A DNA stretch of 64,000 nt from Arthrobacter sp. ATA002. Lineage in GTDB: Bacteria; Actinomycetota; Actinomycetes; Actinomycetales; Micrococcaceae. The notes below the pieces were generated by a model, which worked only from the letters and a program-made list of their open reading frames with translations, searched no databases and had not been told where the DNA came from. Where the stretch lies: contig NZ_CP114015.1 of NCBI RefSeq assembly GCF_026898095.1, positions 2,232,001-2,296,000 on the forward strand, in the 5' to 3' direction. This document shows, piece after piece, positions 1 to 64,000 of this stretch. Numbering within the stretch: the stretch's first letter is position 1; each line of letters starts with the position of its first letter. Both the position numbers and the translations under genes were made by a program.

Positions 1-1
1 G

Positions 2-594
2 GCAGGGTTCGACGGCGTGGAGCTGCACGGTGCCAACGGGTACCTGCTGCAGGAATTCCTCTCCCCGTCTCCAACACCCGCACCGATAACTACGGCGGAT
101 CCCCGGAGAACCGGGCCCGGATGGTCATCGAGACCTTCCGCGCCGTGGCCGAAGCTGTCGGCGCCGAGCACACCGCCATCCGCATCTCCCCGGAACACAA
201 CATCCAGGGCGTGCTGGAAAACGACCGCGCCGACGTGACCGCCACCTACACCGCGCTGGTGGACGGCATCGCGGACCTGAAGCCTGCCTACCTCTCCATC
301 CTGCACAAGGATCCCGCTGACGAGATGATCCAGGACCTGCGCCGCCGCTTCGGCGGCCCGGTGCTGCTGAACACCGGCTTCGGCACCGTCACCAGCCGCG
401 AGGACGCGATCATGCTGCTCGAGGAGGACCTGGCTGACGCCGTCGTCGTCGGCCGCCCGGTCATCGCCAACCCGGACCTGGCCCGCCGCTGGCAGGAAGA
501 CCTGCCGCTGAACGAGGTGGACCAGGCCACCGTCTACACCAACGGTGCCGCCGGCTACACGGACTACGCGCTTCTGGAGACGGTCGCTTCCTAA
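2..594 (+). CDS. NADH:flavin oxidoreductase (Old Yellow Enzyme family), 5'-truncated by the window edge, frameshifted
   Basis: This is the C-terminal half of an FMN-dependent ene-reductase of the Old Yellow Enzyme/N-ethylmaleimide reductase family, which reduces activated C=C bonds with NAD(P)H. The sequence opens in the family motif [11 protein letters not shown] (from base 14). Family members continue LSP[12 protein letters not shown]; here that text is split between two frames, with one base missing near position 70. The downstream frame (from about 75) has RARMVIET and the FMN-phosphate region (LLNTGFGTV, then [15 protein letters not shown]) and ends with TAA at 592-594. The N-terminal half lies outside the window. 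The missing base is either a real mutation or a consensus error like the others in this window. The last 238 bases recur at 3055-3289. Confidence 0.85.
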
Positions 595-618
595 GCAACG
601 ATTACAACAGAAGGACGA

Positions 619-657
619 CGGCAGGCCCTCCGCGCGATGCGGGGGCCTGCCGTTTCC
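619..657 (+). terminator. Rho-independent terminator after the flavin oxidoreductase
   Basis: A perfect 10-bp stem (CGGCAGGCCC at 619-628 pairing with GGGCCTGCCG at 643-652) with a 14-base loop is followed by TTTCCTTA. It sits 25 bases after the oxidoreductase stop and just before the convergent oxidoreductase/methyltransferase gene, so it may serve both strands. Confidence 0.7.
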
Positions 658-671
658 TTAACGGGACGGTT

Positions 672-2293
672 TCAGCGTCGAGTGGCTCTGACGACGACGT
701 CGTGAATGGTGGACTCGCGTCCTTCGGGACCGGACATGGTTCGGTGTGACTCCTCAGCGGTCACGACCTCCCACTCAGCGGGATCGAGGCGTGCGGTGAT
801 GTCGGCAACGGTTGCCGAGGCCGAAGCGGGCGGTCCGTTGAGGTACCTGCCGTGCCCGTGATCACTTCCGTGCTGGTGATCGTCCCCACTGGCCCAGCGG
901 TCGAGGTGGCCAACGATGAGGAGGGCGCCTCCGGGGCGACCCAGGAGGCGGTGCGGTCGTAGAAATCCAGTTGCGGCATAGCGGGGTGGGCGTAGTGCGT
1001 GGTCACTAGGTCGTACTGTGCGTCCGGCTCCCAGGTGGACAGGTCCGCCTGGACCCACTGCACCTGATCAGCGACGCCGGCGTCCGCGGCGCGCCCGGCT
1101 GCGCGGTCGAGTGCCGCGGAGGCGATGTCTGCGCCGGTGACCTTCCAGCCGTGCGTGGCGAGCCATATCGCTTCGGTTCCGGCGCCACATCCCGCGTCGA
1201 GTGCGGTCCCCGGTGCCAGGTTGCCGGTTTCCCGTATTAGATGTGGGTTGGCCTGGCTGTTTCCCATGGCCGTGACTCGGTCGCCCTGCCAGATCTGGTC
1301 CCAGTACTCGTGATCGAACGTGTGCTCCATTGTGGGGGTTCCGTCAGTACTTGAGGCGGCTGCCGCGGCCACGGCTCGATCGAGATCCTTCATGATGAGA
1401 TCGGTGTTGATACCTTGCGCTGTCAGGGCCCCAGCGGCGGCGGCGGCCCCGACTTGGGCGCCGATGTTGGAGGAGTTGCCAGCGGCCCACACCCCGGGCA
1501 CCGAGGTGGCGCCGGACGCATCGGTCTCGATGAACGCACCAGCGGGATGGGCCGTCGCTGCGATGCCGATCCCGGCGAAGAGTTCGGTGCGGGCGACCAT
1601 CGGTGTCGAGACCACCACTGCGTCGACCGCAACGACCGTCTCGCCTAATCGCACACCGCTCACGTGGTCGTCCTCGATCTCCAGCCGCGAAATCCGGCCG
1701 GCGACGATTGCGACGCCGAGCGCCTCGAGCTTGGCGCGCTCCTGCCCTTCGAGCTGGAGGTCGTGGGTGAAGAACACGACATCGGAACTCCACTGGCTGA
1801 ACAGGATGGCCTTGTGCAGAGCCATCGGGTTGGTGCCCAGCACTCCGATCCTGCGATCACGGACCTCCCAGCCGTGACAGTAGGGGCAGTGCAGGACACC
1901 ACGACCCCACTGCTCCCGCACCCCGGGGATGTCCGGCAACTCGTCCACCAGCCCCGTTGCGATCAGCAGCCGCCGGGCGCGAAGGACCACACCGCCGCGG
2001 AGCACGACCGAGAACCCGTAAGACGCGCTGGACACGTCAACCACCTCGTCGTCCAGGATCTCGCCGCCGTACCTGCGGACCTCCTGGCGGCCGCGAACCA
2101 ACAACTCCAGCGGACTCAACCCCTCGAGGCCGAGCAACCCGTGCACCGCGTCCGCCGGAGCGTTCCTCGGCTGGCCCGCGTCCACAACCGTCACCGACCG
2201 GCGCGCCCGGGCCAGCGTCAACGCAGCGCTCAGGCCAGCAGCGCCGCCACCAACAACCACCACGTCACGAAGAAAATCCGTATGCTCTGCCAT
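672..2293 (-). CDS. Fused FAD-dependent (thioredoxin-reductase-like) oxidoreductase / class I SAM methyltransferase, frameshifted
   Basis: One reading frame joins two enzymes without a stop. Residues 1 to about 310 are a thioredoxin-reductase-like flavoprotein: FAD-binding GGGAAGLSAA near residue 15, redox pair CPYC at 136-139, and a second FAD motif GVWAAGN near 267. From residue 322 a methyltransferase begins (MEHTFDHEYW), with SAM motif LDAGCGAGTE near 358. Actinobacterial genomes carry this two-domain architecture. The ATG at 2293 follows GAGGACAGCA, a fair ribosome site; an internal ATG at 1330 could in principle start a separate methyltransferase. One base is missing in the GGGG run near 930, which moves the last 85 or so codons to the frame ending at 672. 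The product would be about 540 aa. The substrate is unknown; the pairing suggests reduction followed by methylation of a toxic compound (inference). It is divergent from a cupin regulator. Confidence 0.82.
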
Positions 2294-2337
2294 TGCTGTC
2301 CTCTCGATTCGAGTGCTGCTGCCGGTCCGCACCAGCA

Positions 2338-2362
2338 CTTGTTGAGAATGACTCACAACAAG
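2338..2362. promoter_or_regulatory. Inverted repeat, candidate operator of the XRE-cupin regulator
   Basis: CTTGTTG (2338-2344) and CAACAAG (2356-2362) form a perfect 7-bp dyad with an 11-base spacer. It lies in the 103-base gap between two divergent genes, where a shared operator is expected. Binding by the neighbouring regulator is inferred. Confidence 0.5.
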
Positions 2363-2379
2363 GCGCCTAGCAATCCTTA

Positions 2380-2393
2380 TTGCCGAATGGCAA
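2380..2393. promoter_or_regulatory. Short inverted repeat just before the XRE-cupin start codon
   Basis: TTGCC (2380-2384) and GGCAA (2389-2393) flank GAAT, four bases before the ATG at 2397. It could be a second binding site for autoregulation, but short dyads are common by chance. Confidence 0.3.
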
Positions 2394-2396
2394 GAT

Positions 2397-3005
2397 ATGG
2401 ACATGGACGAGTCGATAGATCGCACCCTGGATGCCGTCGGGCCACGGCTGAAGCAGTTGCGGCAACGCCGGGACATCACCTTGTACGACCTCTCCGAGGA
2501 GACCGGGATCTCGACCAGCACACTGTCCAGGCTCGAGGCCGGGCTCCGGCGTCCCACGCTCGAACAACTGCTGCCGCTGGCACGCGCCTACGGCGCCACC
2601 CTGGATGAACTCGTCGACGCACCACCGACCGGTGACCCACGCATCAACCTGCGCCCGATACGCGCCAACGACGGCCGGACCATCCTGCCCCTCACCCGCA
2701 GGGCCGGAGGCATCCAGGCCTATAAGTTCATCCTCCCCAGGGGACGCGACGACGCTAAGCCCGACCTGCGCACCCACGAGGGCTATGACTGGGCTTTCGT
2801 TCTGAACGGCAATCTCCGACTCGTCCTTGGTGAGCACGATCTGATCCTCAAACCCGGCGAAGCCGCAGAGTTCGACACCCGTATCCCTCACTGGTTCGGC
2901 GCCACCAGCTCAGGACCCGTCGAATTCCTCACCCTTATCGGCAAACAGGGAGAACGGGCGCACCTGCGCACCAGCCCGACGCAACGCAACGATGGCCATC
3001 TCTAA
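2397..3005 (+). CDS. XRE-family regulator with C-terminal cupin sensor domain
   Basis: A 202-aa transcription factor. Residues about 18-72 are a Cro/CI-type helix-turn-helix (LKQLRQRRDITLYDLSEETG, then STSTLSRLEAGLRRP). Residues about 110-185 are a small-molecule-binding cupin with the usual His-rich barrel (RTHEGYDWAFVL, LKPGEAAEFDTRIPHWF). Such XRE-cupin proteins usually control a divergent enzyme gene in response to its substrate, here the fused oxidoreductase/methyltransferase. Two in-frame ATGs (2397 and 2403) are possible; neither has a strong Shine-Dalgarno. The reading frame is intact. Confidence 0.85.
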   Translation: MDMDESIDRTLDAVGPRLKQLRQRRDITLYDLSEETGISTSTLSRLEAGLRRPTLEQLLPLARAYGATLDELVDAPPTGDPRINLRPIRANDGRTILPLTRRAGGIQAYKFILPRGRDDAKPDLRTHEGYDWAFVLNGNLRLVLGEHDLILKPGEAAEFDTRIPHWFGATSSGPVEFLTLIGKQGERAHLRTSPTQRNDGHL

Positions 3006-3054
3006 TTCCGGCCAGACTCAATAGCCGCTGTCTCACGGAATATCCCGGTGCCGT

Positions 3055-3289
3055 CCCGGTGCTGCTGAATACCGGCTTCGGCACCGTCACCAGCCGCAAT
3101 GACGCGATCATGCTGCTCGAGGAGGATCTGGCCGACGCCGTCGTCGTCTGCCGCCCGGTCATCGCTAACCCGGACCTGGCCCGCCGCTGGCAGGAAGACC
3201 TGCCGCTGAACGAGGTGGACCAGGCTACCGTCTACACCGACGGTGCCGCCGGCTGCACGGACTACCCGGCACTGGAGACGGTCGCCTAG
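3055..3289 (+). pseudogene. Second copy of the 3' end of the flavin oxidoreductase gene
   Basis: This stretch matches 357-594 over its full length with scattered substitutions and encodes only the last 77 or so residues of an Old Yellow Enzyme (LLNTGFGTV to the stop at 3287-3289). Differences include a Gly-to-Cys change in the FMN-phosphate region (VVCRPVIAN instead of VVGRPVIAN) and a 3-base contraction near the end. There is no upstream part, so it cannot make an enzyme. The two copies bracket the oxidoreductase/methyltransferase and XRE-cupin genes, as expected after a duplication or an insertion by homologous recombination. Confidence 0.85.
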
Positions 3290-3373
3290 CTAAAACGCCC
3301 GACGACGGCAGACCTTTCGCATGGTGCGGGAAGCCTGTCCTCATTTTCGCCGGGCATTCCACTTAACCAGATG

Positions 3374-4549
3374 TCATTGACGCAGGAGGGTTTCAGTTAG
3401 AGTCGGCGATTGAGGACGGCCCCCGCCGTCACCCGTCTGCTGCTCGACGCCGAATGCGGGCGGTACGCGGCGCCAGGGACGACGGTCGTAGATTGCCAGC
3501 AGCTGCGCACCAAGTCCAAGGAACACCATGGCCAGCCACGCGACGATGTTCAGCCACGGAATATGCAGGGCGACAATAAGGATCAGACCCCCGACGAGTG
3601 CCTTGATCACTGGATGCTGGTTGCCGCGGAAAATGAGCCTGCCGATGAAATAGGCGCCGAAGACAAAGGTTGCGAGCGTCAGCGTTATCCAGACTAAAAG
3701 GACTGCCAGCGCCAGGGGTGCCCCGATGATCGTGGCCAGAAGGACCAGCACCACAAGTGGTACAGCAATTGATGCCACGAAACCGACCAGCAGCGCCTGC
3801 CATGGCCGAGGCAGGAGCCGGTCGGTCACCCGGTGCAGCAAACGGGGGAAGAGCCAGCCCGCAAGCACTGTGATAAGGCTCAGCGCAACCAGCGAGTACA
3901 GCAGACCGAGCAGCCACCCAACGAACTTCTCGCCCGCCGAGGGCTCTTGCTCGGGCTCCGGGGCGATGCGCTGCACGTTGCCGCTGACCGCATCCGCGGA
4001 GATGTTTGCCTCCTCGTCGGAGTTGTACGTGAGGTTGCCGCCGACCGTCCCGCTGATGGTGAGGTTTCCAACGCCAACCTCGACATCACGGCCGATTGCA
4101 CCGGATATTGCGATGTCACCCGCGGCACCCACCAGGTCGTCCCCGAATGACCCGGCATCGGTGATGGTGAGGGTTGCCGCGAAAATCGTTCCACTGCGCG
4201 CAACGTCACCGCTTATGGTCACGTCCTGCCCGGCGAGCCGCACGTTTCCGTCGACATTGCCGGTAATGGTGATCGATTGCGCTGCTGCGATCACGTCCCC
4301 CGTGACATTTCCGCTGATGGTGATGCTCTGCCCGGAGGCATACACGTCTCCGGCAACGTCATCCTGGACGTCGATGTTCAATCCGCTGTAGAACTGCGGA
4401 CCGGTGCCGCCGTCCACCACGGCAAAGGGTACGGACTGCGGGCTGGAATCCGGGGACGAGGCGAATGCGCCGGACCCCGTCGCTAGGACCAGAATGCAGA
4501 CGGCTAGAAGTGCGGAGAAAGTCCGCCGGGCAGGAGAAGGAAGTCTCAT
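3374..4549 (-). CDS. Secreted or membrane-anchored polymer-forming (bactofilin-like repeat) protein
   Basis: A 391-aa protein. The start at 4549 is chosen because GGAAAGG precedes it and a signal peptide follows at once (about residues 8-32, ending SGAFASS). Residues about 50-195 are a run of short beta-helix-type repeats (ISGNVTGD, ITGNVDGN, ISGDVARS, ISGTVGGN), the pattern of polymer-forming bactofilin-type domains. Residues about 215-360 hold four or five membrane segments, so the repeats probably face outside and the protein is anchored by its C-terminal half. The tail is soluble. It stands alone between a terminator-like region and a small membrane gene. A role in cell-surface organisation is only inferred from the fold. 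Confidence 0.75.
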   Translation of the reverse strand: MRLPSPARRTFSALLAVCILVLATGSGAFASSPDSSPQSVPFAVVDGGTGPQFYSGLNIDVQDDVAGDVYASGQSITISGNVTGDVIAAAQSITITGNVDGNVRLAGQDVTISGDVARSGTIFAATLTITDAGSFGDDLVGAAGDIAISGAIGRDVEVGVGNLTISGTVGGNLTYNSDEEANISADAVSGNVQRIAPEPEQEPSAGEKFVGWLLGLLYSLVALSLITVLAGWLFPRLLHRVTDRLLPRPWQALLVGFVASIAVPLVVLVLLATIIGAPLALAVLLVWITLTLATFVFGAYFIGRLIFRGNQHPVIKALVGGLILIVALHIPWLNIVAWLAMVFLGLGAQLLAIYDRRPWRRVPPAFGVEQQTGDGGGRPQSPTLTETLLRQ

Positions 4550-4766
4550 CGGAATGCCTTTCCGGGGTACGGTGTTCGCCTGTTCTTCCTCGTCAGAGGG
4601 CTGATCCCGCGGCTGGGCTGCCATGCGGATCCGGCACCTCGCGCCTGGGGCCAATATGTTCAGTGTCCAGCAGATGCCCGCCGCACCATAGAGACGACGG
4701 CGGGGTTGGACGGCACTGAGGATGATTTACGGACCCGCCGCTGGCAGGAGGACCACCCATCCCCAC

Positions 4767-5090
4767 TTACATCTGCGGTTTCTTCCGCTCCTGCCGTAGT
4801 GTGATGGCTTGGGTGAGGCAGAACGCGGCGAAGGTTGCCGCCAGAAGCACCAGGAGCACCACGCCGGGATTCACCCACAACGGGACCGCGTCGTAGTCAG
4901 CGTTGCACTTGTTGTGCAACGGGAAGTACCGGCCGGGCTCCTGCCGATTCAGGTGGCGGTATACGGGGTCGTACATTTGCCCTCTGTCCTCGCCGACCCG
5001 GCTGGCCAGGCGATTCGCCGGGATCTTCCACTCCGCATACGTGCGAACCCTTAGAAACGAAGCATCAGGCTCATCCCAGACCAGCTTCAC
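4767..5090 (-). CDS. Hypothetical single-pass membrane protein
   Basis: A 107-aa ORF that I do not recognise as a family. Residues 1-70 are polar with several Trp and Arg. Residues about 73-95 form one hydrophobic segment (PGVVLLVLLAATFAAFCL), and the tail ends in basic residues, so the N-terminal part is probably outside. The start is a GTG at 5090 with only a weak GAAG upstream. It diverges from the next gene. Confidence 0.55.
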   Translation of the reverse strand: MKLVWDEPDASFLRVRTYAEWKIPANRLASRVGEDRGQMYDPVYRHLNRQEPGRYFPLHNKCNADYDAVPLWVNPGVVLLVLLAATFAAFCLTQAITLRQERKKPQM

Positions 5091-5267
5091 GCTTCGGCCG
5101 CATTGGTTGCCCTTCCTGACGGACTAAAGCAGCTACGGGAGAATGTGGCCGCAACGGGAGTTTCGCGCTGATCGCGGTGCCCATGTGACAGGGACGCTCA
5201 TCGATGCACGGCTGACACCGGGGCCGTCCGCATCCCGGCGTATTGCGGTTTGTGGTTAGGTGGGCCA

Positions 5268-5510
5268 ATGAACGATTACATAAGTTCCGGCACCTTCTGG
5301 TTCATGGTGGCGCTCATAAATGCCGGTCTTGCCGAGCAGAAGAACCGCTCCCGCTGGATCTGGTTCCTGGTATCACTCCTGTTGGGGCCCATCGCCACGA
5401 TCCTGATTGTCGTGCGGCGGGCACCTGAACCAGTCGAACCGTCCATGACGCACCGGGGCGGGTGGAAGAACCCGGACCCGCATCCGGGATCGCTGGGAGA
5501 TGCGGTGTAG
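5268..5510 (+). CDS. Small hypothetical membrane protein
   Basis: An 80-aa protein starting at the ATG 5268, preceded by AGGTGGG; a GTG at 5250 is an alternative. It has two hydrophobic stretches (residues about 7-20 and 31-50) separated by AEQKNRSRW. The second ends LLLGPIATILIVV, a pattern seen in short actinobacterial membrane proteins of unknown function. The C-terminal 25 residues are polar. Function unknown. Confidence 0.6.
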   Translation: MNDYISSGTFWFMVALINAGLAEQKNRSRWIWFLVSLLLGPIATILIVVRRAPEPVEPSMTHRGGWKNPDPHPGSLGDAV

Positions 5511-5789
5511 AACGAAGACTGTTCCCGGGGTGGGAAAAGCAGGACGACGTGACTCAAGGGCCTCACGCTGAACCACGGACGATTCAGCACCGGAATGCTC
5601 TTGGGTCCACGGTGTGCGCCAACCACTGCCTAGCAGTGAAGATGGATGACCAATGTGCGGTCAGATACCCCTTTATTCAGAATGTTCGTGGCGTTTTGCA
5701 CCCATCCAGGCCCTACCCCGCCACGTCAGCAGCGGGCGCCAGCGTATAGGTTCCCGCCCGAGGGCTGTGGGGAGGAAATCCCACACTGC

Positions 5790-6005
5790 ATGGCGGGGGC
5801 TGTTCCGGGAGGAGTCTCGCCATGCAGGGCCATCGCCCAGTACTACGACGATTTCCATATGACGCAGGCCGGGAACGACGCCGTTGCCAAGCTGTACACC
5901 GAGAAGCTGGCGGCCGCATTGGGCAGATTACCAGCAAAGCAGGACGCCGCATGCGGTGGTACAGACGCGGAGACACTGGAGCTTGCCGCCCACGGCTGGC
6001 CTTAA
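5790..6005 (+). pseudogene. Remnant of an SGNH/GDSL-type hydrolase C-terminus
   Basis: The frame ending at 6005 contains YYDDFHMTQAGNDAVAKLYT (about 5841-5900), the shape of the last catalytic block (Asp-x-x-His) of SGNH hydrolases, followed by a plausible C-terminus. No earlier block (GDS, N, or upstream beta strands) can be found, and the preceding 280 bases (5511-5789) hold no convincing gene. This is a decayed fragment. Confidence 0.5.
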
Positions 6006-6017
6006 TTCCGACGGCGC

Positions 6018-6262
6018 GTGCCCGGTCGCACCGACGTGCCCTACGCCGAACTGACCGAGCACGAACGGCAGATCGTGCTTGACGGCCCCGAGGAGAAACG
6101 GCACCTCACCATCCCGTCCAAATACGGCACGCTGTTCGAACTGAACTTCACCTGCCGCAACGCCCGTCTGGTCGTCCGGGAGCCTCTGAACAACGCCGGC
6201 AGCGAAGAGGGCCTGGCCCGCATCAGCCGCTTTCGTCCGGTCCTGCCCCTGCCCCGCCTGCC
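6018..6262 (+). pseudogene. Internal fragment of a UvrA-like gene
   Basis: The reading frame gives GRTDVPYAELTEHERQIV, then PEEKRHL, LFELNFTCRNA and EEGLARISRF. This parallels the complete UvrA paralogue in this window, which has GVRTDVPFRDLDERERTIV, PEKRRIL, LFELNMTYRNA and EKGLRRIDRF in the same order. Only about 75 of some 850 residues remain, with neither Walker motif. The fragment runs directly into the next regulator gene, so the junction is probably a deletion. Confidence 0.7.
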
Positions 6263-6843
6263 ATGGGACCCGGCTGTCCCCGGGAGTTCAATCTGGACGA
6301 CGCACTGGATCAGGCACTCCTTGTGTTCTGGAAACAGGGGTATGAGGGCACCAGCCTCAATGACCTGATTGCGGCCATGGGCATCAGCAAGCCCAATGCG
6401 GCATTCGGTAACAAGCAGGAACTCTTCCGCTTGGTTTTGGCCCGGCACTCGGAGGGGCCGGGTTCCTATCTCGCCCGTGCCCTCGAAGAGCCCACGGCGC
6501 GGGGTGTTGCAGAGGTGCTGCTGCGGGGTGCGGTCCGGGCGACCACCATGCCTGAAGACTTTGGCGGCTGCCTGACCGACACGGAGCGGTCGCTGCCAGC
6601 GCTGAGTCCCAGCCCGCACTGGACGTACTCGTGCCGTGGCGACAGAACGCGATAAAGCGACTGGAGGATCGCCTTCACCGGGCGGCGGACGACGGCGAGC
6701 TGCCCCGGAACGCAGACCCCGCCCGGCTCGCCCGGTACCTGAACACCGTGGTGTTCGGTATTTCGGTGCAGGCCGCCAACGGAAGCGGCGCCGAGGAACT
6801 GAGCGGCGTCGTCAACGTCGCCCTGCTGGGCTGGCCAAGATAG
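6263..6843 (+). pseudogene. TetR-family regulator, frameshifted and missing recognition-helix residues
   Basis: The N-terminus (PREFNLDDALDQALLVFWKQ, then GYEGTSLNDLIAAMGIS) and the C-terminus (LARYLNTVVFGISVQAANGS) are typical of a TetR subgroup of about 195 aa. Two faults are visible. The helix that normally reads KPSLYAAFGNK is KPNAAFGNK, two residues shorter in the DNA-contacting helix. In addition, one base is lost near 6578, so residues after LT continue in the frame ending at 6843. The first fault is an in-frame 6-base loss, which a homopolymer error does not explain, so the gene is probably dead. It lies next to two other gene fragments. Confidence 0.75.
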
Positions 6844-7003
6844 CCTCCCTCCCCTAGCCACAGCGGGTCCCGCCGCTCCCGGGGCTGCGGGGAATGTGGT
6901 TGCAAACTACGGACGGGCATACCGTTTCAACAAGCACGGCGGCACTGAGCCCCGGAGCAGCGCATCGTCCCGAACACGCCTGGACGGACATGGAGAAACA
7001 CTA

Positions 7004-7700
7004 ATGACCACCATCGGCATTCTCGGATCCGGACAGGCCGGAAGCACCATCGCCCGCGCGGGAATCGCCGCCGGTTACGACGTCGTCATGCAAACTCCGG
7101 GGCCCGCAGACCCTGCAGGGACTCGTCGGCGATCTGGGTCCGGGGGCGCGTGCCGCGACGGCTGCGGAGGCAGCAGTGGCAGCGGACTTGGCGGTCATTG
7201 CGTTCCCGTATGTGCCGGGCGAGACGCTGCCGGTCAAAGAACTCTCCGGAAAGATCGTCCTCGACACCAACAACTACATGGCGTGGCGCGACGGAAACTA
7301 CCCCGAGGTCGACTCCGGCCTCAAGACGGTCCATGAACTGCGCCAGGAAAACCTGCCCGGCGCCAAACTGGCCAAGGCCTTCACCCACATCCAGCACCAC
7401 GCACGCTCCCCCGTCCGTGTCCCCGGCGACGCGCTTCCCGGCCTGTTCCGGCTGGCCCGGCCCGCCGGTGCGCCGGACCGGATGGCGCTGGTGGTGTCCA
7501 GTGACTATCCCGACGCCGTCGAACTCGTGCGGGGCCTCTATGACGACCTGGGATTCGACACCGTCGACAACAGTCCGCTGAGCGAATCCTGGCGTAGCGC
7601 TCCCGGCACACCAATGTGGGAGCATTCCGTGGACGGCCAAAGCCGCGAGGAACTGATTGCCAACCTGCAGCGCGCAGTGTCCCCTGCCCGCGTCGAATAA
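7004..7700 (+). CDS. NADPH-dependent F420 reductase-like oxidoreductase, frameshifted
   Basis: About 232 aa when joined. The N-terminus MTTIGILGSGQAGSTIARAG is a Rossmann dinucleotide motif of the F420H2:NADP+ oxidoreductase-like family (also called NAD(P)-binding or ProC-like). After residue 28 two single bases are missing (near 7088 and 7098), and the frame ending at 7700 continues with DLAVIAFPY, GKIVLDTNNYMAW and ALVVSSDYPDAVELV. The ATG at 7004 follows GGAGAAACACTA. It probably reduces a small substrate or F420 with NAD(P)H; which one cannot be told. Confidence 0.75.
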
Positions 7701-7769
7701 CTGCCTGGTTACCCAGCGCGCCAAGAGCAAAACACCGGCTCGGCAGTATCCACGGCTGACCAATGAACA

Positions 7770-7811
7770 AGGGCCGGGCCCTGGGAGCCGCAGCGCCCGG
7801 ATCCCGGCCCT
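7770..7811. terminator. Candidate bidirectional terminator between convergent genes
   Basis: AGGGCCGGG (7770-7778) pairs with CCCGGCCCT (7803-7811) across a 24-base loop, in the gap between the converging F420-reductase-like gene and the channel gene. No U-tract is present, so the strength is uncertain. Confidence 0.35.
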
Positions 7812-7823
7812 CGCGTCCGGACC

Positions 7824-8651
7824 CTACACCTTCACCTTCGCCGTGAACTGGCGCCCCGGTGCGGTGCGCGCGTGGGTGCCGTAGATCATGAAGCCCACGA
7901 ACGTCAGGCCGCCGACCAGGTTGCCGACCACCGTCGGGATCTCGTTCCAGATCAGGTAATCCATCAGCGTGAACTCTCCCCCGAGCATCAGACCGATCGG
8001 AAACAGGAACATGTTGACCACGGAGTGCTCAAAGCCCATGTAGAAGAAGAGCATGATCGGCATCCACATGGCGATCACCTTGCCGGCCAGGCCGTCGGAC
8101 ATCATCGCACCCACGACGCCGGTGGACACCATCCAGTTGCACAGCACACCGCGGACAAAGAGGGTCAGCATGCCGGCGGCTCCGTGCTCGGCGTAGCCCA
8201 CGGTGCGTCCCTCGCCGAGATGCCCGATCGCGTTCCCCACCTCGCTCACCTCGGAGGAGAAGCCGTAGGTCCACACAATGGCCATCAGCAGGGCCGTCGT
8301 CAGGGCGCCGGCAAAGTTGCCGACAAACACGAGCCCCCAGTTCCTGAGCATCGACTTCAGGGTGACGCCCGGACGCTTGTCCAGCCAGGCGAGCGGAACC
8401 AGGGTGAACACACCGGTCAGCAGGTCGAAGCCGAGAAGATACAGCATGCAGAAACCGACAGGAAACAACACCGCACCGAGCAGCGGCGAGCCGGTCTGGG
8501 TGCTGACCGTGACAGCAAACGCTGCCGCAAGTGCCAAGATGGCACCGGCCATGTAGCTGCGGATCAGCGTGTCGCGCGTGGACAGCGCGACTTTCGCCTG
8601 GCCGGCGTCGATCATGCGGACCGCGAAGTCCTTCGGAATGACATAGCTCAT
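7824..8651 (-). CDS. Formate/nitrite transporter (FNT) family channel
   Basis: A 275-aa pentameric anion-channel family member with six membrane segments; the N-terminal MSYVIPKDFAVRMIDAGQAK leads into the first. Recognisable FNT features are the two re-entrant half-helix regions (near LYLLGFDLLTGVFTLVP and near RGVLCNWMVSTGVV) and the FEHSVVNMFLFPIGL block late in the protein. The start at 8651 is eight bases beyond the stop of cynS on the same strand, so the two are co-transcribed. FNT channels carry small monovalent anions (formate, nitrite, hydrosulfide); next to cyanase, cyanate uptake or bicarbonate handling is a reasonable inference. Confidence 0.88.
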   Translation of the reverse strand: MSYVIPKDFAVRMIDAGQAKVALSTRDTLIRSYMAGAILALAAAFAVTVSTQTGSPLLGAVLFPVGFCMLYLLGFDLLTGVFTLVPLAWLDKRPGVTLKSMLRNWGLVFVGNFAGALTTALLMAIVWTYGFSSEVSEVGNAIGHLGEGRTVGYAEHGAAGMLTLFVRGVLCNWMVSTGVVGAMMSDGLAGKVIAMWMPIMLFFYMGFEHSVVNMFLFPIGLMLGGEFTLMDYLIWNEIPTVVGNLVGGLTFVGFMIYGTHARTAPGRQFTAKVKV

Positions 8652-8659
8652 CGGGGCCC

Positions 8660-9112
8660 TTACCACTGGTACTTCAGGAACTTGCCGTCGATGATGACGC
8701 GCACGCGGTCCCCCTCGGGGTCCTCGCGCCGGGTCAGCTCGACGTTGCAGTTGATGGCGCTCATGATGCCGTCGCCGAATTCCTCGTGGATGGCCTCCTT
8801 CAACGCCGGACCGTACACGGCCAGCAGTTCGTAAAAGCGGTAAATGGTGGGATCGGACTTCAGCTCATCGCCCTGAATCCGGTAGGGCTGCTCCTGCAGC
8901 GCAAGGACGGTGTCACCGTCGAGCTCCAGCAGCGCGCCCACTTTTTCGGCGAGTTCCGCGGGCACCGGGTGTGACCCAAGGAGTGCGGCAATCGTCCACA
9001 GCAGCGGCCGGGCCAGCTGCCCGGCGATGTCCGCCCAGGAGGCATCCGAGCGGGCGACGGCGGCGCGCACCTTGATCGTGGCCTGGTCTCGTGTGGTGTT
9101 CCAGTTAGTCAT
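8660..9112 (-). CDS. cynS: Cyanate hydratase (cyanase)
   Basis: A 150-aa protein, close to the usual 156 aa. Cyanase decomposes cyanate with bicarbonate to ammonia and two CO2, giving detoxification and a nitrogen source. The N-terminal part is the helical lambda-repressor-like domain, and the C-terminal block PTIYRFYELLAVYG to GDGIMSAINCNVEL is the decamer-forming catalytic domain. The catalytic triad of Arg, Glu and Ser is intact as R92, E95 and S118 by position in that block. The ATG at 9112 follows GAGGAGACAAAA, a strong site. Gene order is cynS then the FNT channel, with a PAS-AraC regulator divergent; the classical cynT and cynX partners are absent. Confidence 0.93.
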   Translation of the reverse strand: MTNWNTTRDQATIKVRAAVARSDASWADIAGQLARPLLWTIAALLGSHPVPAELAEKVGALLELDGDTVLALQEQPYRIQGDELKSDPTIYRFYELLAVYGPALKEAIHEEFGDGIMSAINCNVELTRREDPEGDRVRVIIDGKFLKYQW

Positions 9113-9334
9113 TTTTGTCTCCTCGTCGATGGTCGGAAGGCACCTGCCCTGAGACCAACGTAGGAGCGTCTAAAAGCTAACTTTCAGGCTTTTTGCGCAG
9201 CCCATTCCGCGAATTGCGCAACCAACTCATCCTTTTACCTCCGTGAAACAACCGGGCAATCACTTCGACCTTCTGTGTCCGTACGGTCACATCACATGAA
9301 GGCACCGGTGGCACATCGCGGGACAGGAACGGAT

Positions 9335-10071
9335 ATGGATCTGCTGACACAGGTTGTTCGAGAAGCTCCCGTACCGCTGTGGGTCATCGACCGGCAGGGA
9401 CTGGTGGCACTGGCCAATCGGGAGGCAATTCATTTCCTGGGCTACCGGGGAGAGGACGACGTGGTGGGAGGCCCCAGCCATGACCTGCTGCACCGCTGCC
9501 GTCCGGATGGCTCCCCCTATCCGCAGCACGAGTGCCCCATTGTCCGCTCCGGCGGTTCGGACCCCGCGTCGGAGTGGTTCGTCACCCGGGCCGGCGACAC
9601 CCGCCCGGTGCGCTGGTCAACGCGCAGCATTGCTCACGGCGACGCCACCATCCTCAGCTTCAGCGCCGAACCCCGGGGCGGGTCCCAGCTTGTGCGCGAG
9701 CTACGCAAACGGGGACCCGTACCCCGCACGCCGGCAGTCCAGGTCCGCGCCGAGCTGCGCGATTCCCTGTACCGCACGATCGAATCCAGGTTCACGGACC
9801 CCGAATTTACGACGGCGGAGCTCGCCGCCGCCGCCCACCTTTCGGTTCGCACGGTGCAGGCGGTTTTGCGGAAGCAGGGACGTCACCGGCTGCGGAAATC
9901 CGCCGCCTGCGGCTGGAGCATGCGCGTGCGCTGCTGGAGCGGGGCCACGCCGTGCAGACGGCGTGCTTTGCCTCAGGCTTTCTGGACCCCGGCACTTTTA
10001 CCCGTGGCTTCCGGCAGCGGTTTGGTCTGGTCCCGAGCCAGGTTCCGCCGTCGCCGGGTGCCGGCTATTAG
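9335..10071 (+). CDS. PAS-domain AraC-family regulator, frameshifted
   Basis: About 245 aa when joined. Residues about 5-110 are a PAS sensor (VREAPVPLWVIDRQGLVALA, FLGYRGEDDVVG, then SFSAEPRG). Residues about 140-245 are an AraC helix-turn-helix pair (FTTAELAAAAHLSVRTVQAV, then IRRLRLEHARALLERG and DPGTFTRGFRQRFGLVPSQ). One base is lost in a G run near 9879, between the two helix-turn-helix units. The ATG at 9335 follows GGACAGGAACGG; GTG 9275 or ATG 9296 would add residues without a better ribosome site. It is divergent from cynS and is probably its activator, taking the place that LysR-type CynR has in E. coli (inference). Confidence 0.8.
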
Positions 10072-10113
10072 GCGCGTTTGGTTTAGCGGATAGGTCTCCC
10101 TAACTCCGGTTGG

Positions 10114-10683
10114 CTAGTCCTCGATGGTGCGGAGAACCCGGGCCGGTGATCCGACCGCCACTGAGCGGGCCGGAATGTCCTTGGTGACCACGGCTCCGGC
10201 GGCCACCACGGAGTTGTCTCCGATGCTCACGCCCGGCAGCACCGTGACGTTGGACCCCAGCCAGACGTTTCGGCCAAGGGTGACGGGTGCGGGGTGCATG
10301 TCCGCCCGGCGGCTGGGTGCCAGGTCGTGGTTCAGCGTCGCCAAAACGGCGTTGTGGCCAATCAGGCAGTCGTCGCCGATGTTGATACCGCCCTGGTCCT
10401 GGAACCGGCAGCCGGAATTGATGAAGACCCGTTTCCCCAGAGTGATGTTCCTGCCGAAGTCGGCGGAGAACGGCGGGAACAGGGCCACGGTTTCATCCAC
10501 CGGCCTGCCAATCAGCCGGGCCAGCAGTTCCCGGACCTGCGCCGGCTCGTGGTAGCCGTTGTTCAGTTCGCCGGTGATCCGCAGCGCGGTCTGGCTGGCG
10601 TGATGCATGGCCTCATGCAGGGGCGAGCCGGCAGTTATCGTCTCGCCGTTATTCAGTGCTGTGAGCAGTTCATCGAGTTCCAT
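10114..10683 (-). CDS. Sugar O-acetyltransferase (maltose/galactoside acetyltransferase type)
   Basis: A 189-aa left-handed beta-helix enzyme that moves acetyl from acetyl-CoA to a sugar hydroxyl. The N-terminal Maa domain is at residues about 1-55. Hexapeptide repeats follow (ITLGKRVFINSGCRFQD, INIGDDCLIGHNAVL, VTLGRNVWLGSNVTVLPG, VSIGDNSVVAAGAVVTKDI), and the C-terminus GSPARVLRTIED is typical. The catalytic His is the one in ATLNHDLAPSRR. The start at 10683 matches family length; its ribosome site is weak. It is monocistronic. Confidence 0.88.
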   Translation of the reverse strand: MELDELLTALNNGETITAGSPLHEAMHHASQTALRITGELNNGYHEPAQVRELLARLIGRPVDETVALFPPFSADFGRNITLGKRVFINSGCRFQDQGGINIGDDCLIGHNAVLATLNHDLAPSRRADMHPAPVTLGRNVWLGSNVTVLPGVSIGDNSVVAAGAVVTKDIPARSVAVGSPARVLRTIED

Positions 10684-11041
10684 CTGGTCATTATGCACGG
10701 AATGGCGGCAGAGGCTCCCTCTCATTGGCTGAAGGAGTCGCCGCACTGGCACGGCACCAGTCCCGGGGACTACATGGAACACCTCGCCATGCTGGAAAAC
10801 ACCGACGACCCCGCATCCACCCACAAGCTGGCTTGAGCATGTCACTGACGCTGACTACAGCAGGCCTGCCTGGAAATAGTTTTCCAGCCTTGGACACCGG
10901 GAAGCTCGGTCGCCTCTAGACGGAGCTTCCTGTCCGGCAACCTCAGGTGGTGGGGGCCGATGGGAAGGAAACAGCGCATCCCGGACTTCAGCGCCGTCGT
11001 TCCCAGACAACTCTGTCGTTCCCTGACAACTGCGAGGCCGC
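10684..11041. other. Gene-free stretch with two hairpins
   Basis: I see no supportable gene in these 358 bases. A short open frame ending at 10836 (HWLKESPHWHGTSPGDYMEH) may be the tail of a lost gene. Two inverted repeats are clear: CTGGAAA/TTTCCAG at 10870-10887, and GGGAAGCTC/GAGCTTCC with flanking GGACA/TGTCC between 10892 and 10935. Confidence 0.45.
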
Positions 11042-12237
11042 ATGAGCGTTCACGAGCCATCCGGGCCTGCCGGACTTGCCAGGCCAACACGGGTTCTGCT
11101 GACCCTAGCGGCTGTCGGTGGTGCCTGCTGGACGGTATGGGCAGGCCAATCGATCCTCGGACCGCTGGTGCTGGCCGCAGCGCTGGTCATTATTGCCCTG
11201 CCCGCACGGCGGCCGCTGGACCGGCGCGGCGCCCAAGCTGGGTAGGCACGCTCGCCGTCGTGGCCATCGCGTGGGGAATCCTGGTGGTGCTGGCCGTGCT
11301 GGTTCTCCTGGCCCTGGGGCAATTCGGGCGCATCCTTGCCTCCTACGGAGGCCAGCTGGAACAGAGCGCGGAGACGCTGGAGTCGTTTTTCCAAAGCCTC
11401 GGATTCAACACCGTGTCGATGGACGAGGTTGCCGGGGCGATCCAGCCGTCTGCGCTTCTGACGACCGTTTTTAATGCCGGCACGCAACTGCTGGGTTTGG
11501 GTACGGCCGTCTTTTTTGTCTTCGCCTACGCGATGTTCCTTGGAATGGATGCCGCCCGGTGGCAGAACCCGCCGGCCAAGCTCGCGGCGGGGAGCGGCCG
11601 GCGGCTGCAGGCCTTCCATCGGTTCACCGCCGGAACCAACCGGTACTTTCTCGTCAACACGATCTTCGGGCTGATCGTCGCGGTGATTGACGGACTCGCC
11701 CTCTGGGCCCTGGGCGTACCCGGTCCCTTCGTCTGGGCGGTGCTCGCGTTCGTCACCAACTACATCCCCAACATCGGTTTCGTCCTCGGCCTGGTTCCCC
11801 CCTTCGTGCTCGCAGTCGCGGTCGGGGGCTGGGGGTTGGGGCTGCTGGTGCTGGCCATTTACTGCGTCGTCAACGTCACCCTCCAAGTACTGATCCAGCC
11901 CCGGTTCGTGGGGGAAACAGTTCGGCTGAGCGTCACGCTGACCTTCTTCTCCGTGGTTCTCTGGACCACCCTGCTCGGCGCGGTTGGGTCGCTCCTGGCC
12001 GTGCCGCTCACCCTCTTCGCCCGCTTCCTGATCATCGGCGGGGATCCCGGCGCGCGCTTCGCGCAGTGGATCAGCGGCGATGACGCCCCGGAGGACGCCG
12101 CGGACTCCCCGGTGAACCCGGCAAGCCGCATTGACCTCCGGGGTGGGCGGCGCGCAGACATTCTCGGAGACGGGTTGCGGCGGTGCCGCCGGTGTACGGA
12201 TTGTTGCGGTGGCACCGCTTGGAAAGCCCGGGGTTAG
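11042..12237 (+). CDS. AI-2E family transporter (PerM-like), frameshifted
   Basis: About 398 aa when joined. It is a polytopic membrane protein of the AI-2E/PerM family with roughly eight membrane segments. The first two are in the frame from 11042 (LLTLAAVGGACWTVWAG, LVLAAALVIIALPA). One base is lost near 11233, and the rest continues in the frame ending at 12237. Family marks include the soluble helix before residue 110, NRYFLVNTIFGLIVAVIDG, FVTNYIPNIGFVLGLVPP, and the late QPRFVGETVRLSVTLTFF. The family is a probable exporter of small hydrophilic molecules or ions; the autoinducer link is not general. It ends convergent with the DUF305 gene, overlapping it by four bases. Confidence 0.85.
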
Positions 12238-12890
12238 AGGGCAGCCAACAGGCCGTCCATGTCGGTGATCTCCGCTTCCTGTTCGGAGATTACCGAACGT
12301 GCCAGCTCAACAGCCTCAGGTGCGGACCCGTTCGATACTTCCTCTTCCGCCATGGCGATGGCGCCCTCATGGTGGGCGATCATCTGGATCAGGAACAGCC
12401 GGGCGGCCTCGGCTCCCTGCGCTGCTTGGAGTTGTGCCAAGCCCTCGGGGTTGACCATTCCATCCATGGGCATTTCTCCGGACACATGGGCGGGCTCGCC
12501 CCAATTCCGCAGCCAGGTGTTCATGGTCTCGATCTCCGGAGCCTGGGCTGCCTTGATGTTTTCGGCCAGCTGAACAATTTCCGGATCCAGCCCGTCCTTG
12601 GCCAGGACGATGTCGCTCATCTCCATTGCCTGCTGATGGTGAACAATCATCATCTGGGCAAACATCGTGTCTGCACTGTTGTGCCCGCTGTTGCTGTGCC
12701 CGGCGCCAGCGCCGGCGGACGGCCCATGCGACATGCGTCCGTGACCCATGCCGGGCGTGCCTCCGGCCTGCTCCGTGCCGGTATCCGTGCCGGCGTCGGA
12801 GCCGGCGTCCGTGCCGGTATCCGTGCCGCAGGAGGCCAGGAAGACGACGGCGGCCAGGGTGGTTGCTGAAATTGCTGATGAACGCTTCAC
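12234..12890 (-). CDS. DUF305 lipoprotein, probable copper-associated periplasmic-side protein
   Basis: A 218-aa protein with a lipoprotein signal (VVFLASCGTDTG, Cys at 21) and a low-complexity Thr/Gly/Asp linker. The DUF305 four-helix domain follows, marked by its paired His motifs: MMIVHHQQAMEMSDIV and MIAHHEGAIAMAEEEV. The many Met and His residues suit copper binding. It is last in the operon CopB-type ATPase, DUF6153, DUF305 on the minus strand. A role in binding or passing copper outside the membrane is inferred from context. Confidence 0.88.
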   Translation of the reverse strand: MKRSSAISATTLAAVVFLASCGTDTGTDAGSDAGTDTGTEQAGGTPGMGHGRMSHGPSAGAGAGHSNSGHNSADTMFAQMMIVHHQQAMEMSDIVLAKDGLDPEIVQLAENIKAAQAPEIETMNTWLRNWGEPAHVSGEMPMDGMVNPEGLAQLQAAQGAEAARLFLIQMIAHHEGAIAMAEEEVSNGSAPEAVELARSVISEQEAEITDMDGLLAAL

Positions 12891-13002
12891 TTTAGTTTTT
12901 CCTTCGGGAGGCTCTGTATTTGGGGGTCACTTACTCCGGTGCCGGCCGGCATGCGGGCACACCGGAGGCCGCCGCAGCTCGGCGCGGCGGGCTCGAGCGC
13001 TT

Positions 13003-13446
13003 TTACGTGCGGCTGATGCAGAGCTCAAGGAGGGACGGCGCCCGCGGAACCGCCACCGGGGCCGGCCTGCCCCGGCGCAGCCCGCAGGGCGAACGCCTGC
13101 GCAGGGACAGCACTTTGGGCATCACGAGCAGGAGAAGCAGAAAGATCATGAGCGTGCAGATACTGCCCGCATGCCCCTGGTCCTGACTGCACGGCTCGGC
13201 ACAGCCATGCGGCGCCCCGCCGTCGGCCGCCGATTGCACACTCAGGCCCGGAGCGGCGGCGGGATTATGCCCTGCGGACGCCGCCCCGGCAGCGTCAAAG
13301 GCCGCTACGGCGGATGCCGGTTCATGGTGGGTGGCACTGACCATGTGCATCCCGAGGATTCCGGCAATGACGGCAACCAGACCCAGGAATACTGCAGCGG
13401 GTGCAGGGAAGCGCAGAAGGTGCACCGGGTTGCGTCCGTAACGCAT
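13003..13446 (-). CDS. DUF6153-type small membrane protein, copper operon member
   Basis: A 147-aa protein with one N-terminal and one C-terminal membrane segment (FLGLVAVIAGILGMHMV and CTLMIFLLLLLVMPKVL). The loop between them is rich in Ala and His and holds two Cys (HGCAEPCSQDQGH). Such proteins accompany copper-resistance genes in Actinobacteria. Its start is 37 bases beyond the ATPase stop, so it belongs to the same operon. The Cys/His loop may bind metal (inference). Confidence 0.75.
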   Translation of the reverse strand: MRYGRNPVHLLRFPAPAAVFLGLVAVIAGILGMHMVSATHHEPASAVAAFDAAGAASAGHNPAAAPGLSVQSAADGGAPHGCAEPCSQDQGHAGSICTLMIFLLLLLVMPKVLSLRRRSPCGLRRGRPAPVAVPRAPSLLELCISRT

Positions 13447-13482
13447 ACTTTCCTCCCTTCCCTGCTCTGGTTACTGCGGAAA

Positions 13483-15632
13483 CTAGGACTGTGCCAGCAC
13501 CGCCGCCGGGTCCAGGCGGACGCGGCGCAGAAGCTGGGCGTTGGCGGCCACAACAACCGTGGACACGGACATCAGGATGGCTGCGACTGCCGGGGAAATG
13601 GCGACGCCGGCGAAGGCCAGCACACCCGCGGCCAGGGGAACGGCAATAACGTTGTAGCCGGTTGCCCAGACCAGGTTCTGCATCATCTTGCGGTAACTGG
13701 CCCGTGAGAGTTCCACCATGGAGACCACCGCGCGGGGATCATTGCCGGCCAGGACCACGCCGGCCGATTCCACGGCCACATCCGTGCCGGCGCCGATGGC
13801 AATGCCCACCTCGGCCCGGGCCAGGGCCGGGGAATCGTTCACCCCGTCGCCGACCATGGCCACCTTCAAACCGCGGGACTGCAGCTCTGCGACCTTTTTG
13901 TCCTTGTCCTGCGGCAGCACCTGGGCGAAGACCTCGTCGATACCCAGCTCGGCGGCCACCGCGTCCGCGACCTGCTGCGCGTCGCCGGTGATCATGGCCA
14001 CCCGGATCCCGCGCTCCTGCAGCGCTGCGACGGCCTGCCGGGACTCGGGGCGGACTTCGTCCTCGACAGCAACCGCTCCGATAATCCGGTGGCCACGCAC
14101 AATGTGCAGCACGGACGCGCCGCGCTCCGCCCAGGGACGGGTCTGCTCCGCGAGCTCCGGCGGCACCTGCAGCTGCTCGGCGTCGAGCAGGTTTGGTCCG
14201 CCCACCGCGGTCTCGACACCGTCGACGTCGGCCAGTACGCCGCGCCCGGTCAGCGACCGGAAGCCGGCGGCCGGGGCACCTGCAGGCCGCGCTCGGCTGC
14301 CGCCCGGACGATAGCCCGGGCGGAGGGATGCTCGCTGTCGGCTTCGACGGCGGCGGCCAGGGCGAGCACCTCGTTGGTGTCGGCACCGGCGACGGCGGCG
14401 GCATCGGTCAGCGCGGGCTGGCCCTTGGTGAGGGTGCCGGTCTTGTCGAAGAGCACAACGTTGACGGTCCGCATGCGCTCCAACGCGATCCGGTTCTTGA
14501 TCAGTACCCCGGCCCGGGCTGCCTGCTCGGTGGAGATCGCGATGACCAGCGGGATTGCCAGGCCCAGCGCGTGCGGGCAGGCGATGACCAGAACGGTGAC
14601 CGTGCGGATGACCGCTTCGTCCGGGCTGCCCAGCAGCAGCCAGGCTATGAACGTGATGATGCCCGAGCCGAGGGCGAAGTAGAAGAGCAGGGCGGCGGCC
14701 TTGTCCGCCAGGGCCTGCGCCCGGGAGGAGGAGGCCTGCGCTTCGGAGACCAGCCGCTGGATTCCGGCCAGGGCGGTATCGGACCCCACGGCAGTGAGCC
14801 GGACCCGCAGCGAACCGTCGGTGGCGATGGTGCCCGCCACGACGTCGTCCCCGGGTCCGCGCGGGACGGCCCGGGATTCACCGGTAATCATGGATTCGTC
14901 GACGTCGGCCTGGCCCTCCGTGATGGTTCCGTCGGCGGGCAGGCGCCCGCCCGAGCGGACCAGTACCACGTCCCCCACGGACAGGTCGGCAATCCGAACC
15001 GTCTCCGTACCGCTGCCGGTAACCCGCTCGGCGTCGTCAGGCAGCAGCTCGGCCAGGGCGTCCAGCGCTCCCCGGGCGGAGCCGAGGGCACGCATCTCAA
15101 TCCAGTGGCCCAGCAGCATGATGACCACCAGCAGGGCCAGCTCCCACCAGAAGTCCAGGTTGAACCCGCCGATGCCCAGGGTGGTGATCCAGGAAGCGAT
15201 GAAGGCTACCGAGATGGCCATGGTGATCAGCAGCATCATGCCCGGTTGGCGGCTGCGCAGTTCAGTCCAGCCGCCCTTGAGGAACGGTGTTCCGCCGTAA
15301 AAGAAGATGACGGTTCCCAGAACCGGCGGTATCCACGCCGCGCCGGGGAACTCAGGGATCCGGTAGCCGAGCAGATGGGCAAACATCGGGCTGAAGAAGA
15401 CCACGGGAACGGACAGGGCCAGGCTGAACCAGAACCTGCTCCTGAACATCGCGGTGCTGTGCCCGGCGTGCTGGCCGTGCTGGTGGACGGTGTGTTCGTC
15501 CTCAACGGCTGAATGGGCGTGCCCGGCGGGCATGGCCTGGCCGTGTGTATCAGTGTCGGCTTCGGTTGCGGGACCGCTGCCTGCCTGCCCGGCCGCCTTA
15601 TCGCTGCGGTGCTCTTCTGCTTCGGGTGTCAT
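13483..15632 (-). CDS. CopB-type copper-exporting P1B ATPase, frameshifted
   Basis: About 716 aa when joined. Instead of a CxxC metal domain the N-terminus is His-rich (HAHSAVEDEHTVHQHGQHAG, residues 38-57). Motifs in order are TGES 250-253, CPH 352-354 in the metal-transport helix, DKTGT 396-400, then GDGVNDSPAL and the last-helix signature MSVSTVVVAANAQ. CPH plus a His-rich tail is the P1B-3 (CopB) class, which exports copper. One base is lost in the CCCC run near 14267, in the nucleotide-binding domain (after RGLQVP). The start at 15632 has the strong site GGAGGGA. A CsoR-type site is in its promoter; DUF6153 and DUF305 genes follow. Confidence 0.9.
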
Positions 15633-15885
15633 AACCGGTCTCCCTCCGGATTGGGTATCAACGCGCTGCGTCGCCTGCATCTCAGCGTTGCGGGCGTCAG
15701 GGACGCCCGGCCTCTTAGGGCGGCGGCAGAAACAGCGGGGACATGCCATTGAAATGGGGTCTGCCCGGGACGGTTCCACGGAGGGCGGCGCAGGCCGGCC
15801 GGCAGGTGGTCCCGGCTGCACATGAGGTGCGGACCTTCAAGGCGTAGCGATTCGATGATCGGACGCGATCTTCCGGTACTGTGAA

Positions 15886-15912
15886 GTTATACCCCTAGGG
15901 GGTATAAGTCAA
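15886..15912 (-). promoter_or_regulatory. Copper-operon promoter with embedded CsoR-type operator
   Basis: On the minus strand a -35 box TTGACT (15907-15912) and a -10 box TATAAC (15886-15891) are 15 bases apart. Between and across them lies the palindrome TATACCCC-TA-GGGGGTATA (plus-strand 15888-15906), which matches the known CsoR operator pattern of A/T-rich ends around C4-5/G4-5. A repressor bound here would block polymerase until copper releases it. The leader from here to the ATPase start at 15632 is about 250 bases and holds no supportable gene. No csoR gene is in the window. Confidence 0.8.
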
Positions 15913-15996
15913 CTTCCCGGCCCCCTCCATAACCGTATGTGGAAGTACTGCCCGACGGCGTCAGCGCCCGGAACGACATTGCCCTCGCTGCACTTC

Positions 15997-18900
15997 TTAC
16001 GCCGGTGCTCCGACGGGCTCCAGGGGCACGTCCACGGTGCCGCCGGGACTGAGCTGGAACAGGGCATTCCCTACCCGGATCCGGACCGGGGGAGGCCGCC
16101 CGGTGCGGCGGACACCCGCAGGACGGTGCGTTCCAACGATACGGTCAGCAGCACCCCGCGGTACCGGACCCGGAAGGACACTCTCCGCAGCCCGGAGGGC
16201 AGCCGGGGGGTAAAACCAGGTCCCCTGACTCCATCCGCAGCCCGGCGAAACTGCGCTGCACGACGTCGATGGTTCCGGCCATGGCTCCCAGGTGCACTCC
16301 TGTTCGGGTCGTTCCGCCTTGGGTATCGTCCAGGTCGGCATCGAGGGCATCCCGGAACGTGTCCCAGGCCCGTTCCGGGTCGGAGGCGGAAAGGACGGAG
16401 GCATGGGCGACCCGGCTCAGCGTGGATCCATGGATGGTCCGTGACAGGTAGTAGTCCATCATCGCCCGGATCTGTTCCGGGCCGACGTCGTAATCCATCC
16501 GGCGCAGCAGACGCACCAGGTCGTCCTCGCCCAAGACATAGAGCAGCATCAGCACATCGGCCTGCTTGGAGAGCTTGTAGCAGTTGGTGCTGTCCCCCTC
16601 GGAAGCAAGGATGAGGTCCAACCGTTCGATGTTGCCGTAGCGCCGCCGGTAATGGTCCCAGTCCAGCTCCTTGAGCCGGCCGTACCCCTCGAACTGGCTG
16701 ATGATGCCGTCATGGAACGGAACATGGAGCCGCCCGCCCAGCTCTTTCCAAAACGCCAGCTCAGCCTGGGTTACACCGAGCTTCTTCCGCACATACTTGC
16801 TGTCCTGTCCGTGCAGCTCCTTGAGGATCAGGTCTGGAAGGGCACATACCCAGGCCGCCATGATGTTGGTGTAGGCGTTGTCGTCCACTCCGGTTCCGGG
16901 GTGCTCCGGATAACCGTCGTGATACTCGTCCGGCCCCACCACGCCGCGCAGATGGAGCCGGCCGTCCTCCCCCGGCTCGGCCATGGAGGCGATCATCCGG
17001 GCCACCTCCACGATGATCTCCGCTCCGCGGCTGATCAGCCATTCCCGGTCCTCCGTGGCCTGGAAATACTGCCAGACGTTGTACGCGACGGCGAGGCTGC
17101 CGTGGCGCTGAAGCCGGGAATTGTCGCGCATCCATTTTTGGGAGAATTTGTTGTAGAGCCACCGGGGTGTTTCCTCGGTTCCGTCGCTGCCGCTGCGCCA
17201 GGGGAACAGCGCGCCGGCCAGGCCGGCGGCGCGGGCCGCGTCCCGGGCTGCGTCCAGGCGGCGCCACCGGTAATTCAGCACCGACCGTGTGATGGAGGGC
17301 AGCCGCGAGGTGACCAGCGGCAGCACAAACAGGTCATCCCAAAAGATATGTCCTCGGTAGCCTTCTCCGTGCAGTCCGCGGGCCGGCACACCCACATCCA
17401 GTTCTTCCGTGTGCGGGGTGAGGACCTGCAGCAGGTGGAAAACATGCAGGTTCAGCACCAGCTGCGTCTGGCCGTCTGCGTGCAGGTCGCAGCTGAATAA
17501 GTGCAGCAGCCTGCGCCAGGCGGCCTCGTGGTCGGCAAGGACCGCGGTAAAGTTCCCCGGGGTGCGGGCCAGCACGGCGCGCGCCCCGGTGGCCGGCGTC
17601 GAAATGGCCCGGTCGTGCGAGGTGACGACGACGGCGGTCTTGAGGACACGCAGCGGCTGACCGTCGCGCAGATTCCCGCGGTGGTGCTGTATCCACCGGG
17701 AGGAGTCCGCCGCCGGGCGGGAGGCCCTGGGGACAGGGCTGCTGTCCACCTCGGTGCCGCCGCTGAAGGTGACGCGCACGGCAACAGCGATGCGGACTTG
17801 GCTTTGCGTGGTCTCCGTTTCGACGCTCTCCGTGTCGCCCTGCAGATCCACGGCAAGGGTGTTGAGGTGACGGTTTCCCAGAGCGGCGTCCTCGGCGACG
17901 TTCGCGTTGCGGATCTCGTGATCGATCCCTGTCCTGATCTCCACCGGCCCGTCCCAGCCCCGGGCGGTCACCGTGGCCTCCAGGACGGCGAGCGCGGGAG
18001 AAGCCATTGATACGATGCGCTGCTGGACAACGTCGAGCTGCCGTCCGTGCCCGTCCTCCAGCAGGACCCGGCGGATCAGGATCGCCCGCTGCAGGTCCAG
18101 TGTCCGGTGCTCCCGGCGCAGCATCAGTCCGCCTTCGGACCACCATCCCCGGAGCCGAACCGCAGGTCCAGGGAAGCCAGTTCGGCAAATTCACCATGTG
18201 TTCGTTCTCCGCCGTCTCGCCGTCGACGGCCTCCGGGACGCGGTTGAAGATGCCCGCCGCATAGGTTCCGGGATAATGGATGGTGTCGGCCCGGGCTTCA
18301 GGAGCGGTTCCCCGGGTGGCCATCCGGCCGTTGCCGACCGTCGTCAGCGCCTCCCTGTGCCCCTCGTGCCAGGGATCGAAACCGTCGTAGATCAGCTGCC
18401 AGGGATGGGAAAGGACAAGGCCGATGTCCAGCTCTCCGGGGTCCCGAAGCACCAGGTCCGCTCCAGCGGCTTCCAGCTGCGTGCGCTGCTTGGCCCGGTC
18501 GATGCCGACCACCAGTCCGAAACCTCCGCTGCGTGCAGCCGCCACGCCTGCGCTTGAGTCTTCAATCACGACCGCCTGCGACGGGCTGACGCCGAGCCGG
18601 TGTGCGGCTTCGAGGAAAGTCGCGGGATCCGGTTTTCCGGCCAGATGCAGGTCCGCGGCAACGGAACCGTCGACGACGGCGTCGAACCTTCCATCCAGCC
18701 CTGCCGCCTCGAGAACGGACTGGGCGTTGCGGCTGGCCGTGACCAGGGCAACCGGGACCCTGTCTTTTCGCAGCCGCTCCAGCAGACCCACCGTTCCGGG
18801 GAAGGCATGAACTCCATCCTTCTCAAGCGCGGCCAGGAACAGGGTGTTTTTGGCCGACCCCAGGCCGTAGGCGGTCCAGGACCAGGCAGCATCGTCGGGC

Positions 18901-19338
18901 TCCCCCAGCGGAAGGTCCACGCCGCGGGAGTGGAGGAAGCTTTGGACGCCCTGTTCCCGCGGGCACCCGTCAACATAGGCGAAGTAGTCACTGTCCTGAA
19001 AGGGTCCCCCCGAGGCTGATGCCGCCCTCTCATCGGCAAGAACCGCGTCGAAGAGTGCCTTCCATGCCGCACGGTGCACAGAGGCTGTGTCCGTGACGAC
19101 CCCGTCCAGGTCAAAGATCACGGCCTGATAGCGCAAAGGTGTTACTGCAGCCGGCGTTGACAGGGCCGCGGGTGCTCCGGGACCGGGCGGTGGATCCGGG
19201 GTTCCGCCGCCCGGCTGCGGATCAGCGGGCATCGGCCGGCGCAGAACTGAGCCGGAGGGCGGCCCGGCCTGAACCGCCGGCGAGAACACGGGCCGGCAGT
19301 TCCTCAGTGCCCGGATAATCAACCTGCCACATGCGCAT
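15997..19338 (-). CDS. Fused beta-phosphoglucomutase / glycoside hydrolase family 65 phosphorylase, several frameshifts
   Basis: A fusion of over 1,050 aa. The N-terminal HAD domain (AVIFDLDGVVTDTASVHRAAW, GKPDPATFLEAAHRLG, VIEDSSAGVAAA) is a beta-phosphoglucomutase. The rest is a GH65 disaccharide phosphorylase: catalytic-acid block GVVGPDEYHDGYPEHPG with the acid Glu, then DDNAYTNIMAAW and KQADVLMLL. Together they would split maltose, trehalose or a similar alpha-glucoside with phosphate and convert beta-glucose 1-phosphate to glucose 6-phosphate. At least four bases are missing, mostly in C runs: near 18167, 18126, 16213 and 16092. The start is uncertain: ATG 19338 has an excellent site (AGGGAGGAAC), but its frame ends after 38 codons, so a further indel is likely; ATG 19232 is an alternative. 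The C-terminus is in the frame ending at 15997. Confidence 0.85.
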
Positions 19339-19490
19339 GTTCCTCCCTCTTTAGGGCAACAGGGCCGTGCTCGGTTTCTCCGTTCACTCTAGCGGCGCGG
19401 ACATTGCCCGGACAGGCTGGCGGACCTGGACGGGCTTTTGCAGACAGATTGCGTCCGGTGCGTTCAGCCGCCTATCAGCGTTCGCTGCGT

Positions 19491-22047
19491 TCAGCTATCA
19501 ATCAGGGGCCGCAGGAACCGGCCGGTGATGCTGGCCGGATTGGCGGCGACCTCCGCCGGGGTGCCCGCGGCGATGATTCTGCCGCCGTCCTCTCCCCCGC
19601 CGGGACCGAAGTCGATCACGTAGTCGGCATTCGTGATCAGGTCCAGGTCATGGTCGATGGCGATCACCGTGCCGCCCCGATCAATGAGTCCCTGCAGCAC
19701 GGTCAGCAGGACCTGCACGTCCAGCGGATGCAGGCCGATGGTGGGTTCGTCGAGGACAAACACGGTTCCGTGCTGGTCGCGTTCCAGGTCCGGAGCCAGT
19801 TTCAGGCGCTGGGCTTCGCCGCCGGAAAGCGCCGTGGTCGCCTCGCCGAGGGTGAGGTAGCCCAGCCCCAGGTCGGCGAGCATGCGCAGCCGGGCCGCGA
19901 CCTTCTTCAGGTCCGCGGTGGCTTCGGCGGCGCGTTCCACAGTCAGGGCCAGCAGCTCGGGCAGGGTGAGTCCGGCATCTTCATCGCGGGTTTCCCGGTC
20001 TCCTCCCCTGGCTGGATCCGTGCCCTGTGCCGCGGACGGCGGCGGATCCCGTCCGCCGCCGGTGCGTACCGGCTGCCGTTGCAGTCGGGGCAGACGATGT
20101 CCACGTCCGGCAGGAACTGCACGTCGAGGGAGATCTGGCCGGTCCCGTCGCAGGCGGGACAGCGCAGGGAGCCGGTGTTGTAGGAGAAGTCCCCGCTTTC
20201 AGACCGCGCGCCTTTGCCTCCGGGGTCTGCGCGTAGGCGCGGCGCAGGTCGTCGAACGCGCCGCTGTACGTGGCGACGGTGGAGCGCACGTTGGTGCCCA
20301 CCGGCGTCGCATCCACCATGCTGACCCGGTCGATGCCGGCCGCCTTCAACGAGGCGACATGCGCGGGCAGCGCCTCGCCCTTGAGCTTCGCGATCAGGGC
20401 AGGAACCAGGCTCTCCAGCACCATGGTCGTCTTCCCGGATCCGGACACCCCGGTGACCAGCACCAGCCGGCCCTGGGGAACGTCCACGTCGAGGGCCTGG
20501 ACGGTGTGGAGGGGCCGGGTGGCAAGCTGAAGATGCCCGCGGCTGAACGTGTCGCCGGGCGCGGGCGGGGTGCGGACCCGAATTTTCTCGGCACCGGTGA
20601 TGAACCCGGCGATCCGTGACTGCGGCGCTTCCACCGCCGCCGCAAGGGGCGCGGAGACCACCACTTCACCGCCCCGGGCACCGGACCCCGGACCGATTTC
20701 GATCAGCCAGTCCGCTTCCCTCAGCAACTGGACGTCATGGTCCACAATGACCACGGAATTCCTGTCCGCCAGCAGGGTGCGCACCACCGCCAGCAGCCCG
20801 TCAATGTTGGAGGGGTGCAGCCCGATGGAGGGTTCATCGAGCACATAGAGCACTCCGGTGGTGCGGCTGCGGACCGACCGGGAGAGCTGCACCCGCTGGC
20901 GTTCGCCGGTCGAGAGTGTTGCGGAGGCGCGGTCCAGGGTGAGATAGCCCAGCCCCAGCCGGATCAGCAGCTGGGCGGCGTCGACCAGCTGGGTCACGAT
21001 GCTCCGGGCCATCGCTGTCATGGCCGGCGGCATCGTCGCCGGAATGGTTGCCGCCCATGCCGTCACCTCGTCCAGGCTTTTCGCCGTGGCGGAGGCCAGG
21101 CTGATCCCATCCACCAGTGTCGAACGCGCCCGTGCGCTCAGCCGGGTGCCGTGGCAGTCGGGACAGGTCTGCACGCTGAGGAAGCGGTCGATGCGGCGCA
21201 GGCCCTTCTCGGTTTCGGCCTTTCGCAGCGCCTGCTCAACGGCGTCGTGGGCGTTGCGGTACGTCATGTTCAGTTCAAAGAGCTTTCCGTTCTTCGCCGG
21301 ATACAGGATGCGCCGTTTCTCCGGAGGCCCGTGAAACACGATCGTCCGTTCCCTCTCATCCAGGTCCCGGAACGGCACATCGGTACGCACTCCCATTTCC
21401 GCTGCCGCCTGGGAGTTGCCCGCCAGCCCAAACAGCGACCACGGCGTCACGGCACCCTCATCGATGCTCAGCGATTCGTCGGGAACCAAGGTGCCGTCGT
21501 CGACGTCGCGCACCGTCCCCGTGCCCGCGCAGGTGGGGCACGCCCCCGCACTGTTAAATGAGAAGGACTCGGCGCTGGGCGGCGGAAACACGGCTCCGCA
21601 CACCGGGCAGGTCAGGTGTTGATCGAGTGCGACGTCGATGGTCGGCGCCAGGCGGTGTCCGTTGGGACATTCATGGCCGCCAAGACGCGAGAAAACCAGC
21701 CGCAGGCTGTTCAGCAGTTCCGTGGAGGTGCCGAAGGTGCTGCGCACGCCGGGCACCGGGGGCCGCTGCCGCAGGGCCAGGGCCGCCGGCACATGCTCAA
21801 TGCTGTCCACCAGCGGCCGTGCCGCCTGGGTCAGCCGGCGCCGCGTGTAGGCAGAGAGCGCCTCCAGATACCTTCTGGACCCTTCCGCATACAGCACGCC
21901 GAGCGCCAGCGAAGACTTTCCCGACCCGGACACCCCGGCAACGGACACCAGCTGCCCCAGCGGAACGGACACGTTGACGTTCCTGAGGTTGTGCACCCGC
22001 GCGCCGCGCACCTCGATGGTGCCCGGCCCCTCTGCAGGTGAAGCCAT
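19491..22047 (-). CDS. UvrA-like ABC ATPase (excinuclease subunit A paralogue), frameshifted
   Basis: About 850 aa when joined, shorter than housekeeping UvrA (about 940-970). It has two ABC modules: Walker A GVSGSGKSSL and GVSGSGKTTM, signatures LSTGERQRV and LSGGEAQRLKL, Walker B VLYVLDEPSIGLHP and VFVLDEPTIGLHP. Two zinc-binding clusters are visible (CPVCGAVF...CPTCAGTG and CPDCHGTRLS). Short UvrA paralogues of this kind are often tied to DNA-intercalating drug resistance. Two bases are missing: one in the GGGG run near 20193 and one near 20015. The ATG at 22047 follows GGAAGGCGG. It lies 44 bases from a CPBP protease gene on the same strand and has a fragment relative at 6018-6262. Confidence 0.85.
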
Positions 22048-22091
22048 CTCGTTGCCGCCTTCCGGAGGTCTTGGCCACGTGAAGGTGAGAC

Positions 22092-22895
22092 TCAGTTGTT
22101 CATCGCGGCGGCCGCGGCCAGCGTGAAGGTAAAGGACGACCAGTCGTTGAGAATGTGCGCGCCGGTTGAGACCATGATGTTCTTCGTCCTGATGTAAGCC
22201 AAGGTGAGGACCAGCCGGGCGGATCCAATGATGAGGAATGCCTGCGCGAAGTTCCACCCATAAGTGGGCAGGTGCGCGGCACCGAACCAGACGGCGGTGA
22301 TCAGCCACGCCAGCAGGACCGCTACCCTGCGGGATACTCCGGCCTTGGCGTGCAGAAGATACATGACGGCCAGAAACGGCAGGATCGTGAAAAGTTCCTC
22401 ACCAAACAGCTGAATACCCGTTCCCAGGTAGAAGAACACCAGGTCAACTGCGCCGGCATCGAGAACGCCGTCAGCAGCCGGATTGGCCGTCGCTCCGAAG
22501 ATCCTCAGCACGATCACGCCCATCACGGCGCTGACGGCGAGGTTCAGCACCCAGAAGACCACCATGTCCAGCACGTCGCGGCCGGAGAGACGGTGAAACA
22601 ATGCCGTCCAGTACCGGCCGGTAAGGGCGATAAAAACCGTCAGCGGGATTCCGGTAAACAGGATCCGCGGGATCATCCCGGCCACATTGTCCGGTGCCGG
22701 AATCAGAGTCAGGGCAGCGAACCCCGCCGCGCACGCAGCGATGATGACCCACCATTTCCACGCAGCGACTTCGACGGGATCACCGTTGTAATACGGAAAA
22801 TCCCGGCCATCGCGGCCCTCGATCAGCCGGCCGAAGCGGGACCGCGGTTGCCTGGACGATGAACTGGATGCAGTAAAGGATGTTGGCCCTGACAT
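22092..22895 (-). CDS. CPBP-family intramembrane metalloprotease homologue
   Basis: A 267-aa polytopic membrane protein with about seven segments. CPBP (Abi, type II CAAX) elements are present in relaxed form: FGEELFTILPFLAV in place of EExxxR, VWFGAAHLPTYGW with its His, and GAHILNDWSSF near the end. The EE pair is followed by Thr rather than the usual Arg at the expected spacing, so activity is uncertain. It is upstream of the UvrA-like gene in the same direction and may share its transcript. Confidence 0.75.
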   Translation of the reverse strand: MSGPTSFTASSSSSRQPRSRFGRLIEGRDGRDFPYYNGDPVEVAAWKWWVIIAACAAGFAALTLIPAPDNVAGMIPRILFTGIPLTVFIALTGRYWTALFHRLSGRDVLDMVVFWVLNLAVSAVMGVIVLRIFGATANPAADGVLDAGAVDLVFFYLGTGIQLFGEELFTILPFLAVMYLLHAKAGVSRRVAVLLAWLITAVWFGAAHLPTYGWNFAQAFLIIGSARLVLTLAYIRTKNIMVSTGAHILNDWSSFTFTLAAAAAMNN

Positions 22896-22996
22896 GGGAC
22901 GCCCGATCTACGACTTAAACGATTCGCCCAGCGGCGATCATGCACAGGGTACCTTTCGGCCATGACTTCCGCAGCAGGACCAGACCGGATTACCCT

Positions 22997-23644
22997 TCAG
23001 CTTGTTTCGGCGACCCTGGGACGTTCATCGGCGCCGGGCCCGTCCTTGGCGCCGTTCCACTGGCCGGTCAGCGAGCTTCGCAGCAGCGCCGGTTCGATGA
23101 TCAGGTTGATCACGGTGTGGGCCAGGATCGCGGGCAGGATGTGGCGGTCACTGAAGAGGTAGACGCATCCCAGGGCGGCACCGAGGGCAGCAGTGGACAG
23201 GGCTACGGGCAGGATGATCGACAGGTCGCGCGAGAAGGCGCCCCAGAGTGAATGGGCAACGCCGAACAGAACAGCGGTCGCCGTTAGCTGCAGCCACCAG
23301 GCAGCACCGTGGCCCTCCAGCCAGTCCATCAGCAGTTTTCGGAAGACGAGCTCCTCGAAGACCCCCGTCACAATGGCCAGCGGTACGGCAAGGAGCTTCA
23401 ACCCGGAGAACTCAAAAGCCGTTTGGCGTACGAAGGGCACCGCCCAAAACGTATACACGACGTAGCCTGCGGCGACCGTGAGTGCCAGGATCCATCCGAC
23501 GGGGATCTCCGTAAGGGCACCGCTAAATCCCATGAGGTCGCCTACGAAACGGTCCGGATCACTCAGGAACCACGTACCTAAGGGAATCGACATGCCCGCA
23601 ATGGTCCCGGCCATAATTAAGCCGGTCAGTTGTCCCTGACGCAT
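22997..23644 (-). CDS. CPBP-family intramembrane metalloprotease
   Basis: A 215-aa membrane protein with canonical CPBP motifs: EELVFRKLLMDWLE (EExxxR), VLFGVAHSLWGAF (His in FxxxH) and ILAHTVINLI (HxxxN). This family cleaves or processes membrane peptides and prenylated proteins, and some members give bacteriocin self-immunity. It is divergent from a TetR regulator, with a 14-bp palindrome in the shared promoter, so it is the likely regulated gene. The ATG at 23644 follows AAAGGGGCGGGG. Confidence 0.83.
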   Translation of the reverse strand: MRQGQLTGLIMAGTIAGMSIPLGTWFLSDPDRFVGDLMGFSGALTEIPVGWILALTVAAGYVVYTFWAVPFVRQTAFEFSGLKLLAVPLAIVTGVFEELVFRKLLMDWLEGHGAAWWLQLTATAVLFGVAHSLWGAFSRDLSIILPVALSTAALGAALGCVYLFSDRHILPAILAHTVINLIIEPALLRSSLTGQWNGAKDGPGADERPRVAETS

Positions 23645-23659
23645 CCCCGCCCCTTTCGC

Positions 23660-23673
23660 AGTACAGTTGTACT
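23660..23673. promoter_or_regulatory. Palindromic operator between the CPBP protease and TetR genes
   Basis: AGTAC-AGTT-GTACT at 23660-23673 overlaps a -10-like TATAAC (23674-23679), in the 49-base gap of two divergent genes. This is the position and symmetry expected for TetR autoregulation and control of the protease gene. Confidence 0.6.
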
Positions 23674-23693
23674 ATAACCATGAGGAGCCCGGA

Positions 23694-24284
23694 ATGCCCA
23701 AGATTGTTGACCACGACGCCCGCAGGCGCGAAATCGTGGACGCGATTATCCGCCGCATCGAGACTGCGGGATTCGGAAGCGTGAGTGTGCGCAACGTGGC
23801 CGGTGACCTGAACGTCAGCCCGTCCGCAGTCCGGCACTATTTCCCGTCCAGTGAAGAGATGCTCGCCTTCACGCTGCGGACGATGCGCGAGTCCCAGGCT
23901 GCGCGGCTACCCCCGCCCCTGAAGGACTGGGACGTGAGGCAGGCATGGCTGGAAGCGCTGCCTTTGGATGACCTGCGCCGCCGCGAGGCAGCCGTATGGC
24001 TGTCGGCGATGACGGCTTCCAAGTCACCGGTCGTACAAGCCGTCCTGGATGAGGTGAACGCGGACCTCGATCACCTCTGCACCGTTACCGTCGCACAGCT
24101 CGGCTGCCGGGAATCCACTGCCACCGAAAGCAAAGCTCTGCGGGCCTTTACGGACGGACTCACACTTAACGCCGTCGCGGACCCACAGGCCTTTGATTCC
24201 GAAGCCATCACCGTCGCCCTCGATTCCTACCTCGGGCGGCTGAGGCAGGATTTTGCGCAGGACGCCACCCGGAGCGGAGCGTAA
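23694..24284 (+). CDS. TetR-family transcriptional regulator
   Basis: A 196-aa repressor. The N-terminal helix-turn-helix is complete (RRREIVDAIIRRIETAGFGS, then SVRNVAGDLNVSPSAVRHYF, residues about 9-50). The remaining helices form the ligand-binding core; the ligand is unknown. The ATG at 23694 is preceded by GAGGAGCCCGGA. It probably controls the divergent CPBP protease through the palindrome at 23660-23673. Confidence 0.88.
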   Translation: MPKIVDHDARRREIVDAIIRRIETAGFGSVSVRNVAGDLNVSPSAVRHYFPSSEEMLAFTLRTMRESQAARLPPPLKDWDVRQAWLEALPLDDLRRREAAVWLSAMTASKSPVVQAVLDEVNADLDHLCTVTVAQLGCRESTATESKALRAFTDGLTLNAVADPQAFDSEAITVALDSYLGRLRQDFAQDATRSGA

Positions 24285-24400
24285 CCTCCGACGCAGCGAA
24301 GGACCGCACCGGCTTATCCACCTCTTGTGCCCTTCATGCGGCTGTGGGAGCATCGGCCAACGATGTTTTTACATCGGTTATCGATAGTACGGAGGATTAA

Positions 24401-24873
24401 GTGCGTTCAGGGGCAGCCGCAGAAGTACGAATCCTCCTTAGTGCGTTCTTCGCCGTCGCGGTGGCGCTGCAGGCGGTGGTAATCCCGTGGCTTGCAGCAG
24501 ACGCGGCGTCCCGGTTTCCGGAGGTCGCCTACCTGCAAACTCCCTGACCGTACTGGCGGTACTGGCCATCGCGTGCGGCCAGGCGGCCCTGCTGTGTATC
24601 TGGCAATTGGTTTCGGGTGCCGGCCGCGGTGCCTCCCCCACCAGGCGAACCCTACGCTGGACGGACGGCCTAATCCTCGCGCTGGTTGCCGGCACCGGAA
24701 TACTGGCTGCCGTGGCTGCGGTCCTGGCCCGGGACCCGCAGACCGGAGGAGGCGGCCCGGTTGTGGGACTGGGCCTGATGGCGGGGATGTTCCTCGGAGC
24801 GGCAGCCGTTCTGGGTCTGATGGTCTGGCGCGCACGGCTGGTGCAGAGTATCCGGGGCAGTAAAGTCCGTTAG
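24401..24873 (+). CDS. DUF2975-like membrane protein, frameshifted
   Basis: About 157 aa when joined, with four membrane segments. The first is in the GTG-started frame at 24401 (strong site GGAGGA), running ILLSAFFAVAVALQAVVIP to PEVAYLQTP. One base is lost in the CCC run near 24543, and the frame ending at 24873 continues LTVLAVLAIACGQAALLCIW, FRWTDGLI-type WTDGLILALVAG and the later helices. The arrangement fits the DUF2975 family. Those genes are usually followed by a small XRE regulator, which is missing here. Function unknown. Confidence 0.65.
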
Positions 24874-24899
24874 GAACGCTGACGACGGCGCGGGTGCCG

Positions 24900-25193
24900 C
24901 TAGTGCGCGGGAGGATCGCCGTCGTTGTTGTGAAGCGATACGTAGCGCTTGACGGTGGGCGTTTTACCGAGCAGCCAAACGATAACCGCAAGACCGCCAA
25001 GAATGGACAAAACGAGCGTCCGGTTCAGGTTCTGAGCATCGGTCCAGCCCGAGTTCCCAAAGAACAGTTGTCCGGGAAGAACAACGGCGAACGCGATGAC
25101 GATCACGCCGATGACAGGTTTCATGTACGCAACCATTCGGACCCATCGCGGAGCAACAGGCGGCGCGTCGGACCATCCCTCGTGATCGGTCAT
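24900..25193 (-). CDS. Hypothetical membrane protein with two segments
   Basis: A 97-aa ORF. Hydrophobic stretches lie at residues about 23-45 (MKPVIGVIVIAFAVVLPGQL) and 60-77 (TLVLSILGGLAVIVWLLG), with an acidic tail. No family recognised. It is 53 bases downstream of the antitoxin-like gene on the same strand and could share its transcript. Confidence 0.55.
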   Translation of the reverse strand: MTDHEGWSDAPPVAPRWVRMVAYMKPVIGVIVIAFAVVLPGQLFFGNSGWTDAQNLNRTLVLSILGGLAVIVWLLGKTPTVKRYVSLHNNDGDPPAH

Positions 25194-25246
25194 CTGGGTC
25201 CCTTTCGATAGGTGAGAAACTCGTGTGCGACACTGCTGCGAAGGAT

Positions 25247-25441
25247 TCAGCCGGGGCGATAGCGGGCACGGATGCGGGCTACCAGCTCGTCAGAGTCGAT
25301 CCTGCCTTCGATGTAGGCCTGGGCATCGGCGCGGGTCGCGGGTGTGACCTGCAGCCCTTCCATCGCACCGGTGTGGATTGCCTCTTCAACAAGGCGCTCA
25401 CGCTTAGCCCGTGCAGCCGCGTCGACAGTGGAGCTGCCCAT
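25247..25441 (-). CDS. VbhA-type antitoxin, orphan
   Basis: A 64-aa protein with the VbhA/Fic-antitoxin layout: a helix with AIHTGAMEGL, then a short turn and GRIDSDELVARIRARYRPG. In Fic systems the antitoxin helix carries an [S/T]xxxE[G/N] motif that blocks ATP placement in the toxin; here TGAMEG fits. No Fic (HPFx[D/E]GN) gene follows or precedes it, so it would be an orphan. The residue pattern supports the call; length is usual for the family. Confidence 0.65.
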   Translation of the reverse strand: MGSSTVDAAARAKRERLVEEAIHTGAMEGLQVTPATRADAQAYIEGRIDSDELVARIRARYRPG

Positions 25442-25489
25442 AACCCGCCCTCTCGTCGAAATCCTCTGCAGCTATTCTCTCTACGGCAG

Positions 25490-26458
25490 TTAGCTTAGCG
25501 AATGAATGTATTGACCGTGCGGACCGGTGAAGGCGACTGGATGGCCGTTGGCCGCCAGGACGAAGGCCCCGTCCGGCACCGTTGCCGCGCGGGGCATCCG
25601 CGCGGCAATCCCGGGCAGGACCTGCTGGCCCTCGTTGCTCAGCCAGATGCAGTCGAGGGCACTCACCTGGTCCACAAATTCCTGCCGCTCCCCGGGGGTG
25701 AGGTAGGTGAGTACTGCGCTGTGAAAGATGACCAGGGTGGCCTCCGGAGGTGCCTGGCGTGCCAGCCGGCCGATCTCCCGGTTCAGGTCACCGGCTACTA
25801 GCCGCGGAGGGTCCGCGGCCACCACAGCCGCGGCTGTCCGGAGGCGTTGACGCCGCACTTCGTGTTCAGGCCAGATCAGGGCCTCCAGCCACTGCAGGTC
25901 TTCCCGCGCGGTGACATCGAGGGGGTTCAAATCTATGCCGGCACGCCACACCACCTCGGGAACCCGTGTCGGGGCGGTAGCATCGCCGCGCAGTTCGCAT
26001 TCGAGCACCACGCCCGTAGGCCGCGGAGGATCCACCCGGATCTGCCGGTCGGCTTGCCGGTAGGTGTAGCTGTATCTGTCGGGGTAGAGGCAGAGCCCGG
26101 CGGAAGCTCCGACTTCAAGCAGTGCGACAGGCCCCTCAATGGCGGCAAGCTGCGAAAGGAGAACGGCGCAGCGGCCGGCCTCGTTGGTCTGGGTGGACCG
26201 GGTGCGGATGACGGGATCCACGTTCTGCCAGTTGCCGAGCAGCCAGTTCCGGAAGTCTTGGTAGTTTCCGAGGGGTGCCCCCTGGGACCTGGCAGCGGCA
26301 AAAACCAGGTTCGGTTGCCCTTTTCCAGGTGGAAGCGTGCCCAGGAGTGCCTGCACCGTCAAATCTTCGGCGACACCGCAGGCCCATTCTTCATACATGC
26401 CGGAAACGCCGTGCGCTTCGGACTCTGCGAAACGCCGGTACATCGTCGCAATGCTCAT
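25490..26458 (-). CDS. DUF2332 family protein
   Basis: A 322-aa soluble protein of the DUF2332 family, common in Actinobacteria. The diagnostic central block is VALLEVGASAGLCLYPDRYSY, followed by VVWRAGIDLNPLDV, LEALIWPEHEVRRQRL, and LVIFHSAVLTYLTPGERQEF. The EVGASAGLCL stretch resembles a SAM-binding loop, so a methyltransferase-like fold is likely, but no reaction is known to me. Frame intact; probably monocistronic or read through from the PadR-DUF2812 pair. Confidence 0.85.
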   Translation of the reverse strand: MSIATMYRRFAESEAHGVSGMYEEWACGVAEDLTVQALLGTLPPGKGQPNLVFAAARSQGAPLGNYQDFRNWLLGNWQNVDPVIRTRSTQTNEAGRCAVLLSQLAAIEGPVALLEVGASAGLCLYPDRYSYTYRQADRQIRVDPPRPTGVVLECELRGDATAPTRVPEVVWRAGIDLNPLDVTAREDLQWLEALIWPEHEVRRQRLRTAAAVVAADPPRLVAGDLNREIGRLARQAPPEATLVIFHSAVLTYLTPGERQEFVDQVSALDCIWLSNEGQQVLPGIAARMPRAATVPDGAFVLAANGHPVAFTGPHGQYIHSLS

Positions 26459-26467
26459 GGATGGATC

Positions 26468-26985
26468 CTAGTGCGGCAATGTCGACAGATGACGCCAGTA
26501 ACCGGTCAGCGGAATAACGGTGTAGACGACGGGAACTACCGTCACCACCAGCAGGACCAGCTCCAGCCATTCATTCCACGGGGCCAAGCGAATCCCCAGC
26601 ACCACCAGCAGGAAGACCGCCACCGCGATGGCGCTGTAGCGAAGGTAGCGGTCCCGGTTTCGGATAAGCTCGCCCCGCCGCGACTCACCGCCGCTGTGAA
26701 CCGGCGCCGTCCCCGGTGCTGCCCTAAAGATGTGGGCGTCTCCCAGTGACAGCACCGGCATCCAGCCGGCTGCCCGGAAGATGTCGAAGTAGTCCGCAGA
26801 TGCATTGTTTTCATACGCGAGGTCGAAGACGGTCTCTGCGGGAACTCCGTCCGCGAAGCTCCACCCATGACCCAGCTTCGCAACGCCGTTCAGGTGTTTT
26901 CCTGTCTCGCCATGTCCGCGAACATGGCCAGGTCCTTTTTAGGGCTGACGGCCAAGCCGTTGCCCATTCGAGTGGTGGTGCTCAT
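26468..26985 (-). CDS. DUF2812-domain membrane protein, frameshifted
   Basis: About 173 aa when joined. The first part (MSTTTRMGNGLAVSPKKDLA) runs to a false stop after base 26895. One missing base there restores HLNGVAKLGHGWSFADGV, VFDLAYENNASADYFDIF and RAAGWMPVLSLGDAHIF, the DUF2812 pattern. Two membrane segments follow (LRYSAIAVAVFLLVVLGIRL and LELVLLVVTVVPVVYTVIPL). The ATG at 26985 overlaps the stop of the PadR gene (ATGA), the usual PadR-DUF2812 pairing, so PadR probably controls it. Confidence 0.75.
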
Positions 26986-27272
26986 GCTTCCTCCATAATG
27001 TGGTCGGCCATGGCCAGCAGCTGGCGGCGGCGTTCGATGTTGCCGGCGAGGACCTCACGGCCCTTCGCGGTGAGGTGGTACACCCGCCGGGAATCGTCGC
27101 CGTCGAGCTCCTCGATGAGGCCGGTGCCAACGAGCTTTTTGAGCGTTGTGTAGAGCGATGCGGGTCCGAGCGTGATGGCTCCCCTGCTCTCCTGCTCAAG
27201 GAACTGCATCACGGCATAGCCGTGACGCGGCTGGACCAGGGCGAGCAGGACGTGGAGGGCAGCGTCGGCCAG
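26982..27272 (-). CDS. PadR-family transcriptional regulator, start unclear
   Basis: A winged-helix repressor: LADAALHVLLALVQPRHGYA, then GPASLYTTLKKLVGTGLIEE, residues of the PadR DNA-binding domain, ending in a short helix (MADHIMEEA). No ATG, GTG or TTG precedes the first helix in frame: an in-frame TGA lies at 27282-27284, and the first codon that would keep the whole domain is CTG at 27272. The GTG at 27212 would remove part of it. Either the start is non-standard or a base is missing. Coupled by overlap to the DUF2812 gene. Confidence 0.75.
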   Translation of the reverse strand: MADAALHVLLALVQPRHGYAVMQFLEQESRGAITLGPASLYTTLKKLVGTGLIEELDGDDSRRVYHLTAKGREVLAGNIERRRQLLAMADHIMEEA

Positions 27273-27304
27273 AACGTCGCGTCAGTTCAGCAGGCGCTGT
27301 ATAG

Positions 27305-27320
27305 TTCAGCTCATGCTGAA
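27305..27320. promoter_or_regulatory. Palindrome over the cmtR-like start codon, candidate operator
   Basis: TTCAGC-TCAT-GCTGAA at 27305-27320 spans the ATG at 27313, and another GTTCAGC lies at 27284-27290. A 6-bp dyad over the translation start of an ArsR-type gene fits autoregulation. Confidence 0.55.
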
Positions 27321-27671
27321 TATTGCTTCGCGGTTGGACGTCATGAACCGGCTGGGTCGTGCCATGGCTGACCCAACCCGGTCAAGGATTCTCATGAGGC
27401 TGCTGGAGGGCCCGTATATCCGGCGGAACTGGCCCGGGATCTGGAGCTGACGCGGTCAAACGTATCCAACCACCTCACCTGCCTGCGGGACTGCGGGATC
27501 GTCGTCGTCGAACCCGAGGGCCGGCAGATGCGGTACGAAATCTCTGATCCGCATCTGACGCGCGCGCTCACCGCCCTGGTCGATGTCACGCTGGCCGTGG
27601 ATGAAAACGCACCATGCATGGACCCGGCATGCTCGGTCAAGGGCTGCTGCACTGCGGAGGTGAGCGCATGA
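27313..27671 (+). CDS. cmtR: CmtR-like ArsR-family cadmium/lead sensor, frameshifted
   Basis: About 119 aa when joined. The winged helix begins RLDVMNRLGRAMADPTRSRI; one base is missing near 27412, after LLEGP, and the frame ending at 27671 continues ELARDLELTRSNVSNHLTCL. The metal ligands of Mycobacterium tuberculosis CmtR are two Cys in the recognition helix and one in the tail. Here they appear as CLRDC and ENAPC, with further Cys in the tail (ACSVKGCC). The stop overlaps the start of the metal ATPase (ATGA), matching the cmtR-ctpG layout. It would release its operator on binding Cd(II) or Pb(II). Confidence 0.85.
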
Positions 27672-29605
27672 GCACCGTCACCGGCCCGCAGATCGACGGC
27701 GTTGAGCTTGATGATGACGATGACGGACCGTGGTGGAAAGACCGGGAGGTGATGATCCCGGTCTTCTCGGGTGTGGCATTTCTTGCGGGCCTGATCTGCG
27801 AGTGGTCGGACGCAGAAACGGCAGCGATGGTGCTGTTCTGGGCGGGCCTGCTGCTGGGTGCGTCCACGTTCGTACCCGGTGCCCTGCGCAGGCTGTTCGC
27901 CCAAGGCAAGCCCGGCATTGGACTGCTGATGACGATCAGTGCCGCCGGCGCGGTCGTCCTCGGGTACGTTGAGGAAGCCGCCGCGCTGGCGTTCCTGTAC
28001 TCCATCGCCGAAGCCATCGAAGACAAGGCGATGGACCGCGCACGTTCCGGGCTGCGTGCCCTGCTCAAACTCGTCCCCGAAACAGCGTTCATCCGCCGTG
28101 ACGGCGGAACCGTAGAGATACCGGCCAGCGAACTGCAGATCGGAGACCTCCTGGTTGTCCGCCCCGGAGAGCGGGTGGCAACTGACGGTCTCGTGCGGGA
28201 GGGCCGCAGCAGCCTGGACACCTCGGCGGTCACCGGTGAGTCGATTCCCGTGGATGTCGACCCGGGCGACAACGTCCCGGCAGGGTCAATCAACGCCGCC
28301 GGGGCATTGACCATAGAGGCAACCGCCGCGGGAACAGACAACTCCCTGACCACCATTGTTGAGCTTGTCGAGCAGGCGCAGTCCGAAAAGGGCGAACGTG
28401 CCCGGCTGGCGGATCGAATCGCGCGCCCCCTGGTGCCCGGGGTCCTGATCCTGGCCGCACTGGTCGCTGTGATCGGATCCCTGTTCGGTGACCCCGAACT
28501 GTGGATTACCCGCGCCCTGGTGGTGCTGGTGGCCGCTTCGCCGTGCGCGCTGGCCATTTCGGTCCCGCTGACCGTGGTCGCCGGCGTCGGGTCAGCGAGC
28601 CGGTTCGGCGTCGTCATTAAATCGGGTGCCGCCTTCGAACGGTTCGGAAACATCCGGCACCTAGCCGTCGACAAGACCGGGACACTGACCCGCAACCAGC
28701 CGGCCGTTACACAGGTCATCACCACCGGAGGCGCCACCCGGGACGATGTACTGGCCTGGGCCGCAGCCCTGGAACAGCACAGCACCCACCCGCTCGCCGC
28801 CGCAATCACCGTTGCCGCCCCCGACGCAACAAGTGCCAAGGACGTCAGCGAGACGGCAGGTCACGGCATCACCGGCGATCTCCACGGCGCCGCGGTCACG
28901 GTCGGCAGCCCCCGCTGGCTCAGCGCCGGAATCCTCGCAGCTGATGTGGAAACGCTCGAAAGCGAAGGCATGACCGTCGTCGTCGTACACCGGGACGGTG
29001 AGGTCCGCGGCGCGATCGGCGTGCGGGACGAACTGCGCCCCGAAGTTCCCGAGGTGATCCGCACCCTTAGCCAACAGGGAATTCGCGTCACCATGCTCAC
29101 GGGCGACAACGCACGCACTGCCCGGGCGATCGCCGCGCAGGCCGGCATCGAGGACATCCGCGCCGAGCTGCGGCCTGAGGATAAAGCCGCCGCCGTGTCC
29201 GAGTTGACCCGCACCCGCCCGACCGCGATGATCGGTGACGGCATCAATGACGCCCCTGCCCTCGCAGCTTCTGACATAGGAATTGCGATGGGCGCGGCCG
29301 GATCGGATGCCGCCGTGGAATCCGCCGATATCGCCTTCACCGGGCACGACCTTCGGCTCATTCCGCAGGCACTCGAGCATGCCCGCCGGGGCGGCGCCAT
29401 CATCAACCAGAACATCGTCCTGTCGCTGCTCATCATCGCCGCGCTGCTCCCGTTGGCGATCACCGGCGTGCTTGGCCTGGCCGCCGTCGTTCTCGTCCAC
29501 GAGATCGCGGAAGTCATCGTCATCCTTAACGGACTCCGCGCCGCGCGCACCCGCCGGCCCGGCAGCGTCACGCACGCACCTGCGGGAGGCCAGCCGACGT
29601 CGTAA
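27668..29605 (+). CDS. CtpG-like P1B metal-exporting ATPase with SPC motif
   Basis: A 645-aa ATPase with no N-terminal metal-binding domain, only an acidic stretch (DDDDDG, residues 15-20). Motifs are TGES 189-192, SPC 291-293 in place of CPC in the transport helix, DKTGT 335-339, HP in QHSTHPLAAA, and GDGINDAPAL. The last helices read VLVHEIAEVIVILNGLRAAR. SPC and six predicted membrane helices point to the P1B-4-like/CtpG group exporting Co, Cd, Pb or Zn. The upstream sensor makes Cd/Pb the best guess. The start is ATG 27668, overlapping the sensor's stop. Confidence 0.9.
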   Translation: MSTVTGPQIDGVELDDDDDGPWWKDREVMIPVFSGVAFLAGLICEWSDAETAAMVLFWAGLLLGASTFVPGALRRLFAQGKPGIGLLMTISAAGAVVLGYVEEAAALAFLYSIAEAIEDKAMDRARSGLRALLKLVPETAFIRRDGGTVEIPASELQIGDLLVVRPGERVATDGLVREGRSSLDTSAVTGESIPVDVDPGDNVPAGSINAAGALTIEATAAGTDNSLTTIVELVEQAQSEKGERARLADRIARPLVPGVLILAALVAVIGSLFGDPELWITRALVVLVAASPCALAISVPLTVVAGVGSASRFGVVIKSGAAFERFGNIRHLAVDKTGTLTRNQPAVTQVITTGGATRDDVLAWAAALEQHSTHPLAAAITVAAPDATSAKDVSETAGHGITGDLHGAAVTVGSPRWLSAGILAADVETLESEGMTVVVVHRDGEVRGAIGVRDELRPEVPEVIRTLSQQGIRVTMLTGDNARTARAIAAQAGIEDIRAELRPEDKAAAVSELTRTRPTAMIGDGINDAPALAASDIGIAMGAAGSDAAVESADIAFTGHDLRLIPQALEHARRGGAIINQNIVLSLLIIAALLPLAITGVLGLAAVVLVHEIAEVIVILNGLRAARTRRPGSVTHAPAGGQPTS

Positions 29606-29668
29606 GTTCAACGTTGGCCTCACAGCCGCACCAGCGGTGAACCTCACAGGCAGCTCCACGGCGTAGGC

Positions 29669-30690
29669 CTACGGGCGCCGGTACCGCACAGCGAGAGCAT
29701 CGTGCATGAGGTCGCGGAACATTTCTGTCATATAGACAGCGATACCCGCATATTGCGCCATGAGATCGGCACCGACACCGAGTGCGTCCCGCACCGGATC
29801 CAGTGCCGGTGTGGTGGCGTCGGCGGCGGCATTGGCCAACAGCTTCAAACGCTCCGAGCCGGAGGTATAGCCGAGCTCAAACAAGGTCCAGTGGAACAGG
29901 TGCATCAGGGCGGAATCCCGGTCAAAGCCGTCATGCGCGGGCATGGATGCTTTTTCCTCCGCAGTGAGGTCAAAGCTGCGGTGAAGCGCCAGGCCGAAGC
30001 CCGTGAAGAGCAGCCTGCCGTCCCGGATGAGGATGTTCCCGGGATGCACGTCAAAGTGCTGGAACCCCTGGCTGTTCATCCATGCCGTGGCGTTTAGGAG
30101 CTGCTCGACGACGTCAGGAAAGACGCTTGCCCCGGCGCCCTCGGCCACGCTCCTGCGCAACCACTCCCCCAGCGTCTCGGGAACATATTCAAGGAAGAAC
30201 ACCATGCTCTTGGAGGCGTCCTTCATGGCGGAGAGCTTGCTCTGGATCTGCGGCCAATACGGCCCCCAGCGGCGGGCAGGAGCATCGCCGTCGAACTCCC
30301 TCAGGTCGGCTTCGCACTTCACATCCAGGACCCGCCAGCCGAGCAGAAGCGGAAAGAAATCCGCCACACCTGTTTGCACCCACCCGGACGTCACCTGATG
30401 CGCTGCCAGCTCCCGCCCGACCGCATGGGTTGGGCTTCCTATTCCGTAGTGGGAAACGAAGGAAGCGGAAGCTGACACTTCGTGGCGCGCGGATCCGCTT
30501 CCTCGATGTCTGTCACTGGGAGTTGTTTGACGAAGACCGTGGTTGCTCCGATGCGCACCGTCTTGGTTGTTCCGCCGATACCGATACCTGTTTGGTCAGC
30601 ATCCTCGACGAGCCTCCGCACCCCGGCCTCGTCCAGCCGGCCAAGAACAGCGGCGACCGCTCGGGCATCATCTAAACGGGCGGTCATCAT
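29669..30690 (-). CDS. Protein-kinase-like protein with altered DFG motif, frameshifted
   Basis: About 340 aa when joined. The N-lobe (frame starting at ATG 30690) has TTVFVKQLPVTD with a candidate ATP-binding Lys. One base is lost near 30457, then YGIGSPTHAVGREL leads to the hinge-like MVFFLEYVPETLGEWL. The catalytic loop is HFDVHPGNIL (Asp base and Asn present). The metal motif, normally DFG, reads FTGFGLAL, so the metal-binding Asp is Gly. Substrate unknown; homologues are annotated as protein kinases. The start overlaps the stop of the ASCH gene, so the two form an operon. Confidence 0.75.
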
Positions 30691-31174
30691 TTCTCCCTGT
30701 GGCGCGGTGCAGCTGTAGCCGGTTCCGGGTCGATGACTCGGAACCGCTCCAGAACCACCAGCGTCTCATCCGTCACCGTAAACCCGGGATCCCGCAGGTA
30801 TGACCGCACGTCCCGGCTGTGCCAGAACTGCTCATGGTCCGCCCTCCACTGAGCCACACTGCTGTGCCCCTCCCCTCGGCAATGACGTGCGCCAGAGGAA
30901 CCTGGTTGAGCCGCAGTTGCTCGACCTGCACAGTCTCAATGACGGCAACCGGTTCGTTGTCCGAATCGAGCACTGCTTGCCGACTGCCGACTGCAGGCAG
31001 GTCCTCGCCTTCGACTGCATATTCGACCACTAAGGACGTCGTTGCGGTCTTCCGGCCTGCGAGGATCGAAGCCACCAGTGAATCGCGCAACGGGCCGGGA
31101 AAAGCGAACTCTGCGCGGGGCAGGCCGCCGGGAAGGAACGGTTCCGGGAAAGTACCAATCGGCTGGTGGCTCAT
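30687..31174 (-). CDS. ASCH-domain protein, frameshifted
   Basis: About 162 aa when joined. The ASCH fold (RNA- or nucleoside-binding beta barrel related to PUA) is marked by FPGPLRDSLVASILAGRKTA and the loop DLPAVGSRQAVLDSDNEPVA; then one base is lost in a G run near 30868. The frame ending at 30687 continues SVAQWRADHEQFW and DETLVVLERFRVI, as family members do. Homologues include nucleotide hydrolases, but no activity can be assigned. The ATG at 31174 starts the operon with the kinase-like gene. Confidence 0.8.
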
Positions 31175-31301
31175 ATGCAGATCCTCCCACAAGTGGGAAA
31201 AGGTGCTGGCCAAGCGGATCAGAGGCCCCCACGACCGGATAACCCGGAGTAAAATGGACGTTCTCAAAATCTTCCTTCGGCAGCGGACGCCGATCTTTTC
31301 C

Positions 31302-31345
31302 GACCAATCGGTTGACTCTTCGACCGATCGGTCTAAACTCTGGTC
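31302..31345 (+). promoter_or_regulatory. Promoter with tandem TetR-type operators for the bPH2 operon; probable leaderless start
   Basis: A -35 box TTGACT (31312-31317) and a -10 box TAAACT (31334-31339) are 16 bases apart. A perfect 12-bp palindrome GACCGATCGGTC (31322-31333) fills the spacer, and a near copy GACCAATCGGTT (31302-31313) overlaps the -35 box. The ATG at 31346 is seven bases after the -10 box, so transcription should start at or next to it, with no ribosome site. The third gene of the operon is a TetR regulator, the likely ligand of both sites. Confidence 0.75.
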
Positions 31346-31861
31346 ATGGCGATTATCGGCGAGGTCGAGAACAGCGGATTGAAGGTCCGCCCGCCTGCCC
31401 TGCGGGTTGACCGGCGGGCACCGGCGTGGTGGATGGTACGAAACATACTCGTCTGCGGTGTACCGCTTGCGCTGCTTATCGCGGGCGCTGTCCTCTGGGA
31501 TCCCGCCCGGGCCTGGCTTATCGCGCCCATAGTGGGCATGGCGCTGGTCCTGGCCGCCAAAGCGGGCGTCGAACCGTGGTGGCGCTACCGGGTGCACCGC
31601 TGGGAAGTGACGGATCGAGCCACGTACGCATCCACCGGTTGGCTCGTCGTGGAGTGGCGGGTGGCGCCGACCTCGCGGATTCAGACCGTCGACGCCGTCC
31701 GCGGGCCTCTCGAGCAGCTCTTTGGTCTGGCCACGCTCCGGGTGACAACGGCGTCCTCCTCCGGGGCCATCAACATCCGCGGGTTGGACCACCGCACCGC
31801 TGAAGAAGCCGCTGCACGCCTGGCCGTGGTCGCCGAGCTCTCCGAAGGTGATGCGACATGA
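31346..31861 (+). CDS. PH-domain (bPH2, YdbS-like) membrane protein
   Basis: A 171-aa protein: two N-terminal membrane segments (residues about 29-70, NILVCGVPLALLIAGAVLW and WLIAPIVGMALVLAAKAG), then one bacterial PH domain (YRVHRWEVTDRATYASTGWL, VAPTSRIQTVDAVRGPLEQL, LRVTTASSSGAINIRGLD). It is the small partner of a YdbS/YdbT-type pair; the next gene overlaps by four bases. YdbS/YdbT have been linked to envelope stress or antimicrobial-peptide tolerance in Bacillus; a role here is inferred. Confidence 0.85.
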   Translation: MAIIGEVENSGLKVRPPALRVDRRAPAWWMVRNILVCGVPLALLIAGAVLWDPARAWLIAPIVGMALVLAAKAGVEPWWRYRVHRWEVTDRATYASTGWLVVEWRVAPTSRIQTVDAVRGPLEQLFGLATLRVTTASSSGAINIRGLDHRTAEEAAARLAVVAELSEGDAT

Positions 31862-33423
31862 CGGCGGCGGACGCTGCCGAAACGCCGTGGCAGCGCCTCA
31901 GCATCCGTGTGGTGTGGGTCGACGTCGTCGTAAGTCTGCTCTCGCTGCTTCCAGGCGCGGCCGCGCTCTGGATTTTCGACGCTGAACCCTCCGGTGGCGC
32001 ACTGTGGCCGCTTCTCTTCGTGGCCGTGGCCGGCACCGCCGGTGCGGTCAGTGACATCCTTCGCTGGGCCTTCACGACCTACCGCGTCACACCCACCGAC
32101 ATCGAACTGCGAACCGGAGTTTTGGTGCGCCGCCACCGCACCCTTCACCGCGACCGGGTACGCAGCGTCGACACGGCCACCAAGCTGCGGCACCGGCTTA
32201 CCGGTCTGCGCGTCGTCACCATCGGTGCCGGGCAGCAGGCCGGCGCAGGAGAATCTGCGCTCGTCCTGGACGCCTTGTCGGCCACGGATGCCGTGGCCCT
32301 GCGGGAAGGCCTTCTCCGCTCCGGCCAGGCCGCGTCCCCGGACGCCGCGCCAGCTGCCGCCGCGTCTTCGACTGCCGCCTCCTCGAGCGCCGGTCCGCGC
32401 AACGGCGTGCAGGTGCTCGCCACCTTTCGCCCCGGATGGGTTCTCTACAACATGTTCAGCATTTGGTCCTATGTCATGGCGGCGGGTTTGCTCTGGGGCG
32501 GCTTCTGGTTCGTCTCGGCCTTTGGCGTGGATGCTGCCGGCGTCATCGCCGGCCTGACGAACTGGGATGCGGTGGGGTGGCCCGGCATCACGCTGCTGGT
32601 GCTCGCGGGCACCGGGATACTCGGCGCCCTTGGGCTCGGGGTGAACTTCCTCCTCGGCTACGGAAGGTTCGAGCTTTCGCGGGTTCGGCAGGGGGACCAC
32701 TCCCATCTCCGAACCCGCCGCGGTTTGCTGAGCACGCGCGAGGTCCTCCGCGACGAGTCGCGGATGCGCGGACTGTCCATCAGCGAGCCTGTCCTGTGGA
32801 GGTGGATCGGAATGGCCGACACCAATGTCATCACCACCGGGCTCAATGTGTGGGACCCGGAGGAGCCAACCGCGATCCTTCCGCGCGGACCCGTCACGGT
32901 TGCCCGCGGCGTGGCCGGAAAGGTCTTCGGCCGGCAGAACCCTTTTGACGCGCCGCTGGCCGCGCATCCGCTCCCCGCCCTCCGGCGTCGTCTCTGGTGG
33001 GCGACAGCGGTCTCCGCCGTGGCCCCCGCAGTCCTGCTCACCCCGGCTCTCACCGGAGCGGTCCCTGCCTGGTCGCCCTGGGCCGCCGCCGCGGTGCGGC
33101 CGCCCGCGCTTCTCGCTGCGGTTGTTGCCTACCGCTCACTCGGCCACACGATCGACGGCAGCTACCTCGTGGTGCGCTCCGGGCTTTTCAGCCGCACGAC
33201 GTCGGCGCTGCGGCGTGATGCGGTGAGCACGATCGCGGTGCGGCAGTCGGTGCTGCAGCGCAGGCTGGGATTGGCCACGGTCTCGGCAATGACGGCTGCC
33301 GGATGGTCGGCGTATGAAATCCCCGATGTGCCCGCAAACCGTGCCGTGGAGCTCGCCTCGGAAGCCGCGCCCGGCGTGCTCGACGACTTCATTGAGCGCC
33401 CCTCCCCCGTTGCTCGACCATAA
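31858..33423 (+). CDS. PH-domain (bPH2, YdbT-like) membrane protein
   Basis: A 521-aa protein with two or three bacterial PH domains and several pairs of membrane helices. PH units are seen at residues about 70-155 (YRVTPTDIELRTGVLVRRHR, DRVRSVDTATKLRHRLTGL), 260-350 (FELSRVRQGDHSHLRTRRGL, ESRMRGLSISEPVLWRWIGM) and 420-505 (SYLVVRSGLFSRTTSALRRD, VSTIAVRQSVLQRRLGLATV). An Ala/Ser linker near 160-180 separates the first two. It overlaps the YdbS-like gene (ATGA) and is followed by TetR eight bases on. Confidence 0.85.
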   Translation: MTAADAAETPWQRLSIRVVWVDVVVSLLSLLPGAAALWIFDAEPSGGALWPLLFVAVAGTAGAVSDILRWAFTTYRVTPTDIELRTGVLVRRHRTLHRDRVRSVDTATKLRHRLTGLRVVTIGAGQQAGAGESALVLDALSATDAVALREGLLRSGQAASPDAAPAAAASSTAASSSAGPRNGVQVLATFRPGWVLYNMFSIWSYVMAAGLLWGGFWFVSAFGVDAAGVIAGLTNWDAVGWPGITLLVLAGTGILGALGLGVNFLLGYGRFELSRVRQGDHSHLRTRRGLLSTREVLRDESRMRGLSISEPVLWRWIGMADTNVITTGLNVWDPEEPTAILPRGPVTVARGVAGKVFGRQNPFDAPLAAHPLPALRRRLWWATAVSAVAPAVLLTPALTGAVPAWSPWAAAAVRPPALLAAVVAYRSLGHTIDGSYLVVRSGLFSRTTSALRRDAVSTIAVRQSVLQRRLGLATVSAMTAAGWSAYEIPDVPANRAVELASEAAPGVLDDFIERPSPVARP

Positions 33424-33430
33424 TGGGAAC

Positions 33431-34072
33431 GTGACATCCCCTGAGTATCCCGCGCGCACTTTCACCGGGACCGCGCGCCGTGCGCAGATCATCCGCGCCG
33501 CCATCACGACCGTAAACGAAATCGGATACCACCGGGCATCCCTTGCCGAGATTGCGGTGCGTGCCGGCGTGGGGAAGAGCGCAATCGTCTACTACTTTGC
33601 GTCGAAGGAATCGCTGCTGCTCAGCGTCGTCGACGAGGTGTTCGGCCGCCAGTACGAAGCAATGTTGCCGGCCGTGCACGCGGAGCCGGATCCGGCTTCG
33701 CAGCTCCGTGCCTACGCCCGCGCCTATCTCGAGTTCGTCGATTCGCACCGCGAGGAGGTCACCGCCGGCATTGAGATTGTCGTCTCGCACCGGACCGAGG
33801 ACGGCACTCCGCTCTATCTCAGCGGGACAGAGGAAGACTCGGAGCTGCTGAGGCGCGTCCTCTCCGACGGAATGGATGCCGGCGTCTTCCGGCGGATGCC
33901 GCTGCGCATCGCGGTCTCGCTCGTCGAATCTCTCCTGGACGTATGGACCACCGAACTGCAGCACGACCTCAACGCGGAGCTCGGTAACTTCGGCGAGGAA
34001 ACCATCGATTTCCTGCTGCAGGGGCTGGCGGTTACCCGGCCAAAGGACGCGGATACGGCGAAGACCCCTTAG
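33431..34072 (+). CDS. TetR-family regulator of the bPH2 operon
   Basis: A 213-aa repressor starting at GTG 33431, seven bases after the YdbT-like stop, with GGGAAC upstream. The helix-turn-helix is complete (RRAQIIRAAITTVNEIGYHR, ASLAEIAVRAGVGKSAIVYY, residues about 15-60). Being last in the operon and given the tandem palindromes at its head, it most likely represses its own operon; the inducer is unknown. Confidence 0.87.
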   Translation: MTSPEYPARTFTGTARRAQIIRAAITTVNEIGYHRASLAEIAVRAGVGKSAIVYYFASKESLLLSVVDEVFGRQYEAMLPAVHAEPDPASQLRAYARAYLEFVDSHREEVTAGIEIVVSHRTEDGTPLYLSGTEEDSELLRRVLSDGMDAGVFRRMPLRIAVSLVESLLDVWTTELQHDLNAELGNFGEETIDFLLQGLAVTRPKDADTAKTP

Positions 34073-34154
34073 GTGGGGCGTAATCGCATGCCGCCGGCCT
34101 AAGAGGTCTTCACCTATTCGGTTGTCGGCAAGGTCCGGCCCTGCCGCGGTACTG

Positions 34155-35198
34155 CTACCGGCTTGCCGCCGCCGAGGCTCGCAGGTCACCCTCCGGATCG
34201 GAGGGCAGCACCCGGCGCAGTACGTCAGCGAGGGTAATGACGCCGATGAACCGGTCCTGTTCCATGACGGCGGCCAGCTGTTCGCTGGCGCTGCGGATGC
34301 GGGACAGGGCCTCGTACACCGGGGTATCCGCGTCGAGCGTGAAAGCAGGGCGGGACAGCTCACGCACGGGGCGGTCCTTCGGCTCCATCAGGGTGTCCCG
34401 CACGTGGAGCACGCCGGGGATGCCCCCCTGCCCGTCAGCGACGAGGATCCGCATATGCCGGGAACGCCGGGCAGCATCCTGGACATCCGCCACGGTGGCC
34501 GCTTCGGAAACCGCTGTGGGGGTGGAACCCTGCGCGATGAGGGACCTCACGGTGAGCTTATCGAGCTCGAAGACGCCGGAGAGCTGCGTCCGGAAGGACG
34601 CGTCGAGGGCGCCCACCGAGGCCGAGTGCTCCACCAGGTGCCGGATAGTGTCAACGTCCTGACCTCCGACGGCGGCCCGCTCGACGGGTGTCACTCCGCT
34701 GGCGGCCACCAGACGGTTGGCGATGGCGTTGATCCAGCTCAGCAGCGGCCGCACCGTCCAGATAAACGCCCGTGACGGAATGCCAATTAGTTTGGCCGAG
34801 GTCTCCGGGAAGGCAATGGCCCAGGACTTGGGTGCCATTTCGCCGACGACCAGATGCAGGAAGGTCACAAACAGCAGGGACAGGGCGAACGCCGTACCCC
34901 CGGCCACCTGATCAGGCAGGCCCCAGGAGCTGAAGATCGGCCCCAGCCAGCCGTCGACAGCCGGCTTGGTCACCGCTCCCAGAGCGAACGTGCAGGCGGT
35001 AATGCCCAGCTGGGCCCCTGCAAGCATGAGCGTGAGCTCATTGATGCCGCGCAGCGCTGCACGCGCAGACCGGTTGGTGGCGGCGTCGGCTTCCAGCCGG
35101 TGACTGCGTGCACCGAGCAGCGCAAATTCGATGATGACGAAGAAGGCGCTGAGGGCGATCAGAAGGACGGTTACGACGGTTACGGTCAGGGCGCTCAT
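34155..35198 (-). CDS. CNNM/CorC-type (DUF21-CBS) membrane protein, second of a pair
   Basis: A 347-aa HlyC/CorC family protein: DUF21 membrane domain at residues about 1-185 (VLLIALSAFFVIIEFALLGA, LTLMLAGAQLGITACTFALG, HLVVGEMAPKSWAIAFPE) and a CBS pair at about 205-335. Unlike its upstream partner it has no C-terminal CorC_HlyC transporter-associated domain. The DUF21 core is related to CNNM Mg2+ transporters. The first codon overlaps the upstream gene's end by four bases. Confidence 0.87.
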   Translation of the reverse strand: MSALTVTVVTVLLIALSAFFVIIEFALLGARSHRLEADAATNRSARAALRGINELTLMLAGAQLGITACTFALGAVTKPAVDGWLGPIFSSWGLPDQVAGGTAFALSLLFVTFLHLVVGEMAPKSWAIAFPETSAKLIGIPSRAFIWTVRPLLSWINAIANRLVAASGVTPVERAAVGGQDVDTIRHLVEHSASVGALDASFRTQLSGVFELDKLTVRSLIAQGSTPTAVSEAATVADVQDAARRSRHMRILVADGQGGIPGVLHVRDTLMEPKDRPVRELSRPAFTLDADTPVYEALSRIRSASEQLAAVMEQDRFIGVITLADVLRRVLPSDPEGDLRASAAASR

Positions 35199-36601
35199 CG
35201 GTTCTCCTCCGCGTCTTCCAGCAGATCATCCCGGTTGGTGGGAGCCTCAGGATCGGTTTCGACCAGACGGACCCGCAGTTCACTGGGAACATGCCGGGCC
35301 ACTTCGAGCACGTCAATGTCCAGCACGCGGCTGATTTGGTGCTCCAGCGCCAGTTCACGCGGATCGTCGGGCAACTGAATCCGGACTGTTTCACCGGCCG
35401 CGGGCAGCTTGCCGCAGGCGGCAATGACTAAGCCGGAGATGGTCTCATAGTCACCGGCGGGCAGCTCGTGCCCGATGGCTCGTTCCACCTCGTCCACATG
35501 GATTTCTCCGCGCATCCGCCAGGAACGGGAATGCTCGGTTTCGATGGCAGGCGCAGGCAGTGCGTCGTGCTCATCCGTTAGTTCGCCGACGAGTTCCTCG
35601 GCCAGGTCCTCCAGCGTCAGGACTCCGGTGAAGCCGCCGTACTCGTCGATCACGCAAGCCAGCTGGTTCTTGGATTCGACGAGGCGGACAAGGGCATCGG
35701 GCAGGGACATGAGGGTCGGCACCACGAGCGCCGGACGCATAATGGCTGCGACCGGGGCATCATCCGGCTCCCGCGTCTCCAACAGATCCGCAAGCTGGAC
35801 GACGCCGAGGGGCTCCTCGGCGGGGGAAACCACCGGATAGCGGGTATGGGCCGCTGCCATCAGTGCCCGGACCTCGCCAACAGTGGTGTCCGGGGACACC
35901 GTGCCGACCCGGCTTCGCGGGATCATGGCGTGCTCGACGTCGCGGTCCGGGAAATCCAGGACACGGTCGATAAGGACGGACAGGTCCTCCGGCAGATCAC
36001 CGCTTTCGCGGGATTCGGCCACGATACGTTCCAGGTCCTCCGCGTTGGCAGTCGTGTCCATGTCATGGACCGGTTCAATTCGGAATAGCCGCAGCAGCGC
36101 GTTGGCCGAATAGTCGAAGAACGCGATCAACCAGCCGAAGACCGTCAGGTAGACGGTGGTGGAGCGCGCGAGTCCCAACGCAAGCGGTTCCGCATTCGCA
36201 ATGGCCAGGTTCTTCGGATAGAGCTCACCGAAGATCATCTGGATGACGGTGGCCAGGATCAGGGCCAGGACCGTTCCGACGGAGATTCCGACGGCGGCGG
36301 GAACACCGACGCCGCCGAGCAGGAGGCCCAGTGACTCACCAATCAGCGGCTCAGCCACAAAGCCGACCAGCAGGCCGGTGACAGTAATGCCCAGCTGTGC
36401 TCCGGAGAGCATGAACGATGTACGGCGGGTGACCTTCAATGCCCGCTGCGCGGCGGCGTCGCCTGCCTCGGCACGGGCGGCAAGGCGGGTCCGGTCCACG
36501 GACATGTAGGCGAATTCCTGGGCTACGAAATAGCCGTTGGCGGCGATGATGGCCAGGATGACCACCATGCCAAGAAGCAGGAGGAGGAGCGGCTCCAGCA
36601 T
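35195..36601 (-). CDS. CNNM/CorC-type (DUF21-CBS-CorC_HlyC) membrane protein
   Basis: A 468-aa protein with the full architecture: DUF21 (residues about 1-195; YFVAQEFAYMSVDRTRL, SFMLSGAQLGITVTGLLVGF, MIFGELYPKNLAIANAEP), CBS pair (about 215-335; VEHAMIPRSRVG, QLACVIDEYGGFTGVLTLED) and a C-terminal CorC_HlyC domain (about 355-440; GEIHVDEVERAIGHELP, YETISGLVIAACGKLP). The pair may act as a heteromer in Mg2+ or Co2+ efflux; direction and ion are not shown by sequence. Its start at 36601 has AGGGGAGG partly buried in a leader hairpin. Confidence 0.9.
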   Translation of the reverse strand: MLEPLLLLLLGMVVILAIIAANGYFVAQEFAYMSVDRTRLAARAEAGDAAAQRALKVTRRTSFMLSGAQLGITVTGLLVGFVAEPLIGESLGLLLGGVGVPAAVGISVGTVLALILATVIQMIFGELYPKNLAIANAEPLALGLARSTTVYLTVFGWLIAFFDYSANALLRLFRIEPVHDMDTTANAEDLERIVAESRESGDLPEDLSVLIDRVLDFPDRDVEHAMIPRSRVGTVSPDTTVGEVRALMAAAHTRYPVVSPAEEPLGVVQLADLLETREPDDAPVAAIMRPALVVPTLMSLPDALVRLVESKNQLACVIDEYGGFTGVLTLEDLAEELVGELTDEHDALPAPAIETEHSRSWRMRGEIHVDEVERAIGHELPAGDYETISGLVIAACGKLPAAGETVRIQLPDDPRELALEHQISRVLDIDVLEVARHVPSELRVRLVETDPEAPTNRDDLLEDAEENR

Positions 36602-36778
36602 TAGTTCCGCACCTCCCCTCGGTAGGTGCAGAGTCCGGGCGGAAGCGCCCCGGATATCATGCGGTGGTGAATGAAACTCGGACTATGGCTCGGGTCGCTG
36701 CGCGACCCGGATGTCTTAGTCGATCGGCCCATTTGAGGTTTTTGCACTCTCCAAAGGTCGGGAATACCGGCAAAAACC
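36602..36778 (-). promoter_or_regulatory. Structured 5' leader of the CNNM/CorC operon, candidate metal-responsive element
   Basis: Read on the minus strand, four stems occur in order: a 9-bp stem (36770-36778 with 36737-36745, arms GGTTTTTGC/GCAAAAACC), an 8-bp stem (36702-36709 with 36691-36698, CGGGTCGC/GCGACCCG), a 6-7 bp stem (36634-36654), and a 6-bp stem (GCACCT/AGGTGC, 36609-36629) that contains part of the Shine-Dalgarno AGGGGAGG. Closing of the last stem would hide the ribosome site. I could not match it confidently to the M-box or to another known class. Confidence 0.5.
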
Positions 36779-36874
36779 ACTATACCGAAGAACATCCGCC
36801 CAATGGCGGGGCCGGTCTTTCACCCGTTCTAAGCCGCGCTTAGTAGAACTTTCCTTGGCCCGTCCGCTGATGCC

Positions 36875-38227
36875 TCACTCCCCGCTGGGGCTGGAACTCA
36901 CGCGTTCCTCCCGTTTGCGTCCGGCACGGGCAGCCAGGAACAACAGGGATCCGATCACTACATACACGGCGGCGCTGAGCCAGATGGTTCCGGTTTGCTG
37001 GGTGAGCAGTGCGACGCTCGCAACGATCGCGAGGACCGGCATGATGCGGGGGGCGGCGAAGTGGTCGTGGTCAACGTTGTCCTTTTTGAGGACGAGGACA
37101 CTGATGTTGGCGGAAAGGAACACCAGGAGCAGGAGCAGGACCGTGGTTTCGGCCAGTGTGGCGACATTTCCGGTGAGGGTAAGAACGATCGTCAACCCGG
37201 CAATGACCACGATGGAGACCCAGGGGGTGCGGCGGCCGGGCAGCACGCGGCTGAAGGCACGGGGCAGCAGCTCGGCTTCGGCCAATCCATAGCCGACACG
37301 GCTGGCCATCACCATGAACAACAGCGCTCCGTTGGAAATCGCGATCAGGGCGATAATGCTGAAGAGTCCGGGTGGGATTCCGACGCCGCTGGCGGCGACA
37401 ACATCGAGAAGAGGTCCGGTGGAGTCGGCCAGCTCGGCCGGGGGCAGGACGATGACCGCGCCGATGGCGATGAGGAGATAGACAACCCCGGCGGTGGTGA
37501 TGGCGCCGAACAGTGCCCGGGGGTAGGCCTTGGACGGGTTGCGCACTTCCTCGGCCATGTTTGCCGCCGCTTCGAAGCCGAGGAAAGAGAAGAAGGCAAC
37601 GATAGATGCAGCGAAGGCGCCCTGGAGGGGCGGTACATCCGGTGCAAACTCAAGGAGCCGGGAGGGTTCCCCGTTGCCGGAGGTGAAGACGATGGCTGCA
37701 ACAACGATGACAATGACGAGACCGGTTACCTCGATGATTGAGGCGACAAGGTTCGCGGCGAGGGACTCCTTGACGCCGCGAAGGTTGATCAGTGTCAGCA
37801 GGATGATGAAGACGACCGCCGCAGGGGCGGCCGGCACATCGATGAGCGCTGTCAGGTAGTCGCCCGCGAAAGCGTTGGCGAGGGCGGCGGCCGTGGTGAT
37901 TCCTGAAGCCATCATCAGGAAGCCGACGAGGAAGGACAGGTAGGGAATGCCAAAAGCCCGGTCAACGTAGCGCGCGGCGCCACCAGCATGCGGGTACTTG
38001 GTAATCAGTTCCGCGTATGTCGCGGCAGTGAGCAGTGCGACGACCAGTGCTATCAGCAAGGGTATCCAGATCGCACCGCCGACGTCGGCAGCCATGGTGC
38101 CCACGAGGGTATAGATGCCGGCCCCGAGGGTGTCGCCCACGATGAACGCAAACAGCAGCGGCGCACCGACTGCCCGCTTCAATCCGGTTTGCGGTCTTGA
38201 TGTGGTGGATCCGGAATCCTGAGTCAT
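36875..38227 (-). CDS. APC-family amino acid permease
   Basis: A 450-aa transporter with 12 membrane segments of the amino acid-polyamine-organocation family. The first helix has the substrate/Na-site motif FIVGDTLGAGIYTLVG; later blocks are EESRNPS-type AEEVRNPSKAYPRALFGAI and VMASRVGYGLAEAELLPRAF. The substrate is probably a cationic or neutral amino acid but cannot be fixed. The start chosen is ATG 38227; ATG 38278 would add 17 residues, and neither has a good ribosome site. Confidence 0.85.
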   Translation of the reverse strand: MTQDSGSTTSRPQTGLKRAVGAPLLFAFIVGDTLGAGIYTLVGTMAADVGGAIWIPLLIALVVALLTAATYAELITKYPHAGGAARYVDRAFGIPYLSFLVGFLMMASGITTAAALANAFAGDYLTALIDVPAAPAAVVFIILLTLINLRGVKESLAANLVASIIEVTGLVIVIVVAAIVFTSGNGEPSRLLEFAPDVPPLQGAFAASIVAFFSFLGFEAAANMAEEVRNPSKAYPRALFGAITTAGVVYLLIAIGAVIVLPPAELADSTGPLLDVVAASGVGIPPGLFSIIALIAISNGALLFMVMASRVGYGLAEAELLPRAFSRVLPGRRTPWVSIVVIAGLTIVLTLTGNVATLAETTVLLLLLVFLSANISVLVLKKDNVDHDHFAAPRIMPVLAIVASVALLTQQTGTIWLSAAVYVVIGSLLFLAARAGRKREERVSSSPSGE

Positions 38228-38357
38228 TGGACTATTGGATTCCGTTTGCCCTCCCAGCGCAACTACTTTGGCGATCATTCGCGCAAGCAATCTTCTCCAG
38301 TGTCGCGGACGGATCCGCGGTGGGATAAAACGTCGCTTCCCGGCCCCGCCGGAGCAG

Positions 38358-39281
38358 CTAAACAAATGGCGGCAAGCCGTCGTCGTGCCGGGCGCGCCGG
38401 GACACTCGTTCGACCACATTGACCAGGTCCGTCAGCCCGGGTTCCTCGATCGGAAAGTGCCCGCACTCGGGGAGCATCACCACTTCTGCCGGAGCCGCGA
38501 TTCGGCTCAGCCATCGCGTACTGATTCCAACCGGAGTCCAGGCATCCTCGGCCGGATGGGCCAAAGTGACCGGGATCTGCATCTGCTCCGGCGGAACGTG
38601 GCGGTAAGTCATGTACGACGCGAGGAATCCAACCGGAACCTTGGCCCCTCCACCCCGCGGGTCCACACTGCACAGCAGTGACAGACCGGGGTCACGGCTC
38701 ATCTTCGACAGCGAAGCCACCCAGGACATCGGGATGAGCCGCCGCGCGAGTTTATCGGGGAGGAGGCGTAACAGCGGCCCACATAGGATGCCGAGCGGGC
38801 CGAAGCGCGTAATGGCAGCACGTGTACGCCGGTCCCGCGGGTCAAGCAGACAGGTTGCCACCACTGCCGCCGGACGGCCGGTGCGGGCGGCAACCTCGTA
38901 CGCCAGCATCCCACCGATACTGGCACCCAATAGCACCAGGGGACGGCCGTCGTCCTCCGCGAGTACGAAATCACAGAGCAGCGCGACCCAGTCCTGGTAG
39001 CGCACAGCGGCAGGATCCGGCGAAATCGTCCCGCCGTACAGCGGCATGTCGATGGCGGCCAGCTCGACCTGATCATGCGGCAGAAGTGAGGCAATCGGCC
39101 AGAGAGCCGCACTGTGTCCACCGGCTCCGTGCAGGAGCAGCACCCGCACTGGCGCATGCGGATCAACGCGGCGGAGCACGTGGACTTTGTGCCCTTTCCA
39201 GTTCCACCATGTACTGGCCGGCTCCTGATCCACGCCAGGAACGCCAGGAACGGCGCAGGAAGCCCGCGTAGTCAGCCACAT
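38358..39281 (-). CDS. Alpha/beta-fold hydrolase
   Basis: A 307-aa serine hydrolase. The oxyanion region is VLLLHGAGGHSAALW, the nucleophile elbow LLGASIGGMLA (Ser), the acid in AHPAEDAWTP (Asp) and the His in LPECGHFPIEEP, all in the right order. A lid follows the elbow (about residues 160-225). The substrate is unknown. Start at 39281 is tentative; a shorter start would still keep the fold. Confidence 0.85.
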   Translation of the reverse strand: MWLTTRASCAVPGVPGVDQEPASTWWNWKGHKVHVLRRVDPHAPVRVLLLHGAGGHSAALWPIASLLPHDQVELAAIDMPLYGGTISPDPAAVRYQDWVALLCDFVLAEDDGRPLVLLGASIGGMLAYEVAARTGRPAAVVATCLLDPRDRRTRAAITRFGPLGILCGPLLRLLPDKLARRLIPMSWVASLSKMSRDPGLSLLCSVDPRGGGAKVPVGFLASYMTYRHVPPEQMQIPVTLAHPAEDAWTPVGISTRWLSRIAAPAEVVMLPECGHFPIEEPGLTDLVNVVERVSRRARHDDGLPPFV

Positions 39282-39343
39282 CCGGATAGGTCATGTTGAC
39301 ACCCTATTGGTAGATACCCGGCGAGCACCGCCGGTATCCTCCG

Positions 39344-39811
39344 TCAGCTCGAAGCGCGCGAGTCGCGGGCGGCGGCGAGTTCCTGGTACAACTCCATGCA
39401 GCGAAGGCGGGCCGGGGAGAAGTCGTAGGGCATCTTGCCGACGGCTTCGAATACTCTCATAGTTTCCTGCCCGCTGCTGGAGCTTTGGCAGACCTCACCG
39501 CTCCCCTCATCCCCTGTAGCCGGGTGCAATTCCTCCCAGGAGTCGAAAAGTGCGTCGTCGCCCGCAGCCAGACCGGAATCCGCGATGACGGCCTCCAGCA
39601 CCAGTTCGAAGGCGTGACGTTCGGCAGCCACCTGTGCCACGCGGGGGTCGTCGACAGCAACCGTGTCATCGAGGGCTTCCTCGGCGGCATCAACGCGGCC
39701 GGATTCCTCCCGCAGGTCCGGGTTGGTGGCCAAAGCGATGAAACGGGAGGCGTGAACGGCAGTGCCGAGCGGACCGAAGATCCGCTCCATGACCAGCAGG
39801 CCGTCCAGCAT
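39344..39811 (-). CDS. Hypothetical acidic protein
   Basis: A 155-aa soluble, helix-rich and acidic ORF (many Glu/Asp; ESGRVDAAEEALDDTVAVDD) that I do not recognise. The ATG at 39811 has GAGGAAGA upstream. It lies between the hydrolase and rarA genes, all on the minus strand; spacing of about 60-95 bases leaves open whether it is co-transcribed. Confidence 0.55.
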   Translation of the reverse strand: MLDGLLVMERIFGPLGTAVHASRFIALATNPDLREESGRVDAAEEALDDTVAVDDPRVAQVAAERHAFELVLEAVIADSGLAAGDDALFDSWEELHPATGDEGSGEVCQSSSSGQETMRVFEAVGKMPYDFSPARLRCMELYQELAAARDSRASS

Positions 39812-39905
39812 GAGCGGGGTCTTCCTCGGCGGGCAGGACGTGAGTCCATCCTCACATACAGGGAAGGCGCCGCTCCAATTACCTCACGCGGAGCCGGTCG
39901 CGTTA

Positions 39906-41252
39906 TCAGTCACGAACCGGTCCGTTCGAGGAGGTGCCGGGTGGATCCGGTTTAGCCGATGCAGGTGCCGCTGCCCGGAGCCGCGCCCAGTGGGCCAGCC
40001 GTTCGGAAATGGCCCGCTCGTACCCGCGTGTGCCGGGCTGGTAGAAGGTTTCCCGGGGCATGCCGTCTGGGAAATAATTCGCGCCGGAGAATCCGGCCTG
40101 GGTGTCGGGGTCGTACTGGTAGCCGTCGCCGTAGCCGAGGTCTTTCATCAGCCGGGTCGGGGCATTCAGGATGTGCGCCGGCGGCATCAGCGACCCGGTG
40201 CGTTTCGCCGCAGCACGCGCCCTGTTGAACCCGCGGTATACACCGATGGACTTGGGCGCGGTGGCGAGGTAGACGACGGCCTGCGCGATGGCGAGTTCGC
40301 CTTCGGGTGAGCCGAGGCGTTCGTACACGTCCCACGCGGCGAGGGCCTGTTGCACGGCCTGGGGGTCGGCCATGCCGACATCTTCGGTCGCGAACCGGGT
40401 AATGCGGCGGGCGATGAACAGGGGGTCCTCACCGCCGTCGAGCATCCGCGCCAGCCAGTACAGCGCCGCGTCCGGGTCCGAGCCCCGCATGGCTTTGTGC
40501 AGCGCGGAGATCAGGTTGTAATGACCTTCCTGCCCCTTGTCATAGAGCGGTGCCCGTTTCTGCACCGCCGCAGCAAGCGCCGCCGTGTCCACGGGCGCGG
40601 GAAGGGCATGGACCTGCTCGATCATGTTCAGCAGATACCGGCCGTCACCGTCCGCCATCGCAACCAGCGCCTGCCGGGCATCATTCGTCAGCGGCAGCGG
40701 TGCGCCGAGGAGCTCCTCGGCGCGGGCAATGAGGGTCTGGAGCGCGACGTCGTCGAGGCGTTTCAACACGAAAACCTGGGCCCGGGACAGGAGCGCCCCG
40801 TTGAGCTCAAAGCTCGGGTTCTCCGTCGTCGCGCCGACGAGGACGACGGTGCCGTCTTCGACGTACGGCAGGAACGAGTCCTGCTGGGCGCGGTTGAACC
40901 GGTGGATCTCGTCAACGAACAGCATTGTGCCCTGGCCGACCTCCCGCCGGCGCTGCGCCGCGGAGAACACCTTGCGGAGGTCGGCGACGCCGGAGAAGGT
41001 GGCGGAGAGCGGTTCGAACGCCAGGTCGGTCTGCTCGGCGAGGAGCCGAGCGATCGTCGTCTTCCCGCACCCCGGCGGACCCCACAACACCATCGACACC
41101 AGCCGGTGGGCCTCCACCATCCGGCCGATCGGACCAGACGATGCGAGCAGGTGGTCCTGCCCGACGACGCCGCGCAGGGTGCGGGGCCGGAGCCGGTCAG
41201 CCAGAGGCCGCGAGGCGTCGTCGGCCTCAAACAGGGACGGTGCGTCGTTCAC
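39906..41252 (-). CDS. rarA: Replication-associated recombination protein A (RarA/MgsA)
   Basis: A 448-aa AAA+ ATPase of the clamp-loader-like RarA/MgsA/WRNIP1 family that acts at stalled replication forks. Walker A GPPGCGKTT, Walker B MLFVDEIHRFN, sensor 1 VLVGATTENPSFELN and the C-terminal tetramer domain (QKRAPLYDKGQEGHYNLISA, GSDPDAALYWLARML) are all present. Start is GTG 41252; the ORF can be extended upstream without conserved sequence. Frame intact. Confidence 0.93.
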   Translation of the reverse strand: MNDAPSLFEADDASRPLADRLRPRTLRGVVGQDHLLASSGPIGRMVEAHRLVSMVLWGPPGCGKTTIARLLAEQTDLAFEPLSATFSGVADLRKVFSAAQRRREVGQGTMLFVDEIHRFNRAQQDSFLPYVEDGTVVLVGATTENPSFELNGALLSRAQVFVLKRLDDVALQTLIARAEELLGAPLPLTNDARQALVAMADGDGRYLLNMIEQVHALPAPVDTAALAAAVQKRAPLYDKGQEGHYNLISALHKAMRGSDPDAALYWLARMLDGGEDPLFIARRITRFATEDVGMADPQAVQQALAAWDVYERLGSPEGELAIAQAVVYLATAPKSIGVYRGFNRARAAAKRTGSLMPPAHILNAPTRLMKDLGYGDGYQYDPDTQAGFSGANYFPDGMPRETFYQPGTRGYERAISERLAHWARLRAAAPASAKPDPPGTSSNGPVRD

Positions 41253-41536
41253 GAGTGTTCCCGGGTGTGGCCGCCGACCTTCAGCGACTGCGCTGTGTCG
41301 CGGGCGACCTGCTGCAGCTGGGTCCCGGAGAGCGTCACCGGGACGTCCGCCCGGCCTGCTCCAGACCCGCTGCGGGGAGCACGTCAACCCGAGCCCGCGT
41401 GTGCTGCTGCAATTTCCCGCCAATCATCCGATCTCCTTCGCACGGAGTTACATTTCGTCCAGAGATACATTACGAGCAAATACACCGCTGCGGGGACCCT
41501 ACCCCCCAAGGTGGCAGACGGCGAAGGAACAGAACC

Positions 41537-42523
41537 ATGCCCGACACGATGCGTGCAATCCGCCTCACCGGCCCCGTCGACGTCGACGGTCTCACCATCA
41601 GTGAGGTGCCGATCCCCGGTGTGCGACCCGGACAGGTCCGCATCCGGGTGACGGCGTTCGGGATCAACGAATCCGAAAAGACGAGCCGCGAAGGCAAATC
41701 TGACGCCGACTTCGCCTTCCCCCGCATCCTCGGCATCGAAGCGGTCGGTGTGATCGACGCAGTCGGAGAGGGTGTTGACCTCGAACCCGGCTCGAAGGTC
41801 GCTACGATGATGGGCGGACTCGGCCGGTCCATCGACGGAAGCTACGCCGAATACACCGTCGTCGACGCGGCGAATGTGATCCCCTTCGAGACCTCGCTGC
41901 CGTGGGACATCGTTGGAGCCCTGCCTGAAATGATGCAAACCGCGCACGGCGCCCTCACCGCGGTGCAGCTCCAACCCGGGCAGAGCATCCTGATCCACGG
42001 CGGGACCTCCACCGTCGGATTGACCGCGACGGCGATCGCGCACAACCTCGGCGCCACCGTCATCGCCACCACCCGCAACCCCGCCCATTTCGACGTCATC
42101 ACACACGCCGGCGCCGATCACGCCATCCTGGACAACGCCGCGCTGCCGGACACCGTCCGGGGACTTGCCCCGGCGGGGCTGGACGCGGCGCTCGAGTTCG
42201 TCAGCGCCGCCGCACTCCCGGCCACACTGGCCCTGGTCCGCCCAGCCGGCACCGTCTGCTTCGTCGGCGCACTCACGGGACAGTGGACCATCCCGGACTT
42301 CTCACCGTTCAGCATTCCCTCCGGCGTCCGACTCACCAGCTACGCCGGCGCCGCCCGGGACCTCCCGGCCGCCGCGTTCGACTCCTATCTCAAGGCGATC
42401 GAAGCAGGAAACCTCCATGTCACCATTGCCGGCACCTACCAGGGATTCGACGGCGTTGCGGCGGCGCACCGCGCCCTCGCCTCCGGCGGCCGGCCGGGGA
42501 AACACGTCGTCGTTCTCGCCTGA
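41537..42523 (+). CDS. NADPH:quinone oxidoreductase-type medium-chain reductase
   Basis: A 328-aa zinc-free medium-chain dehydrogenase/reductase. GroES-like domain at residues about 10-120 (FPRILGIEAVGVIDAVGEGV) and Rossmann domain at about 125-270 with the NADPH motif ILIHGGTSTVGLTATAIAHN. Typical reaction: one- or two-electron reduction of quinones or enones with NADPH. ATG 41537 follows GAAGGAACAG. Monocistronic, convergent with an ArsR-type gene. Confidence 0.87.
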   Translation: MPDTMRAIRLTGPVDVDGLTISEVPIPGVRPGQVRIRVTAFGINESEKTSREGKSDADFAFPRILGIEAVGVIDAVGEGVDLEPGSKVATMMGGLGRSIDGSYAEYTVVDAANVIPFETSLPWDIVGALPEMMQTAHGALTAVQLQPGQSILIHGGTSTVGLTATAIAHNLGATVIATTRNPAHFDVITHAGADHAILDNAALPDTVRGLAPAGLDAALEFVSAAALPATLALVRPAGTVCFVGALTGQWTIPDFSPFSIPSGVRLTSYAGAARDLPAAAFDSYLKAIEAGNLHVTIAGTYQGFDGVAAAHRALASGGRPGKHVVVLA

Positions 42524-42553
42524 CTCCCCCTGAGGTGCCGGCATCCGACGTCG

Positions 42554-43132
42554 TTAACCTCCAGTCCCTGCTTCGCTGCGGTCGCCTATCTGGTCCGCCG
42601 TTTTGTGAAGGATGAACAGGCCCCCGTACGAGGGCTGATCGGAACGCTGCTGGTCGGTGTCCGTGTATTCGCTGAGCACGGCGTGGACCCGGGTGACGAG
42701 ATCCTCGGCGTCTTGTGGTGAGAGGTGCAGCACGAAGCGTGAAAGGTTGGCGAGTGCGTCCGGACCTGCTTCGGTCACTTCCTCGCGCAACGCGTCCAAC
42801 TGGGCGAGGGGTCCATCCTGGCCGGCATCATGCAATGCCGTATCCAGGTTCCACGATCGCCCGGTCGAGCGGTATGGCTTCTCCAGCGCACCACTTATGC
42901 CTGTACGAACTTCAGCGGGTTCAAGGAATCCCGCGGCGAGCAGCTGCCGCACGTGGTAAAGGACGGTCCCCGGATCATGTCCCAAACGGTCAGCGAGCTG
43001 TTTATTGGTCAGCTCGTGGAGCCCGCACAGGCGAAGTATCCTCAGGCGCAGCGGATGAGCCAGCGCCTTGATTTCCTGAGCGTTGGCAGCGGGATTCTTC
43101 CGTTTCGCGTCCGGCCGCTTCGAGTCGGTCAT
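42554..43132 (-). CDS. ArsR-type winged-helix regulator
   Basis: A 192-aa DNA-binding protein. Winged helix at residues about 18-85 (QEIKALAHPLRLRILRLCGL, NKQLADRLGHDPGTVLYHVR); the rest is an all-helical effector part of unknown ligand, without metal Cys clusters. It is divergent from the MFS gene, with short dyads in the gap (for example GATTT/AAATC near 43151), so it likely regulates the exporter. Confidence 0.83.
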   Translation of the reverse strand: MTDSKRPDAKRKNPAANAQEIKALAHPLRLRILRLCGLHELTNKQLADRLGHDPGTVLYHVRQLLAAGFLEPAEVRTGISGALEKPYRSTGRSWNLDTALHDAGQDGPLAQLDALREEVTEAGPDALANLSRFVLHLSPQDAEDLVTRVHAVLSEYTDTDQQRSDQPSYGGLFILHKTADQIGDRSEAGTGG

Positions 43133-43206
43133 AAACCCATTCTAGGTGGGATTTAGGAAAATCAACTCCCTTGAACTTTCTCAATTGGTGTGCCATGGTT
43201 CAGCGC

Positions 43207-44457
43207 ATGACGAATAGCGCGCCGCAGGCGAAAATGAGGGATCGGTTGTCTCTCGGGGCTTCCTTTTGGAAGCTGTGGACTTCATCGGGCCTGTCCAACC
43301 TTGCGGATGGAGTCTTTAAGATCGCGTTGCCGCTGATGGCGGTTCAGCTCACGCAGTCTCCAACGCTGATCGCTGGGCTCACTGTGGCTGCAACCCTTCC
43401 CTGGCTTTTCTTCGCATTAACCGCAGGAGCACTGGCGGACCGGTTGGACCGGCGGAATCTGATGCTGTGGGCCAACTTTAGCCGCGCTGTCCTGCCCGCT
43501 CTGCTGATAGCAGTGATCCTTCTCGACCTTGGGTCCATCTGGGCCCTGTACGTCGTCGCACTGATGGTGGGGGTGGCCGAAACACTGTACGACACTTCAG
43601 CGCAATCGATCCTGCCCCAGGTAGTCAACAAGGATCAGCTTTCCCGCGCCAACGGCCGGCTTTACGCCGTCGAACTCACCGCGAATCAGTTCATTGGGCC
43701 GCCCTTGGGCGGGCTGCTCGTAGGCATTGGCGTCATCGCAGGCTTCGCTGTCCCGGCAGCGCTATGGCTTGCCGCGGTTGGCGGTTTGCTCCTGCTGCCG
43801 GGCAGCTTCGGGATAGAACGGGAACAAAAAACGACGCTGCGGTTCGACATCAAGGAAGGACTGAAGTTTCTCTGGAACCAGAAGATCCTTCGCATACTTG
43901 CGCTCATGACCGGGATTTTCAACTTCGCGTCCAGCGCGGCTTCCGCCGTCTTCGTTCTGTTCGCCGTCGGGCCCGCCTCAGAAATGGGGCTGTCCGAAAT
44001 CGGATTCGGTCTACTCCTCACGGCATCCGCCGTCGGTGCCTTCCTGGGTTCGTTCATCGCGGAACCAGTGGAAGCCAAACTCGGCCGATCCAAATCCCTG
44101 GCGCTCACCATCCTTGGCTGCGCACTGTTCGTCGGAGCGCCGGCACTCACCAGCAACCCCTATGTATTGGGGCCCATATTCTTCGTGGGCGGCGTATTGA
44201 TTGTGCTGTGGAACGTCATCACAGTCTCCCTGCGGCAACGAATCACCCCAAACCGGTTGCTGGGCCGCGTCAACAGCGCCTACCGCCTTCTGGCCTGGGG
44301 ATCCATGCCCCTTGGGGCGGCAGCTGGAGGGCTGCTCGGCCAATGGCTGGGACTCCAGGCCATGTTCGGCATTATGGGAGTACTCACCCTCGCTCTATTG
44401 GTGATGATGCCGATCCTCACGGACAAAGCCATCACTGCTGCGGAGGCAAGCGGCTAA
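43207..44457 (+). CDS. MFS exporter (drug/macrolide-type)
   Basis: A 416-aa major facilitator with 12 membrane segments of the MefA/enterobactin-exporter-like group. MFS signature between helices 2 and 3: GALADRLDRRNLML; later RANGRLYAVELTANQFIGPP and GRVNSAYRLLAWGSMPLGA. Possible starts are TTG 43171, ATG 43195 and ATG 43207; none has a clear ribosome site, and 43207 gives the usual N-terminus. It probably exports a hydrophobic drug under the ArsR-type neighbour's control. Frame intact. Confidence 0.87.
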   Translation: MTNSAPQAKMRDRLSLGASFWKLWTSSGLSNLADGVFKIALPLMAVQLTQSPTLIAGLTVAATLPWLFFALTAGALADRLDRRNLMLWANFSRAVLPALLIAVILLDLGSIWALYVVALMVGVAETLYDTSAQSILPQVVNKDQLSRANGRLYAVELTANQFIGPPLGGLLVGIGVIAGFAVPAALWLAAVGGLLLLPGSFGIEREQKTTLRFDIKEGLKFLWNQKILRILALMTGIFNFASSAASAVFVLFAVGPASEMGLSEIGFGLLLTASAVGAFLGSFIAEPVEAKLGRSKSLALTILGCALFVGAPALTSNPYVLGPIFFVGGVLIVLWNVITVSLRQRITPNRLLGRVNSAYRLLAWGSMPLGAAAGGLLGQWLGLQAMFGIMGVLTLALLVMMPILTDKAITAAEASG

Positions 44458-44546
44458 ACCAATCTCTGGTTTCATACTCATTGCCAGCCCCTGGTGGGCC
44501 AGTACTCCAGTCACAATCCGTCCTCCCTTAGCAGGGTCGGGGTCGG

Positions 44547-44825
44547 TCACCTGACGCCGGTTGCCGAGTTACTACCGGCGTCGCGGCTAGAGGTGTTGGC
44601 ACGGCGACCGATGAGGAACCAAAGAAGCGGACCGATTACGGGGAAGGCAAGCACCACGAGCACCCATACCGCCTGCGCGAAGCCGGTGAGGTGGTGGGAG
44701 CGCGCAATGCCGATGACAGCCGCTGCAAACAGGAGCAGAGCAAGTATCCCAATCCCGAGGACGGTGAACTCCCACTGAGCGGGAATGACCGGGTTTGCGC
44801 CTTCAGCTGCTCTCAATGCCAGCAT
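44547..44825 (-). CDS. PLDc N-terminal-domain (PLDc_N) small membrane protein
   Basis: A 92-aa protein with two membrane helices (FTVLGIGILALLLFAAAVIG and QAVWVLVVLAFPVIGPLLWFL), the pattern of the PLDc_N/SdpI-like domain found alone in Actinobacteria. It ends in a polar tail. Role unknown. Confidence 0.75.
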   Translation of the reverse strand: MLALRAAEGANPVIPAQWEFTVLGIGILALLLFAAAVIGIARSHHLTGFAQAVWVLVVLAFPVIGPLLWFLIGRRANTSSRDAGSNSATGVR

Positions 44826-44899
44826 TACAGTCCCCCATGTTGAATGGCCCCGCGAAATACGAAGGCCATCTCCACCCTAGCCACTGATCTCACGTTTCC

Positions 44900-45454
44900 T
44901 CAGGATCCTTCAGCGCGCGCTTCCCTTGGTTTGGTTCGACGGCTGTTGATCCGATAGCGGGTGATGCGTTGGATCATGACGGGATACAGGTGAAGGATCA
45001 TCCCGAGAAGCAGGATCTGGGCGGCACCTCGAGGATGTGATGTAGCCGCGGCCATGATCGCCAGTACTGCGGTAGCGGAGAAGCCGAGAAGGTGACCGGT
45101 TTCGGACTGCTCGGTTCCTCTGAGGAAGCGGGCTTTGCCGGATGCTCCTTGCTCTGTTCGCCGCATCTGCATGATGATCCTGTTCCAGCCGACGACGCCG
45201 AGCAAGCGCCGGAGTGCCTCCGCTCCCAGCAGGATGTAAATTCGTGGCTCGACTGGACTGACCCGGTAGCGCTGGCGGGCAACATCCACCAGTGCCGGAC
45301 CGGCCAGGAGCGCCATGAAGAGAAAAGCGCCCTGGACAACGACCGCATATACCAGGTGATCGGGTCCTATCGCGAACCAGCCGGCCACCGTCAGTCCGAG
45401 ACCGAACACCAGACCCAAAGCCGCCGAGCCGGCCTGTCCATTAGGTGCTGCCAT
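44900..45454 (-). CDS. CrtO-like (glycosyl-diaponeurosporenoate acyltransferase type) membrane protein
   Basis: A 184-aa membrane protein with about four segments. The layout resembles the CrtO acyltransferase family: a loop RIYILLGAEALRRLLGVVGW, a polar stretch with a conserved-type RGTEQSETGHLLGF, and a late LHLYPVMIQRITRYRINSR. No other carotenoid genes are near, so the substrate is probably not staphyloxanthin. The similarity is by pattern only. Confidence 0.55.
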   Translation of the reverse strand: MAAPNGQAGSAALGLVFGLGLTVAGWFAIGPDHLVYAVVVQGAFLFMALLAGPALVDVARQRYRVSPVEPRIYILLGAEALRRLLGVVGWNRIIMQMRRTEQGASGKARFLRGTEQSETGHLLGFSATAVLAIMAAATSHPRGAAQILLLGMILHLYPVMIQRITRYRINSRRTKPREARAEGS

Positions 45455-45730
45455 CGCATCTCCCGGACACCGCGCGACGCGCGAAGAGCGATGAGGGGCT
45501 GCGGTCGAACGGCAGAGGCCCAGTGTCTGCGTGGAGAGGGCAGCTCGCTAACCTGATCCGCGTATCGGCGTTCATCCCGGTATCTGCTGCTCTGGTTCGT
45601 CGATCCCCCGTTGTCATGCACCGAGTCTAACCAGGTGCTTTCTTTGGGCTGTCGCTTAGGCCGGTCCCCTGCGGTGCGTACCAACCCGGGAGGGTGTCGC
45701 TGCGCGACGGGTAGGAGTAGGAACAGTCTT

Positions 45731-46246
45731 ATGATCCTTCCTGCTGTTCGCGATCCTCGTCTCGTATCCATCCGGCGAGGTGGACACCTGACCGAGGCCG
45801 ACCACCAGGTCCTGGCATTGTGGGCCGCTACCTGCGCCGAGCATGTTCTGGAGCTGTTCGAAAGATCCAACCGCGCGGATGATCGGCCTCGTAGGGCAAT
45901 TGAAGCGGTACGAGCCTGGACACGCAGCGAGGCGAAGATGATGGCCACCCGTGCAGCCGGAGGACATGCAATGGGCGCTGCTCGTCCTTTCAGTGGTGCT
46001 TCCCGCTTCGCGGCGTACGCGGCCGGCCAGGCGGCCTGTGTGGCCCACGTTCCCGAACACGATCTGGGGGCCGCCGCGTATGCCATCAAGGCCGCTGCAG
46101 CTGCGGCACCCCGCAACCAGCAACGAGCCGCCGCGCGTGCTGAGCGTGACTGGCAGCGTCAGCAGATTCCCGGCCACCTCCACACCCTTGTCCTGGACGA
46201 CCAAAACCGCAGGAATAACATCTGCTGGTTCGTCTTCGACGACTAG
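45731..46246 (+). CDS. Putative immunity protein (Imm-5-like)
   Basis: A 171-aa Ala- and Arg-rich helical protein. It starts MILPAVRDPRLVSIRRGGHL, then HQVLALWAATCAEHVLELFE, DRPRRAIEAVRAWTRSEAKM, and EHDLGAAAYAIKAAAAAAP, the arrangement of Imm-5-like immunity proteins. The ATG at 45731 is preceded by GGAGTAGGAAC. No polymorphic toxin gene lies beside it, so it may protect against toxins of other cells or have another role. Confidence 0.75.
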   Translation: MILPAVRDPRLVSIRRGGHLTEADHQVLALWAATCAEHVLELFERSNRADDRPRRAIEAVRAWTRSEAKMMATRAAGGHAMGAARPFSGASRFAAYAAGQAACVAHVPEHDLGAAAYAIKAAAAAAPRNQQRAAARAERDWQRQQIPGHLHTLVLDDQNRRNNICWFVFDD

Positions 46247-46333
46247 ACACCTCTGATGAGCAGTTAGTAACCCATCCCTTCACCTGGACAATTTTGCTTC
46301 GCCCGTGAGTGCTTACTTGCTAGTGGTTACCCT

Positions 46334-46417
46334 TTATCCCTTCGACTTGTACTTCCCGCACGAACCGCAGTGGTTGTTCGGGCAACCGGCCTGTCGTTTC
46401 ATGGCAGGTCGTGCCAT
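46334..46417 (-). CDS. Candidate 27-aa Cys-rich peptide
   Basis: The stretch 46247-46558 has no gene on the usual scale. On the minus strand, a 28-codon frame from ATG 46417 to TAA encodes a peptide starting MARPAMKRQAG and ending CPNNHCGSCGKYKSKG, with Cys at 12, 17 and 20 plus a His: a small metal-ribbon-like pattern. GAGGGAGGG lies about nine bases upstream. It may still be chance. Confidence 0.3.
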   Translation of the reverse strand: MARPAMKRQAGCPNNHCGSCGKYKSKG

Positions 46418-46558
46418 GCACACGCCGCCCTCCCTCGTTCTCATTGGTCCGGCGGCAGTGTGCCGGCGCTTGGCGCCGGGCATGCGTCATACACCGGCCC
46501 TTCATGCCGTGCGGAAGTACGTTGGGCTAACCGGTTAAGCGGAGGTAGTGCTGCAGAT

Positions 46559-47077
46559 CTACTGGCGGGCATCCTCGGAGTGCTTCGAATCCTTCGAATC
46601 CATGATCTGGTCCAGGATGAGGGAGCTCACGGCTGCGATGAGGGCCATCACACGCCGCGGCCGAGCCACCCCGCGCCGGACCAACCACGTTTCGAGCCGC
46701 TCATCCAGCACCAGACTCACTGCCAAAACCCCGCTCACTGTGACGCCAACCGTCACAGCCAGTACGGCCAATGCGGTTGCCGGCAGCCCTGCCGGGCGGG
46801 CGCCTGCACGCACGTAGGAAGGAAGTGGCGCGGTGCCCGCAGCGCCGTCGCCTGACATGGAAGCGGCAGGGGTGACGAGATCGACTCTGCCGGCAGCGGC
46901 CAGGTCCTGCCCTTTCCGACTGCCCTGCCGCACGGCCGCGGCGGCGATGAGGCCAATGGCGGCGCCAGGAGCAACAACGAAGGCGCGGCGCATCCGCGGG
47001 GACCAGTCGGCCGGACTTTTCAGGGTGAGCACACCGGATACAGCGGCAAGCGTGAGCGACAGCGGAAGATTCTTCAT
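46559..47077 (-). CDS. Hypothetical membrane protein
   Basis: A 172-aa ORF with an N-terminal hydrophobic segment (MKNLPLSLTLAAVSGVLTL), one near residue 38-50, and a third at about 98-122 (TALAVLAVTVGVTVSGVLAV); the tail is charged. I do not recognise the family. ATG 47077 has GGAAGA nearby. Isolated gene. Confidence 0.6.
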   Translation of the reverse strand: MKNLPLSLTLAAVSGVLTLKSPADWSPRMRRAFVVAPGAAIGLIAAAAVRQGSRKGQDLAAAGRVDLVTPAASMSGDGAAGTAPLPSYVRAGARPAGLPATALAVLAVTVGVTVSGVLAVSLVLDERLETWLVRRGVARPRRVMALIAAVSSLILDQIMDSKDSKHSEDARQ

Positions 47078-47204
47078 GGCCTACACGCTACATGCCGCAC
47101 GGCCCACGGCCCTTCGATGCTGCCCGGCTCTGGGAACGTGCCCCATTCCTCATAGATAGGCCAACACCGGATTCTCCCTCGGCCAGCATCCTCCGGCGCT
47201 GCAC

Positions 47205-47978
47205 CTACCTGACACGGCATGAGGGCGATCTGGAATTCACGACCCACGCTGGAACGAAACAGCGCTGTTCATGGATGCAAGCAAGAACCCCATCCCGCAG
47301 AAACCCACCGCGCAGTTCCCTGATCGCGACGTGCAGCTCGCCGGGTCGAGCTGGAGGATAGGCGACGCGCTGTTCCTCATATCGCCGACGGACCTGCCCT
47401 GCGGCGGGATGGTGAGCGTCGTGTGCTTCAAGCCAACGGGTAAACCTGTCGCGATATCCGGCCTCGAAGACGTCCCACTCCTGAACGCTTGCCTGGGCGT
47501 CGTCCACCACCTCGAAACCAGCACCGCGGATCTGCTCGCGTAACGCATCTGTGCTCAGGTACTCGTCATCACGTCCAGCCAGAGGTGCCGCAGCAGCCGG
47601 ATGAGGTGTCGCCGACCAGACCGCCTCGCCGTAAACGAGTCGGCCGCCGGTGAGCACCAGGGCTCGAAGAGCGCGCAGGGCTGCCCCGTAGTCGAGCGGC
47701 TGCGCGTCCTCTACCGGCGGTCCCCAGATCTGGCTCGCGCCGATGCAGATGACGGCGTCTGCGGGGCGAGCCTGCGTTTCTGCCCCGGGCATCGCATCAA
47801 ACGTCGCTCTGTTGAGCAGCCCGCGGGTCAATGCCTGTTGCCTCGCCCGGTCGATGGACGCGGAAGCACTGTCCACTCCGCGTCCACGTGCCTGCGGGGC
47901 CGACGTCAAAACCCGAAGCAGCAGTTCACCCCAACCGCACCCCATGTCCAGAACCTCAGCCGGCGCCGGCTCCGACAG
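47205..47978 (-). pseudogene. SAM-dependent methyltransferase, 5' end missing at the MerR-module junction
   Basis: The frame ending at 47205 is a class I methyltransferase from motif I onward (EVLDMGCGWGELLLRVL, then GVDSASASIDRARQQALTRG, ADAVICIGASQIW, GGRLVYGEAVW). The roughly 40-60 residues that normally come before motif I are absent: upstream in frame are only a few residues (to CTG 47978), then the promoter of the MerR fusion. The only ATG, at 47945, lies inside motif I. The gene seems to have been cut when the MerR-exporter module arrived. Confidence 0.7.
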
Positions 47979-48023
47979 CGTGCCCTCACGGAGATGGGCA
48001 GTTGCGGTGGTGTTTATCGTTGT

Positions 48024-48061
48024 TTGACAGTGAAGTAGGTTGAGGCACCATTGTTGTCCAC
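48024..48061 (+). promoter_or_regulatory. MerR-type promoter with long spacer; probable leaderless start
   Basis: A consensus -35 TTGACA (48024-48029) is followed after 19 bases by CATTGT (48049-48054), a weak -10. Long spacers of 19-20 bases that are twisted into activity by the bound regulator are the hallmark of MerR promoters. The spacer starts GTG and ends CAC with a weak internal dyad. The ATG at 48062 is seven bases after the -10 box, so the message may be leaderless. Confidence 0.6.
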
Positions 48062-49099
48062 ATGGATAACGACCTCTTCAGTATCGGAGATGTCGCGCGG
48101 GCCAGTGGCTTGAGCGTCAGCGCACTTCGCTTCTATGACCGGGTCGGTGTGCTGAGCCCAGTCATGGTGGATTCCAATACGGCTTACAGATGGTATTCAC
48201 CGGCCCAGCTTCGCTCTGCTGAACTGATCGCTGAGCTACGCCGTATAGGTTTACCCCTTCCTGAAGTCACGACGGTCCTGGCGCATCATGGTGACGCGAG
48301 AGTGCTCCGTGATGTGCTTGATGAGCACATTGTTCGACTCGAACAGGGCCTGGCCGCCGCGAAGACGGTGATCGGAAAAATCGAGCAGCAATGGGACGCT
48401 GATACAGGGGCTCAGTCCCACAGGTTTAGCGTCGAGTGCCATGAGCTCCGAAGGGCCCTGTCCTCCGTTCGGTTCGCGGTCGGATCCGATGAGGAATCCC
48501 CTCATCTTCACGGGATCCTTATGCAAGTACGACAGGGGCAGCTTCAGCTCACCTCCACTGACCGGCACCGGGCTGCCTTCTACGCGCTCGATATCTGTTC
48601 TGACTCACAGGACTTCAAATTTGTTCTGGCTCAATCAGGACTGGACGCACTACTAAACTTGCTCCAGGAAGACGGCACCGCATGTTTGTCAAAGACTTCC
48701 GAACTCACCATCTCCGTCCGTGAGAAGACCATAAACCTGCCGCTGCTCGATACCGATTTCCCAGATCTAACAGAAAAAGTCCAATCATCGTCCCGTGCTG
48801 TAAGCGCAACCGTGAAAAGGCAATGGTTCCGCAGTGTCCTCGGCAAATATTCAACCGTGGAACGGCGCTTACTCGAAATCGATCCATCTGGGCAGCTCTT
48901 AGTAAGGCTCGATAATGGCGCTCCCGATGATGATGCCCTCCTGCTGAACGCACGGTTCCTCTCAGATGCTCTCGAATCTGCGGTCGGGGAGATATTGAGT
49001 CTTGAGGTGAACGGGCCCGTAGCACCTCTGGCGATCCGCAGTATAGATAATCCGCATTCGTTCTCGGTGATCATGCCTATCCTCCGGGATAAGCAATGA
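48062..49099 (+). CDS. MerR-family regulator fused to DNA polymerase III beta-clamp domains 2 and 3
   Basis: A 345-aa protein. Residues 5-74 are a MerR winged helix (FSIGDVARASGLSVSALRFY, AYRWYSPAQLRSAELIAELR), and 78-112 the usual dimer coiled coil. Residues about 121-345 follow the sliding clamp DnaN: ELRRALSSVRFAV, LTSTDRHRAAFYAL, NLPLLDTDFPDL, LLNARFLSDALESAVGEI, GPVAPLAIR and the end FSVIMPILRDKQ. These parallel DnaN blocks (TDxxRLAV, LLDAEFP, NPxYLxDxL, MPVRL). The clamp's domain 1 is missing. Residues that line the peptide pocket of DnaN are kept: T166, H169, R170 and the M338-P339 end. I infer a drug or peptide sensor. Its stop overlaps the exporter start (ATGA). Base composition is visibly lower in GC than in the neighbours. 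Confidence 0.88.
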   Translation: MDNDLFSIGDVARASGLSVSALRFYDRVGVLSPVMVDSNTAYRWYSPAQLRSAELIAELRRIGLPLPEVTTVLAHHGDARVLRDVLDEHIVRLEQGLAAAKTVIGKIEQQWDADTGAQSHRFSVECHELRRALSSVRFAVGSDEESPHLHGILMQVRQGQLQLTSTDRHRAAFYALDICSDSQDFKFVLAQSGLDALLNLLQEDGTACLSKTSELTISVREKTINLPLLDTDFPDLTEKVQSSSRAVSATVKRQWFRSVLGKYSTVERRLLEIDPSGQLLVRLDNGAPDDDALLLNARFLSDALESAVGEILSLEVNGPVAPLAIRSIDNPHSFSVIMPILRDKQ

Positions 49100-50342
49100 A
49101 TTCAGATATCCTCGTCGGATCGTCAGAAATGCGGATTCCGAAACGGTACTGGGTTTGGCTCGGCGGTGTCACTCTCTCCTCTGTCGGAACTCAGATCCTC
49201 AGCTTCGGCATGGCGTGGGTCGCTGCCGGCTACGGTGGAATATTTGCCGGGCTCGTACTGACCGCGGTAAATCTTCCCCGCACGGTACTGCTTCTTGCAG
49301 GGGGTGCAGTCTCTGACCGTATTGGAGCTTGGCGGGTGATGATCTCAGGCGATATTGCCATGACGGTTGTGACCGCGTTGTTTGCGGGTTCGCTGCTGGC
49401 ATGGGGTCCCAATGTTTGGCTGCTTCTGATCATTGCAGTCTTGATAGGTATCGTGGACGCCTTCTACATTCCGGCCGCCGGAGCCATGCCTCGACGTCTC
49501 GTAGCTGGTGCCAAGCTCACCCAGGCCATGTCGGCCAGGCAAATCAGTCAGCAGCTCTCCTCAGTGCTTGGCGGCCCTCTGGGATCGATTGTCGTAACCA
49601 CGTTCGGACTTTTCGCTGCGGCCATCGTCAATTCGGCGGCTTATGCGGTGATGTTCATACTTCTCATTCTGATCCGGCCGAGAAATCCTGCACGTCCTGC
49701 ATCTGGGGGTGCCCGTGTCACGGGACAAACGGTCTTTCAGGATGCTCTGGCCGGTTTCGGGCTATCGATGAAGGATCCTCTACTCCGGCCGGTGCTCTTA
49801 ATGTTGATAGGGTCTGCAGCTTTTCTCCTGCCTGTGCTGGCGCCGCTGTTGCCGGTACTTGCCCGCCAAGAGGGGTGGAGTCCTACCGGCGCCGGCCTTG
49901 TTGTTGGCGTTGCCGGCGCTGGAACAGCTGTCGTTGCCCTGGCTGTGGTTTTCACTGGCGGTCTGCCTAGGCCAGGATTGGCTGGGTGCGCTGGGCTTGT
50001 GACGGCTGGGCTGGGAGTATTTGGTCTTGGGATTTTCTCTGAGCCCCTGCCGTCTATGATCTCCGGCGCTCTCATCGGAGTCGGCGCTGGCCTGTTCAGC
50101 ACACACCTTGGTCCTCTCGTGCTCGGTCGCACACCTGACACCCACTTGGGACGGGTACAGGCCGTGGTCGCGATGGCTCAAAGCCTGCCACTGCTCTTCA
50201 CCAATGTTGCTCTAGGCACACTTGCTCAGGCGGCAGGAGCCAAGGTCGCTCTTTTTTCTGTGCTATCGCCCTAGGCGTTATCGCCGCAGTCGCCCTCCGT
50301 TCTCCACACCTTCGTGCAGCCAGACGACTCGGCAACGAATAG
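49096..50342 (+). CDS. MFS exporter coupled to the MerR-clamp regulator, late frameshift
   Basis: A major facilitator of about 415 aa with 12 segments (LGGVTLSSVGTQILSFGMAW, SDRIGAWRVMISGDIAM, AMPRRLVAGAKLTQAMSARQ, RVQAVVAMAQSLPLLFTNVA). The ATG at 49096 overlaps the regulator's stop, so they are translationally coupled. The frame hits TAG at 50272 within the last helix; adding one base in the run of six Ts near 50256 restores CAIALGVIAAVALRSPHL and a stop at 50340-50342. Even the short form keeps most helices. It is probably the efflux pump that the regulator induces. Confidence 0.85.
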
Positions 50343-50491
50343 GTTCGGCGTCGCCTTCCTAGGACCGCTAATCCGTGAGCTAGGTATTCTCTTGGGCGGA
50401 GCCGCGCCGCCGCTCCGGGACTAACTGGTGACTATGGACTTAACAATCGAGACTTAGGGAACCCGGAGACTGAACAATGGGAAGGTCAGGC

Positions 50492-51109
50492 ATGTCAAAG
50501 GATCAAGTGCTAGGAGCCTACGCGTCCCGCGCTGGCGAATATTCGGAAGCGTTGGGCTCACTGTCAGCGATGAATCGAAACGATGTCGACTTCATTGCGC
50601 AGTGGGCTCATGAAATCCAAGGACCGGCCCTTGATATCGGGTGCGGCCCGGGTCACTGGACAAAATTCCTACACGAGCATGGCCTTCAAATTGAGGGCAT
50701 CGACATGGTCGAGCAGTTCGTAGACATTGCTGCCGGCAAGTTCCCCGAAATCATGTTTCGCGTCGGGATGCTGGAAGCGATACCCGTCCAAGACAGCAGC
50801 CTCGGTGCAATTCTGGCCTGGTACTCCATTATTCATACTCCGCCCCGCGACTTTGGTGCCGTGCTGAGCGAATTCGCCCGTTGCATTCGCCCTGGTGGTT
50901 CTCTACTCCTTGGGTTCTTTGAGGGGGAACGCGTTGAGAGGTTCGACCACGCTGTCGTGGCCGCCTACTACTGGCCCGTCCCAGAGATGCACTATAAGTT
51001 ATCTGCTGCCGGGTTCGATGTTGTGCGGACGGACAGGAGATCAGATCCAGAACACCGACCCCATGCTGCCGTCATTGCACGCCGGCGCGACGATCACAGT
51101 TCTTCGTAG
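50492..51109 (+). CDS. Class I SAM-dependent methyltransferase
   Basis: A 205-aa enzyme. Motif I is ALDIGCGPGHWTKFL (residues about 46-60), the adenine loop GMLEAIPVQDSSLGAILAWY and the post-motif PGGSLLLGFFEG. The start at 50492 has GGAAGG six bases upstream; ATG 50477 is an alternative. GC is lower than in the core genes, as in the MerR-exporter module 150 bases before, so it may belong to the same acquired segment. Substrate unknown. Confidence 0.8.
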   Translation: MSKDQVLGAYASRAGEYSEALGSLSAMNRNDVDFIAQWAHEIQGPALDIGCGPGHWTKFLHEHGLQIEGIDMVEQFVDIAAGKFPEIMFRVGMLEAIPVQDSSLGAILAWYSIIHTPPRDFGAVLSEFARCIRPGGSLLLGFFEGERVERFDHAVVAAYYWPVPEMHYKLSAAGFDVVRTDRRSDPEHRPHAAVIARRRDDHSSS

Positions 51110-51228
51110 AACGATGAACGCTGGAATCACGTGGTCGGCGATTCAGGACCCGAAAGGGCCCCTCACTACGACCCAGAGGACTCTCCCAGTAGCGGAAGCC
51201 GCCCGTTTATCATTATCTTCGCTGACCA

Positions 51229-51808
51229 TCAGGGATGCAGTTCAATGCCCGCCGAGGGACAGACGCTGAAGTCAGTAAATCCAACATGCAGGTCACCTCG
51301 TTCGGGTGAACACGCCATCAGTCCCACTTGGCACACGCTGGTCATCGGCAGATACCCCAGGCGCAGGCTGGTCCACCGTCCGATTAAGCCGTAGCGGTCG
51401 AGGTACTGCACGTGGATTGCGCTGGATTGGCGCGTCAGCCGCAGGGTTATCTCACCGTGATTTGTTCGCAGAGGACTTAGCGACCAATCCGAGGTGCCGT
51501 TGGTAATGACCGTGGTTAGCTGAAGTGCCCCGTCGCTGTACTCGACTCCGGCCTTCACCCATATCCGCTCATCGATCCGGATCATCAGACCAGCCTGGTC
51601 ATATAGGGAGGTGAAGTCACCGAACAATGTGACAGTCACTTCAAAATCTCCGGCCACTTCCCTATAGAGAAAATGCCCGCTGTCACGGGCGAACCCCGTA
51701 GTGTGTTTCCCGCCAGAAATCTGTTGCGGCGGCAGTCACCAGAGTCAGCGAGTCTCCGCTGTGCTTCCAACGCGAGGGCTCGTTCAGCCATTTCATGTTC
51801 TCGAACAT
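51229..51808 (-). CDS. DUF1349 (concanavalin-like lectin/glucanase fold) protein, frameshifted
   Basis: About 192 aa when joined. The first part, from ATG 51808 (ribosome site AGAAGG), reads MFENMKWLNEPSRWKHSGDS and TDFWRETHYG. There is then one extra base in a G run near 51697. The frame ending at 51229 continues SGHFLYREVAGDFEVTVTLF, DQAGLMIRIDERIWVKAGVE and the later strands, the DUF1349 pattern. This and a small-membrane-gene case at 62.4 kb are the only clear insertions in the window. The start overlaps or abuts the end of the MFS gene, so the two are an operon. Confidence 0.8.
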
Positions 51809-51810
51809 GT

Positions 51811-53037
51811 TCATCCTTCTCTAGGCGCTGAAATGGTAGTGATGCGGCGAAGCAGGGGTGGAGCGAGGAAGAAGATGAGTGCGCCGAGGGCAGCCACAGC
51901 GATCATCGCACCCCGTAGACCCGCTGACTCGGACCAGAGCCCGACGTAAACCGGCCCGAGCAGGAATCCCAGGTAAGAGACGGTCGCGAGCAGTGATGTG
52001 GCCCGCCCTCGTGTGGCTTCACTGGTGGTTCGCGAGACGACCCCCAGCAAGGTTGGATAGAGCACGGCCGTTCCGGCTGCGGCGATGGCGAGTCCGGCCA
52101 AGGCCGCAACAAAGTTCGTGGACCCTGCCAGCAGGCCCGAACCGGCAGCTGCAGCGACAGCGCCCAGGACTATGGTCCGTGTCGAGTTGGCCGGGTTCAG
52201 CCTGGCGGTACTGAATCGGGTGACAGCGGCGACGGCGGCGAACATGGCCGGGGCCGTAGCGCTGAACCCGGTACCGGCGTTGAGGATGTCTTCGAAGAAC
52301 ACTGCCGCCCAGCTTTGGTGGGCGTTTTCGCCGGCCAGAGCCAGAGCAGCCAGGAGCCCCACGAGCATCACCGGCAGAACGGGAAATGCGGCCCGCGGCG
52401 TGGTTGCAGCCGTGGTTTCCTCTGATCCTGACTGCTTGGGGTGCCATGTGACGCGGTGGTTTTCAGGCCCAGCCGGAGGAGCGGACAGCAGATAGCCGGC
52501 GGCGAGGACCATAGAGGCAGCGACCAGGCTGAAGCTGACGGCGGGCGTCATCTCGAATTTGTTCAGCGCACCGGTGAGAAGGCTCGAAATTACGACGAAG
52601 GCAGAGAATGTGCCATGGGAACGGGTGATGACCGGTCGGTGGGTCTGTTTCTCTGCGGATCCGGCTCCTGTGTTGATGGCGACATCGACTGCTCCGCTTG
52701 ATGCGCCCACCAGCAGCAGGCCCAGGCAAAGGCTCGTCATCCCGGTGGCGGTGACGGACACGAACAGACCGGCAGCGGCCTGCAGGATTAGAGCCCCGGC
52801 GGTGGTTATCCGGATGCCGGCCCTGTCCAGGAGGCGTCCGGTCATAAACATGGCAGGCAGGGCGCCTGCTCCAATAAACAGCAAGGCGGTTCCCAGCTGG
52901 CCGTCGGTGAGACCGCTTTGGTCCCGGATGCGCGGAATACTCGCTCCCCAGGTTCCCCAGAAGACGCCGAAGGCTGCAAAAGCGGCGTACGAGACACGGG
53001 CGCCTTTATGTTTTGTCTGAACCGCGGGGAAAGCCAT
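51811..53037 (-). CDS. MFS transporter (sugar/FucP-like group)
   Basis: A 408-aa major facilitator with 12 helices: YAAFAAFGVFWGTWGASIPR, then LLVGASSGAVDVAINTGAGS (a feature of the YbjJ/FucP-like group), HGTFSAFVVISSLLTGALN and GRATSLLATVSYLGFLLGPV. The start at 53037 lies within a promoter that has a LacI-type palindrome; no ribosome site is visible. It is divergent from the LacI gene and followed by DUF1349. Confidence 0.85.
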   Translation of the reverse strand: MAFPAVQTKHKGARVSYAAFAAFGVFWGTWGASIPRIRDQSGLTDGQLGTALLFIGAGALPAMFMTGRLLDRAGIRITTAGALILQAAAGLFVSVTATGMTSLCLGLLLVGASSGAVDVAINTGAGSAEKQTHRPVITRSHGTFSAFVVISSLLTGALNKFEMTPAVSFSLVAASMVLAAGYLLSAPPAGPENHRVTWHPKQSGSEETTAATTPRAAFPVLPVMLVGLLAALALAGENAHQSWAAVFFEDILNAGTGFSATAPAMFAAVAAVTRFSTARLNPANSTRTIVLGAVAAAAGSGLLAGSTNFVAALAGLAIAAAGTAVLYPTLLGVVSRTTSEATRGRATSLLATVSYLGFLLGPVYVGLWSESAGLRGAMIAVAALGALIFFLAPPLLRRITTISAPREG

Positions 53038-53038
53038 G

Positions 53039-53054
53039 TGTGTAACGATACACA
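53039..53054. promoter_or_regulatory. LacI-type operator between the MFS and LacI genes
   Basis: TGTGTAAC-GATACACA at 53039-53054 is a 16-bp near-perfect palindrome with the central CG typical of LacI-family operators. It fills most of the 31-base gap between the divergent MFS (start 53037) and LacI (start 53069) genes and so should control both. Confidence 0.7.
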
Positions 53055-53068
53055 GATACACTGGCTAC

Positions 53069-54114
53069 ATGCCAGAGCCAGCGAACCCCGAAAAGTGACC
53101 CTCACCGACGTCGCCCGGCAAGCCGGCGTCTCGGCGATGACGGCTTCCTACACATACAGCAAGCCGTCCCGCGTTTCTGCTGCTTCGCGCCGGAAGGTAC
53201 TTTCCGCAGCCGAACTCCTGGGATACGCAGGACCGGACCCGAGCGCCCGATCCCTGCGCAAAGGCACCAGCGGTGCCCTCGGCGTCGTACTCGGTGAGAC
53301 CCTCCCCTATGCATTCGAGGACCCTCAGGCGGCACGATTCCTGGCCGGTATTGCCGACGTCTGTGCCGAACACCGCCTGGCCATGACCATCCTGCCCACC
53401 AATGGGTCAGCCGACGACGATCAAAGAATCCGCGCAGCGGCAGTGGATGGTTTCGTGGTGTGGACTACCACTGAGGATGACCCGGTGCTCGACGCCCTTG
53501 CCCTGACCGGTAAATCGGTAGTCGTCCACGCCGGCCCGCAGCGGGAGGGATTCGGCATGGTTGGTATCGATGACCGGGCAGCATCCCGCGCGATCGCTGC
53601 AGACTGCCTCCGCGGCAGCCGAAAACCCGCCATCATCGCGTTCCCCTCCACCAAGGCGCGCCTCAGGAGTGTCAGCAGCGGACCCGACCCGCTCGCGTCA
53701 ACCTTCCCGGTGACCCGCAACAGGCTGCAGGGTTTCAAAGAGGCAGTGGTCGCCGCCGGATTGGACTGGAACAGCATCCCGGTGGCTTTCTGCTCGACCA
53801 ATACCTTCGGTGAAGGGGCACATGCTGCCCAGATCCTGCTAAGTGCCCCGGCTGTTCCTGACCTGCTCCTGACGATGAGTGACGAACTGGCGCTGGGAGC
53901 CCTCCAGACAGCGGAAGGGCGCGGAATAGCGGTGCTGGAACAACTGGCCATCACTGGCTGGGATGCCTCCGATGCAGGAACACTCGCTGGCGTGACTTCG
54001 GTACACCAGGATCTTCGTGAACAGGGCACGGCCGCTGCACGGGCCTCAATTCGGGGTCAGTCTGAAACCGATTGGAAGTCCTGGAAAGTGGTCAGAGGTA
54101 GAACAACGCGGTAA
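53069..54114 (+). CDS. LacI-family transcriptional regulator, early frameshift
   Basis: About 348 aa when joined. Helix-turn-helix VTLTDVARQAGVSAMTASYT with hinge DPSARSLRKG, then a periplasmic-binding-protein-like effector domain (ALGVVLGETLPYAFEDPQAA, VDGFVVWTTTEDDPVLDALA, ITGWDASDAGTLAGVTSVHQ). The natural start ATG 53069 (MPEPANP) is out of frame with the rest by one base, lost in the CCCC run near 53088. It probably represses the divergent MFS-DUF1349 operon and responds to a sugar or related ligand (inference). Confidence 0.83.
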
Positions 54115-54244
54115 CCGAAGCATTGTCCCGACAAATGCGGCAGAATGCGTAGTTGTCACCGTGGATGGGACGGCACTCCAGTCAGAGGTGACGGGCTGTG
54201 CGGCACTGTTGCATCATTGTGAGTGCTCCACGTATCTGAACAGT

Positions 54245-55141
54245 TCAATTTGCTGTACCCAGGCGGCCGAGGCCTGAGACGATGATGTTCGCGACGAGTA
54301 GCGCATAGCAGCCCTCGGGATCCAGATCCGGGTCGAAGACCGTCACCGATGCACCGATCGCTCGAGGCGCGAGCTGTTTAAGAAGCGCTGTTAGCTCATC
54401 AACGCCCAGTCCCCCAGGGTCAGGACTATCGACCGCAGGCATGACGCTTGGATCCAGGACGTCGACGTCGACCTGCAACCAATAACCGGCTCCTGCAATT
54501 GCGTGCACCCTCTCAGCCGTGTCGGCGGCGGTCGTATCCATTGCTTCGGTTGCCGAAATGACCAGTCCCAAAGTCCTGCGCGCCTCGACGGCTTCTTCAT
54601 CGTTCGCCCTGTGACCGATATGGACGACGCGACCAGGAGCGAAATACGGAGCTTTGGCATCAATGTTCGATATGGCCGGCCAATGCATCCCCACGGCTGC
54701 GGCGAGGTCCTCACCGGCTACGCTTGCGCATTCGTCGCTGTTGCCAGGGTGGCGGAAGTCGGTGTGTCCATCGACATGCACCAGGCCCGTGCAAGCGCGC
54801 GCAGCCAGAGCCAACCCGATTCCGACAAGAACACTGCAATCTCCACCTACGACCAGCGGCGCGTCTCCTGCCTCGAGGATCTGGTCCAGGCGGTCAGCGA
54901 GCCGGCGTGCGTGGTCAATTATTGCCTTCTCGTTCCGGACGTGGCCGGCGGGCCGCGTGGCGTCATCGTCGACATATCGACCGGGGATGATGACGCCTGC
55001 GTCCCTCGCACCGTTTGCAAGCAGTCGGCCGGCCAAGCCAGCCTCGCGGAGCGCCTCGGGCGCCTTGCTGGCACCAGGGACGCTTCCCGGGACCGGAGGG
55101 CGTAGCCCGAGCCCCGTCGGCGCAGAGAGGAACGCGATCAC
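54245..55141 (-). CDS. Arginase/agmatinase-family protein
   Basis: A 298-aa ureohydrolase-family protein starting at GTG 55141 (MIAFLSAPTGLGLRPP fits the family; GTG 55180 would add 13 residues). Metal motifs are GGDCS at 99-103 (the usual GGDHS has His; here it is Cys), DGHTD at 124-128, and QVDVDVLDPSVMPAVD near 230. The two Asp-rich motifs are whole, but the His-to-Cys change may alter metal binding. Arginase, agmatinase or formiminoglutamase activity cannot be told apart. Confidence 0.85.
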   Translation of the reverse strand: MIAFLSAPTGLGLRPPVPGSVPGASKAPEALREAGLAGRLLANGARDAGVIIPGRYVDDDATRPAGHVRNEKAIIDHARRLADRLDQILEAGDAPLVVGGDCSVLVGIGLALAARACTGLVHVDGHTDFRHPGNSDECASVAGEDLAAAVGMHWPAISNIDAKAPYFAPGRVVHIGHRANDEEAVEARRTLGLVISATEAMDTTAADTAERVHAIAGAGYWLQVDVDVLDPSVMPAVDSPDPGGLGVDELTALLKQLAPRAIGASVTVFDPDLDPEGCYALLVANIIVSGLGRLGTAN

Positions 55142-55255
55142 CTCAATAGCTTGGCAGAGGAAAGACCATTCCGAGGACACCCATGCCCAATTGGGACGCC
55201 TTTATCTGATCAAAGGATCGCCCACCGCAACGGTTTTGGGTCACCTCAGCAGGGA

Positions 55256-56179
55256 TCAGCTCTTGTTGGTCCTGCTCGTCGCTGCTTTCGTGCGTTCTGG
55301 CAGGAGCAGGGCAATGGTGTTCGCGGTGACGATCAGCGCTAGCCCCGCCCATTCGATGACGCCTAATCCTTCGTTGAACAGGAGCGCCCCGACGAGTGCT
55401 GCCAGGACAGGGTTGAGGCTCATGAGGGTCCCGAAGAGACTGGCGGGAATCTTTCGCAGGGCGGTCAGGTCCGCGGCAAAAGGGACGGCGGAGGCAAGGA
55501 CGCCCGCGCCGACAGCGCAGAGGAGGGTGAAAGCGTCCGGGCGGGTAGTGATGAGAATCCCCGCACCGAAGGGCAGGAAGAGGATGGCGGAGACTGCTGT
55601 TGCTGTGGCTGTCCCCTGCATGCCCGGGATGCGTGATCCGATGGTTCTGTTGAGGAGGATATACGCGGCCCAGCTGCACGCGGCGATGAGACCGAAGCCG
55701 ATACCGAGGTAGTCGGTGCTCGGTTGGGGGCGGGTGATGGCGATGACTCCGGCGCCTGCGATGAGGGCGCAGAGCGCACTGTTTCTGGTGCGGAAGCTTA
55801 GAAGAGCGACCGCGAGGGGGCCGCAGAATTCCAGGGTCACGGCCAAACCGAGTCCAATGCGGTCGATGGCCAGGTAAAGGGTGAGGTTCATCGTTCCAAA
55901 GACCACAGCCAATAAGAGCACCGGCCACCACTGCGCCCGGGTCAGGCTTCGGATCCGAGGCCTGACGAGGGGCAGCAGGATCATGGCGGCGACAAGCTGG
56001 CGGACAGCGACGACACCTGCCGGTCCGATGCTGGGGAAGGCCAGGGACCCGCACGCCGCCCCGAGCTGGTTCGACAGCGCCCCGCCCGCAGCGGCAGCGA
56101 TCCCCGAGGTGCGCTGACCGGCCCCACTTCCGCTCTTCCCGGAATGTTTGCCCGTACCGGTGCCTGATGCTTGTGTCAT
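55256..56179 (-). CDS. EamA/DMT-family transporter (RhtA-like)
   Basis: A 307-aa drug/metabolite transporter with ten helices in two EamA repeats (ALSNQLGAACGSLAFPSIGP, LTLYLAIDRIGLGLAVTLEF; then FGTLMSLNPVLAALVGALLF, EWAGLALIVTANTIALLLPE). RhtA relatives export threonine or homoserine. The ATG at 56179 follows a Ser/Gly-rich N-terminus. It is divergent from a LysR gene that likely regulates it. Confidence 0.87.
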   Translation of the reverse strand: MTQASGTGTGKHSGKSGSGAGQRTSGIAAAAGGALSNQLGAACGSLAFPSIGPAGVVAVRQLVAAMILLPLVRPRIRSLTRAQWWPVLLLAVVFGTMNLTLYLAIDRIGLGLAVTLEFCGPLAVALLSFRTRNSALCALIAGAGVIAITRPQPSTDYLGIGFGLIAACSWAAYILLNRTIGSRIPGMQGTATATAVSAILFLPFGAGILITTRPDAFTLLCAVGAGVLASAVPFAADLTALRKIPASLFGTLMSLNPVLAALVGALLFNEGLGVIEWAGLALIVTANTIALLLPERTKAATSRTNKS

Positions 56180-56265
56180 GGTCGGATTCTGCACGCCGCC
56201 AATTACCTGCTCATAATGCACGAACCACAACATTGATGCGTCAAATGCATGGATACACTGCGGGG

Positions 56266-57117
56266 ATGGAAGTAGAGCTGCGTCACCTTCGGTCCTTGAT
56301 CGGCGTCGTCGAAGCCGGCACCTTCACCGACGCCGGGATCGACCTCGGAATCTCGCAGACGGCCGTATCACGCAATATCGCCGCCCTCGAATCGATTCTT
56401 GGCGTCCGGCTCCTGCACCGCACCACCCGCAGCGTCGAACCCACGGCTGCCGGCGAACGGGTGATCCGCCACGCCCGCCGGGTGCTGTCTACGATCAGTG
56501 ACCTTCAACAGGAAGTATCCGCCGGCGCGAGTACGCTCCGGATCGGATACGCATGGTCCGCCCTGGGCAAGCACACACCTGAGCTCCAGCGCCGCTGGGC
56601 TGCAGCCCTGCCCCACAACGACCTGCGCCTGATCCGCACGAACACCCCCACCGCAGGATTGGCCGAAGGCACTGCTGATTTTGCGGTCCTGCGCCGGGTA
56701 CCAGATGCCACCGGCATCACGCTGGTCCAGATCGCCTTCGAGAAACGCTACTGCGCGATGTCCATCGATGACCCGCTGGCCCGAAAAAGCACTGTCACCC
56801 TCGCCCATATCCCGACTATTCCGGTGGTCATGGATAACGGCACCGGAAGCACCCGCCCGGACCTCTGGCCGGATGGGCAACAGCCGGAACACACCATCAG
56901 CACTCACGACGTCGATGACTGGCTCACCATCATCAGCAGCGGCACAGCCCGCGGCGTCACCGCGGAGTCAACAGCACACCAATACCGCCGTGAAGGCCTC
57001 ACCTACCGGAGAGTCCGCGACGCGCCGCCAGTACCCATCTACGCGGCGTGGCAGACAACCGACCCGCCGGCCGCATTGCAAGAGATCCTCACCCTCCTCA
57101 CGGACCTTTACCTCTGA
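56266..57117 (+). CDS. LysR-family transcriptional regulator
   Basis: A 283-aa regulator starting MEVELRHLRSLIGVVEAGTF. The helix-turn-helix is ISQTAVSRNIAALESILGVR (residues about 28-52), followed by the LysR substrate domain, which is shorter than usual. The 86-base gap to the divergent EamA gene contains TGCGTCAAATGCA, a possible T-N11-A box. Frame intact. Confidence 0.87.
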   Translation: MEVELRHLRSLIGVVEAGTFTDAGIDLGISQTAVSRNIAALESILGVRLLHRTTRSVEPTAAGERVIRHARRVLSTISDLQQEVSAGASTLRIGYAWSALGKHTPELQRRWAAALPHNDLRLIRTNTPTAGLAEGTADFAVLRRVPDATGITLVQIAFEKRYCAMSIDDPLARKSTVTLAHIPTIPVVMDNGTGSTRPDLWPDGQQPEHTISTHDVDDWLTIISSGTARGVTAESTAHQYRREGLTYRRVRDAPPVPIYAAWQTTDPPAALQEILTLLTDLYL

Positions 57118-57477
57118 CTTCAGCCAAGAGCTTGTCCGGCCACCTCTTCTACAGCGACGCTGCGTCAACGGTGCTCTGATGCCGATCCCTGAACGGTATG
57201 ACACCGAAGCGCTACTGGGAAACCTGGACGCTCGAAAACCAATTAGCAATCGCATAAGCACTGGACTGCTAACGGGGACCCAACCACCACCAACGTGGCG
57301 CTTCGCGAATCCGGGAAATGCTCTCGTGGCGCGGCGTCCGCGGAGATTTGAGGTCACAGGACAATGATGCCTGACCGGGCTAGCCGCCCGCGCAGCACTG
57401 AGCCACAGTCCCAATCCACTCTCTCGGCTAGCTTGGCTGGATCCTCGACCTGACTTCGGTACGGTGATTACCGGCTA
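57118..57477. other. Gene-free stretch between LysR and the IS-split gene
   Basis: Short frames exist on both strands, but none matches a family or has a good ribosome site. I see nothing supportable in these 360 bases; they may be decayed sequence. Confidence 0.5.
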
Positions 57478-57821
57478 TCAGGCCCCGCTACTCCCACGCG
57501 GCTTCCGTGGCGCATCTTTCGCGCCCTCCTGCCCCCGGTGATCTTGGACATAGGACTCAGTGGAAGGCCTAGATTTAAGCCAAGGCCAGTCCTTACCGTG
57601 TACGGAGTCCCCATGACTCGGGAGCCCCAACTCAACCCTCATCTCATTACGCAGGACGTGAATGAGATCTCGAGTTTGGAACCATACGGGGTAATACGAG
57701 GTAAATGCCTGACGACTTTCAAGAAAACTTGTTAGCTCCATCAAGGCACCTGATACACGATCGGCAATGTCCGCCACGTTCTTCGATGCCACGAGCTGTA
57801 CCTCTCCCAGCAGTGGCTGTA
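57478..57821 (-). pseudogene. 3' part of a membrane-protein gene split by IS21 insertion
   Basis: The frame LQPLLGEVQLVASKNVADIA to the stop at 57478 has no start of its own. When the IS and one copy of GCTCAT are removed, it joins in frame to the 5' part at 60471-60786 (ITWDDE then LQPLL), giving a 219-aa protein. This part is soluble and rich in charged residues (LTSFLESRQAFTSYYPVWFQ, HVLRNEMRVELGLPSHGD). Function unknown. Confidence 0.8.
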
Positions 57822-57827
57822 GCTCAT
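57822..57827. repeat. Target-site duplication of the IS21 element, left copy
   Basis: GCTCAT, repeated exactly at 60471-60476 on the other side of the element. Its intactness means the insertion is recent. Confidence 0.85.
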
Positions 57828-57956
57828 TGTTAGCGGCCATGGAAAACTGCCCATAGGCGGCCACGGAACTGCCCACTGACGGCCATCAAAACTGCCCGCC
57901 GGTGGCCATGAGATCTGCCCACTTCCTTACTGAACCCGACCGCTTAAGCGGCGGGA

Positions 57957-58015
57957 GCCTCTCCCGGGGTTTGATGACGGTGTCTAAGTCGCATCAAAGT
58001 CGCCCGGGAAGAGGC
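57957..58015. promoter_or_regulatory. Long inverted repeat before istA
   Basis: GCCTCTCCCGGGGTTTGATG (57957-57976) and CATCAAAG...CCCGGGAAGAGGC (57992-58015) form a long imperfect hairpin ending four bases before the istA ATG at 58020. It would hide the istA ribosome site in a read-through message and so protect against transposase made from outside promoters (inference). Confidence 0.6.
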
Positions 58016-58019
58016 CCTA

Positions 58020-59561
58020 ATGAAGTCTGACGGAGAAATCATGGAAATACTCGCTGCGTATGATCTGACCCGATCGTTGCGCGCCGCTGCGGAACTCACC
58101 GGCTGCTCGCACCACACCGTTGCCAGACACGTCGCTGCCCGCGACGCCGGTCAGCCGATCGCCGAACCCGTCTACCGGGGCCGGGTCACCGATGCGTTCC
58201 TGCCCAAGATCGAAGAATGGATCGAGGCCTCCAAGGGCAAAATCCGCGCCGACAAAGCCCACGAGAAACTCCTTGCCCTCGGCTACGAGGGTTCGGAGCG
58301 CTCGACCCGCCGGGCCGTCGCCCAGATCCGCGCTGCCTGGCGTCTTGGCCATGTCCGGGTGCACCGGCCCTGGATCACGGAACCGGGCATGTGGCTTCAG
58401 TACGATTTCGGCGACGGCCCCGTGATCGAGGGGAAGAAGACCGTTTTGTTCGTGGCGTGGCTGGCATGGTCCCGCTTCAGGATCGTCATCGCGTTGCGGG
58501 ACCGCACGGCGCCGAGCGTGTTCGCCGCATTGGACCGCAGCTTCCGTGTCATAGGCGGCGCCCCGACGTATGTATTGACCGATAACGAGAAGACCGTGAC
58601 GGTCTCCCATCTTGCCGGGGTCCCGGTGCGTAACCAGCAGACCGTCGACTTCGCCCGCCACTACGCGGTGACGGTACTGACCTGCCAGCCGGCGGACCCA
58701 GCATCCAAGGGCGGCGTGGAGTCCTCGGTGAAACTCGCCAAAGCAGACATCGTGCCCAAGGACACCAACCTGCGTGCCGAATACGCTTCTTTCGCCGAGA
58801 TCGAAGCAGCCTGCCAGGCGTTCACGGACGAGGTCAACAACCGTGAGCACCGGACCACCCGCCGCAAACCCGCCACGATGCTGGCCGAGGAGGCACCACG
58901 GTTGCACCGGGTCCCGGAGACCGCGCACACCGTCGCGTTCGGGCTCTCCCGCAGCGTCCCGGAGAACACGCCGATGGTCACCTTCGAAAACGGGCAGTAC
59001 TCCGTCCCGGCGCATCTGCTCGGCGCGCGGGTGTTCGTCCGGGCCCACGGTGCCGGTGCCGACGAGCAGGTCATCATCGTCCACCACGCCAGCGGTGGCC
59101 CGGTGGAAGTTGCCCGCCACCGCCGCGCCCGCCCCGGCATCCCGGCGATCAACGACGCCCACTTCCCCGGCCACCGGCCCAGGGTCCCGGGTGAATACAC
59201 GGCCAAAGCGAGGACCGCCGCGGAAGCGGAGTTCCTGAGCATCGGTGACGGTGCCCGGGCATGGCTGCTCGAGGCCGCCGCGGCGGGCACGGCCCGGATG
59301 AACATGAAGATGGCCGAAGCAGTCGCTCTGGCCAAGATCGCCGGGCAGCCCGAAGTCGATCAGGCGTTGGGGACCGCGGCCATCCATGGCCGCTTCGCGA
59401 ACAACGACCTGGCCTCGATCCTGAACGCCGCGGGCACACGCATCATCACCCATGCCGCCGGGGAAACCCGGTCCCTGACTCAAGGCACCGCCGGGTGGGC
59501 AGCGATCGGCCGGCCACCCGTTCCAGCCCGTGCTGATGACGAGCTGGAGGAAAGCGCATGA
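58020..59561 (+). CDS. istA: IS21 transposase IstA
   Basis: A 513-aa DDE recombinase. N-terminal helix-turn-helix (RSLRAAAELTGCSHHTVARH, residues about 19-40), then the RNase-H-like core with Asp in LQYDFGDGP, Asp in VLTDNEKTVTV and Glu in KGGVESSVKLA. The C-terminal beta-barrel is present. It cuts and joins the IS ends with IstB. The stop overlaps istB by four bases. Frame intact. Confidence 0.95.
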   Translation: MKSDGEIMEILAAYDLTRSLRAAAELTGCSHHTVARHVAARDAGQPIAEPVYRGRVTDAFLPKIEEWIEASKGKIRADKAHEKLLALGYEGSERSTRRAVAQIRAAWRLGHVRVHRPWITEPGMWLQYDFGDGPVIEGKKTVLFVAWLAWSRFRIVIALRDRTAPSVFAALDRSFRVIGGAPTYVLTDNEKTVTVSHLAGVPVRNQQTVDFARHYAVTVLTCQPADPASKGGVESSVKLAKADIVPKDTNLRAEYASFAEIEAACQAFTDEVNNREHRTTRRKPATMLAEEAPRLHRVPETAHTVAFGLSRSVPENTPMVTFENGQYSVPAHLLGARVFVRAHGAGADEQVIIVHHASGGPVEVARHRRARPGIPAINDAHFPGHRPRVPGEYTAKARTAAEAEFLSIGDGARAWLLEAAAAGTARMNMKMAEAVALAKIAGQPEVDQALGTAAIHGRFANNDLASILNAAGTRIITHAAGETRSLTQGTAGWAAIGRPPVPARADDELEESA

Positions 59562-60331
59562 GCCCGGTCCCGGTCCCCGCACCGGCGCTGCCGGCGGAGC
59601 TGGAAGCGTTGATGCGGCAATTGAAGATGCCTCATGCGCGGGCATTGGCCCCGGAACTGATCGCAACCGCCCGCGCCCAGCGCTGGGAACCGGCCGAGGT
59701 CATCAAAGCGCTCTTCGTTGAGGAAGTCGCCGGCCGGTCCCGGTCCATGCTCGCCACCAGACGCAAGGCCGCGGGCTTCCCGACCGGGAAGACCTTTGAT
59801 ACCTGGGATCCGGCGGCCTCCTCGATCCCGGCACCGACGCAGCAGGCGCTGCGGACGCTGGAATGGATCGGGCGGAAGGAAAACGTCGTGATCTGCGGGC
59901 CCTCGGGCACGGGTAAAACGTTCTTCCTCGAAGCCCTCGGGCAGCAGGCCGTCGAGGCCGGCCTGCGGGTGGCGTGGTTCCGGCTCGAGGATCTCGGGGC
60001 TCTTATGCGAGCCCACCGCTCCGATGACAGTGTCACCAAAGTCGTCGCCCGGATCCTGCGAGCAGACTTGGTGGTGGTCGATGACATCGGGCTGTTGCCG
60101 GTGGGCACGGACGCGGCCGAGGGCCTTTACCGCCTCGTTGACGCCGGGTATGAGAAACGCTCCATCGCGGTTTCTTCAAACCTGCATCCGGCAGGCTTCG
60201 ACGAGCTCATGCCCAAGACCCTGGCCACCGCCACCGTCGACCGGCTGCTGCACCACGCGCATCTCTGTCAGACCTCAGGGGAATCGATCCGCCTCAGCCA
60301 GGCCTTGGCCGGGAAGGAGTTACCCCGATGA
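59558..60331 (+). CDS. istB: IS21 transposition helper ATPase IstB
   Basis: A 257-aa AAA+ ATPase of the DnaA/DnaC-like group. Walker A CGPSGTGKTFFLEALG, Walker B DLVVVDDIGLLPVG, sensor 1 SIAVSSNLHPAGF, N-terminal IstA-binding helices (MRQLKMPHARALAPELIATA). IstB assembles on DNA and directs IstA to target sites. Frame intact, so the element should be able to move. Confidence 0.95.
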   Translation: MSPVPVPAPALPAELEALMRQLKMPHARALAPELIATARAQRWEPAEVIKALFVEEVAGRSRSMLATRRKAAGFPTGKTFDTWDPAASSIPAPTQQALRTLEWIGRKENVVICGPSGTGKTFFLEALGQQAVEAGLRVAWFRLEDLGALMRAHRSDDSVTKVVARILRADLVVVDDIGLLPVGTDAAEGLYRLVDAGYEKRSIAVSSNLHPAGFDELMPKTLATATVDRLLHHAHLCQTSGESIRLSQALAGKELPR

Positions 60332-60470
60332 GCTAAACCCACACCCCAACATGGCCAACGCCACCGAATACCCGGTGGGCAGATCTGGTGGCCATGAGTA
60401 GGCAGTTTTCACGTCCACCAGCGGGCACTTTTGCTGGCCGCCCATGGGCACAAACTATTGGCCATTGACA

Positions 60471-60786
60471 GCTCATCATCCCAAGTGATGAAATAGTCGG
60501 TCAGCCCCTCCGAGATGACGTCATCATCCTCCTGCTTGACCTCTTTCTTCCCGTCGTAAGACAAGAACACAGCTATGGCATCGACTTCTCGGTGCATGAC
60601 CTCGGCCAAGGCCAAGTACCTTGCATAGACTGCTCGTCTATCTGTGACCCACTGACGATCAACCTCGGCCTGGTGTCGACTTCTTTCTCCCCGCCGCGCG
60701 AAAATACCTGCGAGAACGGCGCCAAGAACACCCGCCACAAGGGTGAAGCTCCCCGTTAGGATAGGCGTCAGAATTTGGGAGTCCAT
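60471..60786 (-). pseudogene. 5' part of the membrane-protein gene split by IS21 insertion
   Basis: From ATG 60786: MDSQILTPILTGSFTLVAGV with one membrane helix (to about residue 27), then RRGERSRHQAEVDRQWVTDR and a helical soluble part up to ITWDDE, where the IS begins. Bases 60471-60476 are the right GCTCAT duplication. Together with 57478-57821 it forms one open frame. Phage- or defence-associated proteins can have this N-helix-plus-coiled layout, but no family is recognised. Confidence 0.8.
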
Positions 60787-60956
60787 GGTGCCAACCCTAG
60801 CTTCCTGGTTGGGTCCCAGCACATGCGTCTCTCCGTACCTATGATGAGGTACTTGATGTCCGTCGGAACTGGCACAGATGCTCGGTACGGCGGGATGAAT
60901 CGCAGTTCGGGATCCTTCACCGATCGTGTCGGCGCCCGGTCGTAGACATGGTGCCC

Positions 60957-61172
60957 CTAAGAGTGGAGCTGATGATCCAAACTGCCGGCTGCGGTGCGGC
61001 CGCGTCGGTAGTCAAGAACGGAGCAGATGAGGAACGCGGATGCTGCCAGGACCATGAAAAGGACCGACACCGGCCGCCACCAATCCGGCAGTTGTTCAGC
61101 GAGTAGCATCGTGCCCACCCCGAGAACGAACGAGACCCCGAACAGGTAGCGGCTCCATGCAGTCATACGCAT
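60957..61172 (-). CDS. Small hypothetical membrane protein
   Basis: A 71-aa ORF with two hydrophobic segments (RYLFGVSFVLGVGTMLLAE and PVSVLFMVLAASAFLICSVL). Starts at 61172 or 61166. No family recognised. Confidence 0.5.
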   Translation of the reverse strand: MRMTAWSRYLFGVSFVLGVGTMLLAEQLPDWWRPVSVLFMVLAASAFLICSVLDYRRGRTAAGSLDHQLHS

Positions 61173-61271
61173 GGCCTAACTCGCGGCATTCTCGTACGTG
61201 TCACAAGATATCCCCTGCGGGCTATTCATGCTAACCCCGTGGTTTGTAGTTAGCCTGTCGCTACGGACCTG

Positions 61272-61502
61272 CTATTGACGGACGCGGAAACCCAAAACTG
61301 ACCGATTGCGGCCACTTGCTTCGCTATCCCACGGGCCACGGGTGGACAGTGCTACGAGAGCAAGCCCGAGCAGTACAAACCAGATGTACCCCCACGAAGC
61401 CGCAGTCGCGATTCGGAGAATTCCAGCCATGGCAACGAAACTACCGCTGGAGAAGAGGAAGCGTGTCATTTTCCAGCTGAACATTCCGTGTTTGGTTTGC
61501 AT
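61272..61502 (-). CDS. Small hypothetical membrane protein
   Basis: A 76-aa ORF with two hydrophobic segments (FLFSSGSFVAMAGILRIATA and WGYIWFVLLGLALVALS) and a basic tail. No family recognised; it runs in the same direction as the previous small gene, about 100 bases apart. Confidence 0.5.
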   Translation of the reverse strand: MQTKHGMFSWKMTRFLFSSGSFVAMAGILRIATAASWGYIWFVLLGLALVALSTRGPWDSEASGRNRSVLGFRVRQ

Positions 61503-61639
61503 CCGTCAACAGTACGCGAGCGGAGTTTTCAACGCAGTCCACCCTTATGCCATGTCTATTCGCAGATTGGCACAGTTAAGGTGACTAACTGTCCCAGTCA
61601 GCGTCCACTGGCGGATCCGCAACCGTGACAGGAATCGAG

Positions 61640-62062
61640 TCAGTCAGCGGCAACGGCCGCTTCTCGGCCCACGATCATGGCTAGGAGGTCGTCTAGAGTT
61701 CCGTGGCACTTCTCCACCCCAGGAAGGTGGTAGAAGGTGCTGGTGGTCTCAATGTTGGTGATGACTTCGTCCGTCGAATGCAAAATTATCCTTCTGCCTT
61801 GAGCGATTGCCATGCCAAGCTCAACATGCGTGCCCTTCCCGCCTGGAAGCAGGATTACGACGACGTCGGCACCGACCACAGCATCTCTCTCATGCTGTCC
61901 GATGGAGCACAGGTCACCGAGGGTGACGGTGCCCGCATCGCGTGATGAGGCGTTCTGGGTCCAGTCGTACGTGTTGATGTACCCCTTGCTTTCTAAGCCT
62001 TGAGCAATGTACCGGACGTTATCGATATTCCTGAAGCTCGATGCAACGTAGAACCTATTCAT
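61640..62062 (-). CDS. Nucleoside 2-deoxyribosyltransferase-like protein
   Basis: A 140-aa protein. RFYVASSFRNIDNVRYIAQG is the start of the fold, and GADVVVILLPGGKGTHVELG carries the catalytic-type Glu (HVELG), followed by MAIAQGRRIILHS. The family swaps bases on 2'-deoxynucleosides; relatives also occur in defence and signalling. The start at 62062 has AGGAGG eight bases upstream, so the extension to 62359 is not used. Confidence 0.75.
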   Translation of the reverse strand: MNRFYVASSFRNIDNVRYIAQGLESKGYINTYDWTQNASSRDAGTVTLGDLCSIGQHERDAVVGADVVVILLPGGKGTHVELGMAIAQGRRIILHSTDEVITNIETTSTFYHLPGVEKCHGTLDDLLAMIVGREAAVAAD

Positions 62063-62268
62063 AGCTTCTGCCTCCTGATCGGAACTGCCACCATTCTTCC
62101 GCACTGAGCAGACTGGTTCATCTCGTACGGCCCATAGGACGATCACGGAGTGGGACAAGATTGCGGCAAAGTCGGCACACCCTGACCGAGACGCAAGTGG
62201 GATCATGCGGACGGTGGCAAAAGATGAAAGATAACCCGGCTGGCGATCCCGCTTAACGGATGCCGCTG

Positions 62269-62572
62269 TCAGTTGCCTGTTGAGATCTTGTCGAGGAGCG
62301 CAACCGCAGCCACAGCTGCGGCACCAAGAACGCCGTTGATCCACGCCAACACGAACCAACCCAGCCCCGGGTCGGCCTCGTTCTGTGTGCCTGGATCAGT
62401 CGTCAGCATGACGATCGCGGTCACAAGCACGGGGATTCCCAAGGTCAGGCCCAACCCCCCAGGCAAGATACCCCTCCCGGTCCAGCAAACCCTGCCAGGA
62501 CCTGAAGACACCGATGACCATGGCCAAGGCGGGGAAAACAAAAAATGGGGCGACTTGAGTAAAGGTGCTCAT
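62269..62572 (-). CDS. Hypothetical membrane protein, frameshifted
   Basis: About 101 aa when joined, with three membrane segments: VAPFFVFPALAMVIGVF in the frame from ATG 62572 (GGGGGAG upstream), then LTLGIPVLVTAIVMLTTDPG and FVLAWINGVLGAAAVAAVAL in the frame ending at 62269. The shift falls in the run of six G (plus-strand CCCCCC) near 62456 and fits one extra base. No family recognised. Confidence 0.6.
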
Positions 62573-62819
62573 GACTCCCCCCAAATCACCTGGGCCACTC
62601 GGGCAGCAATTACTGTGACAAGCATATTTAAGATCCGGTGCCCAATGACTTAACCATACCCAGGTGCCACGATTCCGTTCCTCAAGGCGATCGGCTTACG
62701 GTCCGCGTTGTCGAGCGTTTCGTGCATATGGTGAACAGGGGCCGAGCCCAGCGGTAGAACTTCGGGAACCCTCAGCTCGTGCCTGTCTCGTCGAGCAGCG
62801 TGTGACACCATGCAGCTCT

Positions 62820-63332
62820 ATGGGGCAAATATTCGAGGGCTTAGCTTGGACGTCGTATGCGCAGTTCTACCTCCTCAGCGGCGACGCCGAGCCAGTGATG
62901 CCCGGGGATGCTTTCGTGGGGCAGGAGAACGGGCTGTGTGGCGGAAGCGTCGACGGCACCGCATTCTTGATCACCGGCACGCATACCGGGCTGATTCCAA
63001 TAGGAGTGCAGATACTCGACACCCCACCTGCCCCTGGCGATTGGGAGGAAATTGTCGAGATCAGCTTCGAACCCCTAGATTCGCGGACCGGTCTCTACGG
63101 TTGGGGCACAGACGCGTGCGTCGTTCTTGATCTCCCTCATCCGTCCTACCGCGTGCGGTGGTCAGCGTCAGGTATGGACGAGGGCAAAGCCCAGGATGTC
63201 GCGAGCGAGGAACAGCCCGCACCCGATCGATATGACCTATCCCTCTGGCCTGCACCCCACGCGCCTGACGCCATCCTTCGCTGCACGTCGAATGTCGCTC
63301 ACTTCTGGCACGACGGCGGCTTCATCTCCTAG
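62820..63332 (+). CDS. Hypothetical soluble protein, found in actinobacteria
   Basis: A 170-aa protein from ATG 62820. The sequence has an all-beta look with conserved-type pieces: TSYAQFYLLSGDAEPVMPGD, GQENGLCGGSVDGTAFLITG, PSYRVRWSASGMDEGKAQDV and YDLSLWPAPHAPDAILRCTS. I recall similar actinobacterial proteins without known function. Ribosome site poor. The 247 bases before it hold no supportable gene. Confidence 0.65.
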   Translation: MGQIFEGLAWTSYAQFYLLSGDAEPVMPGDAFVGQENGLCGGSVDGTAFLITGTHTGLIPIGVQILDTPPAPGDWEEIVEISFEPLDSRTGLYGWGTDACVVLDLPHPSYRVRWSASGMDEGKAQDVASEEQPAPDRYDLSLWPAPHAPDAILRCTSNVAHFWHDGGFIS

Positions 63333-63392
63333 CTATAGCTACATTCGTACCCCGATCCCTGACGGGGATCTGAAGATAGAATTTCCCTTCTT

Positions 63393-63692
63393 TTATTCAG
63401 TCATCGCGCGAAGGGCCGCCAGGTGTTCGTCGAAGGCATGACGGCCGTGGGGTGTCAGCTTCACAGTGGTAGTGCGGCGCGCATCTGATCGCTTGGGTGA
63501 AGCTTGCTTGCTGATATCCAGGTAGCCGAGAGCAACGAGATTTCGCACTGTCTTCGAGAGATTTGCTTCGCTAACTTCAAGCATCCCGGCGATCATACTG
63601 AACTCGGCCCCATCCAGTGGCCGGAGTATGGCGTATAGCCGGAGCCGGGTGGGCGCATGTATTGCCTCGTCGAATCGGGGCTCAACGGGCAT
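63393..63692 (-). CDS. Winged-helix (MarR/PadR-like) regulator
   Basis: A 99-aa DNA-binding protein: APTRLRLYAILRPLDGAEFS, then GMLEVSEANLSKTVRNLVAL, and the wing PKRSDARRTTTVKLTPHGRH. This is the short form of the MarR-like regulators seen next to small membrane genes. It follows the last gene on the same strand by 35 bases. Confidence 0.83.
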   Translation of the reverse strand: MPVEPRFDEAIHAPTRLRLYAILRPLDGAEFSMIAGMLEVSEANLSKTVRNLVALGYLDISKQASPKRSDARRTTTVKLTPHGRHAFDEHLAALRAMTE

Positions 63693-63727
63693 GCCGGCCC
63701 TGATTCACACCGCCGCTGAAGAGTTCC

Positions 63728-64000
63728 TCATCCCTCATGGCGTACCTCCGCGGCGTAGGCGCGGTCGTAGCCCACGACACCGAGTGCCACGATGAGGCCC
63801 CCAGCCAAAGCGGAGAGCGGAATCCAGACGAGGAGATCAAGCGCCCAAAGAATCCAGGAAAGCACGTTGAGGCCACAGAGCAGCGCAATAAGCAGCACCA
63901 GCAGCGCCATGCCTCGCGGACCTGCAGGGCGGCTGATTGACAGGCCGCTGCGTTTGCGAAAAACCAACTCGACGGCGAGGAATAGTCCCGCACTCAGCGC
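63728..64000 (-). CDS. Hypothetical membrane protein, truncated by the window edge
   Basis: The frame stays open to the window end, so its start is outside. Visible are two helices (ALLVLLIALLCGLNVLSWIL and PLSALAGGLIVALGVVGYDR) after RKRSGLSISRPAG, and the upstream residues ALSAGLFLAVELVF suggest another. It likely forms an operon with the winged-helix gene, which such membrane proteins often accompany. Confidence 0.6.
   Translation of the reverse strand, partial: ALSAGLFLAVELVFRKRSGLSISRPAGPRGMALLVLLIALLCGLNVLSWILWALDLLVWIPLSALAGGLIVALGVVGYDRAYAAEVRHEG

Follow-up and report, generated by a model that had tools for sequence, protein, structure and literature searches.

A gene in the 64,000-nt stretch of Arthrobacter sp. 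ATA002 DNA analysed here (the window) joins a MerR-type DNA-binding domain to domains 2 and 3 of the DNA sliding clamp DnaN, and such MerR-DnaN fusions form a family in Actinomycetes. The clamp pocket is kept across this family, and a shared operator lies upstream of the regulator genes themselves, of exporter genes and, in some genomes, of clamp genes. The best explanation, towards which we lean slightly, is that the regulator detects something occupying the clamp pocket and responds through efflux and the supply of clamp.

Fusion regulator and its clamp fold

The initial annotation described a MerR helix-turn-helix and coiled coil fused to DnaN domains 2 and 3, with domain 1 gone, and both Pfam and an AlphaFold2 model bore this out (Table 1). 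The DnaN central domain matched residues 124-235 (Pfam, 5.3e-13) and the C-terminal domain residues 295-340 (19.7 bits, under the 27-bit cut-off), and the NCBIfam dnan model matched residues 119-340 (3.6e-21, under the equivalog cut-off). The Pfam N-terminal-domain model also scored 27.8 bits, but over residues 121-231, which is the central-domain stretch. The structure model (pLDDT 91.9) recovered the clamp fold of domains 2 and 3, overlaying clamp structures over 223 residues at 2.4 Å, with the complex of the clamp and Gp168 as one of the matches. It aligned to residues 123-366 only of the E. coli clamp, so that the modelled protein lacks clamp domain 1. The motifs TDRHR (166-170), LPLLDTDFP (226-234), ARFLSDALES (297-306) and MPILR (338-342) were all found at these residues, and alignment with E. 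coli DnaN equated T166, H169, R170 and M338 with T172, H175, R176 and M362.

Table 1 Features of the regulator-exporter locus in the window
Feature	Position	Strand	Remarks
-35 element TTGACA of regulator-exporter promoter	48024..48029	+	TTGAC common to most clade-A relatives
19-bp spacer with operator	48030..48048	+	right half GGTTGAGG retained; left half degenerate against the family palindrome
-10 element CATTGT	48049..48054	+	start codon 7 nt on; putative leaderless layout
MerR-DnaN fusion regulator, 345 aa	48062..49099	+	ATG start; ORF, Pfam, structure model
MerR HTH domain, residues 6-74	48077..48283	+	Pfam MerR_1 2.2e-12, above cut-off
Long helix, residues 79-115	48296..48406	+	model; putative MerR-type dimerisation coiled coil by position
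Clamp domain 2 equivalent, residues 117-235	48410..48766	+	Pfam and model
Pocket motif TDRHR, residues 166-170	48557..48571	+	E. coli T172-R176
Clamp domain 3 equivalent, residues 247-342	48800..49087	+	Pfam and model
C-terminal pocket edge MPILR, residues 338-342	49073..49087	+	E. coli M362-L366
MFS exporter, 392 aa	49096..50274	+	overlaps regulator by 4 bases; ORF, Pfam, NCBIfam

The fusion shares with the DnaN beta clamp domains 2 and 3, their fold and the pocket for peptides and antibiotics, but differs in having neither domain 1 nor the ring interface residues and in being joined to a DNA-binding domain. Positions 272, 273, 298 and 304 of the interface are not kept among 92 family sequences (in the window protein 298 and 304 correspond to gaps), and neither is the basic position 198. 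With neither domain 1 nor the interface residues, the window protein is not a sliding clamp. By its helix-turn-helix, long helix and operator it appears to be a MerR member, with dimerisation through the helix predicted.

The ligand domains of MerR multidrug activators, which include TipAL and AlbA, are GyrI-like or TipAS-like. The fusion resembles BmrR and other such activators in its MerR helix-turn-helix, coiled coil, variable C-terminal sensor, 19-bp spacer and efflux target (PMC7722741, in excerpt); however, its sensor is a piece of the clamp, and clamp genes are among the targets of its relatives. By analogy with BmrR, a drug sensor of the MerR type, the fusion is predicted to work as one too. 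In the open literature, covered mainly through titles and the openings of abstracts and mostly exclusive of subscription papers, we found no description of a MerR-DnaN regulator. Another unusual MerR sensor fusion of the same order was seen at two loci (L036 and L038), where by eye a MerR helix-turn-helix is followed by a protein-phosphatase-2C-like domain; a plasmid match (H10) is annotated PP2C. A Paenibacillus plasmid match (L042) proved to be an ordinary dnaN and was dropped from the family.

Distribution of the family and retention of the pocket

A profile search of a class-wide sample gave matches over both halves of the fusion in 30 of 394 genomes (one from residue 34 on) and fragmentary matches in two more; many further matches at the same threshold cover the clamp half only and were taken as DnaN itself. 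When named genomes were scanned, a single-protein query gave no match, and an alignment query found 564 relatives, the best 80 of which were kept as loci; among these Streptomyces and Micromonospora were commonest, with Kitasatospora, Pseudonocardia, Nesterenkonia and others also present. A tree of 47 rows (built without L107, L137 and L138) divided the family into clade A, with 24 rows including the window protein, and clade B, with 23 (support 89/90).

A gene for a TPR protein follows the regulator in 15 clade-B rows. At one of these loci (L115, 7467-9086, minus strand) the MerR-DnaN protein and its TPR partner form one 540-aa open frame, a naturally occurring fusion that links the TPR protein with the regulator. 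A DUF1905 gene lies just 3' of the regulator on the same strand at two other loci (L100 and L101; typed in L100). One genome (G647) carries two MerR-DnaN regulators, L136 and L127, whose operators differ; the exporter-linked L136 has a clade-B-like operator, and TNRHW replaces TDRxR in its protein.

The 18 pocket positions published for the clamp (PMC11139829, in the part available) were mapped through the alignment onto 92 regulators and 22 clamps. The regulator set was reduced from 123 rows by removing sequences at least 80% identical, after six partial or mis-started rows (L107, L116, L124, L137, L138, L231) had been dropped. Retention in the 92 regulators is 90-100% at L155, T172, R176, P242, M362 and P363, and 90 of them have Y, H or F at position 175. 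Over the 61 positions conserved among clamps, residue class is kept, as an average of cells, in 92% at the 14 pocket positions versus 61% at the other 47 (permutation p 0.0005; the rows are related, and p values are indicative). Looser cut-offs gave 0.86 versus 0.57 and 0.80 versus 0.53 (p about 0.002).

Judged from the alignment, the pocket is kept family-wide but altered in the window protein. The published positions are mostly canonical in the relatives, and five depart in the window protein: R152>S146, L177>A171, R246>E238, V247>K239 and R365>L341. R152 is lost in most of the family and position 246 varies among clamps; T166, H169, R170, P234, M338 and P339 are retained. Taken alone, the window protein keeps 11 of 14 pocket positions, which is not clearly above the 27 of 47 elsewhere, and the count of core pocket positions kept is 9-13 of 13 in the six exporter-linked rows versus a mean of 12.1 in the other 86; both results count against the best explanation. 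An exporter-linked relative from Nesterenkonia (L165) shares the alanine at 177 and is likewise hydrophobic at 365. The changes L177>A, V247>K and R365>L alter the pocket lining, and therefore the ligand of the window protein may not be griselimycin-like.

Operator, exporter genes and clamp genes

The long-spacer layout originally read upstream of the regulator was confirmed as TTGACA, a 19-bp spacer, CATTGT and the ATG at 48062, and the transcript is probably leaderless. Spacers of 19 or 20 bp are described for MerR promoters (PMC7722741, in the section available). Clade-A upstream regions carry TTGACYCTCRACCNNGTYGAGG, a 19-bp spacer and a -10 element such as CAGAGT, with the start codon often ~7 nt on, and nearly all clade-A relatives have TTGAC plus a palindrome inside the spacer. 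The upstream regions of clade B read TTGACCTTCRAG..., again with a 19-bp spacer. The window operator keeps one half-site of two, the left half being lost, which weighs against the best explanation.

A search of 20 genomes allowing at most one mismatch found 17 operator sites versus none with the reversed pattern: 14 directly upstream of a regulator, two upstream of a linked MFS gene (genomes G263 and G231) and one elsewhere. With a relaxed pattern, 17 genomes gave 21 sites versus two in the control, comprising 14 self sites, two at linked MFS genes, one at an unlinked MFS gene, one between dnaA and dnaN and three without class in open frames. One genome (G477) has a site before an unlinked MFS gene and another between dnaA and dnaN (dnaA by Pfam). 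Searches with up to three mismatches, in which the pattern exceeded the reversed control several-fold in most genomes, were rejected as too noisy. The pattern is a GC-rich palindrome, so the reversed control understates chance, and only sites with at most one mismatch were therefore counted; the better control is the concentration of sites in few gene classes (75/82 in the family-wide set below). A position weight matrix (PWM) built from 35 self sites scored at least 15 upstream of 92 of the 98 clade-A-type loci other than the window and at least 30 in 86, some of these loci coming from the same species as the training sites; five of the six low-scoring loci probably have misplaced start calls. 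The window site scored 9.7. One other window position (2841) scored as high, but it lies inside an open frame (2397-3005) and was rejected as an operator.

The MFS domain spans the length of the neighbouring protein (Pfam MFS_1, residues 24-365, 6.5e-28), and drug export is predicted. The 4-base overlap with the regulator is as first reported and would allow co-transcription; the gene, however, ends at 50274 and not at 50342. By eye, its product ends ~20 residues short of several relatives. The protein resembles the MFS_1/MFS_3 and 2A0121 drug exporters, the NCBIfam 2A0121 match lying below cut-off, but it differs in being of a rare subtype, found in eight of 297 genomes of the order at 1e-38. 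Three of these are linked genomes and five all belong to one genus (g48), whose copies (L147-L151) have no MerR-DnaN gene among the neighbouring genes listed.

The expectation that homologues would always adjoin exporters failed: an MFS gene of the window subtype lies beside just seven of the 119 regulators whose neighbours were read, 79 of them from the best 80 of 564 relatives. These are five of 40 whole-genome loci (the window, L102, L107, L130 and L136) and two of the 79 named loci (L165 and L185); the two sets overlap in species, and five loci with no regulator gene call were left out (L103, L106, L112 and L137 from whole genomes, L174 named). Among 12 genomes with the regulator, the five linked ones have exactly one window-subtype MFS each and the other seven none (E at most 1e-15). 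Nine other multi-TM neighbours (at least eight predicted segments) occur at the 79 named loci from the best 80 of 564; six look alike and belong to a sodium/proton exchanger type, as typed in one of the six, and the others comprise an ArsP permease, an MFS protein of another type and one without a type. The operator was found upstream of none of these nine, which counts against the best explanation. Since most relatives have no MFS neighbour, adjacency alone was dropped as a test of function and the operator was used instead.

Control of the exporter by the regulator, proposed at first from the window locus, is supported by more than adjacency and remains a prediction from sequence. In G263 and G231, which belong to the same order as the window, a perfect operator lies on the linked MFS promoter with the MFS start codon in leaderless position, and the regulator's own copy is weaker (three and two mismatches, respectively); elsewhere the operator precedes unlinked MFS genes.

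The targets were further surveyed in 121 genomes of a family (f53) that we take as Micromonosporaceae because named Micromonospora loci share the size and order of neighbouring genes. At most one mismatch gave 84 sites in 45 genomes, versus one with the reversed pattern. Contexts were read for 82 (one site each in G1111 and G1039 was left out): 38 lie before the regulator itself, 14 before TPR genes of the clade-B partner family, 11 before MFS genes, five before YunG genes, six between dnaA and dnaN facing dnaN, one before a second dnaN, and seven are without class. Three of the 11 MFS targets are of the window subtype and far from a regulator (L274, L296 and L346), and seven are of a second subtype; the other is L306. 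The YunG-family genes come from five genomes (L275, L279, L302, L304 and L313), and two are typed PF24585. A self site is present in 38 of the 45 genomes, a classified non-self site in 28 and both in 24. With genes called by simple scoring, the start codon falls 6-8 nt past the -10 element at 26 of 38 self sites, four of five YunG sites and the second dnaN, but at only six of 11 MFS and six of 14 TPR sites, which tells against the best explanation.

When the PWM was run over the 1.5 kb preceding each of 30 dnaN genes, seven of eight genomes of one genus (g150) had a site with a score of 30 or more, and the 22 dnaN loci of other genera stayed below 0. The seven sites are on the same strand as dnaN and identical at 23 of 31 columns, versus none of the 31 columns in the block next to them on the upstream side; conservation extends to the downstream side, where the DnaA boxes lie. 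They lie ~690 nt upstream of the dnaN start codon, from which DnaA boxes separate them, and the dnaN site is absent from one genome of the genus (G386); both facts count against the best explanation, under which dnaN may be transcribed from the upstream site. No operator was found in 6 kb around the window genome's own dnaN, which points the same way.

In one f53 genome (G1062) the operator stands directly before a second dnaN whose product is 44% identical to the reference clamp, a 74% copy being encoded elsewhere. This second clamp is full length and pocket-altered (T172>I, P242>V, V360>T). Many genomes of the family have a second DnaN-like match of roughly 30-45% identity, of which one was found under the operator.

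What the regulator may sense

The target-mimic reading of the initial annotation is borne out in part: family-wide pocket retention, operators facing dnaN and one before a second, pocket-altered clamp speak for a link to the clamp, and the altered pocket lining of the window protein counts against the best explanation. The best explanation would run as follows. The sensor would be the two-domain clamp fragment, which appears to keep the pocket between domains 2 and 3 that receives polymerase peptides and clamp-targeting natural products. On MerR precedent, a clamp-binding compound occupying this decoy pocket would lead the MerR dimer to realign the 19-bp-spacer promoter and switch it on, giving more regulator and more of the MFS exporter encoded directly behind it, which may in turn export the ligand. 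In relatives the same event would also raise the TPR protein, the YunG protein, an unlinked MFS protein, and chromosomal dnaN or a second, pocket-altered clamp. The more specific proposal, a target-mimic antibiotic sensor in which a decoy of the drug site is cut from an essential target and the response combines efflux with more of the target, joined in at least one genome by a second target insensitive to the drug, seems to us evenly balanced between true and false.

Griselimycin resistance reportedly depends on an amplified dnaN-ori region (PMC5694481, in excerpt), and producers carry second DnaN genes, griR in the griselimycin pathway and its counterpart mypR in the mycoplanecin cluster (PMC10817943, in the part available). 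Like these, the pocket-altered clamp under the operator in G1062 is full length, and both it and the fusion are clamp relatives other than the replication clamp; unlike them, the window protein is a truncated clamp serving as a regulator. The G1062 locus also differs in that no antibiotic cluster was seen by eye near the second clamp, genes being called on 60 kb of its 62-kb contig, and this counts against the best explanation.

The main rival, to which we allow a minor share of the probability, is an endogenous sensor of replication status, in which the clamp fragment binds the clamp-binding motifs carried by polymerases or repair proteins of the cell itself and, if replication stalls or clamps run short, tunes stress functions and the supply of clamps. 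What is kept in the family is indeed the peptide pocket, which known clamp partners use (PMC11139829, in excerpt), and the operators facing dnaN in seven of eight g150 genomes would suit such a role. However, MFS genes are the commonest assigned targets after the regulator and TPR genes, the operator on the linked exporter is perfect in G263 and G231, the pocket varies in exporter-linked members, and a pocket-altered second clamp is easier to understand as a defence against a drug than as part of homeostasis. It is distinctly unlikely that the clamp fold was co-opted to sense hydrophobic drugs in general, with ligands unrelated to the clamp, as in other MerR multidrug regulators: the MFS targets and the pocket changes in the window protein and its exporter-linked relatives would fit, but the exact pocket is kept family-wide and clamp genes are among the targets. 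Very improbable is a sensor of clamp-attacking proteins, that is phage inhibitors or toxins occupying the same pocket, since exporters would not remove a protein, even though such proteins exist (Gp168 among the structural matches; SocB, which acts at this pocket, PMC5694481, in part) and a second clamp would help against them too.

If sensing through the clamp pocket is correct, bacteria would recognise an antibiotic with a decoy copy of its target, and the specificity of the sensor would therefore be dictated by the binding site of the target itself. The regulon predicted here is defined closely enough for testing. The regulator and operator could serve as a reporter, and genomes could be mined around the operator, for unknown clamp-targeting natural products. 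Efflux, more clamp and an altered clamp would then already be wired together in soil actinomycetes as resistance routes to clamp-directed drug candidates.
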